From positions 1 through 64,000 of the forward strand of contig CANRMP010000001.1 in assembly GCA_947631765.1 (NCBI GenBank): a stretch of DNA of 64,000 bases, in the 5' to 3' direction. A program made the position numbers and the translations under genes. This document shows, piece by piece, positions 1 through 64,000 of the stretch. The first letter of the stretch is position 1, and each line of letters starts with the position of its first letter. Under the pieces are notes generated by a model. That model had not been told where the DNA came from. It made no database searches and saw only the letters and a list, made by a program, of their open reading frames with translations. The stretch is from an uncultured Clostridia bacterium. GTDB lineage: Bacteria > Bacillota > Clostridia > Oscillospirales > CAG-272.

Positions 1-2
1 GA

Positions 3-80
3 GGGCTTGAACCTTTCTTTGTTCAAGCAGCTTATTATACTTCTTACTGTGAAGCTTCCTATTCGGAATTAATGATTTAA
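3..80 (+). CDS. C-terminal fragment of an unidentified protein
   Basis: An open frame enters from the left edge and ends at TAA 78-80, giving about 25 residues rich in Tyr, Ser and Cys. It is read mainly because a perfect hairpin (79-126) begins exactly at its stop codon, as terminators often do. A second frame starting at base 1 is also open and stops at 70-72, so the choice of frame is uncertain. No family can be recognised from this length. Confidence 0.3.
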   Translation, partial: GLEPFFVQAAYYTSYCEASYSELMI

Positions 81-126
81 AACAGCCACCAAGGACGATT
101 TTTAACGTTTGATTGGTGGCTGTTTT
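79..126 (+). terminator. 14-bp hairpin, probable terminator
   Basis: Perfect inverted repeat: arm AAAACAGCCACCAA at 79-92 pairs with TTGGTGGCTGTTTT at 113-126, with a 20-base loop. The right arm ends in four T. It separates the left-edge fragment from the acetyltransferase gene. Confidence 0.6.
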
Positions 127-157
127 GTGTATTGAAAGCACAAAGAGGATATGTCAT

Positions 158-841
158 ATGGTGAGTTACGAGAGCGAACGCGAGGCGATAGGAAACGAAT
201 ACGGCGTTATTGTTCCTTTTTTGGTAAGCGTTTATAAGGGAGAGACAATAATTGAAGCATATGACGGGGCAGAAGAACAGGTAACACGGATTCTCTCGCA
301 CTGCAACGGTTCCTATTTTTCAAAGCCATCCATTGATTATATCGACTCGCTTTTGGAACCTTACGTCAACAGTTTAGGCTATTACAGAGAGACCGCGGGA
401 AAATACAAATGGTATGAGGTGTACGGCGCCGAGTCGCTTTCACAGCTTGACTTGACAAATGTCAACGACCTTACCTGCTTTTTATCAAAAGAACATCTTT
501 CTCTTGTCAATCTTACCGAGTTTGACCTTAGTGAGCTTTTGTCGCTCCCTTATCCCGCCTCTGTTGTGATAGACAATGAGAAAATAGTATCCCTGTCCTG
601 TGTAAATCCCTGCGAAAACACGCAGAAGGTGCTTGAGCTGACTGTGGCGACCTCTCCCGAATGCAGAAGGCGCGGTTACGGTCTCTCTGCCACGTTGATG
701 CTTGCAGAGCGGCTTATAAATGACGGATATTTTGTAAATTACGTGTGCAGCAGATACAACCGCGCGTCTCTTAAACTTGCAAAAAAATGCAATTTTGCAA
801 AAATGGGCAGAATATATGCGTATACTGCCTATGCCGATTAA
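158..841 (+). CDS. GNAT-family N-acetyltransferase
   Basis: A 227-residue protein predicted to transfer an acetyl group from acetyl-CoA to an unknown amine substrate in the cytoplasm. The C-terminal third carries the GNAT acetyl-CoA signature: a beta strand ending ELTVATSPE, then RRRGYG at about residues 170-175, then a helix, and a late strand with SRYNRASLKLAKKCNF, which is typical of the last GNAT elements. The first about 110 residues show no family signature I recognise. An upstream in-frame start at 113 exists but lies inside the terminator arm, while ATG 158 has AGAGG seven bases upstream and is preferred. Nineteen bases separate it from rqcH, so co-transcription is likely. Substrate unknown. 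Confidence 0.75.
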   Translation: MVSYESEREAIGNEYGVIVPFLVSVYKGETIIEAYDGAEEQVTRILSHCNGSYFSKPSIDYIDSLLEPYVNSLGYYRETAGKYKWYEVYGAESLSQLDLTNVNDLTCFLSKEHLSLVNLTEFDLSELLSLPYPASVVIDNEKIVSLSCVNPCENTQKVLELTVATSPECRRRGYGLSATLMLAERLINDGYFVNYVCSRYNRASLKLAKKCNFAKMGRIYAYTAYAD

Positions 842-860
842 ATAAAGGTGGTGGAAAGCA

Positions 861-2609
861 ATGGCTTTTGATTCGGCAATGGTACATGCCGTTGTGTTTG
901 AGCTTAGTCAATTATTGATAAACGCAAGAGTGGACAAAATACATCAGCCCGAAAAGGACGAGGTGCATCTTCTGCTTCGAAACAACGGCGAAAATTATCG
1001 CCTTGTTATCAGTTCATCGGCAAATAATTCAAGAATACATCTTTCTACAATTCAGAAAGAAAATCCGCCTGTTCCGTATAATTTTTGCATACTTCTCAGA
1101 AAACAGCTTTCGGGCGGCAGGATAGCGTCAATAAGCCAGCTTGGGTTTGAACGTGTTGTGGTAATCACAGTCGAGTCCAAAAACGAGATGGGCTATCCTC
1201 AGATACGCCGCATTTACGCCGAGATAATGGGCAAGTACAGCAACATTATGCTCACCGACGAGGAGGACAAAATCTTAGGAGTTATAAAACCGGTCGATTT
1301 TACGACAAGTCAAAAACGTCAGGTACTGCCCGGAATGAGATATGAAATGCCCCCGCCTCAGGATAAAATATCTCCGCTCGAGGAGACAAAGGAAAATTTT
1401 TTAAAGCTTTACGGTGAGGTATATCCCGTTTCGTCGGTAGAAAAGTATATTATTTCAAGATATCAGGGGCTTTCTCGGCTTAGCGCCGGAGAAATCGCCT
1501 ACAGAAGCCGGGCAAATGACCCGATATCCCTTTGGGAATCCTTCGCCGCTTTTATCGGAATTATAAAAAACTCGGATATAACGCCGGTTGTGATATTCGA
1601 TGAAAACAAAAAGCCGATTGAGTACAGCTTTACCTTGGTGGAGCAGTACGGGAGCGGCTACGAATGCGTCACATATCAGAGCGTGAGTGAGGCAATTGAG
1701 ACCTTTTTTAGATACAGAGACAATATCGACCACACAAAACAGCGCGCAGCAGACCTTTTCAAGACCATAAACAATATAAAAAACCGTCTTAACCGCAAGA
1801 CGGTGCTGCAAAAGGACGAGCTTGAGCGCGCGGGGAAAAAGGATGAGTATAAGCTTTACGGCGATCTGATAAACGCAAATATATACGCACTGCGGCGCGG
1901 AATGGACAGGGCGATAGTTGTAAATTATTATGAGGAAGGCTGCCCTGAGATAGAAATTCCGCTTGATATAAGACTTACACCTGCGCAAAACGCCCAGATG
2001 TATTTTAAAAAATACGTCAAGGCAAGAAACGCTTCGGTAATACTTGAAAAGCAGATAGAGGAGTCGGCAAGGGAGCTTCAATACATTGAGAGCGTACTTG
2101 ACAGCTTGTTAAGGGCTAAAGGGCAGAGCGAGCTTGACGAGATAAGAACCGAGCTCGAACACTCCGGCTATCTCGGAAGGTCGGCAAAGGGCAAGAAGAA
2201 GCCTCTTCCCTATAAGCTTCAGACAAAGCCTGCCGAATACAGAACAAGCGGCGGCTACAGAGTGCTTTGCGGCAAAAACAATCTGCAAAATGATATGCTC
2301 ACTTTTAAAATTGCCTCAAAGCTTGACTGGTGGTTCCACGTCAAAAACGCGCCCGGCTCTCACGTCGTTATGTTTTGCGGCGGTGAAGAACCGTCCGAAA
2401 AGGACTTTACAGAGGCGGCGATGATCGCCGCGGTAAATTCCTCACTGTCAGACGGCAAACACATCGCCGTGGATTACACCGAGGTAAAAAACATAAAAAA
2501 ACCTTCGGGTGCTAATCCCGGTTACGTGATTTATCACACAAACTACAGCGCTTACGTCAACTCGGACGCGGAATATGTCGAAAAGCTCCGAGTCGAAAAA
2601 AACACTTAA
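861..2609 (+). CDS. rqcH: RqcH/NEMF-type ribosome quality control protein (NFACT)
   Basis: Bacterial homologue of Rqc2/NEMF, long annotated as fibronectin-binding protein FbpA. Family knowledge: RqcH binds 50S subunits with an obstructed peptidyl-tRNA, recruits tRNA-Ala and drives C-terminal alanine tailing for degradation. The 582 residues fit the family length. NFACT-N occupies about 1-250 with the EIMGKYSNI block near 120, a charged coiled-coil middle spans about 280-430, and the NFACT-R (DUF814) domain covers about 450-570 with KLDWWFHVKNAPGSHVV. At the catalytic Asp-Arg pair known from B. subtilis (D97/R98) this protein has Glu97-Arg98. ATG 861 follows a GGTGG-type ribosome site. Its stop overlaps a promoter for the next gene. 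Confidence 0.93.
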   Translation: MAFDSAMVHAVVFELSQLLINARVDKIHQPEKDEVHLLLRNNGENYRLVISSSANNSRIHLSTIQKENPPVPYNFCILLRKQLSGGRIASISQLGFERVVVITVESKNEMGYPQIRRIYAEIMGKYSNIMLTDEEDKILGVIKPVDFTTSQKRQVLPGMRYEMPPPQDKISPLEETKENFLKLYGEVYPVSSVEKYIISRYQGLSRLSAGEIAYRSRANDPISLWESFAAFIGIIKNSDITPVVIFDENKKPIEYSFTLVEQYGSGYECVTYQSVSEAIETFFRYRDNIDHTKQRAADLFKTINNIKNRLNRKTVLQKDELERAGKKDEYKLYGDLINANIYALRRGMDRAIVVNYYEEGCPEIEIPLDIRLTPAQNAQMYFKKYVKARNASVILEKQIEESARELQYIESVLDSLLRAKGQSELDEIRTELEHSGYLGRSAKGKKKPLPYKLQTKPAEYRTSGGYRVLCGKNNLQNDMLTFKIASKLDWWFHVKNAPGSHVVMFCGGEEPSEKDFTEAAMIAAVNSSLSDGKHIAVDYTEVKNIKKPSGANPGYVIYHTNYSAYVNSDAEYVEKLRVEKNT

Positions 2610-2634
2610 CACAAGGCGTTTCGGATACTATAAT
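2606..2634 (+). promoter_or_regulatory. SigA promoter for the NUDIX gene
   Basis: TTAACA at 2606-2611, a 17-base spacer, and TATAAT at 2629-2634. The -35 overlaps the rqcH stop codon, and the coding start lies about 68 bases downstream of the -10. Confidence 0.65.
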
Positions 2635-2701
2635 TTTCAATATGTAATGCTTTGACCGTGCGACAGCGGGGTCATTTATAAAGAAAGGCGGGGTGATTTT
2701 C

Positions 2702-3217
2702 ATGCAGGAGCTTTGGGACGTATATAACTCGCAGGGACAGAAAATAAACGGCAGAGTATCTATTCGCGGTATGCACGACCTTGGCAGAAACGAATATCAC
2801 CTTGTGGTGTACGTCTGGATTATAACCGGCGACAAAAAAATAATTCTTTCAAAAAGGCAGAAGGGAAGAAATTTCGGTGGCGTTTGGGAATGTACCGGCG
2901 GCTGTGTGCTTATGGGAGAAAATTCGCTTGAAGCGGCTCTGAGAGAGGTTAGGGAAGAGCTGGGGCTGCTTCTCAAGCCCGAAAACGGCGAGCATTTTAA
3001 ACGCTATCTTCGCGCCTACCCCATCGGGGCAAAGGCCATATGCGACGTGTGGGTGTTCAGACAGGACTTCGACGAAGGCGATTTGAAGCTTCAAACCGAG
3101 GAAGTGAGCGAGGCGAGGTTTGTTAAAACCGAAGAGCTTATGACCTACTTTCGCGCCGGCGAGTTTATACAACGCTATCCGTATATCAACAAGCTTCTTG
3201 AAAAATATTGCAAATGA
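2702..3217 (+). CDS. NUDIX hydrolase
   Basis: A 171-residue hydrolase of nucleoside-diphosphate-linked substrates. The complete NUDIX box (G-x5-E-x7-REVREELGL) is present at about residues 61-83, with all metal-binding glutamates intact. The N-terminus (LWDVYNSQGQ, then YHLVVYVWI) resembles the YfcD/isopentenyl-diphosphate-isomerase-like NUDIX group, whose substrates are mostly undefined. GTG 2693 is an alternative start, but ATG 2702 stands eight bases after AAAGGCGGGG and fits better. It has its own promoter and is closed by a hairpin that overlaps its stop codon, so it is probably monocistronic. Confidence 0.88.
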   Translation: MQELWDVYNSQGQKINGRVSIRGMHDLGRNEYHLVVYVWIITGDKKIILSKRQKGRNFGGVWECTGGCVLMGENSLEAALREVREELGLLLKPENGEHFKRYLRAYPIGAKAICDVWVFRQDFDEGDLKLQTEEVSEARFVKTEELMTYFRAGEFIQRYPYINKLLEKYCK

Positions 3218-3241
3218 CAGAGCTAAAATTCTCTGTCATTT
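3212..3241 (+). terminator. Hairpin terminator overlapping the NUDIX stop codon
   Basis: AAATGACAGAG (3212-3222) and CTCTGTCATTT (3231-3241) form a perfect 11-bp stem with an 8-base loop. The TGA stop lies in the left arm. The T-run afterwards is short and broken. Confidence 0.6.
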
Positions 3242-3341
3242 ACTTTTAAAAACCCCCTCTCTTTCATATATTGTATTAGCTTGTATTAGCGCAAAAGGCG
3301 GCTGACCTGCCTTGGTCACCGTAAAAAATGGGAGAGGTTAA

Positions 3342-3845
3342 ATGAAGCTTATAAAAGAAAACGAGTTTTTTGAAATAAAGCTTAGGCATATTGCGGTAAT
3401 GACCTGCAGGGTGGATTATCTTGAAATTCTTGAAGCGCCGGCAAGCGAGGAGATAAACGCCTTTCTTAAAGAGATTTCGGACAACGTGAAAGAATATGTA
3501 AAAGGACGACTTGCTGAAACAGAAACAAAGCTTTACAAATCAGATACAAGCCGTCAAAGGAGACTTTATGAAAAGGCGGTACCCTTTGTTTTTTCAATGA
3601 GAGGGGAGATTGTGTCGGACAAATATTTGAGCGTGGAAACAATAACTCTCTATCGGGAAACAAATTTTAAAAAACATATCGTTTTTTCTTTGGAGGACGG
3701 GAAGATCGAACGCATTGAACGCTTTGTAAATAGAAAAAAGGTCAAAAGGTACCGCGGTGATGATTTTAAGCTACAGAGCACTCAAATTAGCGTTTGGCAC
3801 AAAGGAAAAACCATAAAACTTAACCGAGAAGACCTTCCCGAATAG
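3342..3845 (+). CDS. Hypothetical protein, 167 aa
   Basis: No family recognised. The protein is soluble-looking and strongly charged, with no signal peptide or membrane segment. It begins with short beta-like stretches (residues 5-30), has a Lys/Glu-rich helical segment at about 35-65, and ends with several beta-prone segments rich in Lys and Arg (about 90-160), which might suit nucleic acid or membrane surface binding, though this is only an impression. ATG 3342 follows GGGAGAGG five bases upstream, which makes translation credible. It lies alone between a terminator and the promoter region of the next gene. Confidence 0.6.
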   Translation: MKLIKENEFFEIKLRHIAVMTCRVDYLEILEAPASEEINAFLKEISDNVKEYVKGRLAETETKLYKSDTSRQRRLYEKAVPFVFSMRGEIVSDKYLSVETITLYRETNFKKHIVFSLEDGKIERIERFVNRKKVKRYRGDDFKLQSTQISVWHKGKTIKLNREDLPE

Positions 3846-3861
3846 TTTTTTGACCTTGTTC

Positions 3862-3890
3862 TGTACAAAATCATATTTTTCTGTTATAAT
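3862..3890 (+). promoter_or_regulatory. Possible promoter for the DUF4830 gene
   Basis: TATAAT at 3885-3890 with a poor -35 (TGTACA, 3862-3867) at 17 bases. The -10 is exact; the -35 matches only four of six positions. Confidence 0.45.
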
Positions 3891-3993
3891 TAATAATAAG
3901 TCGGCTGTACTTTTTTATAAATCGGTAAATGAGAATATTTTTCCTTGTCGGGCAATATATTGTAGCAAGCAATCAAAGAACTTGGAGGAGAGT

Positions 3994-4467
3994 ATGTTCA
4001 TCTATTCGGTTAAAGCATCAAGCATAAAATTTTTTGGCATCTGTTTTCTTTCGGTGGCGCTTCTTGTGGCGCTTATAATCCTTGTGCCGGCATATGAGCC
4101 TGTGGGCGCCGAAGCCCTGGGAAGCGTGAGCTTTGACAAAATTAAAACAAACGAGGACAGGGTAAATTTCCTTTCCCAGTTCGGGTGGGAAGTGGACGAA
4201 ACGCCGCTTGAAAGCGAAAAAGTGACTATCCCGAGCGAGTTTGACGCGGTTTTTGTCGAGTATAACAAAATGCAGAAATCGCAGGGACTTGATCTTTCGA
4301 AATACAAACGCAAGGACGTTATGAGATACACCTATGAGGTTGAAAATTATCCGGAATACGAAGGCAGAGTTTTGGCAAATCTTCTTGTGTACAAAAATCG
4401 CGTGATAGGGGGAGACATCTGCTCGGCGTCAGCCGACGGGTTCGTTCAGACCTTTGAAGGAAAATAG
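3994..4467 (+). CDS. DUF4830 domain membrane-anchored protein
   Basis: A 157-residue protein with a single N-terminal hydrophobic segment (about residues 12-34, ICFLSVALLVALIILVP) and an extracytoplasmic domain. The domain matches my memory of DUF4830: N-R-V-N-F-L-S-Q-F-G-W-E-V-D, then IPSEFDAVFVEYNKMQKSQG, then DLSKYK and YTYEV, ending with LVYKNRVIGGDICS. The function of the domain is unknown. The open frame extends upstream to 3850, but ATG 3994 has the strong site TTGGAGGAG and begins the hydrophobic segment, so it is the likely start. The gene stands just before the rRNA methyltransferase gene. Confidence 0.75.
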   Translation: MFIYSVKASSIKFFGICFLSVALLVALIILVPAYEPVGAEALGSVSFDKIKTNEDRVNFLSQFGWEVDETPLESEKVTIPSEFDAVFVEYNKMQKSQGLDLSKYKRKDVMRYTYEVENYPEYEGRVLANLLVYKNRVIGGDICSASADGFVQTFEGK

Positions 4468-4498
4468 ATTATAACCGACATAAAAAGAAAGGGACGTT

Positions 4499-5620
4499 AT
4501 GGAATATACTTATGTTGCAACCTGCCTGTTCGGGCTTGAAAAGCTCTTGGGCGAGGAAATAAACGCTTTGGGATATAAAAGAATAGAGACTATTGACGGA
4601 CGCGTTACATTTACGGGAGACGATAGGGCAGCGGCGCGCTGTAATGTCGGACTGCGCTTTGCAGAGAGACTGTTTATAAGAATCGGTCAATTTGAAAGCG
4701 ACAGCTTCGAAAAGCTCTTTGAGGGCACTAAGGCATTGCGCTGGGAAAGCTTTATCGGCTCCCGCGACGCTTTTCCGGTCAAGGGACATGCTGTAAAAAG
4801 CAAGCTGTTCAGCATCCCCGACTGTCAGTCAATTGTCAAAAAAGCGGTGGTGGAACGGCTTAAAAAGGCATACAATATCTCATGGTTTGAAGAGAGCGGA
4901 ACAAAATATCAAATCGAATTTTTCATTTTAAACGACGTTGCAAGCCTCATGATAGATACAAGCGGCGTTGCACTCCACAAAAGAGGCTACAGACCCTTAT
5001 CAAGCGCGGCTCCGCTTCGTGAAACGCTTGCCGCCGCCCTTGCAAAGCTTTCAAGACCTCGAGAGGACGTGCTTTTTTGGGACCCTATGTGCGGTAGCGG
5101 CACGATACCAATTGAGGCGGCAATGCTTGCAAACAATATCGCGCCCGGCATTAATCGGCGCTTTGACGGCGAAAATTTTGCCTTTCTGCCTCAAAGCTTG
5201 TGGAAAGAGGCGAGAGATGAGGCAAAGGATAATATCAAAACCGACAGCAAATTTGAGGCTTACGCTTCGGATATTGACAGCGAGTGTGTAAATCTTGCGC
5301 TTGAAAACTGTCGCAAAGCGGGAGTTAATAACTGCGTTAAGGTTTTTATAAAGGACGCGCTTGAAATTACCACCGGCGGAAGAAGAGGGACGATAGTTTG
5401 CAATCCGCCATACGGCGAGAGACTTATGAGCATTCCCGAGGTCGAAGCGCTTTATGTAAAAATGGGGCGGCACTTTGCCACCCTTGATAATTGGCAGATT
5501 TATATTCTTACCTCTCACGAGGAATTTGAAAAGCTTTACGGCAGAAGAGCGGACAAGATAAGAAAGCTTTACAACGGGATGATAAGGTGTAATTATTATC
5601 AGTTTTTTAAAAAGAAATGA
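4499..5620 (+). CDS. THUMP-domain rRNA guanine-N2 methyltransferase, RlmL/YpsC-like
   Basis: A 373-residue class I SAM-dependent RNA methyltransferase. The N-terminal THUMP domain (about 1-155) binds RNA. The methyltransferase domain has the SAM-binding DPMCGSGTIPIEAA near residue 197 and the catalytic NPPYGER near 302, the signature of N2-guanine and related base methylation. By family it corresponds to B. subtilis YpsC and the RlmL half of E. coli RlmKL, which makes m2G in 23S rRNA; the exact position modified here is an inference. ATG 4499 follows AAAGGGAC. It is twelve bases from ybaK and probably co-transcribed with it. Confidence 0.9.
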   Translation: MEYTYVATCLFGLEKLLGEEINALGYKRIETIDGRVTFTGDDRAAARCNVGLRFAERLFIRIGQFESDSFEKLFEGTKALRWESFIGSRDAFPVKGHAVKSKLFSIPDCQSIVKKAVVERLKKAYNISWFEESGTKYQIEFFILNDVASLMIDTSGVALHKRGYRPLSSAAPLRETLAAALAKLSRPREDVLFWDPMCGSGTIPIEAAMLANNIAPGINRRFDGENFAFLPQSLWKEARDEAKDNIKTDSKFEAYASDIDSECVNLALENCRKAGVNNCVKVFIKDALEITTGGRRGTIVCNPPYGERLMSIPEVEALYVKMGRHFATLDNWQIYILTSHEEFEKLYGRRADKIRKLYNGMIRCNYYQFFKKK

Positions 5621-5632
5621 GGAAACACAAAT

Positions 5633-6109
5633 ATGGGCAAGGAAGTCAAGACAAACGCAATGCGAATACTCGACAGCGCCAAAGTCGAATATGAAATAAA
5701 TCTTTACGAGTGCGATGAATTTGTGGACGGCGTGCAAATTGCAAATATGCTGTCTCAGCCTTACGATATGTCCTTTAAAACTCTTGTATGTCAGGGAAAA
5801 AGCGGAGAATACTACGTTTTCGTTATTGCCGTTGATAAAGAGCTTGATCTTAAAAAATGCGCCGCCGCAGTCGGAGAAAAGTCGGTGGAGCTTATACACG
5901 TTAAGGATATAACCAAGGTCACCGGCTATATTAGAGGAGGCTGCTCGCCGCTTGGAATGAAGAAAAAATACCAAACCGTAATTGACATGTCGGCAAAGAA
6001 CAAAGACAAAATAATCATCAGCGGCGGACGTATCGGCGCGCAGATTCTCATTTCTTCGACGGACCTGCAAAGGGTGACAAATGCAATATTTTGCAGTGTA
6101 ATAAGATAA
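5633..6109 (+). CDS. ybaK: YbaK/EbsC-type Cys-tRNA(Pro) deacylase
   Basis: A 158-residue trans-editing enzyme that hydrolyses Cys-tRNA(Pro) (and related mischarged tRNAs) formed by ProRS. Family marks are the conserved lysine in SFKTLVCQG (about residues 45-53) and the glycine-rich GYIRGGCSPLGMKK block (about 101-114). The length matches E. coli YbaK (159 aa). ATG 5633 follows GAGGAAACAC. A rho-independent terminator comes right after. It follows the rRNA methyltransferase gene, so the pair is a small translation-fidelity unit. Confidence 0.92.
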   Translation: MGKEVKTNAMRILDSAKVEYEINLYECDEFVDGVQIANMLSQPYDMSFKTLVCQGKSGEYYVFVIAVDKELDLKKCAAAVGEKSVELIHVKDITKVTGYIRGGCSPLGMKKKYQTVIDMSAKNKDKIIISGGRIGAQILISSTDLQRVTNAIFCSVIR

Positions 6110-6135
6110 AAAAGCGCCGCTTTTAGTACAAAAAT

Positions 6136-6176
6136 AAGCAAAGCCGCCTTGCTTTTAGGTTGAGCTTTGCTTTTTT
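6136..6176 (+). terminator. Rho-independent terminator after ybaK
   Basis: AAGCAAAGC (6136-6144) pairs with GCTTTGCTT (6164-6172), with a 19-base loop and a run of T to 6176. It lies between convergent ybaK and the TetR gene. Confidence 0.7.
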
Positions 6177-6198
6177 GCGCCGATATATATAAAACAAT

Positions 6199-6726
6199 TT
6201 AAAGCATACTGAGCGGAGTTTCCATCATATCGCACATAAGGCGCGCCATATGATCTACAGTCTCTTTTTTGCCTTTTTTCAGCCACTCGATAAGCACGTT
6301 GTAGACCGCGCCGGCATAATAATGCCGCTTGTATATCTTGTCGCCGTCATCGCTTGAAGGCGGAAAGGTGAGGAGCATATTGCGATTTATGGCGTCAAGA
6401 ATAAGATCGCCCATATGGGCGTTATAGGCGACAATGGCAATATCGCTCAGGACTCCGAGATTTTCAAAAAGGATTTTAAAATATGCAAAGTTGTCGTTGC
6501 TGACGCCGCTTGCGGCAATAAGCTCATGAACGCTTGCGGCGATATCGTTTACATACTGAACTATTATATCGTCTTTGGATTTGTAGTTTCGGTAATAGGT
6601 CATGCGCGACATACCGGATTTATTTGCAATATCGGTAATGGTTATGGAATTGTATTCCTTAACCTTCATAAGTTCAACAAGGGCGGTTACAATACATTCT
6701 TTGGCGAGGCTGTTATACGGCGTCAT
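6199..6726 (-). CDS. TetR/AcrR-family transcriptional regulator
   Basis: A 175-residue repressor-type protein. An N-terminal helix-turn-helix (about residues 10-55) reads as a standard TetR DNA-binding domain: ITITDIANKSGMSRMTYYRNYKSKDDI, split here across the recognition helix with the invariant YYRNYKSK. The C-terminal about 120 residues are helical, of the type that binds a small ligand, with MGDLILDAI in the middle as in the TetR_C_33-like group. The start is taken at the ATG 6726 rather than the TTG two codons upstream. The gene is divergent from a sugar isomerase-like gene, and its promoter contains a near-central palindrome, which suggests autoregulation. Ligand and targets unknown. 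Confidence 0.85.
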   Translation of the reverse strand: MTPYNSLAKECIVTALVELMKVKEYNSITITDIANKSGMSRMTYYRNYKSKDDIIVQYVNDIAASVHELIAASGVSNDNFAYFKILFENLGVLSDIAIVAYNAHMGDLILDAINRNMLLTFPPSSDDGDKIYKRHYYAGAVYNVLIEWLKKGKKETVDHMARLMCDMMETPLSML

Positions 6727-6840
6727 ATACAATTTCCGCGCCTATTATAAGGCTCCCTTTCTTCAAATTTCGATTTGCGCGCTTTCTCGGTGCTTTTAGC
6801 GTAATATGAATATGCAAAGGATGAAACACTTGTCACATTT

Positions 6841-6869
6841 ATTATACAATAAAACTTTTTTATTGTCAA
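6841..6869 (-). promoter_or_regulatory. Perfect SigA promoter with embedded operator-like palindrome
   Basis: On the minus strand TTGACA (6869-6864), a 17-base spacer and TATAAT (6846-6841) match the consensus exactly. The palindrome ACAATAAAA-CTT-TTTTATTGT (6846-6866) fills the spacer and reaches into both boxes. It lies 115 bases upstream of the TetR start, as expected for an autoregulatory operator. Confidence 0.8.
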
Positions 6870-6970
6870 GCAGAAGAGAAAAATAACTAAGGCAGGGCGC
6901 AAAATACTCCCAAGGCAGCGGGCAGTTTTTTCGGCTCGGCGCAAATTCTGCTTTTTTTGCTTTTTTACAG

Positions 6971-6999
6971 TTGAAAAGCGGCTGAATATATGATATAAT
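6971..6999 (+). promoter_or_regulatory. SigA promoter for the sugar isomerase-like gene
   Basis: TTGAAA (6971-6976), 17-base spacer, TATAAT (6994-6999); coding starts 35 bases later. Confidence 0.75.
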
Positions 7000-7033
7000 T
7001 TTATAAAACATAATGGGGGGAATCAGTTAGGGT

Positions 7034-7876
7034 ATGAAATATGATTTTAAGTTTTCGGCGTTTGCCGATGAAGCGTCCTCGCTTTTTACAAGTCAGATAG
7101 AGGCGATGAAGAAAAACGGCGTTCATTATCTTGAAATGAGGGGAGTTAACGGTCGAAACGTTTCTGATATGACCGCAGACGAGGTAAGGTGCGCTGCGGT
7201 GATGTTAAAAAGAGAGGGACTTGAGGTGTGGTCGATAGGCTCTCCGATAGGCAAAATAAAAATCGGCGATAAATTCGAGCCTCATTTTGAAAGCTTTAAG
7301 CGGGTACTTGAGGCGGCGACTATTTCAGAGGCAAAATGCATAAGGCTGTTCAGCTTTTACGACGTAAAGAGCGAAGAGGGGGCAGACGAGGCGCTTGAAA
7401 GGCTGTCAAAAATGGCGGAATATGCGAAGGACAGCGGCGTTACACTCTGTCACGAGAATGAAAAGGGCATATATGGGGACAATGAAAAAACCTGTTTGAG
7501 AATACTTAAAGAGCTGCCGTCAATTAAGGCGGTATTTGATCCGGCAAACTTTATCCAGTGCGGAGTTGACACCAAAAAAGCGTGGGAGGTTCTCGCGCCC
7601 TACGTTTACTATCTGCACATTAAGGACGCCGATAAGAACGGCAGGGTAGTTCCCGCCGGTAAGGGTATCGGCAATCTGCCGTATATAATTGACAAGTTCG
7701 GCGAAAAAGGCGGAAAGGTGCTTTCTCTTGAACCGCATCTTACAATTTTCAAGGGCTTTAAAGAGCTTGAAACGGACGGAAAGAGCATTGACGCGCAAAG
7801 CTTTAGTTATCCCGACTCGGAAAGTGCGTTTGAGGCTGCCGCCTCGGCGCTAAGGGACGTTATTTGCGGTCTTTGA
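7034..7876 (+). CDS. TIM-barrel sugar phosphate isomerase/epimerase
   Basis: A 280-residue member of the AP endonuclease 2/xylose isomerase-like TIM barrel family. These enzymes isomerise or epimerise sugars or sugar acids with a divalent metal. Visible marks: LEMRGVNGRN near the first strands, LCHENEKG (His and Glu metal/catalytic site, about 138-145), AVFDPANFIQCG (Asp, about 165-176), YLHIKDAD (about 196-203), and a late Glu in VLSLEPHL. Together these supply the usual metal-binding set. ATG 7034 follows GGGGGGAA. The gene is divergent from the TetR gene and may be its target. The actual substrate cannot be told from sequence. Confidence 0.85.
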   Translation: MKYDFKFSAFADEASSLFTSQIEAMKKNGVHYLEMRGVNGRNVSDMTADEVRCAAVMLKREGLEVWSIGSPIGKIKIGDKFEPHFESFKRVLEAATISEAKCIRLFSFYDVKSEEGADEALERLSKMAEYAKDSGVTLCHENEKGIYGDNEKTCLRILKELPSIKAVFDPANFIQCGVDTKKAWEVLAPYVYYLHIKDADKNGRVVPAGKGIGNLPYIIDKFGEKGGKVLSLEPHLTIFKGFKELETDGKSIDAQSFSYPDSESAFEAAASALRDVICGL

Positions 7877-7933
7877 TACTTTGATACATAAAATTTGACA
7901 CTAAATATCACAAAAGTAATAAGGTGAAAAGCG

Positions 7934-10900
7934 ATGAAAAAACTCTTGGCGTTGTCGGCGCTTGCCGCTATGCTGCTTTCTGCGGCGGCTTTTGCGTTTA
8001 GCGGCGTTTTTTCCTTTGCCGAGGAAGAGAGCGGCGCTGTGACCTACATTAAAAGCGTAAATGATCTAAAAAATCTTGCTGGCAATCTGAACGCTCACGC
8101 AATATTGCAAAACGATATAACGATATCGGGCGCAAATTGGGAGCCTATCGGAAATAAAAACAGCCCTTTTTCGGGTACATTTGACGGAAACGGCTATAAG
8201 ATAACCTACAACCTCAAATACTCAAAGGGAACCCAGACGGGCATTGAGGCAGGACTGTTCGGCTGTGTGTCGGGAAGCGTAAAGCGCCTTACCGTTGAGG
8301 GCAAGATGAATGTAACTCTCGGAAGCGGGAATATTGGCGCTGTTGCGGCATGCCTTACAAACGGCGGCTCTGTATTCAACTGTTATTCGAATGTGGATAT
8401 CACGGTTAAAAGCTCAATGTCAAGCGCTATCGGCGGAGTTGTCGGCACAGTGCTTAAAAGCTCGCTCTATTTTGACCCCGACGCAAGTATAGTTCGCTGT
8501 ATAAACAACGGAAAAATAAAGGCAAACGTTACGACAAACGGAGTCGGCGACGGGAGCGCGCTTTCAAGAGGAACTACCGGAGCGCTCGGCGGTATTCTCG
8601 GATTTGTGGCGGATACCGCAAAGGTATTTGTAAATAAGTGCGCAAATAACGGCGCGATAACCGTTGACGGCGGGCAGTACAACATAGGAGGTATTGTGGG
8701 GCAGACCTCCACGGATTCAAACACGACAATGGCTGTGATAACCGAGTGCGCCAACAAGGCGGACATCACCGTAAATAACATCAAGGGAGAGCGAGCCGCG
8801 GGCATTATTGCCTATGTGAAGTCGGGAAATATCGACTACTGCTACAATATAGGAAACGTGCTTGCATACACCGATTCGGGAAAAAGGCTTGCAAGCCTCG
8901 GATACGGAACCCATTTCGGGATTTTCGGATACGCTAACTTAGGCTCCTCGAACACTCTTTCGGTAAAATACTGCTACAGCGCCTCTGAAAAAGAGCTTGA
9001 AGCCGAGATATGCACAGTCAGAAATCCCTCGTATGCCTCGTTTGACAATTTCTATTTTGATGGCAGAACCGAGTATGAAACGGCGCTTAACAGTAACGCC
9101 ACCGCCGGCAAGGCGGGAACGACCTTCAAGGATGCGGCAGACCTTACAGCCAAAATTACCGCCAAGACCTCAAAATACAAGGCGTCTTCAAATGAGAATT
9201 CATATCCCGTGCTTTCATGGGAGGAGGCAAATGTTTTGCCTTCAGACAAAGAATTCGGCTTTTATCTGTCCCTAAAGGAGAAGGACGACAGCTTTGATTT
9301 GAGATTTGTGATACACGCCGAGGCGTCTCACAAGGGTGCGACCTTTGAGGCGGTCTTTGCGCTCTCAAACGGGGGAACCAAGACCGCGCGAGGGGCACTG
9401 GGTCAGGAAATCGGCATTGTCGATTCGGTTTATGCGGATAATGTTGCATATGTTCCCGCGCAAGGATATAAAATATTTTCGCTTGCCCTTAACGGCATAG
9501 AGTACGGCGAGTGGACGAAGGTGGATATTAAGATTTATTCAAGAAGCAATACCTATTTTAACGCAACCGTAAATTACAGTGACCTGTTTGAGGAGAAGAC
9601 TCCCTCAAAGCTTTCGATAGGAAACCTCCCCGATTTTCCGGAGGGAAATGTGAGCCAAGTATACAACGCGGGACCGGGGCTTGAAAACGACAGTACCTCA
9701 ACGGTTGCAAGCGACTCGCAAATGGTCGTAATCAGCGGTGTGAAGTCCGCTTCGTTTTTAGAGTATATAAGCCTCGTGGAAAAGAGCGGCTACGAGCGCT
9801 TGTTTTCAAATGAGATCGAGAGCAACCTCTATTACAGCTACTCCAAGGACGGCAAAAATTACTATATTTATTATACCGCTTCAACTAAGGAAGCAAGAAT
9901 TATTCTTGACAACACAAGCAGTGTTCAAATAGGTGAGACAGGCGGCGCCTTAGGCTCAGAAGACGTTGAAATATACCAATACGCCATAGATTACACCAAA
10001 GGCACGGGGCAGACCTCCGGACGGGACTATTGGGCAATCGACTGCGGAATGTGCTATGTTATTAAGCTTGCCGACAATTCGGTATTTATGATTGACGGCG
10101 GGCATGAGAGACAGACAAGCGTTTCCGCTCTTGAAGTGCTTAATGATTTTCTCCATGAAATAACCGGCACGCCCGAAGGGGAGAAGGTGAAAATTGCCGG
10201 ATGGTTCTTTTCCCACGCGCACGGAGACCACGTTTTTCTATGCCACAGCTTTCTTGAAAAGTATCACGAGCTTTACAATCTTGAGGCTGCCTATATGAAT
10301 TTTCCCTCATACAAGACGCTGACCGGCGGTTATGACGGCGGCACCTTCCTTATGAGGGATACGATAAATAAATACTATCCGGACGCAAAGGACATTAAGC
10401 TTCATACCGGTGAGGAGTTCGACTTGCAGGGAGCGCATTTTGAGGTCCTTTATACACATGAGGATGCGGTGAACCCGGTAAGCGGAACCTCCCGTATTTC
10501 TGATTTTAACGATTCCTCAACTGTTATAAGAGTGACGGTAAACGGAAAATCTACCATGTTCTTAGGCGACGTCGGAAGCGTTGCCGAAAGCGCAATTTGC
10601 AACATGTTCGGCGGCTCTGTGCTGAAAAGCGACGCCGTACAGCTCTCGCACCACTGCTTTAACAACCTTCCAAACCTCTATTCCCGTATCGGAGCAAAGC
10701 TGCTTCTTTGCCCGAATTCGGTCGAAAACGCCAACGGCAACGACGCCAAGCGACAGGCGGCAATTAACGCCGCGGGCAGTGATTATCAGGGCATACTTTA
10801 CGCGGGGGACGCCACCTATAAGCTCACTTTTAACGACCAAAAAATCAAATATGAGAGAATAGCCCCGTATTGGGACGGCTTCTTTGTGAACTATCCCGCC

Positions 10901-11407
10901 TCCCTTGGCACATTTGGCGGAGAGAGCAACGAAGAAAGACCCCTTGACCCTTCGGCGGTTTTGGGAATGAAGGACGTCTCCTCCCTTGTCTACGACAAAT
11001 CGGCGACAGGTACCATGGGTTCAAAGGCGGACGAGGCGCCGCAAACCATCTTTGACGGCGATACCGCCACGAAGTGGTGCGTTACCGATTCTTCGGTTTC
11101 TCACGTGACCTTTAAGACCAAAGCTCCGATAAAGGTCGCCGCATATCAGATTTTTACGGGCAATGACACTTCAAAGTTTAACGGCAGAAACCCGAAGTGC
11201 TGGACTCTCTACGGTTCGGTTGACGGGCAAAGCTGGGAGGTCATTGACTCCGTTTATAACGGAAATATGAAAACGGGCAATTTTGAGGAGAACACATACC
11301 TTGTTGACTCTCCCGCAGAGTATCAATATTTTACGCTTGTCATTCACAGCACGGTTGACGGCGGAAGAACCATGCAGCTTTCAGAGCTGAGACTTTTCGA
11401 GAATTGA
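7934..11407 (+). CDS. Secreted GLUG-repeat, metallo-hydrolase and F5/8C-like multidomain protein
   Basis: A 1157-residue exported protein. Residues 1-29 are a signal peptide with cleavage near FSFAEE. Residues 30-430 hold repeated Gly-rich blocks (FDGNGYKI, GAVAACL, GGIVGQ, AGIIAYV with Cys/Asn-rich turns) of GLUG type, which usually fold as a beta-helix. About 440-560 is a beta-rich spacer. About 690-960 is a metallo-beta-lactamase-fold hydrolase: MIDGGH, then HxHxDH as SHAHGDH at 760-766, FLGDVG, and LSHHC. About 1030-1157 resembles an F5/8C (discoidin) carbohydrate-binding domain. No sortase motif or membrane anchor is seen. ATG 7934 follows AAGGTG. The combination suggests a secreted hydrolase that adheres to glycans or mucin, but the substrate is unknown. 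Confidence 0.82.
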   Translation: MKKLLALSALAAMLLSAAAFAFSGVFSFAEEESGAVTYIKSVNDLKNLAGNLNAHAILQNDITISGANWEPIGNKNSPFSGTFDGNGYKITYNLKYSKGTQTGIEAGLFGCVSGSVKRLTVEGKMNVTLGSGNIGAVAACLTNGGSVFNCYSNVDITVKSSMSSAIGGVVGTVLKSSLYFDPDASIVRCINNGKIKANVTTNGVGDGSALSRGTTGALGGILGFVADTAKVFVNKCANNGAITVDGGQYNIGGIVGQTSTDSNTTMAVITECANKADITVNNIKGERAAGIIAYVKSGNIDYCYNIGNVLAYTDSGKRLASLGYGTHFGIFGYANLGSSNTLSVKYCYSASEKELEAEICTVRNPSYASFDNFYFDGRTEYETALNSNATAGKAGTTFKDAADLTAKITAKTSKYKASSNENSYPVLSWEEANVLPSDKEFGFYLSLKEKDDSFDLRFVIHAEASHKGATFEAVFALSNGGTKTARGALGQEIGIVDSVYADNVAYVPAQGYKIFSLALNGIEYGEWTKVDIKIYSRSNTYFNATVNYSDLFEEKTPSKLSIGNLPDFPEGNVSQVYNAGPGLENDSTSTVASDSQMVVISGVKSASFLEYISLVEKSGYERLFSNEIESNLYYSYSKDGKNYYIYYTASTKEARIILDNTSSVQIGETGGALGSEDVEIYQYAIDYTKGTGQTSGRDYWAIDCGMCYVIKLADNSVFMIDGGHERQTSVSALEVLNDFLHEITGTPEGEKVKIAGWFFSHAHGDHVFLCHSFLEKYHELYNLEAAYMNFPSYKTLTGGYDGGTFLMRDTINKYYPDAKDIKLHTGEEFDLQGAHFEVLYTHEDAVNPVSGTSRISDFNDSSTVIRVTVNGKSTMFLGDVGSVAESAICNMFGGSVLKSDAVQLSHHCFNNLPNLYSRIGAKLLLCPNSVENANGNDAKRQAAINAAGSDYQGILYAGDATYKLTFNDQKIKYERIAPYWDGFFVNYPASLGTFGGESNEERPLDPSAVLGMKDVSSLVYDKSATGTMGSKADEAPQTIFDGDTATKWCVTDSSVSHVTFKTKAPIKVAAYQIFTGNDTSKFNGRNPKCWTLYGSVDGQSWEVIDSVYNGNMKTGNFEENTYLVDSPAEYQYFTLVIHSTVDGGRTMQLSELRLFEN

Positions 11408-11438
11408 CCCCAAAGCGGTATCGCAATATCAAAAGTGA

Positions 11439-11467
11439 TCTGCCGCGGCATTATTACCTGCGGCAGA
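11439..11467 (+). terminator. GC-rich hairpin after the metallo-hydrolase gene
   Basis: TCTGCCGC (11439-11446) pairs with GCGGCAGA (11460-11467), with a 13-base loop. No clear T-run follows, so termination is plausible rather than certain. The rest of 11408-11656 is AT-rich with no gene. Confidence 0.5.
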
Positions 11468-11656
11468 CGCTTTGTGTTAAAATCCATATAAAACGAAACT
11501 TATTTTTCCAATATGCTGCTATATTCGGACAATTAATTTAAAACTTGACTTTTTACCATAAGTTATATCTTGTAAATTTACAAAATCGCAAAAAACGGCG
11601 CCTCTAAAGGGTGTAAAATATATAGGCAATCTCATAAAGTAACGAGTAGACGTATT

Positions 11657-13489
11657 ATGTTTAAAAAATTATCGGCAATATTGTGCCTTTTATCTATTTT
11701 AGCCTCGTTAATATCCTGCAGCGACACTGACGTCAATAATAACGACGGTACCTTAAGCTTTACGGAATCGGCAGATAAAAATTACACGTTTGACGCCTCT
11801 GAAAGCCCGGACATCCTGACAACTACATATATCGGCACAACAATGAACAGCCCCGAGCTCCCGATGCCCGAAAAAGACGAAAACGGTATATTTATTCTTT
11901 CTTGCGCCGACGACTTCGTTTGGCTGTCGGACTATGTTAATAATCACAACGACCTTTTGGACTCCTCGTTTTCCGCAAGGCTTGCAAATGACGTTGATCT
12001 TTCAAATATTAAAAGCTGGACGCCTGTCGGAGCAAATCGCTCTTGTGTATTCAAAGGAACCTTTGACGGCGGCAATTTCACGGTAAGCGGACTTAAAATG
12101 GGTAGCGCAGACGTCGGCGCCGGCGACTATGCGGGGCTTTTCGGAATCACCCTTGACGGCGTGATAAAAAACCTTAACGTGCGCGACTTTGAGATTTACG
12201 GAGACAATTTCGTTTCGGGAATCTGCGCTTCAAGCGGCGGGGTTATACAAAACTGCACCGCTGATGTGAAGCTGTACGGCAAAACAAACCTTGGCGCAAT
12301 ATGCGGCTTTTGCAGTGGCAGTATAGAGGAATGTACCTCTCTCGGTACCATTGAAGGAAGCGACAATATGATAGGAGGGATATGCGGTTATCTGTTTAAC
12401 GGAAGCGCAAAATACTGCAAAAACTCCTCCTATGTCGGCGGTCAGAACTGCGTCGGCGGCATTTTGGGGTATTGTGAAAAGGGCGTTGTTGAAAATTGCG
12501 ATAACTCAGCCGATATAAGTGCCGTTTCCTATGCGGGAGGTATCTGCGGAAGAAGCGACAGCGACAATGTTTACGCGTATTTTGATGAGCTGCAAGCGGT
12601 TAAATATATCGGAGAGGGAAGCGACGAAAGCGGAAAGATAATACATTGCAGCAATTTCGGCAATGTGGACGCTTCTTCAATGCACGCCGGCGGAATATGC
12701 GGCTACTCTAATTCGTATATTGCCCACTCGCAAAACAGCGCCGAAATAACTGCCGTCTCGCACGCCGCAGGAATTGCGGCTGAGTCTCATAACGGAGCGT
12801 TCTTTGATATCTCAAATACGGGTAGTATATCCGCTAAGGAGGGATACGCCGCGGGAATTGTGGCTGTGACCTATTCTCCGGTGGTGCTGGCTATGAATAT
12901 CGGAGAAACGACAAGCGACGGCGGCAGAGCCGCGGGAATCGCTGTCGACGTTTCAAACACCGATATTGTTTCCTGTATGAGCGCCGGTAAGGTCGACGGA
13001 TTTGATGTCGCCTCGGGAATATGCTGTCTTATTCAGGGCAGGCTTATCGGATGCGCAATTCTTTCCTTGGTATCATGTGATAATAAAGGCGGCGCGTTTT
13101 CGCTCTTTGCAGAGGCAGGTCAGAATGTGGAAGGGGTCGGTTTGTTCTGCCTTAATAACACGGCTCCAAACGTCGTACCCGCTACGAAGGACGGTATTAA
13201 GTATACGAAAATCACCGAAAACGACATTAAAAACGGAAGCCTCGCTTTTAATCTTTCTCAATATGTAAGCGGGGAGGAAACGCCGTTTTGGGGCTATAAT
13301 ATCGAAGAAAAAGCCGATTACCCGATTCTCACCTACGATATTTCAATAAAAGTTTACAAGGTGACAAAATACAGCCGATGCGATAAATCGGGCAGTACCT
13401 CATCCGCTTTTTCAAATGTAGATGAGGATATTGTTCCCGAGCATAATTTCAGAAACGGAATATGCAGAGTCTGCGGCGCGGCGGAGTAA
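11657..13489 (+). CDS. GLUG-repeat surface lipoprotein
   Basis: A 610-residue lipoprotein. The N-terminus is a type II signal peptide with lipobox LISC, the Cys at about residue 21. From about 75 to 520 the chain carries many short repeats of the pattern G-G-I-C-G or AGIC/AGIA followed by Cys/Asn-rich turns, such as VGGILGYCEKG and AGGICGRSDS. They are GLUG-like and probably form a right-handed beta-helix on the cell surface. The C-terminus ends in a Cys pair (CRVCGAAE) that looks like part of a small zinc or disulfide element. The neighbour upstream has the same repeat type, which suggests a shared surface function or local duplication. Function unknown; adhesion or glycan binding is a guess. 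Confidence 0.75.
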   Translation: MFKKLSAILCLLSILASLISCSDTDVNNNDGTLSFTESADKNYTFDASESPDILTTTYIGTTMNSPELPMPEKDENGIFILSCADDFVWLSDYVNNHNDLLDSSFSARLANDVDLSNIKSWTPVGANRSCVFKGTFDGGNFTVSGLKMGSADVGAGDYAGLFGITLDGVIKNLNVRDFEIYGDNFVSGICASSGGVIQNCTADVKLYGKTNLGAICGFCSGSIEECTSLGTIEGSDNMIGGICGYLFNGSAKYCKNSSYVGGQNCVGGILGYCEKGVVENCDNSADISAVSYAGGICGRSDSDNVYAYFDELQAVKYIGEGSDESGKIIHCSNFGNVDASSMHAGGICGYSNSYIAHSQNSAEITAVSHAAGIAAESHNGAFFDISNTGSISAKEGYAAGIVAVTYSPVVLAMNIGETTSDGGRAAGIAVDVSNTDIVSCMSAGKVDGFDVASGICCLIQGRLIGCAILSLVSCDNKGGAFSLFAEAGQNVEGVGLFCLNNTAPNVVPATKDGIKYTKITENDIKNGSLAFNLSQYVSGEETPFWGYNIEEKADYPILTYDISIKVYKVTKYSRCDKSGSTSSAFSNVDEDIVPEHNFRNGICRVCGAAE

Positions 13490-13523
13490 GCTCGCTTTAA
13501 AATATAATTTACAATAAGTAATT

Positions 13524-13555
13524 TTGCCGCTCTGCCCGAGAGGGCAGAGCGGCAA
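13524..13555. terminator. 14-bp perfect hairpin between convergent genes
   Basis: TTGCCGCTCTGCCC (13524-13537), loop GAGA, and GGGCAGAGCGGCAA (13542-13555). Its place between convergent genes suggests bidirectional termination, though neither side has a long T-run. Confidence 0.65.
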
Positions 13556-13560
13556 TACGT

Positions 13561-14124
13561 TTAAGCGTTTTGTTTATAATCGCGGTACTTTTTTGCAATT
13601 ACTTTCATATCCTCAAGCATTTCTTCTTTATATTGGAGGTTACCGCGCAAAAGCAGAGAAGGATGATATACGGCGGTCATTTCAAAGCCACCCTTTTTGA
13701 CCCAAATTCCGTGTTCTTTTGTGATTTTAAAATCGGGTTTAATGAGTCGCATGGCGGATATTCTGCCAAGGCAGACTATCATTTTTGGCTGAACGAGGCG
13801 CACCTGTTCACGAAGATAGCTTATACATTTATCCTGTTCATCCTCTTGCGGGTCGCGGTTTTTGGGCGGTCTGCATTTAAGCATATTTGCAATATACACG
13901 TCGTCTCGTGGTATCTCCACCACCTCGAGGTACTTATCAAGCAGCTTGCCGGCTCTGCCGACAAAGGGCACGCCCGAGAGGTCCTCGCTCTCCCCCGGCG
14001 CTTCGCCCACAAACATCAGCACGGCGTTTTTATTGCCCGCGCCGAAAACGGTATTTGTTTTTGTCTGTCCGAGCGGGCAAAGGGTACAGTTTATGCATTT
14101 TTGTTCGAGTTCTTCCCAAGTCAT
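13561..14124 (-). CDS. Family 4 uracil-DNA glycosylase (Fe-S)
   Basis: A 187-residue DNA repair enzyme that removes uracil from DNA. Family 4 marks are GEAPGESEDLSGVPF with VGRAGKLLD, the ANMLKCRPPKNRDP segment, and HPSLLLR near the C-terminus. Cysteines at about residues 10, 13 and 16 together with the later KCRPP and DKC cysteines can supply the four ligands of the [4Fe-4S] cluster. The open frame extends sixteen codons further, but the ATG at 14124 has AAAGGA eight bases upstream and begins just before the CxxC region, as in relatives. It follows mecA by 60 bases in the same direction and may be co-transcribed. Confidence 0.93.
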   Translation of the reverse strand: MTWEELEQKCINCTLCPLGQTKTNTVFGAGNKNAVLMFVGEAPGESEDLSGVPFVGRAGKLLDKYLEVVEIPRDDVYIANMLKCRPPKNRDPQEDEQDKCISYLREQVRLVQPKMIVCLGRISAMRLIKPDFKITKEHGIWVKKGGFEMTAVYHPSLLLRGNLQYKEEMLEDMKVIAKKYRDYKQNA

Positions 14125-14184
14125 GTTATATATCCTTTCAGCCGCATAACCTCCCCTTGGCAAAGACGTCATTTACGGCATATA

Positions 14185-14790
14185 TTATTTTCTGCCACCC
14201 GAAAGGGAGGCGAGTTTTTTTGTCGCGGGAGAGCTGCAAAAGCAGGTGCAATGTTCATTTATGTAGTACGGCGCCATTTCGTCCCTGACAAGCGTTCCGA
14301 ATTCGCAAAGAACATCCGAATATGAAATGTCATGATATGTATCGCGCTCGCCTGTATTTTCCGGGCAGGAGAGCAAAAGGTAATAAGCTCCGTCCTTGTA
14401 AAAAGCGGCGCTGTCGTGAGAATATCCGAGATCGCAAAGCACGCGGCAAGCGCGTATCAGTGACAGCAGTCCTTCAAAGGAGTATACCGAAGAGCAAATA
14501 CCCGCAAGCGGGTCTTTAACGCACACCACGCTGTCCTCGCCCTCGGTAAGAATACGGCTGACAAACATCTCGCATCCTCCGGCGGGTGAAGAGAAAACCT
14601 GAATAAAGACGCGGCTCTTTGCGGCGTCAAAGCCCGAGGTGTGCTTGGCGTCGTCAAGAATGCTCCAAAACGCGCGCCTGGTCTCGGTGTTGTCATAGCT
14701 GAGATCATTGCAGCTGAGCGAATATTTTTCAAGATCTTCATATGTAAGTGATATTTTAATTTTCGAACTGCTTATAGTTATGATTTCCAT
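14185..14790 (-). CDS. mecA: MecA-family ClpC adaptor protein
   Basis: A 201-residue adaptor. In B. subtilis MecA activates the ClpC hexamer and delivers substrates such as ComK. The N-terminal domain starts MEIITISSSKIKISLTYEDL, close to the family opening, and continues with the WSILDDAK segment. The C-terminal half (about 75-200), with VFIQVFSSPAGGCEMFVSRI broken by a linker and then SFEGLLSLIRACRVL, fits the ClpC-binding domain. Length is near B. subtilis MecA (218). Start ATG 14790 follows GAGGGGC; an upstream in-frame ATG is less likely. No clpC is in this window. Confidence 0.85.
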   Translation of the reverse strand: MEIITISSSKIKISLTYEDLEKYSLSCNDLSYDNTETRRAFWSILDDAKHTSGFDAAKSRVFIQVFSSPAGGCEMFVSRILTEGEDSVVCVKDPLAGICSSVYSFEGLLSLIRACRVLCDLGYSHDSAAFYKDGAYYLLLSCPENTGERDTYHDISYSDVLCEFGTLVRDEMAPYYINEHCTCFCSSPATKKLASLSGGRK

Positions 14791-14966
14791 GGTCTGCCCC
14801 TCAAATAATTGATTTAATATCAATATATACATTTTAAAAGAATTGTTGCAGAACAGCCAAGGTTATTTGCGCCGATTCCGTAACAGGTCAAGTATATTAT
14901 AAATCAATTATACGCCAAATTAAATATAAATTTTAAGGCAGAGGGTATGTAAATTGACAAACGCTC

Positions 14967-14995
14967 TTGAAATAGGAAACGGCATATGGTATAAT
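14967..14995 (+). promoter_or_regulatory. SigA promoter for the GHL10 glycosidase gene
   Basis: TTGAAA (14967-14972), 17-base spacer, TATAAT (14990-14995). A TTGACA at 14954 is too far from this -10. Transcription would start near 15002, just before the hairpin at 15010. Confidence 0.75.
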
Positions 14996-15009
14996 TAAAC
15001 CAATGTATT

Positions 15010-15085
15010 AAGAAGAGAACTTTTTCGCGGCATAAATGTCTGTGTTTAACACCGTGACAATTATAGCACAAGTTCTTCTCTTTTT
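15010..15085 (+). promoter_or_regulatory. Terminator-like leader hairpin, possible attenuator
   Basis: AAGAAGAGAACTT (15010-15022) pairs with AAGTTCTTCTCTT (15070-15082) with one mismatch and one G-U, followed by a T-run to 15085. It lies between the promoter and the gene, so read-through must be allowed sometimes. CGGCAT (15028-15033) in the loop can pair with ATGCCG (15097-15102), a possible competing structure. Confidence 0.55.
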
Positions 15086-15127
15086 CAATACTTTAAATGC
15101 CGTAAGGGCTGTAAGGAGGTGACTTGC

Positions 15128-16837
15128 ATGAAAATAATTCGTTTTTTGATAGGTGTTGTTTTGGCATTTTCCTGCGCCTCGCTCAATATTGTGCCCTTAA
15201 TAGGTGACGCCCACTTCACAAACGCCCCGGATGTTTTAAGCAGCGGCAGTGCCGTTACCGAAGGAAGCGACCGCGACCTTTCTTCTTCCTCTTCATCATC
15301 CTCCTCTTCCACTTGGTATACCGACAGAAAGGTTCCGCAAACAGAGACGTCCGGCTCCTTGCCACTTACAGACGGTAAGGATAAAGAACCGGAAAAGACC
15401 GAAGATGTTGAAAGCAACTCTTCTACGACAAAAAAAGCGCCGCCCTCAACGTCAAAAGAGAAACCGACTACTCCGACAACCGAAGGGACAACGGCGCCGA
15501 TACCCCCTTCAACCACCAAGCCGCCAAAGCAGACTACACCGAAAACAGAGAGCACGTCAAAAACCGTGGTTCCGGATACCTCAATACCCGAAAAAGCGCC
15601 CGAAACAGAACCTGACGTTGATATACCCGACACGCCCGATACCTCGGTGACAAGTCCCGTAACCGAGCCCGAACCGGAGCCCGAGCCAGAACCCGAGAAA
15701 TATGAAAGGACGCCTATAAGAGAGGAAATTCGCGGAGTTTGGGTCGCAACTGTATACAGGCTTGATTACCCGTCGGACAAGAATCTTTCGTCCGAGGCGC
15801 TAAAAAACGAGCTTCGGGAGCTTGTTGATACGGTTGAGAGTCTCGGAATGAACGCAATATTCTTTCAGGTGAGACCGACAGGCGACGCGCTCTATCATTC
15901 CGACATATTCCCGTCCTCGCATTGGGTGACCGGTACGCAGGGCGCCGCTTTCCCCGACGATATCGACATTTTGCAATATCTTCTTGAATACGCCCATTCA
16001 AAAAATATCGCGGTTCACGCTTGGATAAATCCGTACCGCGTCACAAACACCTCTTCAATGGTGCTTTCGGATAACAACCCGGCAAAAATGAACACCGACT
16101 TAACTATGAAGGTCGACGGTAATATATATTATAATCCCGCTCTGCCCGAGGTTATTGACCTTGTGTGTCGCGGTATTGCAGAAATAGTTGAAAATTACGA
16201 TGTGGACGGTATCATATTTGACGATTATTTCTATCCGAGCAGTAAAGCCTTCAAAAATGCCGACCCGAAGGACGATATCGATTATGAAACGTATCTGAAA
16301 TATAAGGGCAATTTTGATAATATCGCCGATTGGCGGCGCAATAATGTGAATACGCTTGTGAGATCGGCTTTTGAAACAATTAAGAAAATTGACCCCGACT
16401 GCCTTTTCGGCATTTCTCCCGCAGGTATATGGAATAATAAAAGCGAAGAGTTCCCGACGGGTAGCGATACAAACGGTTCGTGCGCTTATCAGAGTATCTT
16501 CTGCGACGCTCTTGCATGGGCAAACGGGAAATATGTTGATTATATCTCGCCGCAGCTGTATTGGCAAACAACCAAAAAGAACGCTTCCTTTACAGTGCTC
16601 GCCATTTGGTGGCAGAACGCCCTCGCGCCCTCCGGAACGCCCCTTGTTATCAGCATGTCGGCAAATAATATGCCAGTCTCTCAAACCTTTGAGCAAATTA
16701 ATATCGCAAGAGAACAAAATAATTACGGCGGCTACATAATGTACCGCTCAGCCCTCCTCTTTGAGGCTAAGGAAACAACAGACGTCATTAAAGAGCTCGG
16801 CGCATATTATAAAAAAGAAGAGGATCCGCTTACGTAG
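15128..16837 (+). CDS. Secreted GHL10 (DUF187/YngK-type) glycosidase-like protein
   Basis: A 569-residue exported protein. Residues 1-28 are a signal peptide. About 35-195 is a low-complexity linker, with a poly-Ser run near 55, then Thr/Pro/Lys/Glu-rich sequence and a Glu-Pro repeat at about 180-190. From about 200 the catalytic-like domain begins with IREEIRGVWVATVYRLDYPS, the opening of the GHL10 (family-10-like glycosylhydrolase) domain, and includes WINPYRV, VDGIIFDDYFYP and YISPQLYW. The likely substrate is a cell wall or other surface glycan. The linker would span the cell wall. GTG 15119 is possible, but ATG 15128 has the ideal AAGGAGGT site and a Lys-Ile-Ile-Arg n-region. Confidence 0.85.
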   Translation: MKIIRFLIGVVLAFSCASLNIVPLIGDAHFTNAPDVLSSGSAVTEGSDRDLSSSSSSSSSSTWYTDRKVPQTETSGSLPLTDGKDKEPEKTEDVESNSSTTKKAPPSTSKEKPTTPTTEGTTAPIPPSTTKPPKQTTPKTESTSKTVVPDTSIPEKAPETEPDVDIPDTPDTSVTSPVTEPEPEPEPEPEKYERTPIREEIRGVWVATVYRLDYPSDKNLSSEALKNELRELVDTVESLGMNAIFFQVRPTGDALYHSDIFPSSHWVTGTQGAAFPDDIDILQYLLEYAHSKNIAVHAWINPYRVTNTSSMVLSDNNPAKMNTDLTMKVDGNIYYNPALPEVIDLVCRGIAEIVENYDVDGIIFDDYFYPSSKAFKNADPKDDIDYETYLKYKGNFDNIADWRRNNVNTLVRSAFETIKKIDPDCLFGISPAGIWNNKSEEFPTGSDTNGSCAYQSIFCDALAWANGKYVDYISPQLYWQTTKKNASFTVLAIWWQNALAPSGTPLVISMSANNMPVSQTFEQINIAREQNNYGGYIMYRSALLFEAKETTDVIKELGAYYKKEEDPLT

Positions 16838-17060
16838 CTTTGGTGAAAAGGGAATTTCGCGCTCCGCGCCGCTTTTCTCGATTCGCTTTGCTCCGAGAAC
16901 TTCACTCGCTCTGAATATGCGCCGATTCAAGCAAGCTTGTCCGGCGATATTCAGAAGTGAGCTACAAACCTTCGGTTTGCCAAGCGGCGCGCCGCATGGA
17001 GTGTGCGGAGCATTTCGCTTCGCCGTAAGCTCTGCGCGGATAATAATATTCGGCTACAGC
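16838..17060. repeat. GC-rich structured intergenic region
   Basis: No convincing gene in these about 220 bases. Several inverted repeats sit close together: TTCTCG/CGAGAA (16875-16899), TCTGAATATGCGCCG (16910-16924) with CGGCGATATTCAGA (16942-16955), CAAACC-TTC-GGTTTG (16965-16979), and the 12-base palindrome GCGGCGCGCCGC (16984-16995). It resembles the dispersed intergenic repeats common in gut Clostridia, but I cannot check copy number here. Confidence 0.45.
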
Positions 17061-17065
17061 AAAAC

Positions 17066-17092
17066 GCCCCCTGCAAAAGTATTGCAAGGGGC
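17066..17092. terminator. Hairpin between convergent genes
   Basis: GCCCCCTGCAA (17066-17076) and TTGCAAGGGGC (17082-17092) pair with one mismatch, with AAAAATTTTT just downstream on the plus strand. It can end the leftward membrane-protein gene or rightward read-through. Confidence 0.6.
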
Positions 17093-17108
17093 AAAAATTT
17101 TTGGGGCT

Positions 17109-18524
17109 TTAATCGATAAAGTATTTTGTTTTAAATTCTTCTTTGATTTTGACTACTAAAATTATCATAATTGCGATAAAGAGAATTCGTGCCAAGGATT
17201 CGACAAGCCAAAAGTCGGGAAGCAGAACGCTGAGCGCTACGCGGACGGGCACGCAAAGTGCGGCAATGGCTCCGGATATGACGGTGGCGTAAAGCAGAAT
17301 GTTAAGTGCCTTCACAGGTTGGAAAATATCACCGTTTGCCGTGCCGGTGTGGTCTTTTATGATATTTTTAAGCAGCTTTGCGACCGACACAAGCAGAGGT
17401 ATCATAAACACCGCCTCAACGGCACTTAGCAATACCGAGCCGTAGAAGAGGTAAAGGGTGTCGAATGATTTATTGATTTGCGTATCAAGCACCTCGGCAA
17501 AGGAGGCGGCAAGCCCCTCATCGGTATTTGTAAGGTGAGTTTTGAAGAAGGAGAGCACAAAAATCAGGTCATACACCCAAACGACAAAGGATACGATGCT
17601 GTAAATCACAGACAGCTTAAAAGCTTTTTTTGCGATATTTTGATACAGGGGAATGAGCGAATAGCAGGCAAGGGCGAACATAACGCCGCACAAGGCTCTT
17701 GGCAGATAGCTTATTCCGTCGAAGGTGAGCGAGAGGCAGAACACCGCGCCGAGAATAAAGAATGTAAAGGCAAAATACAGCTTTTTTCTCGCAACACTGA
17801 AAGGATCGTCCTCAATCAGCTTTTCGTAGTCATGCTCAAGCGCGGGAATATAATCGGCGTCTTTTTGGAGGTCTCTAAAGTATTTTGTCAGCATGACAAA
17901 CCAGTATATTCCAAGCGCCAAGGTTATTATAAAGGCGAAAATGGTAAACAGATCCCGATAATCAGCCCACGCCACTATCCCGCTTTCCGTCACCTCGCCG
18001 TAAGAGCCGGTGGAAAGCAAAGTCAGATCGGGAAGAACGCATAGGACGATTTTGGCGATAAGAAAAACAAAAGTGATTATTCTGACAAAGTCCACACTGC
18101 CTTTGGCGGGAAGGGAAAAGGCTTTATTTTTTTGACTCTCGACAGGACTTGTAAGCGGGTCGTCCTCCGAGCTCTCAAGAGGCGATATCGAGGAGTAAAC
18201 TATTCCGTCAAAGAGCTTGGAAAACGCCATAAGCGAAAAGTATATTTCAAAAACGCCGAAGGAAAAAGACAAAAGCAGATACCAAACCATATCGTTTGAA
18301 CCTATGATAAAGTACAAAATAAGGCAGGGCATCTTGGCAATTTCCAGCCAAAGCAGTCGTTTAAAATATCCGTAGGAGTCCTTGAAATTGTAGTTTAATG
18401 AGGAGCATTTCATCATACCCCTGATTATAAAAGCACAGCCGATAAAATCGGGAAGAATATCAATAATATTGATATTCGGGTTGAGCAGAAAGAACAAACC
18501 GATAATAATGTATTTGATATTCAT
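17109..18524 (-). CDS. Polytopic membrane protein of unknown function, 471 aa
   Basis: No named family recognised. About eight to ten membrane segments are visible: near residues 5-32, 55-95, 140-165, 190-210, 245-300, 305-330, 350-385 and 400-465, with charged loops, including an acidic, Ser-rich stretch near 120-135. The N-terminal 55 residues (LFFLLNPNINIIDILPDFIGC) closely resemble the start of the next gene upstream, pointing to paralogy. ATG 18524 has the strong site AAAGGAGG. It is the last gene of a leftward row after secA and the 212-residue relative. A role in the membrane is all that can be claimed. Confidence 0.6.
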   Translation of the reverse strand: MNIKYIIIGLFFLLNPNINIIDILPDFIGCAFIIRGMMKCSSLNYNFKDSYGYFKRLLWLEIAKMPCLILYFIIGSNDMVWYLLLSFSFGVFEIYFSLMAFSKLFDGIVYSSISPLESSEDDPLTSPVESQKNKAFSLPAKGSVDFVRIITFVFLIAKIVLCVLPDLTLLSTGSYGEVTESGIVAWADYRDLFTIFAFIITLALGIYWFVMLTKYFRDLQKDADYIPALEHDYEKLIEDDPFSVARKKLYFAFTFFILGAVFCLSLTFDGISYLPRALCGVMFALACYSLIPLYQNIAKKAFKLSVIYSIVSFVVWVYDLIFVLSFFKTHLTNTDEGLAASFAEVLDTQINKSFDTLYLFYGSVLLSAVEAVFMIPLLVSVAKLLKNIIKDHTGTANGDIFQPVKALNILLYATVISGAIAALCVPVRVALSVLLPDFWLVESLARILFIAIMIILVVKIKEEFKTKYFID

Positions 18525-18590
18525 ATAAAAACCTCCTTTTTATTGCAAACTGCAATTAACTGCCGCTTTTTCGATTTTTCGTTTTTCGGT

Positions 18591-19229
18591 TCAATCGGGC
18601 TTGTTTTTTATCTTTTTAATAAACTTTTCTATTATTGATTCCTTGGTTTCGGGGTCTTCCTCGCCTTCATAGCATATTCGCACATGGCAGTTAAACAAGA
18701 CATATACGCTGAAAAGAAGCGCAATATAAAAGAAAATTGAGTACAAAGTGCTTACAAAGCTCTTTTGCGCGTCTGTGTAGTTCACAATGAATATTGATAT
18801 TCTCGGTATGAGGTAGAGCGCCCAAAGCACTGTTGCCGTCACCGCTTTTGAGGCGATCTTCGGCAAATCAACGTCTTTTGCAAGCTCCCTTATTCCGGCA
18901 AAGACAAAAACGCTGAATATGAACACGAATATATCTCTTGTAAAATAGCAATATTGAAGGGCAGTCGAGATAATCGGCAGTCCTTTTTGAAAGAGCGCCG
19001 CAATTGGCAAAATCAGAGTAGCCGCTCCGAGTACCATCATCAGAATACTCATAAACCTTGCGTTTTTGAAGCCCTGAGAGTACGGAGAAAGCTTTCTTGT
19101 CGCATAGAACATGAGAAAATATCCGAGGATATCCGGAAAAATATCGATACCTATATTAAATTTACTGCTGACCGTTATACCGTATTCGATAAGCATGGTA
19201 TAACCGAACAAAAGAATCCCGAATCCCAT
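18591..19229 (-). CDS. Small polytopic membrane protein, paralogue of the next gene
   Basis: A 212-residue membrane protein of unknown function with about six hydrophobic segments and a charged, Lys/Glu-rich cytoplasmic tail (PETKESIIEKFIKKIKN). Its N-terminus (LLFGYTMLIE, then FNIGIDIFPDILGYFLMF) shares the order and spacing I-D-I-x-P-D-x-x-G with the 471-residue protein downstream. That motif may define a small family. ATG 19229 has AAGAAAGG upstream. It begins 44 bases after the secA stop, so it may be read from the secA promoter; a link to protein export is not supported by anything else. Confidence 0.6.
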   Translation of the reverse strand: MGFGILLFGYTMLIEYGITVSSKFNIGIDIFPDILGYFLMFYATRKLSPYSQGFKNARFMSILMMVLGAATLILPIAALFQKGLPIISTALQYCYFTRDIFVFIFSVFVFAGIRELAKDVDLPKIASKAVTATVLWALYLIPRISIFIVNYTDAQKSFVSTLYSIFFYIALLFSVYVLFNCHVRICYEGEEDPETKESIIEKFIKKIKNKPD

Positions 19230-19273
19230 TTTAATTTGCCTTTCTTAGCGTTTGATACCGCTCAAAGCTGTTT

Positions 19274-22039
19274 TTATTCATTCGTACCCGAAGAAATTCC
19301 ACAGCATTTTTTGTATTTTTTGCCGCTTCCGCAGGGGCACGGCTCATTCGGACCGACCTTCTTTACCACTCTCGGAGAGGGCTTCGTGGGAGTTTTATTT
19401 TGAGAGGAGGTTCCCGCCTGTCCCGAACCGGTTATTCTTGCGACCGAGGTGCGCTCCATTGCCTTTTCGCGCTTGAATACCGACAGCACCGAACGCACGG
19501 TGTCACGACGAATAGAATCGATCATCTCGTCAAACATATCCGCGCCCAGTATTCTGTATTCGTTAAGAGGGTCTCGTTGAGCGTAGGAATTGAGTCCCAC
19601 CGAGCCTTTAAGGTCGTCCATTGCGTCAATATGCTCCATCCAGTGTGTATCGACACTGCGAAGCAGCAGAACACGCTCGACCTCTCTCATGTCCTCTTTG
19701 AACATCTCCTCCTTGGAGGCGTATACCTCTTTGGCTCTTTCCTTTATGAAGCTTATAATATCGTCGGAGTCAATGTTTTTAAGCTCCTCTTCGGTGTATT
19801 TTAAGTCCTCATCCTTAAGAAGATATCCGTAAAAATAAGCTCTAAGCTCATCAAGCTGCCATTCCTTTTTATCATTTGAGTGACAGTAGGTCTCAACAGC
19901 CTGCGTTATGGTATCGTCAACCATTTCGAGAATCTTGTCGTGCATGTCCATGCCGTCAAGCACCTCGCGGCGCTGAGCATATATGAGGTTTCTCTGTTGG
20001 TTCATGACGTCGTCGTATGCAAGCACGTTGCGGCGCCTTGAGAAGTTAGTAGATTCAAGTCGCTTTTGCGCGTTTTCTATCTGATTTGACAATAGCTTTG
20101 CATCTATCGGCTGATTGTCCGGCAGTCCCAGCTTTTCCACAAGTCCCATTATTCTTTCGCTTCCGAACAGCCTCATAAGGTCGTCCTCAAGTGAAAGATA
20201 GAAGCGCGACTCGCCGGGGTCTCCCTGACGTCCCGAACGACCTCTTAACTGGTTGTCTATACGCCTTGACTCGTGCCGCTCGGTGCCGATAATGAACAGT
20301 CCTCCGGCGGCTTTGACCTGCTCCGCCTCGGGCGCGATTTCGTTTTTGTGCTTTTCAAAGAGCTCGCGGTATACCTTTCTTGCCGCAAGCACCTCCTCGT
20401 CGACCGTCATTGAGGAGCCCACCGCAAGACCGATTATCTCGTCCTCATATCCGAGCTTTTTCATCTCCTGCTTTGCAAGAAATTCTGGGTTGCCTCCGAG
20501 CATGATATCTGTTCCGCGCCCTGCCATATTGGTGGCTATGGTGACAGTGCCGAGCTTTCCCGCCTGCGCCACGATTTCCGCTTCTTTTTCATGATACTTG
20601 GCGTTTAGCACCGTGTGCTTTATGCCGTTCATCTTCAAAAGCTTGGATATTTCCTCGGATTTTTCAACCGACACCGTACCTATAAGCACAGGCTGACCTT
20701 TTTCGTGGCAGATTTTGACCTGCTCTAAGATGGCGTTGTATTTTCCCTTTTTGTTTTTGAAGACTACATCGTTGTAATCTTTTCTTATCATCGGCATATT
20801 TGTGGGAATTTCCACAACGTCCAAATAGTATATTTCTCTGAATTCGTCTTCCTCGGTCTTTGCGGTACCCGTCATTCCGGAAAGCTTTTTGAACATTCTG
20901 AAATAGTTCTGGAAGGTTATTGTGGCAAGAGTTTTGTTTTCCTTTTCGATTTTGACGTGCTCTTTTGCCTCAATTGCCTGATGCAGACCATCGCTCCAGC
21001 GCCTTCCGGGCATAATTCTTCCGGTGAAGGTGTCGACGATAAGCACCTGATTGTCCTTTATCACATAGTCGACGTCAAGCTTGAAAACTCCGTGCGCCTT
21101 TAAAGCCTCGTTGACGTGGTGAGCAATTTCCGAGTTTTCGGGATCGGCAAGGTTGTCAAGCTTAAAATACTTTTCGACTTCGCTTATACCTTTTGCGGTG
21201 AGGACTGCGGTGCGCGCCTTTTCGTCAATGATATAGTCGGCAAGCGGGTCAACCTCAACCTCGTCGGTCTGTTGCTTTTCATCGATTTCCTTAATCTTAA
21301 ATGGGCGCATTTTTGCAACAAGCCTGTCCGTTATCTCATAAAGCTCGGTGGATTTTTCTCCCTCGCCCGAAATTATAAGCGGAGTTCTCGCCTCATCTAT
21401 GAGTATAGAGTCAACCTCGTCCACAATTGCAAAGACGTGTCCGCGTTGGCAGAGCTGAGATTTATAAAGCACCATGTTGTCTCTGAGATAGTCAAAGCCG
21501 AATTCATTGTTTGTGCCGTATGTGATATCGCAGTTGTAAGCTCTCTGCTTTTCCTCGCGTGACTGATCGTGTATGATAAGTCCGGTGGTAAGTCCGAGAA
21601 AGCCGTAAACTCTGCCCATTTCCTCGGCTCCGAGCCGAGCGAGATATTCGTTGACCGTAACAATATGCACGCCCTCTCCGGTGAGCGCGTTAAGGTATGC
21701 GGGCATGGTTGCCACAAGTGTTTTACCTTCACCCGTCTTCATTTCGGCTATTCTGCCTTGATGCAGGATAATTCCGCCCATTATTTGCACTCTGAAAGGA
21801 CGTTTGCCAAGCACTCGGTCAGCCGCCTCACGGACAAGAGCGAACGCGTCGGGAAGAATGTCGTCAAGCGTCTCACCCGCTTGCAATCTGCCTTTTAAGA
21901 TATCGGTTGTTCCGCGAAGCTCGGCGTCTGTCATTTCTTTGTACTTATCGGCAAGCTTCTCGGTTGCCGTTACATATTTTTCTATTTTTTTAAGCTCTCT
22001 TGCGCTTGTTGTTCCGAATATTGCGTTAATTAGTCCCAT
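19274..22039 (-). CDS. secA: Preprotein translocase ATPase SecA
   Basis: The 921-residue motor ATPase of the Sec pathway, which pushes unfolded preproteins through SecYEG. It has the N-terminal nucleotide-binding fold with MKTGEGKTLVATMPAYLNA, the DEVD-type box (IVDEVDSILIDEARTP), the preprotein cross-linking domain, the second motor domain with TNMAGRGTDIMLGG and QLRGRSGRQGDPG, the helical scaffold, and a C-terminal zinc-binding SEC-C motif CPCGSGKKYKKCC. Length and domain order are normal. An upstream ATG at 22066 is in frame, but ATG 22039 (MGLINAIFG) has GAGGT at good spacing and matches relatives. prfB, its usual neighbour in many Firmicutes, is not adjacent here. Confidence 0.97.
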   Translation of the reverse strand: MGLINAIFGTTSARELKKIEKYVTATEKLADKYKEMTDAELRGTTDILKGRLQAGETLDDILPDAFALVREAADRVLGKRPFRVQIMGGIILHQGRIAEMKTGEGKTLVATMPAYLNALTGEGVHIVTVNEYLARLGAEEMGRVYGFLGLTTGLIIHDQSREEKQRAYNCDITYGTNNEFGFDYLRDNMVLYKSQLCQRGHVFAIVDEVDSILIDEARTPLIISGEGEKSTELYEITDRLVAKMRPFKIKEIDEKQQTDEVEVDPLADYIIDEKARTAVLTAKGISEVEKYFKLDNLADPENSEIAHHVNEALKAHGVFKLDVDYVIKDNQVLIVDTFTGRIMPGRRWSDGLHQAIEAKEHVKIEKENKTLATITFQNYFRMFKKLSGMTGTAKTEEDEFREIYYLDVVEIPTNMPMIRKDYNDVVFKNKKGKYNAILEQVKICHEKGQPVLIGTVSVEKSEEISKLLKMNGIKHTVLNAKYHEKEAEIVAQAGKLGTVTIATNMAGRGTDIMLGGNPEFLAKQEMKKLGYEDEIIGLAVGSSMTVDEEVLAARKVYRELFEKHKNEIAPEAEQVKAAGGLFIIGTERHESRRIDNQLRGRSGRQGDPGESRFYLSLEDDLMRLFGSERIMGLVEKLGLPDNQPIDAKLLSNQIENAQKRLESTNFSRRRNVLAYDDVMNQQRNLIYAQRREVLDGMDMHDKILEMVDDTITQAVETYCHSNDKKEWQLDELRAYFYGYLLKDEDLKYTEEELKNIDSDDIISFIKERAKEVYASKEEMFKEDMREVERVLLLRSVDTHWMEHIDAMDDLKGSVGLNSYAQRDPLNEYRILGADMFDEMIDSIRRDTVRSVLSVFKREKAMERTSVARITGSGQAGTSSQNKTPTKPSPRVVKKVGPNEPCPCGSGKKYKKCCGISSGTNE

Positions 22040-22117
22040 ATATTTTACCTCATGATATATATTCATTCAATTATACTACATTATTTATTAAATTACTATA
22101 TCAATTTGTAAAAAATC

Positions 22118-22146
22118 TTGAAAAACAGGAAATATACTGATATAAT
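22118..22146 (+). promoter_or_regulatory. SigA promoter for trmL
   Basis: TTGAAA (22118-22123), 17-base spacer, TATAAT (22141-22146), 78 bases before the trmL start and divergent from secA. Confidence 0.75.
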
Positions 22147-22223
22147 ATTTAAAAAGTATAAGGCGGCGTCAAGAACAGCCCGACCCGAGCCGCGAAAAAG
22201 CCAAAAGACACCGAGGCAGTTAT

Positions 22224-22691
22224 ATGTCAAATATTAATATTGTACTCTTTGAACCTCAAATTCACGCAAACACGGGAAATATTGCACGAAGCTGTGCCGT
22301 TACCGGAGCCTCCCTACACCTTGTAAAGCCGCTCGGCTTTTCACTTGACGACCGCCATTTAAAAAGAGCGGGGCTTGACTATTGGAACAAGCTTGACATA
22401 CATTATTACGAAAATACAAATGAATTTTTGTCTTTGCATGAAAAAGACGAGCTTTATTTTTTCTCGTCCAAGGGCAGGCGCTCTTTTTCAGATGTGCGCT
22501 ATCCCGAGAATGTATATTTGATATTCGGCAAAGAGGACACCGGGCTTTCGGATAAAATAATAGAAAAATACAGCGATCGGTGCTTAAGAATACCCATGAG
22601 GGAGGGCGTTCGCTGTCTCAATCTTTCAAATTCGGCGGCAATTGCGCTTTATGAGGTTTTAAGACAGAGAGGTTACACGGGACTTGTTTAG
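22224..22691 (+). CDS. trmL: tRNA (cytidine(34)-2'-O)-methyltransferase TrmL
   Basis: A 155-residue SPOUT methyltransferase that 2'-O-methylates the wobble base of tRNA-Leu isoacceptors. Characteristic segments are NIVLFEPQIHANTGNIAR at the start, LHLVKPLGFSLDDRHLKRAG, the SAM-knot IFGKEDTGL, and IPMREGVRCLNLSNSAAIA near the C-terminus, which includes the conserved Asn-Leu-Ser. Length equals that of E. coli TrmL (157). It is followed after 21 bases by a protein of unknown function, possibly in the same transcript. Confidence 0.95.
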   Translation: MSNINIVLFEPQIHANTGNIARSCAVTGASLHLVKPLGFSLDDRHLKRAGLDYWNKLDIHYYENTNEFLSLHEKDELYFFSSKGRRSFSDVRYPENVYLIFGKEDTGLSDKIIEKYSDRCLRIPMREGVRCLNLSNSAAIALYEVLRQRGYTGLV

Positions 22692-22712
22692 AATAAATAA
22701 AGGAAATGAAAA

Positions 22713-24566
22713 ATGATATACCGCTCAAAAGGATGCGACAGCAGTACAGTACACTATATCGGCAACGGCAGAATGATAGTATGCGAAAACGGTGCCGACA
22801 TTCAAAGCATACGCGGCTCGGCTTATTCGTCGCCTATTTTCGGCTCGCTTAAAATCAAGGATGTTATGGAGAGTGAAACCTATCGTGAAAAGGACAGACT
22901 GTCCTACCTCCACTATATCTGTTTCGAAAGGCAAGAGAGCCTTGCCTTAGATGCGTTCGACTGGGATGCCGAAATAACCGATTTCATACATCCCGAAAAG
23001 CAGGTGTTTTGCAGATACCTTTGTTGCAGGGACGAGTGCGTAATGCACCTTGAAACGCCGGGCTATGTGAAAAAGTTCAGATATCCCGAGAGCAGAAAAA
23101 ACAAAACGCCCGAGCTGTTTTTATATATAATTCCCTCAGGTACCGAATATTATGAAGGGCTGTTTTGCCAAAAGGAAATAAGGATGCTAATTGCCGCTCT
23201 CGGTGAGGTTGAATGTGACGGAGAGTATTTTAAATTCGGAGTGGGAGACTCATGTCTCTTAATTGCCGCCGGCGACCCCGAGGAATGTGCCGCCGGTATG
23301 AAATACGCCTTAAAATGCGCTTCAAGGGATTGCAGCGCTGAGGATAACGAAATATACAAAGCCTCCCTTGAGCATTTTGAAAAGCTTGCAAAGAACTGCC
23401 CCGACGAGGCAAGCGAAACGCTTTTCTCCCTTCTTGCAAGGCAGTCCTCGGACGGCGGGATTATGGCAAGCGACAGGCAACCGTTGTCGGATATCAACTG
23501 CTTTTACTATGCCATAAGGGCGTTTGAGTCTTTGTCGCTTTATGAAAACAGCGAAAGGCTTGTAAACTATTACATAAACGCAGTCAATAAGAGCGAAAAC
23601 ACATATAATACCTACAACGGGCTGAACACAAACGCTTATATACCCGATATTTCGGGCGGCGGGGCGGCGGCTTGCCTTATGCTCGGCCTTATCGCATATT
23701 ATGAAAATCACGGCATGAAGCGCGAAGACGATATTTTTCTTCGCAAGCTCTTTTACTTTTTGATGTCAGACAGGGCGATTGAAAAAGGAGTTTCCTCCTT
23801 TACAGGGCGGGAGGCTGAATTTGACGCAGGTATAATCGAGAGGCTCAATATTTTAGTATCGGGCAGTGCCGAGGTGAGCGCCCGAGTAATTGCCGCATGT
23901 CGCAAATATATTGAGCTTGCAAATGAGAAGAAGCTTAAAGTACGTTCGCTTTTTGGAGCTACCGTGCAAAGGCTTGAGGAAAGCGCCGAAAAATTCCGCG
24001 AAAGATTCATATTTGAAGGAAAGCTTTATTCAAGCTGTCTTATGCCTAACGGAAAAATGAAAAAGCAAAGCTTTATTTATTCAAGATGTCCAGAATGTGA
24101 AAGGGAAGGGAGAAGCGCGCCGCTTACATGGCTTGAAAAGCACTCCTCGGGCAGATATTTGTGCAGTTTTTGCATTTTGACGGCGGATTCACTGTCGCCG
24201 CGTATTGTAAATAGGTCATTCCAACTTTCAAGCGTATGCGTGAGTCTGCTTTGCGGCTTGGTTTTCGGAAAAACCGAGCATGACATGCTTGAGCTTGTTA
24301 AAGCGCGGGCAGAGCAATACGTCAAGGACATTTCGGCAATTCCGATGCGATGCGCAAGGGAGGATATGCTTGTTTCAACGGTGCTTGAAAAATACGGTAT
24401 TGAATCCGAAAGGTATAATGAAGTGCTGTGCGATATTGCCGACGAGGCGGGCTGTTTTTCAACCTATCTTTGCGGCGAAAAGGGGCTTGGAAGTCTGGGG
24501 GACAGCTATCCCACGGCGATGTATCTTTGCAGATTACTCTCATTTCAACAAAAGAAAAAAGAATAA
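22713..24566 (+). CDS. Unknown 617-aa protein, possibly (alpha/alpha)6-toroid, with CxxC pairs
   Basis: No family recognised with confidence. The first about 200 residues are beta-rich and begin with VHYIGNGRMIVCENGADIQS. The middle and end (about 230-600) are helical with repeated aromatic, Gly and Ser-rich turns (SDINCFYYAIRAFESL, PDISGGGAAACLMLGLIAYYE, and SLGDSYPTAMYL), an arrangement seen in glycoside hydrolases of the GH15/glucoamylase-like six-hairpin type. Inside the helical part lies CPECEREG (about 457) followed some 24 residues later by CSFC, a probable zinc-binding insert. There is no signal peptide, so it would act in the cytoplasm. ATG 22713 has AAAGGA upstream. The gene ends at a strong terminator. 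A cytoplasmic glycan-processing role is only a structural guess. Confidence 0.55.
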   Translation: MIYRSKGCDSSTVHYIGNGRMIVCENGADIQSIRGSAYSSPIFGSLKIKDVMESETYREKDRLSYLHYICFERQESLALDAFDWDAEITDFIHPEKQVFCRYLCCRDECVMHLETPGYVKKFRYPESRKNKTPELFLYIIPSGTEYYEGLFCQKEIRMLIAALGEVECDGEYFKFGVGDSCLLIAAGDPEECAAGMKYALKCASRDCSAEDNEIYKASLEHFEKLAKNCPDEASETLFSLLARQSSDGGIMASDRQPLSDINCFYYAIRAFESLSLYENSERLVNYYINAVNKSENTYNTYNGLNTNAYIPDISGGGAAACLMLGLIAYYENHGMKREDDIFLRKLFYFLMSDRAIEKGVSSFTGREAEFDAGIIERLNILVSGSAEVSARVIAACRKYIELANEKKLKVRSLFGATVQRLEESAEKFRERFIFEGKLYSSCLMPNGKMKKQSFIYSRCPECEREGRSAPLTWLEKHSSGRYLCSFCILTADSLSPRIVNRSFQLSSVCVSLLCGLVFGKTEHDMLELVKARAEQYVKDISAIPMRCAREDMLVSTVLEKYGIESERYNEVLCDIADEAGCFSTYLCGEKGLGSLGDSYPTAMYLCRLLSFQQKKKE

Positions 24567-24590
24567 TCTGAAAAAGACATAAAAACAGAC

Positions 24591-24628
24591 AAAAGCAGAA
24601 AAACCCGAAAACGGCTTTTCTGCTTTTT
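24591..24628. terminator. Hairpin between convergent genes
   Basis: AAAAGCAGAAAA (24591-24602) pairs with TTTTCTGCTTTT (24616-24627) across a 13-base loop, with T-rich ends on both strands, so it can act both ways. Confidence 0.7.
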
Positions 24629-24668
24629 CAGTTCGCTTTATAAAGCGGGATATGCGGCAAAAGGGAAT

Positions 24669-25109
24669 TTAAGTGCGGCGGAAAGCTCTTTTTACAAGAT
24701 GCCAAGCGCGGCAAAACAGGGCGCGTACGGGACGGCTTGCCACTCGCAATCTGGAATAGATAACAATCGAAGTCGAGTCCATACGGATATATTTTTCACC
24801 TTTAAAAAAGCCGTCAAGCTTTCCGAGAATCATATCCCGTCTGACTCCGTATTCCTTGACGTACTGACCGTCGCCGCAAAGCACAAAGCTGTTCTTTTGC
24901 TTTTTTATGACCCTGTGCAGTACGTACTGCCCGTTATCTCTTTTGTAGAAAATAACGTCGTATTTTTTGATTTTTTGCCCCTCGGACACAGGCAGAATGA
25001 CAACCGTGTTTTTTCTGTCCCCAAGCATCGGGACCATGCTTTTTCCGCCGGGCGTGAAGATGAGCTTTTTTTGAGTTTTCAGCAGCTCCTCATACCTGTT
25101 TTCATTCAT
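24669..25109 (-). CDS. Soluble S26/S24-type peptidase of the kinase/PqqD cassette
   Basis: A 146-residue protein of the signal peptidase-like fold. The nucleophile box GKSMVPML gives Ser24. The second catalytic segment reads KKYDVIFYKRDNGQYVLHRV, with His65 where bacterial signal peptidase I has Lys, as in the SipW/ER-type Ser-His enzymes. CGDGQ near residue 78 matches the later GDN-type box. There is no membrane anchor before the Ser box and only a weak hydrophobic patch at the end, unusual for a signal peptidase. The gene overlaps the PqqD gene by 8 bases and is the last of three. It may cleave a leader peptide or a specific partner; this is an inference. Confidence 0.72.
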   Translation of the reverse strand: MNENRYEELLKTQKKLIFTPGGKSMVPMLGDRKNTVVILPVSEGQKIKKYDVIFYKRDNGQYVLHRVIKKQKNSFVLCGDGQYVKEYGVRRDMILGKLDGFFKGEKYIRMDSTSIVIYSRLRVASRPVRALFCRAWHLVKRAFRRT

Positions 25110-25404
25110 CTTCTTCCTCGGCGGGCATATCGGAATCTTCCTCGTCAATAACGTCCGCCAAAATCAGCTTGTTTAAAAATGCGTCCACGTCACGCGATGC
25201 TATGTCCCTTTCAACGTCATAGGTTGCAAGCATGAGTGAAATAAGCTCTTCTTTTGTGGCTCCCTTTGAGAGAGCTTCCCAAAGCAGCTTTCCCGAACCG
25301 TTAAGGGTTATGTAGCCGTTGAACTTTTCGGCTGCCTTACCTACGGCAATGATTACTTCCTGTCCGCCTATCTCTTTGGCAACGAAGCCGGGTTTAACTA
25401 TCAT
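25102..25404 (-). CDS. PqqD-family protein (RiPP recognition element-like)
   Basis: A 100-residue protein with the PqqD winged-helix-like fold: FVAKEIGGQEVIIAVG, then ITLNGSGKLLWEALSKGATKEELI, and a C-terminal helix ending LNKLILADVI before a very acidic tail (SDMPAEEEDE). Family knowledge: PqqD-type proteins bind the leader part of a precursor peptide and present it to modifying enzymes in RiPP pathways. ATG 25404 overlaps the kinase stop codon (ATGA), so translation is coupled. No precursor peptide or radical SAM maturase is visible in the neighbourhood, which leaves its partner open. Confidence 0.8.
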   Translation of the reverse strand: MIVKPGFVAKEIGGQEVIIAVGKAAEKFNGYITLNGSGKLLWEALSKGATKEELISLMLATYDVERDIASRDVDAFLNKLILADVIDEEDSDMPAEEEDE

Positions 25405-26132
25405 AAATTATTATTACCTTCCTTTGTAAGTGTATTGTAAGACAGAATCGCCGCCTCGTCGGAAATATCACAGCCTATTCTGTACAGAGGAACATTTTTA
25501 AGCATAATATTCAAAAGGTCAATCGTTAAAAACATGAGTTCGGAGTTTTTCGGTCTGTAAATCTGATTGAGCATCATGGCAATTTCATCCTTGGGAGCGA
25601 CCCTTTTGACGTACAGCTCCTTTGAGCGGGTTATAATGCCAATTCCCCCAAGCGGGAGAACCACATTGCTTGAAAGCTCGTGCTTTCCGCACCACGGAGT
25701 GCCGCAGGCATAAACCTTCCCGTCGGATATTTTAATAATCGGTTTGTCGTCGTTTACCATAAAGGTGTTTGGAAAATTTCCGCGCCAGAGAGCGGCGTGA
25801 GTGCTTTTGCCCGTACCGCTCGGGGCGGTGAAGGCGTATGCAGAGCCGTTTGCGGCAATAACCGAGGCGTGCATTAAAAAGCAGTCATGCTTTATCAGCT
25901 TTTCGCAAAGGCTGCGATAGATTGCAAGGTATTCGCTCTGCTCTGTCGGCAGATCAAGCTTTTGCTCCCTTTCGGCGGCAATTTCGTCTTCAAGGTACTT
26001 TTCGTCAAAATCTATGACAATATCGGGCTCCCTGTCGTCCTTGCAGCCGTACTTGTCGGTATGGGAGCTAAGAATTATATTGTCTTTTTGCACTTTGACA
26101 ACAAAGCCCGCAATAGAAAGCATGGTACTCAT
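25401..26132 (-). CDS. HPr-kinase-like P-loop protein
   Basis: A 243-residue ATPase/kinase of the HprK/PEP carboxykinase-like fold. The Walker A loop APSGTGKST is at about 103-111, preceded by a conserved His (FLMHAS, His88), and followed by VNDDKP (about 127-131), the Asp pair expected to bind metal, and CGTPWCGK (about 153-160). It is shorter than true HPr kinase and lacks the HprK N-terminal domain and the C-terminal hexamer region, so it is unlikely to act on HPr. Related short kinases occur beside PqqD-like proteins in lasso peptide and other RiPP clusters, where they phosphorylate the peptide. ATG 26132 follows AAAGGGG. First gene of the three-gene unit. Confidence 0.78.
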   Translation of the reverse strand: MSTMLSIAGFVVKVQKDNIILSSHTDKYGCKDDREPDIVIDFDEKYLEDEIAAEREQKLDLPTEQSEYLAIYRSLCEKLIKHDCFLMHASVIAANGSAYAFTAPSGTGKSTHAALWRGNFPNTFMVNDDKPIIKISDGKVYACGTPWCGKHELSSNVVLPLGGIGIITRSKELYVKRVAPKDEIAMMLNQIYRPKNSELMFLTIDLLNIMLKNVPLYRIGCDISDEAAILSYNTLTKEGNNNL

Positions 26133-26146
26133 AAAGACCCCTTTTT

Positions 26147-26175
26147 ATTATAATATATTATTTCTCATTTTGCAA
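26147..26175 (-). promoter_or_regulatory. SigA promoter for the kinase/PqqD/peptidase unit
   Basis: Minus strand TTGCAA (26175-26170), 17-base spacer, TATAAT (26152-26147), 15 bases upstream of the kinase start. It shows that the unit need not depend on the ABC operon upstream. Confidence 0.65.
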
Positions 26176-26191
26176 TATAAAATTTACATTA

Positions 26192-27073
26192 TTATTTATT
26201 TATAAATTCAAGCAATATCGCAAGGCTGTCATCCTTTGAGCTTACCGTGTAGATCATTTCGCTGTCATTGACAAGAAGATATATTATGTCCTCTTCCTCG
26301 CCCTCGGCAAATCTCAGCCTGTCGGTTTTATTTATGACCGCGATTGCAGGAGAGAGGAGAAAATAAGTGCCGTATTTATCACTGCCGTAATCGATAAATC
26401 GATCTATTTCAAGGCTTTTCAGTGCGTCCCAAAGCCTCTTTTCCTCTTTTGTCAGGCTCTCGGTATCAAAAGAGTAGGACGCGCCGTTAAGGCTTGTAAA
26501 GTCGATATGGGTGGCTGAGGATATATCTGGAAGAGTGTCATTTTCAAGCAGTTCTTCAAATTCAAAATTAAAGGTCTCGACATAGCTTGAAGAAACTATA
26601 TACACTTTGGAATTGTCCTTGGCGCAAAAATAATAGCCGTCGTAGTACTTGCTGTACTCGCCAAAGTAAAAAACATGCTCCTTTGAATGGGCGGTGACTT
26701 TAAGTGTGTACACCGGGGTGTCCAGTCGGTATTCGGAAAGGTCTTTTGCATCCTCGTCTATAACTCGAATTGCCGTAATAATTTCAATTTCGTCAATAAG
26801 CGTTTTAACCGTGTCGGCATTTACAGGAAGATTCTCGTTTTCGGGCAGTATCCATCTTCCGTTTCGCCGCCTCAGCGTTATCTCCCTGCCCGACATGTTA
26901 AAGCTGAGTCCGGAAATATCCGAGGAGGTAAAGCGCGTTACAAGGGTTCTTGCGGTTTGATCTTTTTCGGCATTTTCTTTTGCCGAGTTGTGAATCAAAA
27001 AGGCAAAATATATTCCAAAAAGCAAAATGCAAAGGGCTATTGCAAGAGTTAGGATCAGCGCTTGCTTTTTCAT
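26192..27073 (-). CDS. DUF4340 membrane-anchored protein
   Basis: A 293-residue protein with one N-terminal membrane segment (about residues 5-27) and a large extracytoplasmic domain. The domain carries the DUF4340 pattern: ISGLSFNMSGREITLRRRNG and WILPENENLPVN, then the IIDEDAKDLSEYRLDTPVY part and FYFGEYSKYYDGYY. Family knowledge: DUF4340 genes regularly sit after GldG-type genes in ABC-2 operons in many phyla, role unknown. The start ATG 27073 overlaps the stop of the GldG-like gene by one base (TAATG); longer upstream starts would overlap more and lack a ribosome site. Confidence 0.82.
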   Translation of the reverse strand: MKKQALILTLAIALCILLFGIYFAFLIHNSAKENAEKDQTARTLVTRFTSSDISGLSFNMSGREITLRRRNGRWILPENENLPVNADTVKTLIDEIEIITAIRVIDEDAKDLSEYRLDTPVYTLKVTAHSKEHVFYFGEYSKYYDGYYFCAKDNSKVYIVSSSYVETFNFEFEELLENDTLPDISSATHIDFTSLNGASYSFDTESLTKEEKRLWDALKSLEIDRFIDYGSDKYGTYFLLSPAIAVINKTDRLRFAEGEEEDIIYLLVNDSEMIYTVSSKDDSLAILLEFINK

Positions 27074-28557
27074 TATCTGCGTCTCCTTGAAATTACAATA
27101 TACCCTCCCGCCGCAAGCGCCGCGACAGGAATTATAACGCACAGCACCGCAGTCCAGAAAATCTGTTGGGCAAAATTTATCACAAGTGACTCCTCAACCA
27201 TCATTTTTGAAATTATCGACAGGGAGGTCGATTTGTTTGTAAGTCTTTCGCTCAAGGATAAAAAATACAGATAGTTTCCTCCGGTTGAGTAGCTGTTTAT
27301 CTCGTCGGTTGCAAAGCCGGGGCAGGATATCCACATTATGTGGGAAATCTCCCCTTGGGTTTCTATAGTAGCAAGAACGCCCATGGTGTACTGATCTTTT
27401 ACAAGATCGTCCTCACCGTTATTTTCCTCATCTTCAATCTCGTCTTTTATATAAGCCTCGGTTGAGCTTTGAAAAAGCTTGAGATAGGAGGCGGAGTGCT
27501 CCTCGTCTTCATTTATTTTTATCGGGTGCGCCAAGGGAGCTACAACCGAATAGCCGCCGATTCCGAGCATTGAGGAGGCAACGCTTATATCGGGAAGCAC
27601 CATATAGGTCTGCCCCATATAATTTGAGCTTTCGCAAATATATCCCTTTTCGGGTGAGAGCCCGTAGCTTTCCATCACTCCGAACAGGAGCGGAAGCTCC
27701 AAAAACTCGGGGTCTGTAAACAAAATGACATTTCCGCCGTTTGTGAGGTATAATTCGAGCGCATCCGCCTCGCTTTCCGAAAAATCGGTCATGGGAGAAT
27801 TAATTAGCAGGCAGTCGGCATCCTCCGGAATACCCGAAGCGATAATCGAAAGCTCACCGCTGTCTATATTGTCAAGAGCCAAGTTGGAAAGCAGAGCGTC
27901 GGAAAGGGGACTTTCGCCGTGACCTGTTACAAAATACATCTTCGGAAGCTTGTCTGTTGTCACGTAGTCAATGGCAGAGGTAATGGCGCTCTCTCCGGCA
28001 AAAAGGGTGTCATATGAATAGTAGGTGCCAAAATAACTGCTGTAATATTGGTAAAAGGTCTGGAAATCACCGTATGACATCTCGCCTTGGAAAATGGTGT
28101 TCCCCTGCTCGTCGGTATAGTAAAGCGCGAAGGTGAACATGTTATAATAGTTTACCGCCTTTGCCCGCTTGTCGCCAATAACAATAACGCTGTTGCTGTC
28201 AAGAGAGTCGTCGGTGTATTTTGAAACAAAGGTCGGTCTTACCGCCGGGTCTACGTCGACAATTTTTATTTTGTCCGAACACTCGGCGTATTTGTCAAGC
28301 ATGTCGCCGACGGTGTCATCCTCCTCGCCCGTAATGCATAACCTTGCAATTGTTATATCCTCGGTAAGCGTATTTAAATATTCCTTTGTGACGTCCGAAA
28401 GCTCGGAAAGCTTAAGCTCGGTAAGGTCTATGCGCTTGTAGCTCGGGGGAAGAAGGGAGACAAGCAGATTTATTGCAACGGCTATAAGTATCACGGTTAC
28501 CGAAAGAATAATGCTGTAGGAGCCGTATTTTAATTTTCTTTTGCTGCTATCGTTCAT
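27073..28557 (-). CDS. GldG-type ABC transporter auxiliary protein
   Basis: A 494-residue protein of the GldG/ABC_transp_aux family. It has an N-terminal membrane segment (about 15-40), an extracytoplasmic region with an IFT52-like domain (FVTGHGESPLSDALLSNLAL and SPMTDFSESEADALELYLTNG), and a C-terminal membrane anchor (about 465-490) that ends with Arg-rich residues. In Bacteroidetes GldG forms an ABC complex with GldA and GldF; in Firmicutes homologues have no known cargo. It follows the permease by ten bases and overlaps the DUF4340 gene, so the four genes form one translational unit. Confidence 0.85.
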   Translation of the reverse strand: MNDSSKRKLKYGSYSIILSVTVILIAVAINLLVSLLPPSYKRIDLTELKLSELSDVTKEYLNTLTEDITIARLCITGEEDDTVGDMLDKYAECSDKIKIVDVDPAVRPTFVSKYTDDSLDSNSVIVIGDKRAKAVNYYNMFTFALYYTDEQGNTIFQGEMSYGDFQTFYQYYSSYFGTYYSYDTLFAGESAITSAIDYVTTDKLPKMYFVTGHGESPLSDALLSNLALDNIDSGELSIIASGIPEDADCLLINSPMTDFSESEADALELYLTNGGNVILFTDPEFLELPLLFGVMESYGLSPEKGYICESSNYMGQTYMVLPDISVASSMLGIGGYSVVAPLAHPIKINEDEEHSASYLKLFQSSTEAYIKDEIEDEENNGEDDLVKDQYTMGVLATIETQGEISHIMWISCPGFATDEINSYSTGGNYLYFLSLSERLTNKSTSLSIISKMMVEESLVINFAQQIFWTAVLCVIIPVAALAAGGYIVISRRRR

Positions 28558-28567
28558 AATCTCACCT

Positions 28568-29434
28568 TTAACTCCAACGTCTTTTTTCCAATGAGCGGTG
28601 AGCTAAAAACAAAAAGACTGCGGATACGCTCAGATAATATACGACCGAGGAAATATCAAAAACGCCGTATGTGGAAAAAGAGGAAAAGCGGTCTGTCAGC
28701 GAGAGGGATGAAACTAATTTTGCCGCCGCTCCCTCGAGCATTTCGTGGTTTATGCAGAAAACGGCGATCAGCACGCTCTCGCAAAAGAGAATGACAGCGC
28801 CGCAGGCGATGCGGTTTGAGGTTAAGTATCCCGCTATCAGTCCGAAGGCTATTATAAGAACGGTTATAATCAAAAATGAAGCGAAGGCGGTCGCGGGAAG
28901 CATAAGTACGATTGTCGGGAGAAAATAAATTGCAAGCAGGCAGGTAAAGCTTATGACGGCAGCCACAATTTGACTGTCGGTAAGGCAGGAAATATAAAGT
29001 CCTATTGCAAGCATGGCGGCTCCGCAGAGAATAAAAGCCAAGGTCGCCGCGGCGGAGCTTAAAACGTTCACCTTTCCGTAAAGAGAGAGAATAAATGTGT
29101 ACAAAAACGTTACAAACAGAGGTATGGATATCACAGTAATCATCGCAAGATATTTTCCGATAAGCAAGTCAACCGTTTTTATCGGAAGCGAACCGAGAAG
29201 AAGATATGTGCCCGAGCCCCTCTCTCCGGCAAATGCTCTCATTGAGAGCACCGGAACCGCAATAAGCAGGACAAACAGTGTGTTTGAGTAAGAGGTTTCA
29301 ATTGAGGAGGCAAAATTAAAAAGTGAGTTAAGAGAGACAAAAAATCCGGAAAAGAGCAGAATAAATGCGATAAGCGCGGGGGCTATCATGCTGTACATTG
29401 CCGATTTTAACTCTTTTTTATAAATTGCAAGCAT
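28568..29434 (-). CDS. ABC-2-type permease
   Basis: A 288-residue integral membrane subunit with six hydrophobic segments (about 15-35, 45-65, 90-115, 125-150, 160-185 and 190-280 in two parts), the layout of ABC-2 exporters. The N-terminal cytoplasmic stretch MLAIYKKELKSAMYSM and the MRAFAGERGSGTYLLLGSLP loop (about 66-85) are typical of the GldF/NatB-like group. It lies seventeen bases after the ATPase gene and before the GldG-like gene, so it is the membrane part of that exporter. Confidence 0.88.
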   Translation of the reverse strand: MLAIYKKELKSAMYSMIAPALIAFILLFSGFFVSLNSLFNFASSIETSYSNTLFVLLIAVPVLSMRAFAGERGSGTYLLLGSLPIKTVDLLIGKYLAMITVISIPLFVTFLYTFILSLYGKVNVLSSAAATLAFILCGAAMLAIGLYISCLTDSQIVAAVISFTCLLAIYFLPTIVLMLPATAFASFLIITVLIIAFGLIAGYLTSNRIACGAVILFCESVLIAVFCINHEMLEGAAAKLVSSLSLTDRFSSFSTYGVFDISSVVYYLSVSAVFLFLAHRSLEKRRWS

Positions 29435-29451
29435 ATTATCCTTTCCTCCTT

Positions 29452-30531
29452 TCAGCCGAACAAGGGACGGTAGTCGTCCCCGTCGTCTTCATCATCTTCC
29501 GCTTTGCGGAGCCTTTTTGGCTTTTTTTCTTTTATCGGCGGGACAAAGGTATCAAGAGCTTCTTCGCTCGGAGTCGAATCCTTTGGTAAAGCGTCCTTTG
29601 GCAGGTTTTCGGTGGCCTTCAGGAAGACGTCCTCAAGGGTGATTATTTTATAGTTCATTGAGATAATCGGTATTCCCGCCTTGGCAAATGCAAAGAAAAC
29701 GCTCTCTCGGGGGTCCTTTTTCTTTTGGCAGGTTATCACAATATCACTGCCCGCTTTTTGTCCGGGTGATACCTTGTACTCAGCGTTGCCTCTCAAAAAA
29801 GAGAGAATTTCGCCCGCGCGCTCGACTCCGCATTTTACGGTGAGAGTCAGAATGTTATTGTCCGCATACTGCTTTTGCAGTCTTTCAAGAGTATCGCTTG
29901 CCACAAGCGTGCCTTTTGTCATTATCATTATTCGGTCGCAAAGCTCCTCTACCTCGGAGAGTATGTGACTTGAAAGTATGACGGTGCCTTTTTTGGAAAG
30001 CGACTTTATAAGCTCCCTTACCTGAATTACCTGCTTGGGGTCAAGTCCAACTGTCGGCTCGTCAAGAATTATCACGTCGGGGGAACCGATTGTCGCCTGA
30101 GCTATACCCACCCTTTGACAGTAGCCCTTTGAAAGATTTTTTATAAGCCGCGCGGAAACGTCGGTAAGTCCGGTCTCTTTAAGCGCACCGTTTACCTCGT
30201 TTTGAAGCTTTGCGCCGCGCAGTCCCTTTGCCTCTCCCACAAAGCAGAGATATTCGTAAGGGGTAAATTCGGGGTAAAGCGGAGGATGCTCGGGAAGATA
30301 GCCGATGTGGCGTTTGGCTTCTTCCGGATTTTTGAAAATATCCGCCCCCGCTATGACAACACTCCCGCTTGTGGCGGCAAGGTTGCCGGTAAGCATATTC
30401 ATCGTGGTTGTCTTTCCGGCGCCGTTCGGACCGAGAAAGCCGTATATATGACCTTGTTCTATTGTAAAGCTAAGGTCCTTTACGGCACAGAAGCTGCCGT
30501 AGTACTTTGTGAGACTTGAAGCCTTTATCAC
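29452..30531 (-). CDS. ABC transporter ATP-binding protein (GldA-like) with acidic tail
   Basis: A 359-residue ATPase. Walker A is GPNGAGKTTT (about 37-46), the signature is LSKGYCQRVGIAQA (about 133-146), Walker B is VIILDEPTVGLDP (about 152-164), and the switch His follows in SSHILSEVEEL. Residues about 230-300 form the usual small domain of this group. The last about 60 residues are a Lys/Asp/Glu-rich tail (KKPKRLRKAEDDEDDGDD) not needed for the ABC fold. The frame is open far upstream, but GTG 30531 follows CGGAGGTCAC and starts the normal MIKASSLTKYYG-type opening. It drives the exporter made with the permease, GldG-like and DUF4340 genes; cargo unknown. Confidence 0.88.
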   Translation of the reverse strand: MIKASSLTKYYGSFCAVKDLSFTIEQGHIYGFLGPNGAGKTTTMNMLTGNLAATSGSVVIAGADIFKNPEEAKRHIGYLPEHPPLYPEFTPYEYLCFVGEAKGLRGAKLQNEVNGALKETGLTDVSARLIKNLSKGYCQRVGIAQATIGSPDVIILDEPTVGLDPKQVIQVRELIKSLSKKGTVILSSHILSEVEELCDRIMIMTKGTLVASDTLERLQKQYADNNILTLTVKCGVERAGEILSFLRGNAEYKVSPGQKAGSDIVITCQKKKDPRESVFFAFAKAGIPIISMNYKIITLEDVFLKATENLPKDALPKDSTPSEEALDTFVPPIKEKKPKRLRKAEDDEDDGDDYRPLFG

Positions 30532-30551
30532 GTGACCTCCGAAAGCATGTG

Positions 30552-30570
30552 AAAAAGCGTTTCGCTTTTT
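30552..30570 (-). promoter_or_regulatory. Leader hairpin before the ABC operon
   Basis: AAAAAGCG (30552-30559), TTT, CGCTTTTT (30563-30570) form an 8-bp stem. It lies 20 bases upstream of the GTG start and ends in T on the minus strand, so weak attenuation or RNA stabilisation is possible. Confidence 0.4.
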
Positions 30571-30705
30571 ACACCCGCTTTTTTGTGTTTTGGTGTATTT
30601 ATGGATATTATAAAGTACAATTATGAATATTGTGTGTTTTCCGAAGGGAAAATTTTGACCTTTGCAAATATTTTTGCCATACGGCATTAAATTTTATCTA
30701 AACTA

Positions 30706-30734
30706 TTGAAAAAAAGTCTTGTATAAAGTATAAT
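30706..30734 (+). promoter_or_regulatory. SigA promoter for nfnAB
   Basis: TTGAAA (30706-30711), 17-base spacer, TATAAT (30729-30734), 40 bases before nfnA. Confidence 0.75.
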
Positions 30735-30773
30735 ATAGTTATTAATTTTGGCGTAGGAAATACGGAGAACGCA

Positions 30774-31610
30774 ATGAATAAAATATTAAAAAGGAAAGTG
30801 CTGAACCCCACGGTCATTTTAATGGAGGTGGACGCTCCTCTTGTTGCGAAAAAAGCGGAGCCGGGGCAGTTTATAATTTTAAGAGCAGACAAGGACGGAG
30901 AGAGGATTCCTCTGACCGTTGCCGATTATGACAGGAAAAAGGGAAGCGTCACCATCATTTTTCAGGTGGTCGGCGCAACCACAAAACAGCTTTCAACTCT
31001 TAATGAGGGCGATTACATACACGATTTTGTGGGACCGCTCGGCAAGGCTACAAAAGTCGATGGACTTAAAAAGGTGGCAGTCGTCGGCGGAGGCGTCGGA
31101 TGCGCCATCGCTTACCCCGTCGCAAAAAAGCTTCATTCCATGGGAGCCGACGTACACTCCGTGGTGGGATTCAGAAACAAGGAGCTTATAATTCTTGAGG
31201 ATGAATTCAGGGCGGCAAGCGGCAAGTTTGTTCTTATGACCGACGACGGAAGCGCCGGAGAAAAGGGGCTTGTGACAAACGCACTTGAGAAGCTTATCGA
31301 GAGCGGAGAAAATTATGACGAGGTCATAACCATAGGACCGCTTATCATGATGAAATTCGTCTGTAGCCTCACTAAAAAATACGGGATAAAGACGGTTGCC
31401 AGTATGAACCCGATAATGATAGACGGCACGGGAATGTGCGGAGGATGCCGCCTCACAGTCGGCGGCAAGACTGTGTTCGCCTGCGTGGACGGTCCGGAGT
31501 TTGACGGTCACGAAATAGATTTCGACGAGGCGATAAATCGCTCCTCAATGTACAAGCCCTTCGAGAAAGCCGCATATGAAAAGGCGTGCAATCTCTATAA
31601 AGACCTTTGA
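30774..31610 (+). CDS. nfnA: NfnA: ferredoxin-NADP oxidoreductase (bifurcating) small subunit
   Basis: A 278-residue FAD- and [2Fe-2S]-containing subunit. NfnAB couples reduced ferredoxin plus NADH to the reduction of two NADP by electron bifurcation, linking the ferredoxin pool to NADPH in anaerobes. The FAD domain starts near residue 20-90 (RIPLTVADYD), the NAD-binding domain has VAVVGGGVGCAIA (about 101-113), and the cluster ligands appear in GTGMCGGCRLTVGGKTVFAC near residues 220-240, with the later DGPEFDGHEIDFD. It is fourteen bases ahead of nfnB. Related proteins also serve dihydroorotate dehydrogenase or sulfide dehydrogenase; the adjacent gltA-like gene favours Nfn. Confidence 0.88.
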   Translation: MNKILKRKVLNPTVILMEVDAPLVAKKAEPGQFIILRADKDGERIPLTVADYDRKKGSVTIIFQVVGATTKQLSTLNEGDYIHDFVGPLGKATKVDGLKKVAVVGGGVGCAIAYPVAKKLHSMGADVHSVVGFRNKELIILEDEFRAASGKFVLMTDDGSAGEKGLVTNALEKLIESGENYDEVITIGPLIMMKFVCSLTKKYGIKTVASMNPIMIDGTGMCGGCRLTVGGKTVFACVDGPEFDGHEIDFDEAINRSSMYKPFEKAAYEKACNLYKDL

Positions 31611-31624
31611 AAGGAAAATGTAAA

Positions 31625-33013
31625 ATGCCGAATATGCCAAAAAATAAAAATCCCATGCCCACACAAGACCCGAAAATCAGAAAAAACAATTTTCTTGAGG
31701 TCGCTATGGGCTACACTGAAAAGTTAGCTCTTGACGAGGCGGAGCGCTGTCTTAACTGCAAAAATATGCCCTGCGTTGAGGGCTGTCCGGTTAACGTGCA
31801 TATTCCCGCTTTTATCGCAAAGGTGAGAGAGGGCAAATTCGAGGAGGCTTATAAAATCATTTCCGAGTCGAGCTCTCTGCCCGCGGTTTGCGGAAGAGTC
31901 TGCCCGCAAGAGAGCCAGTGCGAGGCAAAATGCGTGCGCGGAATTAAAACAGAGCCCGTGGCAATAGGCAGACTTGAACGCTTTGTTGCGGACTATCACA
32001 ATGATAATTCAAAAGAAGCTCCCAAAAAAGTAAAATCAAACACTCACAAGGTGGCAATAGTCGGCTCGGGTCCTTCCGGACTTACCTGCGCGGGAGATCT
32101 TGCAAAAAGGGGATACGAGGTCACGGTGTTTGAAGCCCTTCACCTTGCGGGAGGCGTGCTGATGTACGGTATACCCGAATTCAGACTCCCGAAATCAATC
32201 GTTCAAAAGGAAATCGATTCGCTAAAGGAAATGGGCGTTGATTTTAAGGTCAACACCGTTATAGGCAAAACTCTCTCTATTGACGAGCTTTTTGAGGAAT
32301 ACGGCTTTGAAGCCGTGTTTATAGGCTCGGGAGCGGGACTTCCGAGATTTATGAATATCCCCGGCGAGAATTTAAAGTGCGTGTACAGCGCCAATGAATT
32401 TCTCACAAGAGTGAATCTTATGAAGGCTTATAAAGAAGACAGCGCAACTCCGGTTATTAAAGCTTCAAGGGTGGCGGTTGTCGGCGGCGGAAACGTTGCA
32501 ATAGACGCCGCAAGGTGCGCTTTAAGGCTCGGAGCGAAAGAGGTTTACATAGTTTACCGCCGCGGCGAGGAGGAGCTTCCCGCAAGAAAGGAAGAAATCG
32601 AGCACGCAAAAGAGGAAGGCGTTGTTTTCAAACTGCTTACAAATCCCACGTGTATAATGGGCGATGAAAACGGATTTGTGAAGAGCATCAAATGCGTTGA
32701 AATGGAGCTTGGCGAGCCTGACGCCTCAGGCAGAAGAAAACCTGTCGAAAAGCCGGACAGCGAATTTACAATCGACGTCGACTGTGTTATTATGTCTATC
32801 GGAACATCTCCGAATCCGCTTATCAAATCGACAACCGAGGGTCTTGAAATTTCAAAGCACGGCGGCATTGTCACAAATGAGGAAGGGCTTACCTCCAGAG
32901 AGGGCATATACGCCGGAGGGGACGCGGTAACGGGAGCCGCAACGGTTATACTTGCCATGGGCGCCGGAAAGAAAGCCGCCGCCGCGATCGACGAGTATAT
33001 TAAAAACAAGTAA
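31625..33013 (+). CDS. nfnB: NfnB: NADPH-binding subunit, GltD-like oxidoreductase
   Basis: A 462-residue subunit of the glutamate synthase small-subunit type. The N-terminal [4Fe-4S]-binding region holds CLNCKNMPCVEGCPV and CGRVCPQESQCEAKC (about 40-105). The first FAD dinucleotide fold is VAIVGSGPSGLTCAGDLAKR (about 142-161), the NADPH fold is VAVVGGGNVAIDAARCA (about 284-300), and the second flavin motif GIYAGGDAVTGAATVILAMG lies near 430. With NfnA it forms the bifurcating transhydrogenase. The first in-frame start is TTG 31607; ATG 31625 with AAAGGA upstream is preferred. A terminator follows. Confidence 0.88.
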   Translation: MPNMPKNKNPMPTQDPKIRKNNFLEVAMGYTEKLALDEAERCLNCKNMPCVEGCPVNVHIPAFIAKVREGKFEEAYKIISESSSLPAVCGRVCPQESQCEAKCVRGIKTEPVAIGRLERFVADYHNDNSKEAPKKVKSNTHKVAIVGSGPSGLTCAGDLAKRGYEVTVFEALHLAGGVLMYGIPEFRLPKSIVQKEIDSLKEMGVDFKVNTVIGKTLSIDELFEEYGFEAVFIGSGAGLPRFMNIPGENLKCVYSANEFLTRVNLMKAYKEDSATPVIKASRVAVVGGGNVAIDAARCALRLGAKEVYIVYRRGEEELPARKEEIEHAKEEGVVFKLLTNPTCIMGDENGFVKSIKCVEMELGEPDASGRRKPVEKPDSEFTIDVDCVIMSIGTSPNPLIKSTTEGLEISKHGGIVTNEEGLTSREGIYAGGDAVTGAATVILAMGAGKKAAAAIDEYIKNK

Positions 33014-33039
33014 AACGTATTAATACAGCTCAGAAAAAA

Positions 33040-33080
33040 CAGCCAAGGACAAGCGAGTTTTCCTGTCTTTGGCTGATTTT
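33040..33080. terminator. Terminator after nfnB
   Basis: CAGCCAAGGACA (33040-33051) pairs with TGTCTTTGGCTG (33064-33075, one wobble), followed by ATTTTT. It sits between convergent nfnB and aspS. Confidence 0.75.
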
Positions 33081-33121
33081 TGTCTTAAATTTGCATGTCG
33101 GAAAATAACCCGTCGGCTTTT

Positions 33122-34909
33122 TTAATCGTCACTTGTAACCGACAAGCCGAGCTCTGCCAAAGCTTTTTCCTCCATCGGAGCGGGGCATTTTGACATGGGC
33201 TCCGAGGCGTTTTGCACCTTCGGGAAGGCGATAACGTCACGCAGGGAGTCGGCTCCGAGCATGACCATGGCAAGTCGGTCAAGCCCCATTCCGCTTCCGC
33301 CGTGAGGGGGCGCGCCGTACTTATAAGCCTCAACAAGGAAGCCGAATTTTGCCTCGATTTCCTCGGGGGTAAGTCCGAGAGCCTTGAACATTTTTTCCTG
33401 GAGCTCCCAGTCGGTTATTCTAATTGAGCCGGAGAGCAGCTCCGTGCCGTTGAGAACCAGATCATAGGCTCTGGCGCGCACCGAGCCCGGGTCGCTTTCG
33501 AGGTAGGGCAGGCACTCTTCAAAGGGCATGGTGAAGGGGTGATGCATGGCGTCCCAGCTGTTTGTCTCTTCGTTCCATTCAAAGAAGGGAAATTCGGTTA
33601 TCCAAAGGAAATTGTAACCTTCGGGGATAAGGTCAAGCTGTTTTGCGATTTTAAGGCGAAGAGCGCCGAGAGTGGGCAGGGTCACGCGGTCATTGTCGGC
33701 GACAAAGAGAGCTACGTCGCCCTTGCTGCAGTCTATCTTGTCCATGATTTGCGTGAGTTCTTCGGGGGTCATGAATTTCGCAAAGGAGCAATTCGGGGTG
33801 TCTTCGGAAAATCTTATATAGGCAAGACCTTTTGCGCCGATACCCTTTGCGTGCTCGGCAAGCTTGTCTATATCCTTTCTTGAAATTCTTGCCGCCATAT
33901 TTTTAACAACTATGGCGCGCACGCTTCCTCCGTTTTGCACTGCGCCGGAAAAGACGGAAAATCCGCAATTTTTGACTATGTTCGAGATATCCTGAATCTC
34001 CATGCCGAATCTTGTATCCGGCTTGTCCGAGCCGAACCTTGTCATTGCCTCTTTATATGTCATGCGCGGTATGGGAAGGCTTATATTAACACCGAGTACC
34101 TCCTTAAAGAGGCGCTGCATCAGCCCTTCGTTCATTTCCATTATATCTTCCTGGGTTGCAAAGGACATTTCAAGGTCGATTTGAGTGAACTCGGGCTGGC
34201 GGTCGGCTCTGAGGTCCTCGTCACGAAAACAGCGCGCAATCTGAATATAGCGATCATACCCCGAAAGCATCAGAAGCTGTTTGTATATCTGCGGGGACTG
34301 AGGCAGTGCGTATGCACAGCCTTTATGAATACGCGAGGGGACAAGGTAGTCTCTGGCTCCTTCGGGAGTGGGCTTTATCATCATGGGAGTTTCTATTTCA
34401 ACAAAGCCGTTTTCATAAAAATATTCTCTTGCTATTTTTGCAATAATGTGCCTTGTCATGATATTTTTTTGCAGAGAGGGACGTCTTAGGTCAAGATATC
34501 TGTACTTTAAGGAGGTATCCTCCCCGATCTTGACGTTGTCGCTTATTTCAAAAGGAGGCGTCAGTGATCTTGAGAGAATTTTCATGCTCTCAACAAATAT
34601 TTCAATGTCTCCCGTCGCCATATTCGGATTTATCGCGCCCTCTCCTCTTTTTCGCACTGTTCCCTTGACAGAAAGGACCCATTCGCTCCTTACGGCAAAC
34701 GCCGCTTTAAAAAGCTCCTCATCGCTATTTGTGTCAAAGGCAAGCTGAACTATGCCGCTTCTGTCCCGAAGGTCAATAAAGATAAGCGAGCCGAGGTCTC
34801 TTTGCTTTTGCACCCAACCGCATACGGTAACTTTTTTACCGATATCGGAGGCGCCAAGCGTCCCGCAATAATTTGTTCTTTTATCCGAGTTGTTAAAAAA
34901 TTCAGCCAT
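33122..34909 (-). CDS. aspS: Aspartate-tRNA ligase
   Basis: The 595-residue class II synthetase that charges tRNA-Asp. The N-terminal OB-fold anticodon-binding domain (about 15-105) starts with GASDIGKKVTVCGWVQKQRD and RSGIVQLAFD. The class II motifs include RHIIAKIAREYFYENGFVEIETP, then FTQIDLEMSF, and finally GSGMGLDRLAMVMLG. The bacterial GAD insertion lies between about 290 and 410. Length is normal. Whether it also charges tRNA-Asn (non-discriminating) cannot be told. It begins 23 bases after hisS and ends at a terminator. Confidence 0.97.
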   Translation of the reverse strand: MAEFFNNSDKRTNYCGTLGASDIGKKVTVCGWVQKQRDLGSLIFIDLRDRSGIVQLAFDTNSDEELFKAAFAVRSEWVLSVKGTVRKRGEGAINPNMATGDIEIFVESMKILSRSLTPPFEISDNVKIGEDTSLKYRYLDLRRPSLQKNIMTRHIIAKIAREYFYENGFVEIETPMMIKPTPEGARDYLVPSRIHKGCAYALPQSPQIYKQLLMLSGYDRYIQIARCFRDEDLRADRQPEFTQIDLEMSFATQEDIMEMNEGLMQRLFKEVLGVNISLPIPRMTYKEAMTRFGSDKPDTRFGMEIQDISNIVKNCGFSVFSGAVQNGGSVRAIVVKNMAARISRKDIDKLAEHAKGIGAKGLAYIRFSEDTPNCSFAKFMTPEELTQIMDKIDCSKGDVALFVADNDRVTLPTLGALRLKIAKQLDLIPEGYNFLWITEFPFFEWNEETNSWDAMHHPFTMPFEECLPYLESDPGSVRARAYDLVLNGTELLSGSIRITDWELQEKMFKALGLTPEEIEAKFGFLVEAYKYGAPPHGGSGMGLDRLAMVMLGADSLRDVIAFPKVQNASEPMSKCPAPMEEKALAELGLSVTSDD

Positions 34910-34932
34910 TTTTTTGATAGTCCTTTCGTAAT

Positions 34933-36183
34933 TTACCGCTTATAAAGCTTTGATATGTTTTCGGCAAGGTCGCAAAGAGAAATTTCAAGTGCGCCGCCGT
35001 CCGACATGTTTTTAAGCGTCGCTTTGCCGCTTTGCAGCTCGTTGTCGCCAAGGACAAGGGTGAAGGCGGCGCCTATTTTATCGGCGTATTTCATTTGAGC
35101 CTTAAGACTTCTGCCTACCGTGTCGGTCTCGGCGTAAAGTCCCATGTTTCTAAGCTTTTGTATTTCTCCGATAGAGTATTTTGTCGCATTTTCTCCCATC
35201 GGTGCAATATAAAGCGCCGGTCCTTTTGCCTTTTCGGGAAGGACGACTGTCGGAAGCAGTCGGGTAATGCCGAGCGCAAAGCCGCAGGCGGGAAGATGAT
35301 TTCCGCCTATCTCCTCCATAAGCCCGTCATACCGTCCGCCGCCGCATATTGTTGACTGCGCCCCGATATCGTCGCATATAAACTCAAATACCGTCCTTGT
35401 GTAGTAGTCAAGTCCTCTTACAATAGAGGTGTCGATTGTATAACTGATATTCAGAGCTTCAAGATACTGCTTGAGCTTTTTAAAGTGATCTGCGCAGTCG
35501 GGGCAGAGGTTGTCTATTGCCTTTGGCGCGCCTTTTGAGATTTCTTTGCATATCGGCGACTTGCAGTCAAGTATTCTCATAGGGTTGCTTTCAAGACGGG
35601 AAAGGCAGGTGGGGCAGAGCTCTTCTTTTCTTGATGAAAAATATTCCTTTAGCTTGCCGTGATAGGTCGGTCGGCAGCTCGGACAGCCTATGGTGTTTAT
35701 GTGAAGGCGGACATTTTCGATTTTCAGCTCGCGTATCACTGCATCGGCAAGAGAAATGACCGTCGCGTCGGCTGCGGGTGAGGTTGAGCCGTACATTTCA
35801 ACGCCGAACTGGGAAAATTCCCGAAATCTACCCGCCTGGGGTTTTTCATGGCGGAAGCAGTTTATGATGTAGTAGTATTTAAGGGGCATGGCGTCTCCGT
35901 ATTTTCCGTTTTCGATGATAGCTCTTGCAACTCCCGCCGTACCCTCGGGTCTTAATGTGAAAGACGGACCGTCGCGGTCGATAAAGGTATACATTTCCTT
36001 TTGAACCACATCGGTGGTGCCGCCGACTCCTCTTGCAAATACCTCGGTGCTTTCAAAGGTCGGCGTTCTGATTTCGCCGAATCCGAAACGGTCGGCGACC
36101 TTTCGCACGGTGTTTTCAATATACTGTAATTTTTCTGTTATGTCGGGAAAAAAGTCTCCTGTTCCCTTGGGCTTTTGTATCAT
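34933..36183 (-). CDS. hisS: Histidine-tRNA ligase
   Basis: A 416-residue class II synthetase that charges tRNA-His. It starts MIQKPKGTGDFFPD, with motif 1 FGFGEIRTPTFESTEVFARGVG following, motif 2 as FRHEKPQAGRFREFSQFGVE (about 113-132), and the histidine-specific loops VRGLDYYTRTVFEF and CGGGRYDGLMEEIGG (about 255-300). The C-terminal anticodon-binding domain covers about 325-410. Upstream is a strong promoter on the same strand, and aspS follows closely, so hisS-aspS is an operon as in many Firmicutes. No T-box leader is visible: the space between promoter and start is too short. Confidence 0.97.
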   Translation of the reverse strand: MIQKPKGTGDFFPDITEKLQYIENTVRKVADRFGFGEIRTPTFESTEVFARGVGGTTDVVQKEMYTFIDRDGPSFTLRPEGTAGVARAIIENGKYGDAMPLKYYYIINCFRHEKPQAGRFREFSQFGVEMYGSTSPAADATVISLADAVIRELKIENVRLHINTIGCPSCRPTYHGKLKEYFSSRKEELCPTCLSRLESNPMRILDCKSPICKEISKGAPKAIDNLCPDCADHFKKLKQYLEALNISYTIDTSIVRGLDYYTRTVFEFICDDIGAQSTICGGGRYDGLMEEIGGNHLPACGFALGITRLLPTVVLPEKAKGPALYIAPMGENATKYSIGEIQKLRNMGLYAETDTVGRSLKAQMKYADKIGAAFTLVLGDNELQSGKATLKNMSDGGALEISLCDLAENISKLYKR

Positions 36184-36217
36184 GATAATAACATCCTTGA
36201 TTCTTATTTGATTTTAT

Positions 36218-36246
36218 ATTATAGCAAATATTTCATCCGATTTCAA
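36218..36246 (-). promoter_or_regulatory. SigA promoter for hisS-aspS
   Basis: Minus strand TTGAAA (36246-36241), 17-base spacer, TATAAT (36223-36218), 35 bases before hisS. Confidence 0.78.
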
Positions 36247-36330
36247 CACTTTTTTGTGTTTATCGGCGAGATATATATGAATTTTAAATATATTTTTTAT
36301 ATTTGTATGTACAAAAGGTTTTTCGTGTGA

Positions 36331-36336
36331 TATAAT
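36331..36336 (+). promoter_or_regulatory. Extended -10 element before miaB
   Basis: TATAAT at 36331-36336 preceded by TG one base upstream (an extended -10). No good -35 is visible. It lies 37 bases before the miaB start. Confidence 0.5.
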
Positions 36337-36372
36337 TATGCTTGTCTATTAAAATTCAAGTCGGGTAGAAGG

Positions 36373-37785
36373 ATGGCAAACAACTTTAAAATATCTGAAA
36401 GTGAAATACAAACGCAGTGCGAATACATGAAAAGGGTTGCCGCAATTGTCTCTCCTTTTTCGCCAAAGGCGCATATTCGCACTTACGGCTGTCAGCAGAA
36501 CGAGGCGGATTCGGAGCGTATTGCCGGCATGGCGGCAGAAATGGGCTACACTCTCACCGAAAACGTCGAAGAGGCTGATTTGATAATTGTCAACACCTGC
36601 GCGGTGCGGGAACACGCGGAGCTAAAAGCTCTGTCGGTAACCGGTCAATTCAAGCACCTCAAAGAAAAAAAGAAGTCTCTTGTTATCGGCATGTGCGGCT
36701 GTATGGTCTCTCAGGAGCATCGAAAAGAGGACATAAAGCAAAAATACCCCTATGTGGATTTCAGCTTCGGCACAAGTATGCTGTACCGTTTTCCGGAAAT
36801 ACTCTATACATGCCTTACAAAAAATAAGCGAGCCTTTTATTTGGATACTGCAAGCAGCGGAAATATTGCGGAAGGACTTCCGGTAGTTCGCGGCAGTGCG
36901 TTTAAGGCATGGGTGAGCGTGATGTACGGCTGCAACAACTTTTGTACATACTGTGTGGTGCCCTATGTGCGAGGCAGGGAACGAAGTCGGGAAAAAGAGA
37001 AAATTCTTCGTGAGGTTTCCTCACTTGCGGCAAGCGGCTACAGGGAAATAACTCTTTTGGGGCAGAACGTCAACTCCTATGGCAAGGATTTGTACGGGGA
37101 TTCATACGACTTTGCCGACCTGCTAAGCGATGTGTGCAAAATTGACGGAGAGTTCATGGTGCGCTTTATGACAAGCCACCCGAAGGACGCCTCAAAAAAG
37201 CTGATAGATACTATGGCTGAAAATGATAAGGTTGCAAAACAGTTTCACCTTCCGCTCCAGTCGGGCAGTAACAAAATCTTAAAAGCCATGAATCGGGTCT
37301 ATACGAAAGAAAAGTATCTTGAGCTTGTGGAGTATATGAGGCGCAAAATGCCCGATATCTCAATAACAACAGATATCATAGTCGGCTTTCCGGGCGAGAG
37401 CGAGGAGGATTTTCTTGAAACGCTTGACGCACTTGAAAAGGTCAGGTACGACAATATTTTCTCATTTCTCTATTCTCCGAGAAAGGGAACGCCGGCGGCA
37501 GGCATGGAAAACACCGTGCCTTCGGATGTGAAAAACGAGCGGTTTGAGAGGATGCTCAAATTGCAGAACGAAATATCAAACGGCAAAAATCAGGCATATG
37601 TGAACACAGTGCAAAGGGTGCTTGTCGAGGGCAGAAGCAAGACGGATACCACAAGACTCACAGGCAGAAACGAAAAGAACCGTCTTATCCACTTTGAGGG
37701 CGACGACTCGCTTATCGGAAATATGGCGGACATACTTGTTGAAAGAGCGGACACCTATGCTCTTTACGGAAAACTTGTAAAATAA
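36373..37785 (+). CDS. miaB: tRNA-2-methylthio-N6-dimethylallyladenosine synthase MiaB
   Basis: A 470-residue radical SAM methylthiotransferase that converts i6A37 to ms2i6A37 in tRNA. The N-terminal UPF0004 domain supplies the auxiliary cluster Cys residues (YGCQQNEADSE, NTCAVREHAE, GMCGCM). The radical SAM triad is YGCNNFCTYCVVPYVRGRER near residue 190. A TRAM domain ends the protein (about 400-470). The AGAAGG upstream touches the ATG, so the ribosome site is unusual, but no better start exists. The next gene is a YlbF/YmcA-like protein, the same order as miaB-ymcA in B. subtilis. Confidence 0.95.
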   Translation: MANNFKISESEIQTQCEYMKRVAAIVSPFSPKAHIRTYGCQQNEADSERIAGMAAEMGYTLTENVEEADLIIVNTCAVREHAELKALSVTGQFKHLKEKKKSLVIGMCGCMVSQEHRKEDIKQKYPYVDFSFGTSMLYRFPEILYTCLTKNKRAFYLDTASSGNIAEGLPVVRGSAFKAWVSVMYGCNNFCTYCVVPYVRGRERSREKEKILREVSSLAASGYREITLLGQNVNSYGKDLYGDSYDFADLLSDVCKIDGEFMVRFMTSHPKDASKKLIDTMAENDKVAKQFHLPLQSGSNKILKAMNRVYTKEKYLELVEYMRRKMPDISITTDIIVGFPGESEEDFLETLDALEKVRYDNIFSFLYSPRKGTPAAGMENTVPSDVKNERFERMLKLQNEISNGKNQAYVNTVQRVLVEGRSKTDTTRLTGRNEKNRLIHFEGDDSLIGNMADILVERADTYALYGKLVK

Positions 37786-37806
37786 GAGGTACGAAAGGAA
37801 ATAAAA

Positions 37807-38193
37807 ATGGAAATACTTGAAATGGCAGCAGCTATCGGGCTGAGAATTAAGGAAACGCCCGAGGCGGTAAGATACGAAAAGGCAAAAAAAGAATATGAGG
37901 GCTGTAAGGAGATAAACATGGCTCTCATGGAATACGAGATACAACAGCAGGTGATAGAGCATCAGAAAAACGCCGAGGAATTTGACCCTCAGCTTATTGA
38001 AAACGTCAACGCACGTATTGACGCCCTTTATAAGACAATTACCGAGCATCCGCTCTTTATCGAGTTCGAGCAGGCGCAAGCGGCGCTCAACGATATTATA
38101 AAGAGCGTAAATCAGACGATAGTCGAGCAGATATCGGGCAAAAAGCCCGCCTCCTGCACTCATGACTGCTCAAGCTGTAAGGGATGCGGCTGA
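37807..38193 (+). CDS. YlbF/YmcA-family protein with Cys-rich tail
   Basis: A 128-residue helical protein of the family that includes RicA (YmcA) and RicF (YlbF), parts of the Ric complex that affects RNase Y activity, sporulation and biofilm formation. The main body (about 10-110) is the usual helical YlbF fold: LRIKETPEAVRYEKAKKEYE and PLFIEFEQAQAALNDIIKSV. The C-terminus ends CTHDCSSCKGCG, four Cys residues that could bind the [4Fe-4S] cluster reported for the Ric proteins. Synteny behind miaB favours the YmcA branch. ATG 37807 has AAAGGA. A hairpin terminator follows. Confidence 0.85.
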   Translation: MEILEMAAAIGLRIKETPEAVRYEKAKKEYEGCKEINMALMEYEIQQQVIEHQKNAEEFDPQLIENVNARIDALYKTITEHPLFIEFEQAQAALNDIIKSVNQTIVEQISGKKPASCTHDCSSCKGCG

Positions 38194-38242
38194 AAAAGCG
38201 CAAAATATTAAAATAATAAATAAGGTACAAATAAAATCAAAA

Positions 38243-38272
38243 GCGGCGGCAGGGAGAAATCCTTGCCGCCGC
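38243..38272. terminator. GC-rich hairpin between convergent genes
   Basis: GCGGCGGCAGGG (38243-38254), loop AGAAAT, CCTTGCCGCCGC (38261-38272), a 12-bp stem with one wobble. It ends both the ylbF-type gene and the leftward PH-domain gene. Confidence 0.7.
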
Positions 38273-38297
38273 GGCTTGTGACTTTTGCACTTTGAGT

Positions 38298-39512
38298 TTA
38301 TCTTTTTGGAACTTGGTAGTTTTCGGACATTTCCACGTCGACGTTTTTCACACGAATAGACCTTCCGGTCTTTCCGAACACCCTGACGCTGAAATTCACA
38401 AAGCCGCGCCGTTTTTTTGCGGTAGTGCCATAGGAGGAGACAGACTCCATCATACTGTTGCGTATGAGCGTGCTTTTGTGAAAATAACCGCCGTTTGAAA
38501 TGTACGTTATGTCTTTTGTATAGCACATTTGCGAGTTTTTATAAAGCAGCAGGGCGTTAAGAAGCAGAACTGCCCAAAAAATCAGGGCGACAATTATCCA
38601 GCCGTAGCCGAAAAACGGGGAGAGTGCAAGAGGAATAAGGGGAATAAGCATCGTCCAGTGCAGGAGAAAATAGCAAAGAGTCCTTTTGCCTCTTTCGAGA
38701 TTTTTCAGGGAAAACTCGGGCAAAAGTACCGATATCACCTTTTCTATTTTTGAATTTGTGACAAAGGGAAGAATCGTGTCGCTCTTCATGAAAAAAGCGT
38801 TGTACCCGACGGCATATATGCGAAGCAGTCCGCATCCGAAAAGCTGCATAAGAGGCGTTTGAGAGTATTCGGCAATTGCTATTCTTTCAACCGGAATGTA
38901 GATTTTTCTCTGAGTCAGTATCCCGTATTCAAAGCATATGGCGTCTTTGTTTCGGGTTGCGGTGTACCTGTAATACTTGATAAACTGCACAAGCACGCCT
39001 CCGGTTATTGCCCAAAGCCATATTATCGCCTGCGGCAGGGCAAGGGACATTATAAGCGCGCTGAAAACCAGCGTTTTTCTGAATGCATAGTCGCGTATTT
39101 GTTCCGTGGTCTCGGGAGTTAAATATTTATTTCCGAAAAGTATGGCAAGCGCCCATACGGCGACAAGCAGAACAAAATACCATATAACCCGCGTTTGAAG
39201 CAGGGATTTTTTTAAAAGCTCTTTGTTTGTGACGCGTACTTTTGTCCGCTCGTTTCCGCTTTTTGTGAAGCCCTTGCACAGCTTTTCGGCAAAGGATTTG
39301 GGTATTCCGAGAAGAGTGAAGGCGTTGCTTGAGGATATGACCGTCAGATTGCATCTTTTGAAGGCTGAGAGAATTATATTTGAGTTGATTGAGGCGCACT
39401 CTATTCTCTGCGTGCTGACACTCATGCACTTTTCAAAAAAGAAATTGCGTATAATTTCTATTCTGTTTTCATAAAAACGGTATTTCCATATCAAAAACGA
39501 TGTTTCAGTCAT
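38298..39512 (-). CDS. Bacterial PH domain (YdbT-like) membrane protein
   Basis: A 404-residue membrane protein of the bPH_2/YdbS-YdbT type. An incomplete bacterial PH domain is visible at about 10-75 (SVSTQRIECASINSNIILSA), two membrane segments at about 110-175, a full bPH_2 domain at about 180-265 (VERIAIAEYSQTPLMQLFGC and GYNAFFMKSDTILPFV), two more membrane segments at about 285-325, and a third PH-like part to the end. In B. subtilis YdbST is linked to resistance against antimicrobial peptides. Only one gene of the pair is here. It begins 22 bases after mutS2 on the same strand. Confidence 0.72.
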   Translation of the reverse strand: MTETSFLIWKYRFYENRIEIIRNFFFEKCMSVSTQRIECASINSNIILSAFKRCNLTVISSSNAFTLLGIPKSFAEKLCKGFTKSGNERTKVRVTNKELLKKSLLQTRVIWYFVLLVAVWALAILFGNKYLTPETTEQIRDYAFRKTLVFSALIMSLALPQAIIWLWAITGGVLVQFIKYYRYTATRNKDAICFEYGILTQRKIYIPVERIAIAEYSQTPLMQLFGCGLLRIYAVGYNAFFMKSDTILPFVTNSKIEKVISVLLPEFSLKNLERGKRTLCYFLLHWTMLIPLIPLALSPFFGYGWIIVALIFWAVLLLNALLLYKNSQMCYTKDITYISNGGYFHKSTLIRNSMMESVSSYGTTAKKRRGFVNFSVRVFGKTGRSIRVKNVDVEMSENYQVPKR

Positions 39513-39534
39513 ATTTTTTTCCTTGGATAATTAG

Positions 39535-41934
39535 TTATTTGAGCTCGACCACAGTAACTCCGCCGTCTCCCTCGCCGAACGCTCCGATTCTGAATGAGGC
39601 GATTCTGTTATCGGTGCGGAAGACTTCCCAAAGGTAGCGCCTTAGCGCTCCTGTACCCTTGCCGTGAATCACCCTTACAGTGTGCATTCCTGCAAGAATT
39701 GCATTGTCAAAATACCTGTCAAGCATAAAAGCGGCTTCCTCTCCGGTCTTTCCCCGAAGGTCGATTTCGGGTGAGAAGTGCTGAACCGTTCCCGTGGCTG
39801 AGGCGGAATAAGCCTCTTTTGCCTTTTTCTTTTGACTGCTGTCCTTTTTTGTCTCGATATCGCACAAGAGCATGAGATTTGAAAGGCTTGTCTTCATGCG
39901 GATATTTCCGGTTCTTATCATGACAAAGCCGTCTTTGTCCGGTTCGGTCGTCACTGTCCCTTTTTTGTTTATGTTAATAAGGCGTACCTCGTCCCCTTTG
40001 ACTATAGGCCGTGAGGGAGTGTAATTTATCGCCGCTTTTTCGTCTACAGGGTCGATGTCATCATAGCTTTCCGAAAGTGTTCGTCTTATGTTTCGTCTTG
40101 CCTCTTCAAGCTCCTTTGCGTAATTTTCGCTGTCCTTTGCCTTTTTCGCTCTCTCCAGCTCGCCCATTACAAAGTCGCTTGCGGCTCGTGCGCTTTCTAT
40201 CATGCGGCGCGCCTGTTCTGCCGCCTTGTCCCTCTCTTTTATCGCTTTTTCAATATCCGACTTGTATTCAAGCTCAGCCTTTTTGTAAAGCTCCTCGCGG
40301 CTCTGCCTGAGCTTTTCCGCCTCAGCAAGCTTCTTTTCCGCTTCCTGACGCTGTTTTTCAAGAGTGTCAATGACCTCTTCAAAACGCTTGCTCTCGGGAG
40401 ATACAAGCTTTGCGGCGCGGTCGATTACAAGGCGTGAGAGCCCGAGCCTTTCGGAAATGGCAAAGGCATTTGACTTTCCTGGAGCGCCGATTATAAGTCG
40501 GTATGTGGGGGAGAGGGTGTCAATGTCAAATTCACACGCGGCGTTTGACACGCCCGGGGTGTCAATTGCATACATCTTCACCTCGGCGTAATGGGTGGTG
40601 GCGGCGCACAACGCCCCCTTTTCTCTGGTGCTTTCTATAATTGCCACGGCAAGAGCCGCGCCCTCCACGGGGTCTGTGCCGGCTCCGAGCTCGTCATAGA
40701 GCACCAAGGAATTTTTGTCCGCCTTATCGAGAATTTTTACAATATTCGTCATATGTGCCGAGAAGGTGGAAAGAGACTGCTCGATTGACTGCTCGTCCCC
40801 GATATCGGGCAGTACCTTCTCAAATATTCTGATTTTCGAACCGTCGCCGGCGGGAATGTGAAGTCCCGACTGCGCCATAAGTGTGAAAAGTCCGAGCGTT
40901 TTGAGTGCAACCGTCTTGCCTCCGGTGTTGGGACCGGTTATAATAAGCGTGTCAAAGCTTCCTCCCAGTCGTATGTCAACCGGGACTACCTTGTCTGACC
41001 TTAACAGCGGGTGCCTTGCCGCTTTTATGTCAATTAAAGAGTCGCAGGTGACCATAGGCTCAACGCCCTTCATTTTCCAAGAAAGCTCCGACCTTGCGAA
41101 TATATAGGCGATAAGGGTCACATTTCGGTAATTTGAAATGAGAGTGTTTGCAAAGCGGGCAACGCTGTCGGAAAGAGTGTAGAGTATTCTTTCGATTTCT
41201 TTCTTTTCGGCAACCTCAAGCTCCCTCAGCTCATTGTTTGCCTCTACAACGGCAAGCGGCTCGATAAACATTGTGGCGCCCGTGGAGGAGGTGTCGTGAA
41301 CAAGTCCTTTTATCTCGTTTTTGTGTTCTGCCTTAACGGGAATCACATACCGACCTTCTCTTATTGTCACTATGTTTTCCTGAAGATATTTTGAATATTG
41401 CTCGGCGGTGATGTACTTTTGAAGGGTTTCGCGTATTTTGTTGTTTGTAAGTCTTATGGCGCGCCTTGTCTGTGCAAGAGCGGGACTTGCGTCGTCCGCA
41501 ATGATGTCCTCGGAAATTATTATCCTTCTTATCTCGCTTGAAAGCGCTTTGTTTGGCGTCAGTCTTTGAAATATCTCTTCAAGAGAGCCGAGGTCTGTGT
41601 TCTTTCCCGAGGAATAATCGATAAGCGTCGATACGCTCTCAAGCAGCGATGCCACGTCAAGTAGCTCGCCTGTGGTGAGCATTGCGCCCTTTTCGGCTCT
41701 GTCGACAGAGCCGGTTATATCCTTCACGTTTCCGAAAAAGGGCGCGCCCTTTTCGGCGCTGAGCCGTTTTGCGGTTGTGGTTTGAGATAGCTTTGTCCTT
41801 ATGTGCGTCTCGTCGTCGTCGGGAAGGGTGGCAAGAGCCATTTCCTTGGCTCCCTCCGTCATGGCGCACTCGGCAAGCATTTCAAGTATTTTGTTGTATT
41901 CAAGTGTTTTTATTGCTTTATCGTAATCATGCAT
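39535..41934 (-). CDS. mutS2: MutS2 endonuclease/ATPase
   Basis: A 799-residue MutS-like ATPase. Known roles in Firmicutes are recombination control and rescue of collided ribosomes (splitting). The core and clamp helices span about 30-310, the ATPase domain has Walker A as ITGPNTGGKTVALKTL near 330 and LYDELGAGTDPVEGAALAVA near 405, a long coiled coil follows (about 520-640), and the C-terminal Smr nuclease-like domain is present with DLRGKTGEEAAFMLDRYFD and VRVIHGKGTGALR. Length and domain order are normal. ATG 41934 has AAGGT. It follows recO on the same strand after 47 bases. Confidence 0.95.
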   Translation of the reverse strand: MHDYDKAIKTLEYNKILEMLAECAMTEGAKEMALATLPDDDETHIRTKLSQTTTAKRLSAEKGAPFFGNVKDITGSVDRAEKGAMLTTGELLDVASLLESVSTLIDYSSGKNTDLGSLEEIFQRLTPNKALSSEIRRIIISEDIIADDASPALAQTRRAIRLTNNKIRETLQKYITAEQYSKYLQENIVTIREGRYVIPVKAEHKNEIKGLVHDTSSTGATMFIEPLAVVEANNELRELEVAEKKEIERILYTLSDSVARFANTLISNYRNVTLIAYIFARSELSWKMKGVEPMVTCDSLIDIKAARHPLLRSDKVVPVDIRLGGSFDTLIITGPNTGGKTVALKTLGLFTLMAQSGLHIPAGDGSKIRIFEKVLPDIGDEQSIEQSLSTFSAHMTNIVKILDKADKNSLVLYDELGAGTDPVEGAALAVAIIESTREKGALCAATTHYAEVKMYAIDTPGVSNAACEFDIDTLSPTYRLIIGAPGKSNAFAISERLGLSRLVIDRAAKLVSPESKRFEEVIDTLEKQRQEAEKKLAEAEKLRQSREELYKKAELEYKSDIEKAIKERDKAAEQARRMIESARAASDFVMGELERAKKAKDSENYAKELEEARRNIRRTLSESYDDIDPVDEKAAINYTPSRPIVKGDEVRLININKKGTVTTEPDKDGFVMIRTGNIRMKTSLSNLMLLCDIETKKDSSQKKKAKEAYSASATGTVQHFSPEIDLRGKTGEEAAFMLDRYFDNAILAGMHTVRVIHGKGTGALRRYLWEVFRTDNRIASFRIGAFGEGDGGVTVVELK

Positions 41935-41981
41935 AATATTGTACCTTAAATTTTAAACTCCGGTTTGTTAAAAGTTGTTTG

Positions 41982-42746
41982 TCAAAGACCGAGAGAACGG
42001 TAAAATTTCAGTGAGTCAAAATCGGTTTTTTCAAGGTGGGAAAGCAGGTATCTCTCGCATACCGAGGAAAATTCGGCGGTGTTTTTTTCATCAAGCGAAA
42101 AGGAAAATATTCTTTTTGGCGGCGCGCTTATTACATAGCGCATCGCGGCAAGCACATTTTCGCAAAGCTCAATATAAATTGCGTTCTCTGTTGTCGGAAA
42201 TTCCGCAAGGCAGCTTTTGCAAATAAGCCTGCCTCCGGTAAGGTCGATAAAGGCGGCGGCTGTTTCCCTGCCGCAGACCTCACATTCCGAAAGATCTGGC
42301 ATAAATCCGATTATAGAGGCAAGCCGAAGCTCAAAACAGCCCTTTATGTGGCTGTTTTCCCTTTGGGAACGCGCGAGCATAAAAAGAGTGTTGAGGGCAA
42401 GGGACAGCACGCTGTTGTCGTATTCCCCCTCAATGCTCACTTCCTCTGTAACCTCGGTTACATATTGGGCAAGCACGAGCTTTTCTATATTCTCCCGTAT
42501 GCCGTAGAAGCTCTCGATAAGCTCGGCTTCTTTTAGATAGTATTTGCCGTTTCTGACACTTACCGTAAACTCAACATAGCAAAAAAGCTGTGTGGACGCC
42601 AAGCGGCGGCTTTTAATATTTCTCACACCCTTGCAGGAAACAAGAACCTTTCCGATGTTTTCGGCAAGGACTGTAAGGAGCTTGTCGTTTTCACCGAGCA
42701 GTGTTTCGCGCAGAACCAGCGCCTTAAAGGTCGCCTCTTCGTTCAT
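41982..42746 (-). CDS. recO: DNA repair protein RecO
   Basis: A 254-residue recombination mediator that helps load RecA with RecF and RecR. The N-terminal OB-fold (about 1-80) begins FKALVLRETLLGENDKLLTV, typical of the family. A zinc-binding pair CEVCG and CKSC (about 150-180) follows in the helical C-terminal domain. Length equals that of B. subtilis RecO (255). It follows era in the same operon, as in most Firmicutes. Confidence 0.93.
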   Translation of the reverse strand: MNEEATFKALVLRETLLGENDKLLTVLAENIGKVLVSCKGVRNIKSRRLASTQLFCYVEFTVSVRNGKYYLKEAELIESFYGIRENIEKLVLAQYVTEVTEEVSIEGEYDNSVLSLALNTLFMLARSQRENSHIKGCFELRLASIIGFMPDLSECEVCGRETAAAFIDLTGGRLICKSCLAEFPTTENAIYIELCENVLAAMRYVISAPPKRIFSFSLDEKNTAEFSSVCERYLLSHLEKTDFDSLKFYRSLGL

Positions 42747-42793
42747 TTTGCCCTTTCTACCTTGCCTTTCTTTCTTTTTGCATTTGTCTCGCC

Positions 42794-43684
42794 TTAGTCT
42801 TCTTCGTCGTTTATTCCGAAATCGTTTATTATAAAATCGCTTTCACGCCAATTTTCCTTAACCTTTACCCAAAGGTCAAGAAACACCTTTGTGCCGAAAA
42901 AGGCTTCCATGTCTTCTCTGGCGTAGCTGCCGATTTTTTTGAGCATCTCTCCGCCTTTTCCGATTATAATGCGCTTGTGCGAGGCTCTTTCGCAAAAGAT
43001 TTCAGCTCTGATGCGAAGCATTTTTCCTTCGTCCTTAAATTCCTCGATAACAACAGCGCAGCCGTGGGGTATCTCGTTATCAAGAAGGCGCAGCAGCTTT
43101 TCTCTGATTATTTCGGAGGCTATTTTTCTTTCGGGCTGATCTGTCAGCTCGTCCTCGGAGAATATCCAATCTCCCTCGTAAAGCAGCTTTTCCGCTTCCT
43201 CAAGGAGAATATCGCATCCCTCGTTTTTTATGGCGCAGATGGGAACAACAGCAAAATAATCGGCAAGAGAGGCGTATTCGTTAACCGTTTTTGCCACTCC
43301 CGCAAAGCTTGTGTTGTCGGTCTTGTTGAGCGCGAGAATCATCGGCATTCCGCTTTTTTTGAAGCTCTCGATGAAGTTTTTCTCAATGTCACCGGGAGGA
43401 TATGATGCGTCCGCCACAAGTATGACGGCGTCAACTCCGGCAATTGCGGAGTTTATTGATTTTATCATATGGCGCCCGAGCCTCGTTTTGGGCTTGTGCA
43501 TTCCCGGAGTGTCAAGAAAGACAAACTGGTTATCGCCTTTTGTGAGTATACCCGTTATTTTGGTCCTTGTGGTTTGCGGCTTCTTTGAGACAATTGCCAC
43601 CTTTTCACCCAAAAGCGCATTGAGAAGCGTGGACTTTCCGGCGTTTGGGCGCCCGACTATTGCTATAAATCCTGTTTTTTTCAT
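42794..43684 (-). CDS. era: GTPase Era
   Basis: A 296-residue Ras-like GTPase with a KH domain, needed for 16S rRNA processing and 30S assembly. G1 is GRPNAGKST (about 10-18), G2 the TTRTKI part, G3 LDTPGMHKP, and G4 LNKTD (about 125-129). The KH domain with GKGGEMLKKIGSYARED follows at about 235-250. Length is normal. It stands between ybeY and recO; in many Firmicutes diacylglycerol kinase and cytidine deaminase genes come before it, but these are missing here. Confidence 0.97.
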   Translation of the reverse strand: MKKTGFIAIVGRPNAGKSTLLNALLGEKVAIVSKKPQTTRTKITGILTKGDNQFVFLDTPGMHKPKTRLGRHMIKSINSAIAGVDAVILVADASYPPGDIEKNFIESFKKSGMPMILALNKTDNTSFAGVAKTVNEYASLADYFAVVPICAIKNEGCDILLEEAEKLLYEGDWIFSEDELTDQPERKIASEIIREKLLRLLDNEIPHGCAVVIEEFKDEGKMLRIRAEIFCERASHKRIIIGKGGEMLKKIGSYAREDMEAFFGTKVFLDLWVKVKENWRESDFIINDFGINDEED

Positions 43685-43709
43685 AATTACCGTTCCTGTT
43701 TTTTATCTG

Positions 43710-44177
43710 TCAGCGCACAAGCCCGATAAGGCTTAGAATTTGCTCCTGCTTTTCAAACATTTCGCGCTCCTTCTCTTGTCCTTCTTCGTGATCGTAGCCC
43801 AAAAGGTGGAGCACCGAATGGACGCACAAAAAGGCGACCTCACGTTCAAAAGAGTGGGTGTATTCTTCGGCTTGGCTTTTCGCCTTTTCGAGGGAGAGAA
43901 CAATATCTCCCAGCACGCAAAGCTCGTCATCTCCGAATTCTTCGTCAAAAATGGGGAAGGAGAGCACGTCTGTGGGGCGATCTATGCCGCGGTGCGCAAG
44001 ATTGAGCCTTTGTATTTCTTCATTGTCGACAAGAGTTACCGAGACCTCCGAAGAGCGCTCAAATTTCTCAGCTTTAAGGCTTGCGTTTATCGCTTTGCGA
44101 ATAAGAGAGTAAAGCGCTCTGTCGGTTTTTATTTTGTCCTGATTGTTTGTTATATAGATTTTGTTTTTCATAATCAT
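43710..44177 (-). CDS. ybeY: rRNA maturation endoribonuclease YbeY
   Basis: A 155-residue zinc-dependent protein involved in 16S rRNA 3' maturation and ribosome quality control. The zinc-binding HSVLHLLGYDHE (His-x3-His-x5-His pattern) is at about residues 117-128, and VDNEEIQRLNLAHRGIDRPT leads into DVLSFP. ATG 44177 overlaps the phoH stop codon (ATGA); a second ATG two codons later is also possible. It sits between phoH and era, the normal order. Confidence 0.95.
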   Translation of the reverse strand: MIMKNKIYITNNQDKIKTDRALYSLIRKAINASLKAEKFERSSEVSVTLVDNEEIQRLNLAHRGIDRPTDVLSFPIFDEEFGDDELCVLGDIVLSLEKAKSQAEEYTHSFEREVAFLCVHSVLHLLGYDHEEGQEKEREMFEKQEQILSLIGLVR

Positions 44178-45184
44178 TTAAATTTATATGTTTTTCCTTT
44201 ACTTTCATCCTTGCCCGCCTTTTCACGGTCGTGTTTTTCATAGGCGAGTATTATTTTTTGCACTAATTTGTGTCTGACAACGTCCCTGTCGGTGAAACGG
44301 TGTACCTTGATATCGTCAATTCCTTCAAGAATGCTCACCGCCTGCGCCAGTCCGCTTTTTTGACCTCGCGGCAGGTCGGTTTGGGTAAGGTCGCCTGTGA
44401 TTATTGCTTTTGAGGAAAAGCCGAGCCTTGTTAAAAACATTTTCATCTGTTCGGGAGTGGTATTTTGCGCTTCATCAAGGATAATAAAGCTGTCGTCAAG
44501 CGTTCTGCCGCGCATATAGGCAAGGGGAGCTATCTCAATTACCCCTTTTTCCACATTTCGCGCATACGCTTCACTGCCCATTGTCTCATAAAGTGCATCG
44601 TAAAGAGGACGAAGATACGGGTCTATCTTGCTTTGGAGATCCCCGGGAAGATACCCGAGCCTTTCTCCCGCCTCAACTGCGGGACGGGTGAGAATTATTC
44701 GGCTCACCTCTTTTTTTCTGAGCGCGGAAACTGCCATTGCCACAGCAAGAAAGGTCTTTCCCGTACCTGCGGGACCGATACCGAACACCACGGTGTTTTC
44801 CTTTATATACTCAACGTATTTTTTCTGCCCCACGGTCTTTGCCTTTATCGGCTTGCCCTTTGAGGTTATGCACACGCAGCTGTCGTCAAGGGCGGAAAGC
44901 TCTGTGTCCATTCCGTCAACGCACATGTTCATGGCGTAAAGGGTAATCTGCTCGTTGACCCCGTCGCCGGAAAGGGCGCACTTTTTTAAGTAACTTACCG
45001 TTTTTGCGGCAAATTCAACGTTTTCCTCATCGTTTCCGCTTATAACTATCGAATTTCCGTTATCGTTTCTGTTGTATATTCGAACCTCAAAGCGGTCCTC
45101 TATAAGCTTTATGTTTGAATCATAGCTCCCGAATATTTCCGAAACTATGAGAGAATTTTCAACTGCTATTGCTCTTTCAGCCAT
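44174..45184 (-). CDS. phoH: PhoH-family ATPase
   Basis: A 336-residue P-loop protein of the PhoH/PhoL family, linked to RNA metabolism and ribosome-related functions, often working with YbeY. The N-terminal part (about 1-110) is the KH-like region common in the long form, and Walker A reads GIGPAGTGKTFLAVAMAVSA near residue 140. Walker B is FIILDEAQNTTPEQMKMFLT. An in-frame start at 45205 exists, but ATG 45184 follows AAAGGA at nine bases. It overlaps ybeY by four bases. Confidence 0.93.
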   Translation of the reverse strand: MAERAIAVENSLIVSEIFGSYDSNIKLIEDRFEVRIYNRNDNGNSIVISGNDEENVEFAAKTVSYLKKCALSGDGVNEQITLYAMNMCVDGMDTELSALDDSCVCITSKGKPIKAKTVGQKKYVEYIKENTVVFGIGPAGTGKTFLAVAMAVSALRKKEVSRIILTRPAVEAGERLGYLPGDLQSKIDPYLRPLYDALYETMGSEAYARNVEKGVIEIAPLAYMRGRTLDDSFIILDEAQNTTPEQMKMFLTRLGFSSKAIITGDLTQTDLPRGQKSGLAQAVSILEGIDDIKVHRFTDRDVVRHKLVQKIILAYEKHDREKAGKDESKGKTYKFK

Positions 45185-45270
45185 TGCGACTATTCCTTTC
45201 GGCACTTGCCTTTTTATACCTTAAATAATATGTTTTCAGATGTGTTTTTTATATCAAGCCTCAGTGCGCT

Positions 45271-46476
45271 TTATTTTGCTTGCTCTTCCCATTTAAAATC
45301 CTTGCCGACAATCTTTTGCTCAAGCGCTATATTTTCAATGCAATACACTGTGACCTCAAGGTGATAGGTACTGTCGTCTGTCGTCTCATTCAAGGATATG
45401 GCAAGGATGTCCGCGCCCGCAAATTCTGCGGCGGTTTTTGCGGCAAGCTCGGCTCTTGCAAGCTTTGCCGCTTCTTTTTCGGTTATTTTTTGACTCCTGT
45501 TTTCAAGATAATAATATGTTTTTGTCACAAGCCCCACCGGAAGGGTTATATTTCCAAAAAGAGTGAGATACTCGGTGCCTACCCTTGAAATAAGGTTGTC
45601 GCCTTGCGGGGCTTTTGAAGGGAGAGCAAAGAGCTTTGAAAAAAACAAAAGCGATTTACTGCTTTGCGGATATTCCTTTTCAACCGTGAAAACCGTCTCA
45701 AGGGGAATGTCGATGCAAAAGCTGTGAGTGGTCTTTGCGTACACCTCAGCCTCGGAACGCACCAGCCGAAAAGTGCCGTCGGGGGATTCCACAATGCCGC
45801 TTATAATTGTGTCGCCCTTTCGTACAGCGGAGCCCACGTTTTGTATTATCTCACCGTTTTTTAGGACAATTCGCTCTATAAAGCCGTCGGAGGCGGCAAT
45901 TATCACCGAGGGAGTGCCGTCAGGGGGCGTTTCGTCCTTCTTTCCGAGCGTCTCCCTCACCCTCACGTCCACGCAGTTGCCGACAATGTTTATCCCGACC
46001 CAGGACAGCTTGTCGTTTTGGAGCAGGTATTTGTTGCACAGCAGCTTCACATTAACAGAGGGAATAAAGGAGCCGACTCCAAAGCCCATTTCATTAAGGT
46101 CGCTTATAATTTCTCCGTCTCTTATCGTCTCATTGCCGATAATATTTATCCGCCACACAAAAACCGATGAAAGATAAACTATTGCAAACAGTGCAAGCAC
46201 CCCGACAAATAGCCCCCAGCGCTTTTTGTAGCGTGGCAGGTAGCTCGGTATTCCACAAGGCTCGGGCATTGGAAAGGGCAGAGAATACTTTGAAAATAAG
46301 CCTTTTAGCCTCCTGTAGCCAAAAAGCGGGATATCAAAAACAAGAATATCTCCTTCTTTGTGCATACCGTAAGTGTTGATATTTTCACGAATCAGCATAT
46401 TAAGGGTATTTGCGGTGAACTGACTTACGCGAAAGCGTAGCGACCCGAAAATAAACAAAAACAGTCTGTAGATCAT
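45271..46476 (-). CDS. yqfD: Sporulation protein YqfD
   Basis: A 401-residue membrane-linked protein needed for sporulation in B. subtilis, where it is made in the mother cell under SigE. The N-terminus has soluble beta segments, one hydrophobic segment is at about residues 90-112 (RWGLFVGVLALFAIVYLSSVF), and the long C-terminal part has YqfD marks such as WVGINIVGNCVDVRVRE, then IVAASDG-like IIAASDGFIERIVLKNGEII, and the PVGLVTKTYYYLENRSQ segment. The frame is open 53 codons further upstream, but ATG 46476 follows GGAGGAGGG and overlaps the yqfC stop (ATGA). Confidence 0.92.
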   Translation of the reverse strand: MIYRLFLFIFGSLRFRVSQFTANTLNMLIRENINTYGMHKEGDILVFDIPLFGYRRLKGLFSKYSLPFPMPEPCGIPSYLPRYKKRWGLFVGVLALFAIVYLSSVFVWRINIIGNETIRDGEIISDLNEMGFGVGSFIPSVNVKLLCNKYLLQNDKLSWVGINIVGNCVDVRVRETLGKKDETPPDGTPSVIIAASDGFIERIVLKNGEIIQNVGSAVRKGDTIISGIVESPDGTFRLVRSEAEVYAKTTHSFCIDIPLETVFTVEKEYPQSSKSLLFFSKLFALPSKAPQGDNLISRVGTEYLTLFGNITLPVGLVTKTYYYLENRSQKITEKEAAKLARAELAAKTAAEFAGADILAISLNETTDDSTYHLEVTVYCIENIALEQKIVGKDFKWEEQAK

Positions 46477-46718
46477 CTGCCCTCCTCCAAAATCACCGAG
46501 GTAATTTTTCCGCTTATGCACAGCTCGTGACTTGAATAGGATTTTAAAAACAGATCGCACCCGTTTACGGTCAGATGACGTCTGCTCAGCCTCAAAACAA
46601 CCCTGTCCCTTTCGTAAACGAGTATTGCAAGGCATCCGTCAATCCATACGTTTCTGTCACATTCTAACGTGACGGTGAAATTTTCATATGTAAACCTTTG
46701 TCGGCTGTTCTGCCTCAT
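46473..46718 (-). CDS. yqfC: Sporulation protein YqfC (YabP/YqfC family)
   Basis: An 81-residue beta-rich protein of the YabP/YqfC family: NFTVTLECDRNVWIDGCLAI, then RLSRRHLTVNGCDLFLKS, and the ending ISGKITSVILEE. It is the usual first gene of the yqfC-yqfD-phoH run in endospore formers and works with YqfD in sporulation, with unclear molecular role. The longer reading from 46754 is less likely, because ATG 46718 follows GGAGGAATATTC. It is divergent from ylbJ, another sporulation gene. Confidence 0.9.
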   Translation of the reverse strand: MRQNSRQRFTYENFTVTLECDRNVWIDGCLAILVYERDRVVLRLSRRHLTVNGCDLFLKSYSSHELCISGKITSVILEEGR

Positions 46719-46747
46719 GAATATTCCTCCGTAATTTTCAATACATT
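46719..46747 (+). promoter_or_regulatory. SigE-type promoter for ylbJ
   Basis: GAATATT (46719-46725), a 14-base spacer, and AATACATT (46740-46747), which matches the B. subtilis SigE consensus (KMATATT, CATACAHT) except for one base. It lies 39 bases before the ylbJ start and overlaps the yqfC start region. Confidence 0.6.
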
Positions 46748-46786
46748 TGTACAAATTATTCTATTCGAAGGAAGGGTGATTAATTC

Positions 46787-47725
46787 GTGAAGCGAAGAGG
46801 GTATATAAGATTTATAAGCTCTGCGAGTGTTTGGGTACTGCTTATGTGCTGTATATTACTGCTTGTCAAAAATCCCGCGCTCTCATCTTCTCTTGTCAAA
46901 AAAGGCTTTGACATATGCGCAAGGTCGGTGATACCCGCCATATTTCCTTTTGCGGTAATAGGCGCTCTGCTTTGCAGACTTGAGGCTCCGAAAGCGGTCT
47001 CAAGGCTTGTTTCATGGCTGTTCGGAGTGGGCAAAGAGGCGTCAGGCGCGGTAATATCCGGACTTCTCTCGGGTTTTCCCGTCGGAGGCATGTGCGCTTT
47101 CGAGCTGTATGGAAAAAGCAAAATAAGCAAGGAGGAAACGGAAAGGATAATATGCTTTACGAATAACCCCTCCGCCGCCTTTGTCATAGGATATGTGGGT
47201 CTTGCGGTGCTTGGAAGCGTTAAACGCGGCGTTATACTTTATATTATCTTACTTTTGGTCTCTCTTGTTGTTGCAAACCTGCAAAGGCGGAAAAAGAAGG
47301 ACGACTCCTTTGTCCCGCTGCTTTCGGTAGACGGGAACAGCTTGAGCCTTGCCGAGGTTGTCGCGGCGGTAAAAAACTCTGCGCTGACAATGCTTACCGT
47401 TTCGGCTTTTATCATTGCTTTTTCGGTGATAGGGGGATATATAAATATAATCTCGTCTTTCCTTCCCGACACTGTCAGATGCCTGCTTTGCGGCGCCGTC
47501 GAGATAAGTAACGGCATAAATACGGTAAAATCAAGCTCTCTTTCGGGAAATATTTCGTTTATACTGTCCGGGGCAATATGCGCTTTTTCGGGAATGTCGG
47601 TGCATATGCAGGTGGCGTCCCTTAACGTTTACCCCGAAATCAGCATGAAAAAATACTATATTTCAAAGGCTTTTGCCTCTTTTTTGACGGCGCTTTTGTG
47701 CGCTTTGGTTTGCCGCTTTATTTAG
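46787..47725 (+). CDS. ylbJ: Sporulation integral membrane protein YlbJ
   Basis: A 312-residue polytopic membrane protein with the nucleoside-recognition (Gate) fold. Hydrophobic segments are near residues 12-30, 45-65, 85-100, 130-150, 155-175, 205-230 and 265-310. The LSGFPVGGMCAFELYGKSKI loop and FTNNPSAAFVIGYVG (about 85-135) are YlbJ marks. In B. subtilis the gene is SigE-dependent and needed for spore cortex formation. The start is GTG 46787; the upstream GGAAGGG lies at 12 bases, a little far. The 3' end overlaps the convergent aminotransferase gene by eight bases. Confidence 0.9.
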   Translation: MKRRGYIRFISSASVWVLLMCCILLLVKNPALSSSLVKKGFDICARSVIPAIFPFAVIGALLCRLEAPKAVSRLVSWLFGVGKEASGAVISGLLSGFPVGGMCAFELYGKSKISKEETERIICFTNNPSAAFVIGYVGLAVLGSVKRGVILYIILLLVSLVVANLQRRKKKDDSFVPLLSVDGNSLSLAEVVAAVKNSALTMLTVSAFIIAFSVIGGYINIISSFLPDTVRCLLCGAVEISNGINTVKSSSLSGNISFILSGAICAFSGMSVHMQVASLNVYPEISMKKYYISKAFASFLTALLCALVCRFI

Positions 47726-48905
47726 CTCTGCCTTCTCTTATAAGCTTTTGGGCAAATTCCGCCAATTTATCTATCGCCTCGCCGATATGCTTTACCGAAT
47801 AGGCGTATGAAATTCTCGCATATCCTTCTCCGCATTTGCCGAACGCCGTTCCGGGGACTATGGCGAGCCGGTCCTCGTAAAGCAGGCGAGTGCAAAATTC
47901 TTCGCTGGTAAGTCCGAATTTGCCGATGTTCGGAAAAACGTAAAAGGCTCCGAGAGGCTCATAGCACTCAAATCCCGCGTTTTTAAGGCGGTTTACTATG
48001 TAAAGCCTCCTACGGTCGTACTCGTCCTTCATGTACTCTATGTCCTCGTCACCGAATTTAAGCGCCTCAATACCCGCGTATTGACTGGTGGTGGGAGAGC
48101 ACATTATTGCGTATTGATGGATTTTAAGCATCTGCTTTGTGATTTCCTTTGGAGCAAGGGTGTATCCGAGCCTCCAGCCGGTCATGGCGTACGCCTTTGA
48201 AAAGCCGCTGGCAATTACCGTTCTTTCCCTCATTCCTTCAAGCGAGGCTATGGATACATGGCGGTCCTTATAGGTAAGCTCTGCGTATATTTCATCCGAT
48301 AGCACGAATATATCCCTGCCGCGAAGCACCTCGGCAATTTTTTCAAGCTCATCACGCCCCATTATAGAGCCTGTGGGGTTGTTTGGAAAGGGAAGCACAA
48401 GGAGCTTTGTTTTGGGAGTTATCGCCCTTTCAAGCTTTTCGGGAGTAAGCGTGAAATTGTCCTTCTCTTCAAGCTCAACATATACGGGAACTCCGCCCGC
48501 AAGACTTGCAATGGGTCCGTAGCACACAAACGAAGGTACCGGCACTATAACCTCATCCCCCGGATCAATAAGTGCGCGCATTGCAAGATCAATTGCCTCG
48601 CTCCCGCCGACGGTTGATATTATTTCGCTTGCCCCGTTGTAGTCAAGGGAGAATCGCCTCTTTTGGTATTTTGCTATTTCCTCGCGCAAAGCGGCAAGTC
48701 CCGCGTTTGAGGTGTAATATGTCTTTCCTGCGCTCAGCGAGTCGATTGCGGCTTCGCGTATGTGCCAGGGAGTTGCAAAGTCGGGCTGTCCCACAGTCAG
48801 TGAGGTCACGTTTTCCATAACGTCCAGTATATCGAAAAATTTTCTGATTCCCGAGGGACTAATATTTTGAACTGTCTTTGAGAGATGTTTGTCGTAATCG
48901 ATCAT
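47718..48905 (-). CDS. PLP-dependent class I/II aminotransferase
   Basis: A 395-residue fold-type I aminotransferase, probably an aspartate/aromatic-type or PatA-like enzyme. It has the SLTVGQPDFATPWHIREAA opening, VVPVPSFVCYGPIASLAGG, LLVLPFPNNPTGSIM (Asn binding PLP), FVLSDEIYAEL, and the PLP lysine segment SGFSKAYAMTGWRLGY (about 237-252). The C-terminal arginine that binds the substrate carboxylate is in ARISYAYS. The substrate cannot be fixed from sequence. ATG 48905 overlaps the Lrp gene stop (ATGA), so the two are co-translated, a common pair in Clostridia. Confidence 0.92.
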   Translation of the reverse strand: MIDYDKHLSKTVQNISPSGIRKFFDILDVMENVTSLTVGQPDFATPWHIREAAIDSLSAGKTYYTSNAGLAALREEIAKYQKRRFSLDYNGASEIISTVGGSEAIDLAMRALIDPGDEVIVPVPSFVCYGPIASLAGGVPVYVELEEKDNFTLTPEKLERAITPKTKLLVLPFPNNPTGSIMGRDELEKIAEVLRGRDIFVLSDEIYAELTYKDRHVSIASLEGMRERTVIASGFSKAYAMTGWRLGYTLAPKEITKQMLKIHQYAIMCSPTTSQYAGIEALKFGDEDIEYMKDEYDRRRLYIVNRLKNAGFECYEPLGAFYVFPNIGKFGLTSEEFCTRLLYEDRLAIVPGTAFGKCGEGYARISYAYSVKHIGEAIDKLAEFAQKLIREGRAK

Positions 48906-49378
48906 ATCGTGTTAACTCGCTCGTCTTTCTCGGGTGTTTTGAATATGCAGCCGTTGTTTTTGTATTTTTTAAGCACAAAATGAGTTGCCGTGGAAATAAC
49001 TCCGTCGATAGTGGCAAGACGGTCAGCCACAAAGCTTGCCACCTCTCTTAGGGTCCTTCCTTCGATAATCACCTGAAAATCATATGCGCCTGACATAAGA
49101 TAAAGGTCTCTTACCTCGGGATAGTTGTATATCTTTTCCGCAATTTTTTCAAAGCCGCGCTCTTTTTGCGGGGTGACTTTAAGCTCGATAACTGCGCTTA
49201 TATATTCCCGCTCGGTTTTGTCCCAGTTGACAAGCGCTTTATATCCGAGTATTATCCCGTCTTTTTCATAAGCGTCTATTGCCGCTTTAATATCGCCCTT
49301 GTCCTTCTTTGTCATAATTGCTATTTGCTCCGGCGTGAGTCTTGCGTCCTTTTCAAGCATTTCAAGTAAAATATCCAT
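48902..49378 (-). CDS. Lrp/AsnC-family transcriptional regulator
   Basis: A 158-residue regulator with an N-terminal winged helix (about 1-50: ARLTPEQIAIMTKKDKGDIK) and an AsnC-type ligand-binding domain (about 65-145: YISAVIELKVTPQKERGFEK and YLMSGAYDFQVIIEG). Such proteins sense amino acids and control their transport or metabolism. It is two bases after the PHP gene and overlaps the aminotransferase gene, so it probably adjusts that gene to an amino-acid ligand. The C-terminus has a slightly longer basic tail than usual. Confidence 0.9.
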   Translation of the reverse strand: MDILLEMLEKDARLTPEQIAIMTKKDKGDIKAAIDAYEKDGIILGYKALVNWDKTEREYISAVIELKVTPQKERGFEKIAEKIYNYPEVRDLYLMSGAYDFQVIIEGRTLREVASFVADRLATIDGVISTATHFVLKKYKNNGCIFKTPEKDERVNTI

Positions 49379-49380
49379 AA

Positions 49381-50217
49381 TTATAAATTCTCCGTCTGTA
49401 TTTTTTGCTTATAAATTTCTTTGTTTTTTATGAAGTGAACCTCGCTAAAGCCGCATTTTTTTAAATACCTTGCGGCGTTTGCATATGAGGCGCCGATGTT
49501 TCGGGGAATATGCGCGTCAGAGCCGAGTGAGATAAGCCTTCCTCCGCAGTCTCTGTAAATTCCGAGAATATGACTGTCCGGAAGCGGCTCCCCGAGCCCC
49601 TGATAATAGCCCGAGGTGTTGACCTCAAGGAGCATTTGCGCTTTTATAACCTTCTTTAGTATTCTTTCAAGAATATCATCAGAAAAGGAAATATCAAGCT
49701 CCTTTCCGGCAAGCCTTACATATCTTATCGGATATGTGAGGTGGCAAAGCACGTCAGAGCGTCCGAACTCCACCGTTTCCTCAAGGTCCTTTAAGTAGAG
49801 CAGCCACATATTTTCAAGAGACTGCGTATTTAGACTTTTCATGTCCCAGTTGTAAAAATCGTCGTGCCCTCTCATATAGTGAACCGAGGCAAGCACCGTT
49901 TCAAATTCATACTTTTCAAGAAAGCTTAACGCCTCTTTTTTATACTGTATTGCCGAACCGAGCTCAATTCCGAAAGACACGACAAGCCTGTCGCGGTATT
50001 TCTTTTTCGCAGCCTCGATTTCTTCTTTCAGTTTTTCAATATCGGGGGCAGTGTACAGCCCTTCAAGAACCGCGTTTATATCATAATGGTCGGTGATTGC
50101 AAGGTGCGTTATGCCTTTTGAGATTGCCGCGCGGCACATGTCGTCAACCGAATATCCTCCGGCGGAATCAAACGAATAGGCGGAATGAGTGTGTGAGTCA
50201 TAAGTCATCATATGCAA
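49381..50217 (-). CDS. PHP-domain phosphatase, HisK/histidinol-phosphatase type
   Basis: A 278-residue metal-dependent phosphoesterase. The PHP domain marks are DSHTHSAYSFDS (about 6-17), LAITDHYDIN (about 38-47), GIELGS, LASVHYMRG, and the late ISLGSDAHIP (about 240-249), which together give the usual trinuclear metal site. Histidinol-phosphatase activity (HisK type) is likely, but other phosphoesters are possible because no his operon is nearby. The first three ATGs are close together and no good ribosome site is seen, so the start could also be 50211 or 50208. It heads a leftward operon with Lrp and aminotransferase genes. Confidence 0.87.
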   Translation of the reverse strand: MHMMTYDSHTHSAYSFDSAGGYSVDDMCRAAISKGITHLAITDHYDINAVLEGLYTAPDIEKLKEEIEAAKKKYRDRLVVSFGIELGSAIQYKKEALSFLEKYEFETVLASVHYMRGHDDFYNWDMKSLNTQSLENMWLLYLKDLEETVEFGRSDVLCHLTYPIRYVRLAGKELDISFSDDILERILKKVIKAQMLLEVNTSGYYQGLGEPLPDSHILGIYRDCGGRLISLGSDAHIPRNIGASYANAARYLKKCGFSEVHFIKNKEIYKQKIQTENL

Positions 50218-50258
50218 AGCTTCGCTTTTTTTGATTTTAAATTATAATAAACCAATAT

Positions 50259-50287
50259 ATTATAACATACAATTTTTATCTTTTCAA
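50259..50287 (-). promoter_or_regulatory. SigA promoter for the PHP-Lrp-aminotransferase operon
   Basis: Minus strand TTGAAA (50287-50282), 17-base spacer, TATAAT (50264-50259), 41 bases before the start. Confidence 0.75.
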
Positions 50288-50296
50288 CAAATTTTC

Positions 50297-50325
50297 TTGA
50301 TATTTCGTTTAAGTTGTGATAATAT
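50297..50325 (+). promoter_or_regulatory. Possible promoter for the second TIM-barrel gene
   Basis: TTGATA (50297-50302), 17-base spacer, TAATAT (50320-50325). It is divergent from, and close to, the operon promoter at 50259-50287. Confidence 0.5.
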
Positions 50326-50354
50326 CAATGTATAATTCGAAAGAAGGCGGCAAT

Positions 50355-51176
50355 ATGAGCAAAATATACGTTTCCACCGGCACTATGGTCGGCAGAATAA
50401 ATGACTATAATTATAAAATATTTACAGACAACGCGCCGTACATAGACTGTGACGGCTTTGAGTTCATGGTCTTTCCCACGTTTTTTGACAGATACGAAGA
50501 GGTGACCTCGGCGCTTGAAAGGTCGGGGCGGCGTTTTCCGGTGACCCATGCCGATAAGGATATCGGCAAATACCTTTCCTGCTTTGAAACGGGATATCGG
50601 GAAAAGGCAATGACTGAATTTGAAAAAAATTGCCGCGCGGCGGCACGGCTTGGAAGTCAAAGAATAGTGCTTCATTTGTGGGGGGACATGCCGAGCGATA
50701 AATATATAGATAATAATATTTCATGTCTTGATTGCCTGCTTGAAATCTCGGGAAAATATTCCTTGCGTCTGCTTGTTGAAAACGTGCCCTGCGTAATGCA
50801 TGACCCGTATTCGAACCTTCTGAAAATAGAGCGAAAATATCCCGATATTACATTTGTCTATGACACCCGTTTTTCCGCCTTTCATTCCCAGCATGAAGTA
50901 TTTTTAAATTCCGGCTGGTTTGAAAACGGCAGGATTGAACACATCCACGTCAGCGACTTTGCGGGACCGGAGCTTAATTTCGGTTCCCTTCGCCCGATAC
51001 CGCATCTTGGAAAGGGTATTGCAAAGCTTTCCGAGCTTCTTCCCAAAATCAGCCGCGTATATAACGGCACATACACTCTCGAATCGCCCGAAATGCATCC
51101 GGATTGCACCTACCCCGACTTAATTAATAAGGACGTGGAATTTATAAGAAAAACCTTCAAATCCGACAAAGCGTAA
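50355..51176 (+). CDS. TIM-barrel sugar phosphate isomerase/epimerase-like protein
   Basis: A 273-residue member of the AP endonuclease 2-like TIM barrel group. The order of segments fits the fold: GFEFMVFPTFFD, FPVTHADKDIG (about 58-68), IVLHLWGDMP, LLVENVPCVMHDP (Glu ligand, about 140-152), FVYDTRFSAFHSQH (Asp, about 168-181), HIHVSDFAG, and a late Glu in YTLESPEMHP. The metal ligands are therefore present, but the substrate is unknown. ATG 50355 follows GAAGGCGG at five bases, better than the earlier ATG 50316. It ends at a strong hairpin. Confidence 0.8.
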   Translation: MSKIYVSTGTMVGRINDYNYKIFTDNAPYIDCDGFEFMVFPTFFDRYEEVTSALERSGRRFPVTHADKDIGKYLSCFETGYREKAMTEFEKNCRAAARLGSQRIVLHLWGDMPSDKYIDNNISCLDCLLEISGKYSLRLLVENVPCVMHDPYSNLLKIERKYPDITFVYDTRFSAFHSQHEVFLNSGWFENGRIEHIHVSDFAGPELNFGSLRPIPHLGKGIAKLSELLPKISRVYNGTYTLESPEMHPDCTYPDLINKDVEFIRKTFKSDKA

Positions 51177-51202
51177 GGCTGTAACGCTACGAAAAGTAAG
51201 AG

Positions 51203-51230
51203 GGGCTGTTGCATTTTTTTGCAACAGCCC
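51203..51230. terminator. Hairpin between convergent genes
   Basis: GGGCTGTTGCA (51203-51213), loop of six T, TGCAACAGCCC (51220-51230), a perfect 11-bp stem between the TIM-barrel gene and the solute-binding gene. T-runs after the stem are poor. Confidence 0.6.
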
Positions 51231-51275
51231 AAAAGCTTGTTTAAAAATGGGTTTTAGTCTTGTGTAGGAAGAGAC

Positions 51276-52769
51276 TCATTCGACTTGACTGGACTGCTCT
51301 ATTTTGTCCAGAATTTTTTCAAGTCCTTCATCCCACATCCTTTGATTTCTCTTAATAGCGGATGAGATGTTCGGAGATGCAACCTTTCTGCGAAGGAAGA
51401 ATCCGAGATCCTGCATATCTTCGGAGAACTGCCAGATATACACGAAGTCTGTGTAAACGTTGTCGTGCATAAGGTCTATCATTTCAGCCGCCTCGTTGTC
51501 ACGGGTGTACTTGTACTTTAAGAAGCTGTCGTAGTAAATCGGACGTACGTCTTTGTAGCTGTAGTACTCCATAGCCTCAAGGGTTGCTGCCGCGGCGACT
51601 ATTCTTTCCTCCTCGATATGATAGTTGATACCGTAGATATTTATAGCGTCGTGAACGCCGGTGTAGTACTGCTCCTGCTCCGCATTAAGCTTCGGACAGG
51701 GAATAACGTAGTATCTGTCCATTTCCTGGAGATACATCTCGGCGTGGTTGAGTCGTCCTGAAACAAACACAACCGTTCCTGCCGCAAATTGATTCATTGC
51801 CGTTGCGTATTGCTCATATGTGCAGGGGTCGGGGAAGTTATAAACTCCGGGGCTGCTGAGAAGAGTGTTGGCTTTTTCCATGAAGCTTATAAGAGTGGAG
51901 TTGTTGGCGTTAACGTTGTTGGTCGGTACGCCGTCCACATATTTTGTGAACTCAACGCCGGCGGAAATTGCAAGACCGTTGGTGTTGTCATTGACCGGGT
52001 ACATGAAACCGATTTGGTCGTCAATGTCCAGCTCATCGTCACCGTCGTCCACATAGCACCTTGCCGCCATTTCCATAAGGGTATCGAGAGTCCAATTTCC
52101 CGATCTTACAACGTCATATATACTGCCGTATGTACCGCGCAATATGCTGTCGTACAAATCGGAGTTTACGAATATTGAGAAATATCCGCCCGTGTAACGC
52201 AGGCAAAGGTCGCCTGTGAGCCAGAAGGTCTTGCCTCCGAATGAAAGGGCGTCAATATACGAGGTAGCCCAATATTCCTTATCCCACAGGAGGTATTTAT
52301 CAGCGCCGAATTGGTCAAGAGTGTTAAGGTCAAGAATATAGCCGTCAAGAGCGACTTGAATATCGTCATACTGACGTGCGGCGATAATATCATATGTCTG
52401 GTCGCCGCCCAAAAGAACCGAGCCGACCCAGCTCTTTATGTTTTGATCCTTGTATTCCGGAATGGTTATGTTGACGTTGAGCAGGTCTTGAACCTTTTTG
52501 TTTCTTTCAAGAATCGCGATGTTGACAGCGTCATCAGCCTCTTCTTCGTCCACCCAGATCGATCTTAAATGGTAATCATCAGCGTCCGCTCCCGCTATGA
52601 TGAAGTTGACATCCGCACCGCCGAAATCAAGATCTTTCAGATGCTCAAGTCCGTCCTCATTTACGTTTGTCCCTTGGTTTTCTTCACCGTTTGCACAGGA
52701 CGTCAGCGTTAAAACCGAAGCAACAAGACAAACGAGGGCCATCAGAAGGGCTAAAATCTTTTTGTTCAT
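51276..52769 (-). CDS. Extracellular solute-binding lipoprotein (family 1-like)
   Basis: A 497-residue lipoprotein of the ABC transporter sugar-binding type. The type II signal peptide ends at TLTSC (Cys at about 25). The mature part has the two-lobe pattern of these proteins: DVNFIIAGADADDYH (start of lobe 1), then YDIIAARQYDDIQVALDGYI, and KTFWLTGDLCLRYTGGYFSI, with a long C-terminal lobe rich in aromatic residues. The frame is open further upstream, but ATG 52769 has the strong site AAAGGAG. No permease or ATPase genes are adjacent, so its transporter must be encoded elsewhere or it serves as a sensor or surface binder. Confidence 0.85.
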   Translation of the reverse strand: MNKKILALLMALVCLVASVLTLTSCANGEENQGTNVNEDGLEHLKDLDFGGADVNFIIAGADADDYHLRSIWVDEEEADDAVNIAILERNKKVQDLLNVNITIPEYKDQNIKSWVGSVLLGGDQTYDIIAARQYDDIQVALDGYILDLNTLDQFGADKYLLWDKEYWATSYIDALSFGGKTFWLTGDLCLRYTGGYFSIFVNSDLYDSILRGTYGSIYDVVRSGNWTLDTLMEMAARCYVDDGDDELDIDDQIGFMYPVNDNTNGLAISAGVEFTKYVDGVPTNNVNANNSTLISFMEKANTLLSSPGVYNFPDPCTYEQYATAMNQFAAGTVVFVSGRLNHAEMYLQEMDRYYVIPCPKLNAEQEQYYTGVHDAINIYGINYHIEEERIVAAAATLEAMEYYSYKDVRPIYYDSFLKYKYTRDNEAAEMIDLMHDNVYTDFVYIWQFSEDMQDLGFFLRRKVASPNISSAIKRNQRMWDEGLEKILDKIEQSSQVE

Positions 52770-52806
52770 ATTCTTCCTTTTCTCCTTTACAGGTATTTGT
52801 AAGACA

Positions 52807-52835
52807 ATTATATCACATAAATTACGAATTGTCAA
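52807..52835 (-). promoter_or_regulatory. Perfect SigA promoter for the solute-binding lipoprotein
   Basis: Minus strand TTGACA (52835-52830), 17-base spacer, TATAAT (52812-52807), an exact consensus. Confidence 0.82.
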
Positions 52836-52851
52836 ATATCCGAATTTATTT

Positions 52852-52887
52852 TTTTGTGCATATATCACAAAAAAGCTTTGCACAAAA
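52852..52887. repeat. Inverted repeat upstream of the lipoprotein promoter
   Basis: TTTTGTGCA (52852-52860) and TGCACAAAA (52879-52887), 18 bases apart, about 17 bases upstream of the -35. It could be an operator or a weak terminator of the response regulator gene. Confidence 0.4.
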
Positions 52888-52984
52888 CCTTCAACTGTCA
52901 AATGATTTTAGTGCAATATAACGAAATTGAAAAATCCCGAAAATATTTTTTTAATTTATTACAATATATCGGGCAAAGCTGTGA

Positions 52985-53653
52985 CTATTTTGATATTTTG
53001 TACCCGACGCCGCGTATGGTCTCGATAATATCTCCCGCCTTTCCGAGCTTTTGCCTCAGAGTCTTTACATGCACGTCCACCGTTCGGCTTTCGCCGTCAA
53101 AGGAATACCCCCATACGCGGCTGAGAAGCTGTTCTCTTGTCAGCACAATATTTCGGTTTTCAAGCAGAATTTTAAGCAGCTCGAACTCCTTGTGCGTCAG
53201 AGTTATTTCTGTATTTTGCACCCTTACTACATGAGAGGCGGTGTTGACGTAAAGAGAACCTATGGTATATTCGGTTAACGGGTAGATATCCTCTGTGCGC
53301 CTTAGCAGCGCTTTTACTCTTGCCACAAGCTCCATCATGCCGAAGGGCTTTGGTATATAGTCGTCGGCTCCAAGGTCAAACCCTTTCACTTTGTCGTATT
53401 CTTCCGCTTTTGCGGTAAGCATTATCACAGGCACCTTTGCCGTTTCGGGCGCATTTCTCAGCTTTTGCAATATATGCAAACCGTCTTGCTCGGGAAGCAT
53501 TATGTCAAGAAGCACAAGCGCGGGTCTTTCCTTTTCGACCTCCTTCCAAAAAAGAGAGGGCAGGGCAAAACCGCGGGCAGGCAGTCCCATGCTGTTTAGA
53601 GTATAGGTGACAAGCTCGCGTATGTTGGTGTCGTCTTCAACAAGGTATATCAT
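52985..53653 (-). CDS. OmpR/PhoB-family response regulator, orphan
   Basis: A 222-residue two-component regulator. The receiver domain (about 1-115) shows the acidic pair EDD near residue 7, the phosphoacceptor Asp in LLDIMLPEQDG (about 49-59), and Lys in MLTAKAEEYDKVKGF (about 78-92). The winged-helix domain covers about 130-222, ending RQKLGKAGDIIETIRGVGYK. No histidine kinase gene is beside it, unlike the usual PhoP-PhoR order. ATG 53653 has GAGG at six bases; the ATG two codons earlier touches that site. It lies downstream of the gpmI terminator. Confidence 0.9.
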   Translation of the reverse strand: MIYLVEDDTNIRELVTYTLNSMGLPARGFALPSLFWKEVEKERPALVLLDIMLPEQDGLHILQKLRNAPETAKVPVIMLTAKAEEYDKVKGFDLGADDYIPKPFGMMELVARVKALLRRTEDIYPLTEYTIGSLYVNTASHVVRVQNTEITLTHKEFELLKILLENRNIVLTREQLLSRVWGYSFDGESRTVDVHVKTLRQKLGKAGDIIETIRGVGYKISK

Positions 53654-53679
53654 ATTCATCCTCGCGTTTGAGTCTTGGC

Positions 53680-53719
53680 AAAAAGCCGTCGGCAGTATGA
53701 GCGCTCCCCACGGCTTTTT
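53680..53719 (-). terminator. Rho-independent terminator after gpmI
   Basis: On the minus strand AAAAAGCCGT (53719-53710) pairs with ACGGCTTTTT (53689-53680), with a T-run in the right arm. It separates gpmI from the response regulator gene. Confidence 0.72.
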
Positions 53720-53725
53720 GTTACT

Positions 53726-55381
53726 TTATTCCTTTATTTCGATAAGGGAAGCATCCCACATGTCGGGGGCTTTGTAGCCAAGCAGATTCACGGTTGTCGC
53801 CGCGACGTTTGAAAGTCCGAAGGTGCCGTCGTTTTCCTTTATCTTGTAATGATCCTTTGAAAAATTGTCGTAAATAATGCAGGGAACCGGGTTTAAGGTG
53901 TGGCTGGTCTTTGCCTTGGGCTTGCCGTTCTTGCCGTAAACTATGTTGCCTTTTTTATCAAGCTCAAACATTTCGTCGGCGTTTCCGTGGTCGGCGGTGA
54001 TAATTGCCGCGCCCTTTGCCGCGTCAATTACGGGCAAAATTCTTGCAAGCTGTAAATCAAGGGCTTCAACCGATATTTTTGTCGCCATAAGATTGCCGGT
54101 GTGCCCCACCATATCGCCGTTCGGATAGTTAACCCTGATGTATTTGTATTTTCCGCAGGAAATAAGATCAATAAGCTTGTCGGTAATTTCCGCGCACTGC
54201 ATCCACGGGCGCTGTTCAAAGGGAACCTTGTCGGAGGGCTTTTCGATATAGTCCTCAAGCTCCTCGGAAAATTTGCCCGAGCGGTTTCCGTTCCAGAAGT
54301 AGGTCACATGCCCGTATTTCTGCGTTTCGGAAATAGCGGCGATTTTTATATTTGTTCCGGTCATGTATTCGCTCATCGTGTTTGTGATTTCGGGGGGATT
54401 TACAAGGTATTTTGAAGGAATGTGCAAATCTCCGTCGTATTCGAGCATTCCCGCGTAAATTACTTTGGGTGAGCGCACCTTGTCGAATTTGTCAAATTCG
54501 ATTCCGCTGTCAAAAGCGCGGGAAATCTCAATTGCGCGGTCGCCTCTGAAATTGTAAAACACAACGCTGTCGTTGTCCTCAATTGTGCCGACAGGTTTGC
54601 CGTTTTTGGCAATTACAAACGGGTCAAGATCCTGGTCAATTGCTCCTGTTTCGGCTCTGAGCGTTTCATACGCTTCTTTTGCCGAGCCGAAATATCTGCC
54701 CTCTCCCAAAACGTGAGTCTTCCAGCCGAGCTCCACCATTGCCCAGTTTGCCTCGTATCTGTCCATGGTGATTTTCATTCTTCCTCCGCCCGAGGCGATG
54801 CAGACATCAAAATCATCGCTGCGAAGAGAGTCAAGGAAGGCTTCAAAGGGAACAATATAGTCAAGTCCCGAGGTTTCGCCCACGTCTCTGCCGTCAAGCA
54901 GAATGTGAATACGGACTCTCTTCACGTTGTCTTTTTTTGCGCGCTCCACCATGGCTTTTAGGTGGTTTATGTGCGAATGAACGTTTCCGTCGGAAAACAG
55001 TCCGATAAAATGAAGGGTGGACTGATTTTCCGTAACATTTGAAACAAGAGCCTTCCAGGTCTCGTTTTCAAACATTTTTCCGCTTTCTATCGAGTTTGAC
55101 ACAAGCTTTGCGCCCTGAGCGAAAACCTGCCCCGCGCCGAGCGCGTTGTGACCGACCTCCGAGTTTCCCATGTCGTCGTCCGTGGGAAGACCGACAGCCG
55201 TGCCGTGCGCTCTGAGTTTGGTGTTCGGGTAGTCCGACATCAGCATGTCAAGGGTAGGTGTGCTTGCAAGAAAAACGGCGTTTCCTTCGTTTTGCCTGCC
55301 GATGCCGACTCCGTCCATGACTATCGTAACAAGCGGTCCTTCAATACCGCCGAAGTTTTTGAGCTTTTCTAATTTTTTCAT
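53726..55381 (-). CDS. gpmI: 2,3-bisphosphoglycerate-independent phosphoglycerate mutase
   Basis: A 551-residue glycolytic enzyme that interconverts 3- and 2-phosphoglycerate through a phosphoserine. The start has LVTIVMDGVGIG with metal-binding Asp, and the catalytic serine lies in MGNSEVGHNALGAG (about 72-85), with PNTKLRAHGTAVGLP before it. Other marks are RVRIHILLDGRDVGETSGLD, FYNFRGDRAIEISRAFD, and the C-terminal ITADHGNADEMF and KTSHTLNPVP. Slightly longer than typical (510-515) owing to loops, not a fusion. No gap, pgk or eno genes are adjacent. Confidence 0.95.
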   Translation of the reverse strand: MKKLEKLKNFGGIEGPLVTIVMDGVGIGRQNEGNAVFLASTPTLDMLMSDYPNTKLRAHGTAVGLPTDDDMGNSEVGHNALGAGQVFAQGAKLVSNSIESGKMFENETWKALVSNVTENQSTLHFIGLFSDGNVHSHINHLKAMVERAKKDNVKRVRIHILLDGRDVGETSGLDYIVPFEAFLDSLRSDDFDVCIASGGGRMKITMDRYEANWAMVELGWKTHVLGEGRYFGSAKEAYETLRAETGAIDQDLDPFVIAKNGKPVGTIEDNDSVVFYNFRGDRAIEISRAFDSGIEFDKFDKVRSPKVIYAGMLEYDGDLHIPSKYLVNPPEITNTMSEYMTGTNIKIAAISETQKYGHVTYFWNGNRSGKFSEELEDYIEKPSDKVPFEQRPWMQCAEITDKLIDLISCGKYKYIRVNYPNGDMVGHTGNLMATKISVEALDLQLARILPVIDAAKGAAIITADHGNADEMFELDKKGNIVYGKNGKPKAKTSHTLNPVPCIIYDNFSKDHYKIKENDGTFGLSNVAATTVNLLGYKAPDMWDASLIEIKE

Positions 55382-55501
55382 ATAAGTGTTCCGTCCTTTA
55401 CCGCCTTTGCGGTTTAATTTATTTGCTCGGTATAGTAAACATCCGTATAATTATAAACTATAATTGTGAACAAATAATGTAGAAAACGGCAAAAGGATAA
55501 A

Positions 55502-55542
55502 AATATCGCAATAAGAACGCTGACTGCCCTTGTTGCGATATT
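55502..55542 (-). terminator. Hairpin terminator after the small conserved gene
   Basis: AATATCGCAATAAG (55502-55515) pairs with CTTGTTGCGATATT (55529-55542), one wobble, loop 13 bases. On the minus strand it ends in a T-run, fitting termination of the small leftward gene at 55587. Confidence 0.68.
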
Positions 55543-55586
55543 GTATCTATATTAAATTTAAATCGGCGTTTGCCGCCCACGGTTTT

Positions 55587-55763
55587 CTATTTACTTTGCA
55601 GTCCCTTGATAATAGCCTTCATTTCGGCGCTGCTTTGCACGGCGTACGCACGCGTGATTATCTGCTGCTGTTCGTTTTGACTCAGCCTTAAAAACGCGTT
55701 GAACGCCTCGGCGTTCTCGGCAAAAGCCATTGTGAGCCCTACCGGCAATTCATTGTTGTACAT
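55587..55763 (-). CDS. Small conserved protein, 58 aa
   Basis: A 58-residue protein of unknown function: NELPVGLTMAFAENAEAFNA and LRLSQNEQQQIITRAY, ending in QSSAEMKAIIKGLQ. I recall similar short proteins (about 55-65 aa, with P-x-G-x-x-M-A-x-A-x-N followed by a helical C-terminus) in many Clostridia, but no assigned role. It is flanked by terminators, so it forms its own unit. A strong GGAGGTG site lies at 55781-55787, seventeen bases before ATG 55763, which is too far for usual use; the start could be a non-standard codon upstream. The longer open frame to 56066 runs through a terminator and is rejected. Confidence 0.55.
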   Translation of the reverse strand: MYNNELPVGLTMAFAENAEAFNAFLRLSQNEQQQIITRAYAVQSSAEMKAIIKGLQSK

Positions 55764-55901
55764 ATATCCGTCCGTAATATCACCTCCCGTACAAATAAAG
55801 TTTTGTTTGCCAAAATAAAAAATATACATAAAAATCAAAAATTCCGCGTCTGTTATAATCGCTTGACGCGTCAAAGGGAAATTGTAATGACTTGATAAGG
55901 C

Positions 55902-55937
55902 AAAACAAAACATGCGCCCTCGGTGTGAGGACGCATG
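55902..55937 (-). terminator. Strong terminator after the 204-aa gene
   Basis: On the minus strand CATGCGTCCTC (55937-55927) pairs with GAGGGCGCATG (55921-55911), one wobble and a 5-base loop, followed by TTTTGTTTT. Confidence 0.78.
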
Positions 55938-55983
55938 ATGAGCTTTTAATAATACCCGTCTTAAAAAGAGGGGACTACGCGGG

Positions 55984-56598
55984 TCAACTGTACAATGTTT
56001 TCCAGAGCGACTCGAAGTCAGGCAATTCCTGCCCCGCTTCGGAGGCACTTGTGAATTCCACAACAAAATTTAAAAAATCTTTTCTGTTTTGGCGCAATTC
56101 GGCATTATTCACCGCCGCGTCGGTTTTTGAAACGCTCAGCTTGTCTATTATTCCGGTGTAAAATTCAATAAGCTTGTCGCTTGTCTTCTGATACCCGGTC
56201 GCAATGGAAGTAATGGACTCGGCTCTTGCATTTCCCCCGGGTCTTTCAAAATCGATTTGTTTTATTTCATCAATGGTTTTCTCTGTCAGGGTCTGCAAGC
56301 TGCTTTGAATCTTTTCAAGCTGCATGAGCGCATAGTCGAGCGTGTACTTCTTTTCGTCGGGCGCCGCGTTTATTTCTTCTTCGGCGTTTTGAATTTCTTC
56401 ATTTATTACTTCAATATTTTCGTTCATTATTTTGTCCTCCAAGATTTTATTCGGAGGGCACGCAAGGCATATTGTACTTTCGTCAATGAAGCGTGCCCTG
56501 CCGTTTTTTACAAGACCTCTTGCTCGTTTTATGTAGGTCGCTTCGTATTCATGTCCTTGCTCATCTACAACGCGCACGTTTTTTTCGATGGGTGTCAT
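55984..56598 (-). CDS. Conserved hypothetical protein, 204 aa
   Basis: Unknown function. The N-terminal 50 residues (NVRVVDEQGHEYEATY, KRARGLVKNGRARFIDE, STICLACPP) form a compact unit I have seen repeatedly in Clostridial hypothetical proteins, with a CLAC pair. The rest is helical and acidic: a coiled-coil-like region at about 58-110 and a C-terminal helical part (about 130-204). ATG 56598 lies directly against AAAGGGG, an unfavourable spacing. An internal ATG at 56427 has GGAGG eight bases before it and could make a shorter 147-residue product. No neighbour explains its job. Confidence 0.62.
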   Translation of the reverse strand: MTPIEKNVRVVDEQGHEYEATYIKRARGLVKNGRARFIDESTICLACPPNKILEDKIMNENIEVINEEIQNAEEEINAAPDEKKYTLDYALMQLEKIQSSLQTLTEKTIDEIKQIDFERPGGNARAESITSIATGYQKTSDKLIEFYTGIIDKLSVSKTDAAVNNAELRQNRKDFLNFVVEFTSASEAGQELPDFESLWKTLYS

Positions 56599-56678
56599 CC
56601 CCTTTGCAAATGATTTGGTACTTCGGAACTGTGTTTTTTGTAATGGGTGTCCTCCCCGATTCCAAAATGATTATACCA
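56588..56678. repeat. Diverged tandem duplication of the gene's 5' region
   Basis: ATGGGTGTCATCCCC (56588-56602) and ATGGGTGTCCTCCCC (56643-56657), followed in both copies by similar AAATGATT sequence, lie 55 bases apart. The minus strand reads GGGGATGACACCCAT and GGGGAGGACACCCAT. The copy farther from the gene has a Shine-Dalgarno sequence where the nearer copy has the start codon. Confidence 0.6.
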
Positions 56679-56698
56679 TTTAACTGTAAAAAAGTCAA
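56670..56698 (-). promoter_or_regulatory. SigA promoter for the 204-aa gene
   Basis: Minus strand TTGACT (56698-56693), 17-base spacer, TATAAT (56675-56670). The leader would begin near 56663 and includes the duplicated segment. Confidence 0.7.
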
Positions 56699-56746
56699 TA
56701 GGAAAAAGAAAAAAATAAAGGCTTAGGCGCGAAAAGCCGCAAGAAA

Positions 56747-56775
56747 CGTACTGCCGCAAAAATTGCGGCAGTACG
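56747..56775 (-). terminator. 13-bp perfect hairpin after ispH-S1
   Basis: CGTACTGCCGCAA (56747-56759), loop AAA, TTGCGGCAGTACG (56763-56775). On the minus strand it is followed by TTTCTT, ending the ispH transcript. Confidence 0.72.
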
Positions 56776-56795
56776 AAATATGAATATTTGAGTTA

Positions 56796-58883
56796 TTATT
56801 GCTCCTCTGCGGGCTCTGATGTCTCGGGAGCTTCGACAGCTTCGGAAGCCTCTGACGTCTCGGGCGCCTCGGCAGTCTCGGGCGCCGCACTGTCATTGCC
56901 GGCGTCCTCGGATGCGTTAAGCAGTGCGCGAACCGAAAGGCTGACCTTCTTTTTCTCGTAGTCGATAGCGGTGATTTTTGCGTTGACTACGTCTCCGACG
57001 TGAAGTACCTCGCCGGGAGAGGCGAGCTTTCTGTCGGCAATCTGAGAAATGTGGATAAGACCGTCAACCTCGGGCTCGATTTCGGCAAATGCGCCGAAGG
57101 GTGTGATATTTACAACTCTAACGCTTACTACATCGCCCTCATTGTATTTTGCCGTAAACATGACCCAGGGATTTGTCTCCTCGGTCTTGTATCCCAGAGA
57201 GATTTTTTTCTTTTCCTTATCGACAGCCTTGACGTAAACGTCGATAACGTCGCCTACCGAAACAACCTCGGAAGGATTTTTGATGCGCTTCCACGAAAGC
57301 TCGCCGATATGTACGAGCCCGTCAACGCCTCCGATGTCGACGAATGCGCCGAAGCTTGCAATTGATTTAACGGTTCCTTTGAACTTTTGCCCTTCTTCGA
57401 TGGTTTCCCAAAGCTTTGCCGCGGCTTCCTTGCGCTGTTTGCGAAGAACGCTCTTAATAGAGGCGACCGCGCGGTTTCTGTTGTTCTCAACGTCGATGAC
57501 AATGAACTTGACGGTTGTGCCCGCTAAAGTCGCAAGGTCGGTTTCCTTGTCAAGTCCTGTCTGGGATGCGGGGATGAAGATCTTTACGGTTCTGTACTGA
57601 ACCATAACTCCGCCCTTGACGACGTCGGTGATTTTGCCTTCAAGAATGTCTCCGCTCTCTTTTGCGGCGACAACCGCCTGCCAATCCTCGATTTTCTCGA
57701 TGCGCTTTCTTGAAAGTCCCGCAACGCCTTCGATGTCGCTGACTCTTGTCACAAGAGCCGTGATCTCTTCGCCGACTTTATACTTGTCCTCCGCTTTTTC
57801 GGATGCGCCGAGAACGACCTCGCTTATGGGCAGTATGCCCGTAACGTTTGCCGAAAGGTCTACATGAATTTCAGTTGATGAAATAGATGTTATAACACCC
57901 GTAACAATGTCACCTGTATTTAAAGTCCTGAGAGAATCCTCAAGCATCTCTTCAAATGATTCGTTAATTGATTCGTTGGGTGAAATGATTTCGCTCATGG
58001 TAGTTTTTACCTCCTCTATAATATCGCCGGGAGTTGATGCGCCGGCGGTAATACCTATTGTTTTCGCTTTCTTTATTATTTTCGGTTCAAGGTCCGAGGC
58101 TCCCTCAATCATGAAGGAGTTCGGCTGAACCTTTTTTGAGACTGTAAGCAGCTTGTTTGAGTTTGAACTGTCGCGGCTTCCGATGATGTACATAAGGTCA
58201 ACCTTTGCCGCAAGCTCCAAAGCTTCGGTCTGCCTGTTTTCGGTCATAGAACATATTGTATCAAAAATTTCGGCATTTGTACAGTGCTTTTTAATAAAAT
58301 TCTGACATTTTTGCCATTCTGACAGATTTTGGGTTGTTTGAGAGACCATTATGAGCCTTTTATTGTGCAGTTTGCACAAATTGAGCTCTTTTTCAGACGA
58401 CGCGACAATCACATCGGAGGCGGCGTAGCTGACAATGGAGCATACCTCGGGGTGGCTGATGTCGCCTATGACAAGCAGGGTTGAGCCGTCCGACGTCCGG
58501 TCACTTACAATGCGGTGTATCTTTTTTACGTACTTGCAGGTGCAGTCGTAAACTTTAAAATGCTCATTATTCTTTGCGTATTCCAAAAGCTTGTTGTCGA
58601 TATCCTTCGGAATACCGTGAGCGCGGACAACCACGATTGTTTCGTTTTCGGCATGGGACTTTTCGTACAGCTTGTCTATTTGCTCCTCGGTTATGACCTT
58701 GACGCCGTTTTCTTCAAGCGAGCTTATGACTCTTGAGTTGTGAATGAGTTTTCCGAGAGTGTAGATATGCTGACTCGGCTTTTTTTCTTTTATGAGCCTT
58801 TCAACCGTGTCAACGGCGTTTTGCACTCCCGGGCAAAATCCCGCGTGCTTTGCAACGACTATTTCCACTTTGTTATTTGCCAC
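56796..58883 (-). CDS. ispH: IspH-ribosomal S1 fusion (HMBPP reductase with S1 domains)
   Basis: A 695-residue protein typical of Clostridia. Residues 1-285 are IspH, the [4Fe-4S] enzyme that reduces HMBPP to IPP and DMAPP in the MEP isoprenoid pathway; cluster Cys residues are in HAGFCPGVQNAV (about 17), VYDCTCKYVK (about 98) and FDTICSMTENRQ (about 195). Residues about 310-660 hold four S1 RNA-binding domains (GDIVTGVITSISSTEIHVDL, GDILEGKITDVVKGGVMV, GQKFKGTVKSIASFGAFVDI, and GDVVSVRVVNITPFGAFAEI), as in ribosomal S1. A Glu/Ala/Pro-rich tail with repeated APETSE ends the chain. Last gene of the operon with plsC and cmk; the S1 part is often regarded as the species' RpsA. Confidence 0.95.
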   Translation of the reverse strand: MANNKVEIVVAKHAGFCPGVQNAVDTVERLIKEKKPSQHIYTLGKLIHNSRVISSLEENGVKVITEEQIDKLYEKSHAENETIVVVRAHGIPKDIDNKLLEYAKNNEHFKVYDCTCKYVKKIHRIVSDRTSDGSTLLVIGDISHPEVCSIVSYAASDVIVASSEKELNLCKLHNKRLIMVSQTTQNLSEWQKCQNFIKKHCTNAEIFDTICSMTENRQTEALELAAKVDLMYIIGSRDSSNSNKLLTVSKKVQPNSFMIEGASDLEPKIIKKAKTIGITAGASTPGDIIEEVKTTMSEIISPNESINESFEEMLEDSLRTLNTGDIVTGVITSISSTEIHVDLSANVTGILPISEVVLGASEKAEDKYKVGEEITALVTRVSDIEGVAGLSRKRIEKIEDWQAVVAAKESGDILEGKITDVVKGGVMVQYRTVKIFIPASQTGLDKETDLATLAGTTVKFIVIDVENNRNRAVASIKSVLRKQRKEAAAKLWETIEEGQKFKGTVKSIASFGAFVDIGGVDGLVHIGELSWKRIKNPSEVVSVGDVIDVYVKAVDKEKKKISLGYKTEETNPWVMFTAKYNEGDVVSVRVVNITPFGAFAEIEPEVDGLIHISQIADRKLASPGEVLHVGDVVNAKITAIDYEKKKVSLSVRALLNASEDAGNDSAAPETAEAPETSEASEAVEAPETSEPAEEQ

Positions 58884-58925
58884 GAAGGGAACTCCTTATT
58901 ATTTTACAATATCCGATTCGATTTG

Positions 58926-59531
58926 TCAATCCCTAACAAGCGCTTTTATTCTTGAAAAAATCAAAGTTGCGGCGGCTCCGAATTCGGAGGTGTTGCCTTG
59001 GCTGAAAGAAAACTCGTCAAATTCAATGACCTTTCCAATATTTACATAGGTTCGTCTGAAGGGCTTGACTTTCCAGCCCTTTGTCTGAATACAAACAGGA
59101 AGCACTCTGCATTTCGCATGGTAGACTATCATTCCGACTCCGGTCTGATATTTGGATGAGGCGGGGTCAATACCCGGATATCTCTTGCCTTGGGGGAAAA
59201 TACTCACCACCTGACCGTCTTTTAAAAGCTCAATGCTCTTTTTTATCGCGGAATAGCTTGAGGATACCGTGGATTTATCCACGGGAAAGGCTCCGAGAAG
59301 CTTTACTATCGATTTAAGGACGGGTACCTTAAAAAGCGAGGCTTTGGCAAAATACCTCATTTGGCTTTTGACCGCCGCGCCCAAGACAACCACGTCATGA
59401 TTTGAGGTGTGGTTGGCGCATATTATAAGAGGTCCCTTTCCCGGGTCGTTTTCAACGCCGCTTACCTTTATGCGATATATCAGTTTTATAAACCACGAAA
59501 ACGTAGCTTTTAAGAAGCCGTAAATCTTCAT
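58926..59531 (-). CDS. plsC: 1-acyl-sn-glycerol-3-phosphate acyltransferase PlsC
   Basis: A 201-residue membrane-associated acyltransferase that makes phosphatidic acid. The catalytic HX4D box is in ICANHTSNHDVVVLGAAV, the second conserved block with GAFPVDKSTVSSSYSAIK follows, and the third FPQGKRYPGIDPAS fits the EGTR-like loop in altered form. One hydrophobic segment is at the N-terminus. The frame is open to TTG 59561, but without a ribosome site; ATG 59531 is preferred although GGAAGG lies 15 bases away. It stands between cmk and ispH, a common order in Clostridia. Confidence 0.88.
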   Translation of the reverse strand: MKIYGFLKATFSWFIKLIYRIKVSGVENDPGKGPLIICANHTSNHDVVVLGAAVKSQMRYFAKASLFKVPVLKSIVKLLGAFPVDKSTVSSSYSAIKKSIELLKDGQVVSIFPQGKRYPGIDPASSKYQTGVGMIVYHAKCRVLPVCIQTKGWKVKPFRRTYVNIGKVIEFDEFSFSQGNTSEFGAAATLIFSRIKALVRD

Positions 59532-59576
59532 ACAGAAACTGCTGTTCCTTCCTTTTGCCAAACGGCGGCGATGAAT

Positions 59577-60248
59577 TTAAATGTCCTTTATCTTCTCTTT
59601 GACAACCATAAGAATCGCGTCGAGCGTTTCTTTTATGCCAAGCTCCGAATTATCTATTGTCACGGCGTCGGGTGCGGCAACGGCGGGAGCCGTTTTTCTT
59701 GTCGTATCGTTGTTGTCGCGCTCTATCGTCGCTTTTAAAACTTCCTCGTAGCTGACATTCTCGCCTTTTTGCACAAGCTCCTTAAAGCGGCGCATCGCCC
59801 GTGCCTTCGGTGATGAAACAAGAAAAATTTTCACCGCGGCACCGGGAAAGATAACCGTTCCGATGTCCCTGCCGTCCATTACGACGTTATCGCTTTTTGC
59901 AAAATCGCGCTGGAGGTCGATAAGAAAGCTTCTGACCTCGGGAATGGCTGAGACCTTTGAGGCGTACATTGATATTTCCTGAGTTCTTATATAATCGGTC
60001 ACGTCCTCGCCGTTAAGGAACATCCGCTGGACTCCGTCTTTGTAAGCTATGCTTATGCTTATGTCGGCAAGGCACTTTTTTATGGCTTCGCTGTCGTCCT
60101 TGTCAATGCACTTTCTTGATACGTAAAGCCCTATTGTGCGGTACATGGCTCCCGTGTCGACATAAATGCAGGAAAGCTCTTTGGCAAGAGCCTTTGCAAC
60201 CGTGCTTTTTCCGGCACCCGAGGGACCGTCAATTGCTATCTGATACAT
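59577..60248 (-). CDS. cmk: Cytidylate kinase
   Basis: A 223-residue nucleoside monophosphate kinase (CMP/dCMP to the diphosphates). The P-loop IAIDGPSGAGKSTVAKALAK is at about 4-23, followed by YVDTGAMYRTIGLYV with the CMP-binding Asp and Arg, then MDGRDIGTVIFPGAAV (about 125-140), and the lid FLVSSPKARAMRRFKEL. Length and order are normal. AAAGGA lies upstream of ATG 60248. It follows the FAD oxidoreductase gene and is followed by plsC. Confidence 0.96.
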   Translation of the reverse strand: MYQIAIDGPSGAGKSTVAKALAKELSCIYVDTGAMYRTIGLYVSRKCIDKDDSEAIKKCLADISISIAYKDGVQRMFLNGEDVTDYIRTQEISMYASKVSAIPEVRSFLIDLQRDFAKSDNVVMDGRDIGTVIFPGAAVKIFLVSSPKARAMRRFKELVQKGENVSYEEVLKATIERDNNDTTRKTAPAVAAPDAVTIDNSELGIKETLDAILMVVKEKIKDI

Positions 60249-60301
60249 TTTTATATTTCCTTTTTACATTGTGCTACCTTATTGTTCTTTCGGTCTGACG
60301 C

Positions 60302-61540
60302 CTATAGAGCCGACGCCGCGTCTGCGGCGCATACCGCGGTGGCAAATGCAACCTGAAGGTTGAACCCTCCGGTATACGCGTCTACGTCTATGACCTCGCC
60401 CGCAAAGTAAAGTCCGCGTATTTTCTTGCATTCCATAGTCCTCGGGTCAAGCTCCTTAACGCTCACTCCGCCCGAGGTGATGATCGCCTCTTCAATGGGA
60501 CGGGTGCGTTTTATTGTGAGAGTCAGATTTTTAAGAAGGTGAAGAATTTTATATCTCTCCTCTTTTGTCAGGGCGTTAACCTTCTTTTCGGCGGGTACGC
60601 CGCAAAGAGTTACGAAAACTCCGATAAGCTTTGAGGGGAGAAGGTCGCAAAGCGCGTTTGAAAAATTCTTGTTGTGATATTTTTGAAAATCCGTGAGCAG
60701 TCTTTTGTCAAGAGTCGCCTCGTCAAGAGCCGGCTTTAAATCTATCACAAAGCGGTACTTTGCGGGTACTATGTCTTTTAAATGCGCCGAGGCGCTCATC
60801 ACCGTGGGGCCCGTAATCCCGAAATGAGTGAACATAAGCTCGCCGAAATCCTCATATACGGGCTTTGCAATATCGTTTTCGAATACTTTCACCCCGACGT
60901 TTTTTAGCGAAAGCCCCTGCAGTGCGGCGCACCATTTTTCAATTGTTTCGAGCGGAACAAGAGAGGGAGAAAGCTTTGTAACCTCTATTCCGAGCCGCCT
61001 TGCAAAACGGTACCCGTCGCCGGTCGAGCCTGTCAGTGGATAAGAGGCGCCGCCGGTGGCGACGATTACGCGACTGAATGAGTAATAATCTCTTTCCGTC
61101 TCAATTCCGCATATTGCGCCGCTGTTTGCAACAAGCTTTGTAACTCTCTCGTTGACAACCCTGCAGCCCGAGCTTTTGACATAGCCGTAAAGGGCGTTCA
61201 CAACATCCCGCGACTTGTCGGAGACAGGGAAAACTCTGTTTCCCCGTTCCACCTTAAGCGCAACGCCGAGTCCTTCGAAAAAATCCATTGTGTCGCGCGG
61301 GGTAAAACGGTTTACGGCAGCATACAGAAAACGCGGATTTGTCGGCACATTTTCAATAAACTCGCGTACCTCGCAGCAGTTTGTGAGGTTGCATCTGCCC
61401 TTTCCGGTAAGCAGCAGTTTTTTTCCGGGCGCACTGTTCTTTTCAAATAACGTAACATCGGCGCCCGCCGCGGCTGCCCGTCCCGCCGCAAGCATTCCGG
61501 CGCCTCCGGCGCCTATAACGGCGATTTTCAGCCTTTCCAT
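60302..61540 (-). CDS. HI0933/BaiN-like FAD-dependent oxidoreductase
   Basis: A 412-residue flavoprotein of the HI0933 family (also annotated as aminoacetone oxidase or BaiN-like). The N-terminal dinucleotide fold is IAVIGAGGAGMLAAGRAAA (about 5-23), with KLLLTGKGRCNLTN near 45-58, VATGGASYPLTGSTGDGYRF near 165-184, FTHFGITGPTVMSASAHL near 235-252, and AGEVIDVDAYTGGFNLQ near the end. The true substrate is unknown for most members; BaiN takes part in bile acid dehydroxylation but sequence alone does not place this protein there. ATG 61540 starts at the fold; upstream in-frame starts are less likely. First gene of the cmk-plsC-ispH operon. Confidence 0.9.
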   Translation of the reverse strand: MERLKIAVIGAGGAGMLAAGRAAAAGADVTLFEKNSAPGKKLLLTGKGRCNLTNCCEVREFIENVPTNPRFLYAAVNRFTPRDTMDFFEGLGVALKVERGNRVFPVSDKSRDVVNALYGYVKSSGCRVVNERVTKLVANSGAICGIETERDYYSFSRVIVATGGASYPLTGSTGDGYRFARRLGIEVTKLSPSLVPLETIEKWCAALQGLSLKNVGVKVFENDIAKPVYEDFGELMFTHFGITGPTVMSASAHLKDIVPAKYRFVIDLKPALDEATLDKRLLTDFQKYHNKNFSNALCDLLPSKLIGVFVTLCGVPAEKKVNALTKEERYKILHLLKNLTLTIKRTRPIEEAIITSGGVSVKELDPRTMECKKIRGLYFAGEVIDVDAYTGGFNLQVAFATAVCAADAASAL

Positions 61541-61609
61541 AAAGCCGCTTTCTTTCGTTTTTATATTCCGGCTCCGCCAATATATCTTTTGGCGGTGAAC
61601 CATTTAGAT

Positions 61610-61638
61610 ATTATAAACCAAAAAAATAACAATGTCAA
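61610..61638 (-). promoter_or_regulatory. Perfect SigA promoter for the FAD oxidoreductase-cmk-plsC-ispH operon
   Basis: Minus strand TTGACA (61638-61633), 17-base spacer, TATAAT (61615-61610). Confidence 0.82.
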
Positions 61639-61750
61639 TATTTTTTGTATAATTATTTGTCATTGTTGCGAAATATAATATTATAATCGGAGAGAAAGCC
61701 GAGCAAAATAACCAAAAAGGCGCTTTGATACTCGGGGAAAGGTGTTCGAC

Positions 61751-62851
61751 ATGAAGGAAGAAAATTACAAAAAACATGTGATAATATTCTTTTACGCGTC
61801 AGTGAGCGTGCTTATTGCCGTTGCCGCGTTTTACATTCTCACAAGGCTGATGATGCCCTTTGTTTTGGCATGGCTTGTGGCGCTTGTGTTTCAGCCGCTT
61901 ATAAATAAATGCGTAAAACGCACGGGAATACCCAAAAAAATAATAAGCACAATTATGCTTATGATAGTGCTTGCCCTTGTGGCGTACTGCGCCGTAGCGC
62001 TTGTAAATCGCGGGTACGGTGAGATGAAAAAGCTTGTGGATTACCTTGCCGAAAATTCCGAAAGCATCGTCGGCTCTGTTACGAAAACGGGTGAAAAAAT
62101 TATAAATAAATTCCGCTTCGGCTCGGATATAGACGTGGAATATATAAACGGAATGGCAAAAAACGTGCTTGAGGACGCGGCGTCCTCGCTCTCCTCAAAG
62201 CTTACCTCGGGGCTTGCAGCCTTTTTTATGATGCTACCCGAAATAATATTCGTAACGGTAATATTCATAATGGCGTCCTTTTATATCAGCGCGGATTTCG
62301 AAAGAGTCAACAAATATATTTCCTCGTTTTTTCCGGCAAGATTTGCGCGCAGATTTTCAAACTTTAAAAATAAAATATTAAGCACGGCGGCAAAGTATTT
62401 TCGCGCCTATCTTATACTGCTCGGCATAACCTTTACCGAGCTGCTCATTTCCTTTCTTATACTCAAAATCGACTACGCGCTATTGCTTGCCGCAATTATC
62501 GCCCTGCTTGACATTCTGCCGGCAATAGGAGTCGGCACCGTGCTTATCCCGTGGGCTGTGATACTTATGTTCAAGGGTGATATGAAAATGGCGATAGCGC
62601 TTATTGTGGTATACGTTATTATAACGGTAATAAGACAGGCGGCGGAAAGCTTTGTGCTGGGTGCGCAGCTCGGTCTTCCTGCGCTTGCAACATTGTTTGC
62701 GGTTTATGTCGGACTGAAAATTGCCGGAATACTCGGCATGATAATAGCGCCTTTGGCGGCGCTTCTTGTCAAAAACGCTGTGAATGTATATCTTAATGCA
62801 AAAAAGGTGTCCGACCCCGCCGATATACAAAGTGAGGCGAAAAAAGAGTGA
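61751..62851 (+). CDS. AI-2E-family permease, YtvI-like
   Basis: A 366-residue polytopic membrane protein of the AI-2E/PerM family. Hydrophobic segments are near residues 10-30, 35-55, 65-85, 150-175, 215-245, 250-275, 280-300 and 310-345, with the soluble loop between the third and fourth typical of the family. The PFVLAWLVALVFQPLINKC start and IDYALLLAAIIALLDILPAIG with VYVGLKIAGILGMIIAPL are family marks. YtvI is the sporulation member in B. subtilis; with YlbJ and YqfCD in the window this is a reasonable but unproved assignment. GTG 61742 is possible, but ATG 61751 follows GGGGAAAGG at good spacing. Confidence 0.82.
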   Translation: MKEENYKKHVIIFFYASVSVLIAVAAFYILTRLMMPFVLAWLVALVFQPLINKCVKRTGIPKKIISTIMLMIVLALVAYCAVALVNRGYGEMKKLVDYLAENSESIVGSVTKTGEKIINKFRFGSDIDVEYINGMAKNVLEDAASSLSSKLTSGLAAFFMMLPEIIFVTVIFIMASFYISADFERVNKYISSFFPARFARRFSNFKNKILSTAAKYFRAYLILLGITFTELLISFLILKIDYALLLAAIIALLDILPAIGVGTVLIPWAVILMFKGDMKMAIALIVVYVIITVIRQAAESFVLGAQLGLPALATLFAVYVGLKIAGILGMIIAPLAALLVKNAVNVYLNAKKVSDPADIQSEAKKE

Positions 62852-62877
62852 GCCAAACAGGAAATAACTGAAATTAA

Positions 62878-62918
62878 ACTAATTAGTGCTTGACAATGGT
62901 ACTTTTATGTGCTATACT
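62878..62918 (+). promoter_or_regulatory. SigA promoter with adjacent palindrome for the ABC exporter
   Basis: TTGACA (62890-62895), 17-base spacer, TATACT (62913-62918). The 10-base palindrome ACTAATTAGT (62878-62887) ends two bases before the -35, a suitable place for a regulator. Confidence 0.7.
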
Positions 62919-62984
62919 GGCGACTGCAAACCCAAAAACAACGCAAAACCACTTATTTTTTAAAGAAAGGAGCATTATGGAAAA

Positions 62985-64000
62985 TTGAAAAATCAACAAA
63001 AAAACAAAAAGCGTGAAGAAAAGCAAAAGGGCCTAAGTATCAGGCGAACGCTGTCAAACAATTTATTTGTGCTCGGAATTATTCAGAAAACCGCGCCCTT
63101 CTACCTTGTTACATATTTTTTGTGGTCGGTTCTCGGTGGACTGTCAAATTTCTTCAGTTCCACATATCTGCTGCGCTACAGCATAAATTCCTATCAAAGC
63201 GGGAAGGGTATAACGCATGTACTTTTGTTTGTCGGCATTGTTACGTCGGAGATTTTTATTTTTTATGCCGCTGTCAATTTTTTAAACTTTTTGCTCTATC
63301 CGCGCTACAGAAGAAGAATCGTAGCCAAAATCGAAAAACTGCTTTTTAACAAGGCAAAGGACGTGGAGCTTTCCTGCTATGAGGATCCGACCTTTTACGA
63401 CAAGTACGTTCGCTCGATGACCGACTGCTACGGCAAGTGCATGAACACGGTGTATAACGTCGACAGCTTTGTGTGGTCGCTTACCACCATTACGGCAAAC
63501 GGCATAATGCTCTTTGTCATAGATCCGCTGCTTATTGTGTTCGCACTCTTTCCCTTGCTTTTGGGACTGGTCGAGAAAAAGCGGAACACGGTGTTGCACG
63601 ATTTCGACTGCAAGAGAAACCCTATAGACCGCAAGATAGGCTACGTTCAGCGTACCTTCTATCTTGGGGAATACGCCAAGGAAATGCGGCTCGGCTCAAT
63701 GTACAAAAATATGTTCGGGCAACAAAAGGAAGGCTGGCTGGCGTATAAAAAGCTAATTGCCGATTACGGCTTTCCCAAAGCGGCACTGAAATTCATAATC
63801 AATTTCGGGCGAGACGGGGTTGTGGTGCTCGGCGCCATGCTTTACGCCACCTTCCGCACTCTTGTCACAAAGGATATGATGCTCGGAGACTGCATTGTCG
63901 TTCTGACCTCAATCGCCGCGCTTTCAAACATCATTACGGGACTTGTAACCGATATCACGGATTTTTACAAAAATGCGCTTTATATCGAGGATATGAGATA
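62985..64000 (+). CDS. ABC transporter permease/ATP-binding protein, partial
   Basis: The first 338 codons of a half-type ABC exporter; the frame stays open to the window edge. A basic start (KNQQKNKKREEKQKG) leads into six expected membrane segments, of which five are visible (near residues 45-65, 85-105, 150-175, 180-195 and 245-275), with the cytoplasmic loop YDKYVRSMTDCY and later REGW-like QKEGWLAYKKLI. The nucleotide-binding domain lies beyond the edge. The start is odd: AAAGGAG is followed by ATG 62977, which meets TGA after three codons, whereas the long frame begins at TTG 62985. Possibly a true TTG start or a one-base loss in the A-run. Export cargo unknown. Confidence 0.8.
   Translation, partial: MKNQQKNKKREEKQKGLSIRRTLSNNLFVLGIIQKTAPFYLVTYFLWSVLGGLSNFFSSTYLLRYSINSYQSGKGITHVLLFVGIVTSEIFIFYAAVNFLNFLLYPRYRRRIVAKIEKLLFNKAKDVELSCYEDPTFYDKYVRSMTDCYGKCMNTVYNVDSFVWSLTTITANGIMLFVIDPLLIVFALFPLLLGLVEKKRNTVLHDFDCKRNPIDRKIGYVQRTFYLGEYAKEMRLGSMYKNMFGQQKEGWLAYKKLIADYGFPKAALKFIINFGRDGVVVLGAMLYATFRTLVTKDMMLGDCIVVLTSIAALSNIITGLVTDITDFYKNALYIEDMR

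Follow-up and report, generated by a model that had tools for sequence, protein, structure and literature searches.

What might a kinase, a leader-binding module and a leader peptidase act upon when no peptide is encoded beside them? The question is raised by a self-contained set of three genes in the window, the 64,000-nucleotide stretch of DNA from a gut-type Clostridia genome that was analysed as a whole. The genes and the signals that flank them are as follows.

24591..24627, minus strand: terminator-like hairpin 3' of the peptidase gene, with 15 pairs (5 G-C) and a T-rich tail (suggestive only)
24669..25109, minus strand: soluble S26-type Ser/His peptidase, an LppS-like leader-peptidase candidate of 146 amino acids from its ATG (conserved residues and model)
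25102..25404, minus strand: PqqD-family discrete RiPP recognition element (RRE), LppB-like, 100 amino acids (PF05402 and family profile)
25401..26132, minus strand: HprK/PEPCK-fold protein kinase, LppK-like, 243 amino acids (conserved residues and AlphaFold model)
26147..26175, minus strand: promoter-like site TTGCAA-17-TATAAT, 5' of the kinase gene (consensus match only)

The layout agrees with an earlier, sequence-only reading of this DNA: the kinase and PqqD genes overlap in an ATGA (25401-25404), the PqqD and peptidase genes overlap by 8 bases (25102-25109), and the trio has a promoter-like site of its own. Seven such sites were found compared with 2.8 +/- 1.6 in shuffled sequences, hence the site before the trio is suggestive. 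All three open reading frames (ORFs) are complete and retain their full set of active-site residues. The upstream neighbour, according to Pfam, closes an ABC-2/GldG/DUF4340 operon which had been put forward as a possible partner of the trio. As an exporter or partner this operon was dropped, since the promoter-like site separates it from the trio and it is absent beside the trio in those neighbourhoods of relatives that were printed. Downstream, a 617-amino acid protein without any Pfam match (22713-24566, plus strand) is convergent with the trio. A PADLOC search for defence systems gave no match of note.

The kinase is related to HPr kinase by the fold of its catalytic domain only, as judged from model comparison. 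Its AlphaFold model (pLDDT 95.6) superimposes on two enzymes, PEP carboxykinase (1j3b; Z 12.9, rmsd 3.7 over 216 residues) and HPr kinase (3tqf, Z 12.5; 1ko7, Z 11.8, rmsd 2.6). The nucleotide-binding residues are invariant among 43 homologues, in which H88, the Walker A residues G106/G108/K109/T111/H112, the N127-x-DKP131 segment and a GTP-x-x-G motif do not vary. Profile matches are weak. An identity as HPr kinase/phosphorylase (HprK) was rejected in that Pfam returned no match to the HprK families, and membership of the HprK-related kinases A/B was likewise rejected, since TIGR04352 and TIGR04355 (NCBIfam) require 200 bits and the scores were near 20. The latter kinases and their PqqD relatives form a distant kinase and PqqD pair that resembles the present one in both members.

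Turning to the PqqD protein, its score of 57.4 bits against PF05402 is well above the Pfam cut-off of 23.4, and it is the sole PF05402 protein in the genome. The family profile matches the solved RREs TbiB1 (5v1u, 1.8e-12), TfuB1, PbaB1 (9x90, 7e-7) and LppB (9x8z, 2.3e-6). The surface residues with which an RRE holds a YxxP leader are conserved; in the alignment, D70 and F74 of LppB, which hold the leader Tyr/Pro, correspond to D72 and F76. The peptidase has weak matches in profile searches, and its model (pLDDT 95.7) falls on the folds of signal peptidase SpsB, Sec11C and LexA-type proteins (best E 5.9e-4). It has no N-terminal membrane anchor, and its Ser-His pattern is of the Sec11/SipW type. 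Conserved across the family are S24-M-x-P, H65-R and G79-D80, of which G79-D80 is invariant, with E86 nearly so; the catalytic set of LppS is S29, H68 and D93. In one related locus (L036:10060-11574), an S26 peptidase is fused to an NTP transferase in a single protein of 504 amino acids, supporting a joint function for these two enzymes.

The same trio has been described as LppK, LppB and LppS in the linear polyphosphorylated peptides (LPPs), encoded by lppA-K-B-S-D-N in Paenibacillus alginolyticus (Popov et al. 2026, PMC13381572), so that the novelty anticipated for a kinase-based peptide system does not hold. The LPP core consists of an HprK-like kinase (LppK), a discrete RRE (LppB), a SipW-like leader peptidase (LppS), an MsbA-like exporter (LppD) and an NTP transferase (LppN), with gene functions established by deletion and mass spectrometry (PMC13381572). 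When the kinase gene was deleted, phosphorylation was lost; when the peptidase gene was deleted, the leader stayed in place; and the RRE was required for presentation of the YxxP leader. LppK accepts serine only, an S3T variant not being phosphorylated; LppN had no activity in the published host, and the role of LPPs is stated to be unknown (PMC13381572). The window likewise encodes together an HprK-like kinase, a discrete PqqD-type RRE and an SpI-type peptidase of the SipW/archaeal type, and in the same gene order. Its locus is a reduced set of K, B and S, with neither an exporter gene nor an NTP transferase gene; both are present in sister loci. In trans, the genome has a single PF14907 gene for an LppN-like protein (NTP_transf_5, 384 amino acids; G000:C4:157036-158190, equivalent to L226:8037-9191). 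This protein has no model in NCBIfam and stands alone on contig C4, with no RiPP gene beside it.

A second family, the paeninodin-type phosphorylated lasso peptides (PadeK/ThcoK), also combines an HprK-like kinase, a PqqD-type RRE and an NTP transferase with a leader-bearing peptide; however, it has a WxxP leader and the cysteine peptidase B2, where the present system has YxxP and an S26 peptidase. A lasso peptide was rejected here: PF13471 reached only 22.5 bits against a cut-off of 26, at an unrelated place in the genome, and no lasso macrolactam synthetase was seen among the genes adjoining the trio.

Sister loci offer candidate precursors: upstream of their kinase genes, ORFs of 30-56 amino acids share the start MKxxYxxPExEVIxFExEDVITTS and vary at their ends. 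Such YxxP-leader peptides precede the kinase in about one third of these loci. A hidden Markov model (HMM) of the leader recovers about 40 of them in 111 loci, nearly all upstream and on the kinase strand, and reversed sequences used as a control gave nothing better than E = 1. The sequence-only reading had noted that no precursor is adjacent to the trio. For the whole 64-kb window this stands, since the leader HMM detects none there; for the genome it does not, as a whole-genome search finds three leader peptides in trans (C1:162174-162308, C17:3443-3571 and C2:33326-33454). They read MKLEYEAPVAEIEVFETEDVLAISIAPKGEKGKLTPITWDDFIQ, MKEVYEAPEAEIEILETEDVLSISIVKDEKGHLSELDWKDLK and MKLEYEAPKAEIEILETEDVLAISIVKEEKGSLKELNWSDLK, have 42-44 amino acids with the pattern MKxxYEAPxAEIExxETEDVLxIS..., and are each preceded by a good Shine-Dalgarno sequence. 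The nearest lies 136 kb from the trio on the same contig, in contrast to LPP precursors, which are encoded inside or near the biosynthetic cluster. Comparison of the three gives pN of 0.15-0.24 against pS of 0.67-0.82 and a dN/dS of about 0.1; with pS near saturation and pN this low, they are real peptide genes under selection.

Across 83 aligned peptides, D19 and S24 are each conserved in 97%, S24 never being replaced by Thr, and position 5 is Tyr or Phe in 99%. The leader motif is YxxP-x6-[FL]-x3-D-[VI]-[IL]-x-x-S; the peptides have no model in NCBIfam, and a text search of the literature gave no match to the motif. With this variant motif, the peptides qualify as YxxP-leader precursors with a phosphorylatable serine soon after the leader. 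The published LPP motif is YxxPxVLxHQxIxFETxxS (PMC13381572). Both leaders have the YxxP, but the present one replaces FET by an invariant Asp and has a serine at P+16 (Ser24) rather than at P+15 (core Ser3). Owing to this different motif, the sites of cleavage and phosphorylation could differ as well. Mining for LPPs mapped Bacilli genomes, and its second scan looked for Px9Fx[T/A] within 5 kb around each cluster (PMC13381572). Since Px9Fx[T/A] is absent here and the scan extended only that far, it would miss these precursors; in general, genome mining in cis alone passes over precursors of this kind.

On this evidence, and with a probability of roughly 0.77, the trio forms the central maturation machinery of an LPP-type RiPP pathway that has its precursors encoded in trans. 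Most of the defining LPP features that could be tested are present while the linkage of precursor to maturase is not, and for this reason the system is filed as a trans-acting, multi-precursor variant that is paired with secreted proteins. What is new is that the precursors of an LPP-type maturase are dispersed and each paired with a secreted protein; the kinase-RRE-peptidase trio itself was already known.

The distribution of the genes across genomes bears directly on this assignment. A kinase-profile search of genome contigs found at least 585 relatives in Clostridia, many of them adjoined by PqqD and S26 genes, and the gene order of the trio is conserved far beyond chance. Many of the loci that were fetched have the order kinase-PqqD-S26-exporter-NTP transferase of the LPP set, the full K-B-S-ABC-NT loci including L070, L090, L104, L113, L127 and L128. 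Beyond the published map of Bacilli, the LPP-type family thereby gains these Clostridia loci, at least 585 in number. Among 196 genomes of the bacterial family, the peptide was detected in 82 and the kinase in 103 (threshold E < 1e-55): 79 have both, 3 the peptide only, 24 the kinase only and 90 neither (Fisher p = 6e-29). The 24 kinase-positive genomes without a peptide are so at the sensitivity used. By genus, the corresponding counts are 44, 0, 6 and 21 (p = 5e-13). The genus of the present genome contains both kinds, with kinase and peptide together in G000 and G004 and neither in G001-G003. The sequence-only reading had named conservation of the trio without a co-occurring short gene as the outcome that would speak against it. 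The opposite was found, and together with the three trans peptides this supports its proposal of a kinase, leader-binding module and leader peptidase that act on a peptide encoded elsewhere.

It is quite improbable that the trio is a non-working LPP remnant from which the genes for exporter, NTP transferase and precursor have disappeared, and that the dispersed peptides belong elsewhere. The D and N genes and a cis precursor are indeed absent from the window. Yet the three ORFs retain all of their active-site residues, the peptides are under purifying selection and track the kinase both between genomes and inside genera, and the genome has an LppN-like gene in trans.

In the present genome, each peptide gene lies 17-22 bp 3' of a gene whose product carries a signal peptide (503, 941 and 515 amino acids). 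The pairing is one to one: the three secreted proteins share a C-terminal domain that occurs in exactly three copies in the genome and in no other protein. Pfam has no name for any of the three. Among sampled trans loci, 28 of 43 peptides lie within 60 bp after a gene of at least 390 amino acids, compared with 15 of 176 control genes from the same stretches. The proteins that precede the trans peptides are diverse, comprising a GH88 hydrolase, an esterase, transglutaminase-like, pectate-lyase-like adhesive and Ig-like proteins. Conversely, proximity to the kinase is rare, in that 135 of the 150 listed peptides (90%) lie on another contig or at a distance of over 10 kb, although contig breaks mean that a few of the 135 may be nearer than they appear.

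Taken by themselves, these positions would suit small partner subunits of the secreted proteins, tied to those genes instead of to the trio, with the link to the kinase reflecting a shared lineage or surface lifestyle. We consider this unlikely. The leader bears the YxxP motif of an RRE ligand, the same peptides stand directly 5' of the kinase in sister loci, kinase and peptide are concordant within genera that hold both kinds of genome, and the peptides have no signal peptide of their own.

A second C-terminal domain provides a further view of the pairing. This unnamed domain of about 55 amino acids (TYSxxxY...LxxAxYxYGxSAxxYA) ends at least 9 peptide-linked secreted proteins. It is seen in L199, L189, L187, L050 and other loci, on diverse secreted proteins that are mostly directly 5' of leader peptides. 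When 98 genomes were searched for this domain alone, 25 of the 26 domain-positive genomes were also kinase-positive (p = 4e-7). Among the domain loci fetched, 20 of 30 encode a same-strand leader peptide, nearly always immediately 3', and 13 of 23 do when the seven seed proteins are set aside. Because peptide-linked proteins were used to build the domain model, these counts support the first observation and are not independent of it. Two different C-terminal domains of secreted proteins are thus genetically paired with leader peptides.

Lipoproteins beside several sister trios (L065:8124-8225 and L065_6, L090, L033, L050, L070, L072 and L080) carry tails of the [ED]LPxVP type. These tails resemble the cores of short leader peptides; for instance, a peptide ending ...GELPFVPAE is next to a lipoprotein ending ...IELPFVPAF. 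A strict LPx[VI]P tail occurs in 5 of 25 lipoproteins near a trio and in 0 of 54 lipoproteins far from one. Such core-like tails might suggest that the kinase and PqqD protein serve another substrate, for example such a lipoprotein or an envelope polysaccharide enzyme, with the S26 protein as a regulator-like peptidase and the PqqD protein working outside RiPPs. For the present trio this is very improbable: no such lipoprotein is adjacent to it in the window, the YxxP-holding residues of the RRE are conserved, and the genome encodes YxxP peptides.

If the trio is an LPP-type maturase acting in trans, a sequence of steps can be proposed by analogy. The PqqD-like RRE would bind the YxxP leader of the 42-44 amino acid peptides, with the leader as an added strand. 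The HprK-fold kinase would then phosphorylate the conserved Ser24 of the presented peptide; that this residue is serine in 97% and never Thr is in keeping with a serine-only LppK. The soluble S26 peptidase would remove the leader just before or at Ser24, near residues 21-24, and the LppN-like NTP transferase on C4 may add a further group. This chemistry is inferred, as are the route of export and what the pairing does. Outside the cell, the modified peptide most likely acts jointly with its paired secreted protein, because the precursor forms a two-gene unit directly behind the gene for that protein. More tentatively, the peptide could be a dedicated partner of the secreted protein, such as a phosphorylated or nucleotidylated tag or anchor that binds to, or is joined to, the C-terminal domain. 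In that case many secreted proteins of Clostridia would depend on the trio as a general system for sorting or surface attachment, rather than as an antibiotic pathway, a possibility that we regard as doubtful at present. Dispersed and often multi-copy precursors behind secreted enzymes and adhesins point to a function at the cell surface.

A maturase with scattered precursors has a parallel in the prochlorosins and the SyncM-ProcM lanthipeptides of Synechococcus, in which, to our knowledge, the precursors are not paired with secreted proteins. There too, one promiscuous maturase serves many leader-bearing precursors in a genome, but the chemistry is different and the leader is of the Nif11 type (PMC10783134, PMC9872173).

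In three genomes, peptides but no kinase were detected, among them G210, which is 51% complete, and G200, which is 94% complete. The latter contains seven leader peptides (C51:17288, C27:22354 and others), and its missing kinase may reflect either incomplete assembly or loss of the maturase. A separate RiPP type with a related kinase (L058-L060, L062) was set aside from the present one. Genomes with only this radical-SAM-type kinase have the leader peptide in 0 of 10 cases. Its loci L058:8225-8473 and L060:10651-10896 combine a radical SAM/SPASM protein, a PqqD protein and a distantly related kinase with a precursor of 81-82 amino acids (MKKxYxKPxVxFExxSxxTxIA...), which is encoded beside very large surface proteins.
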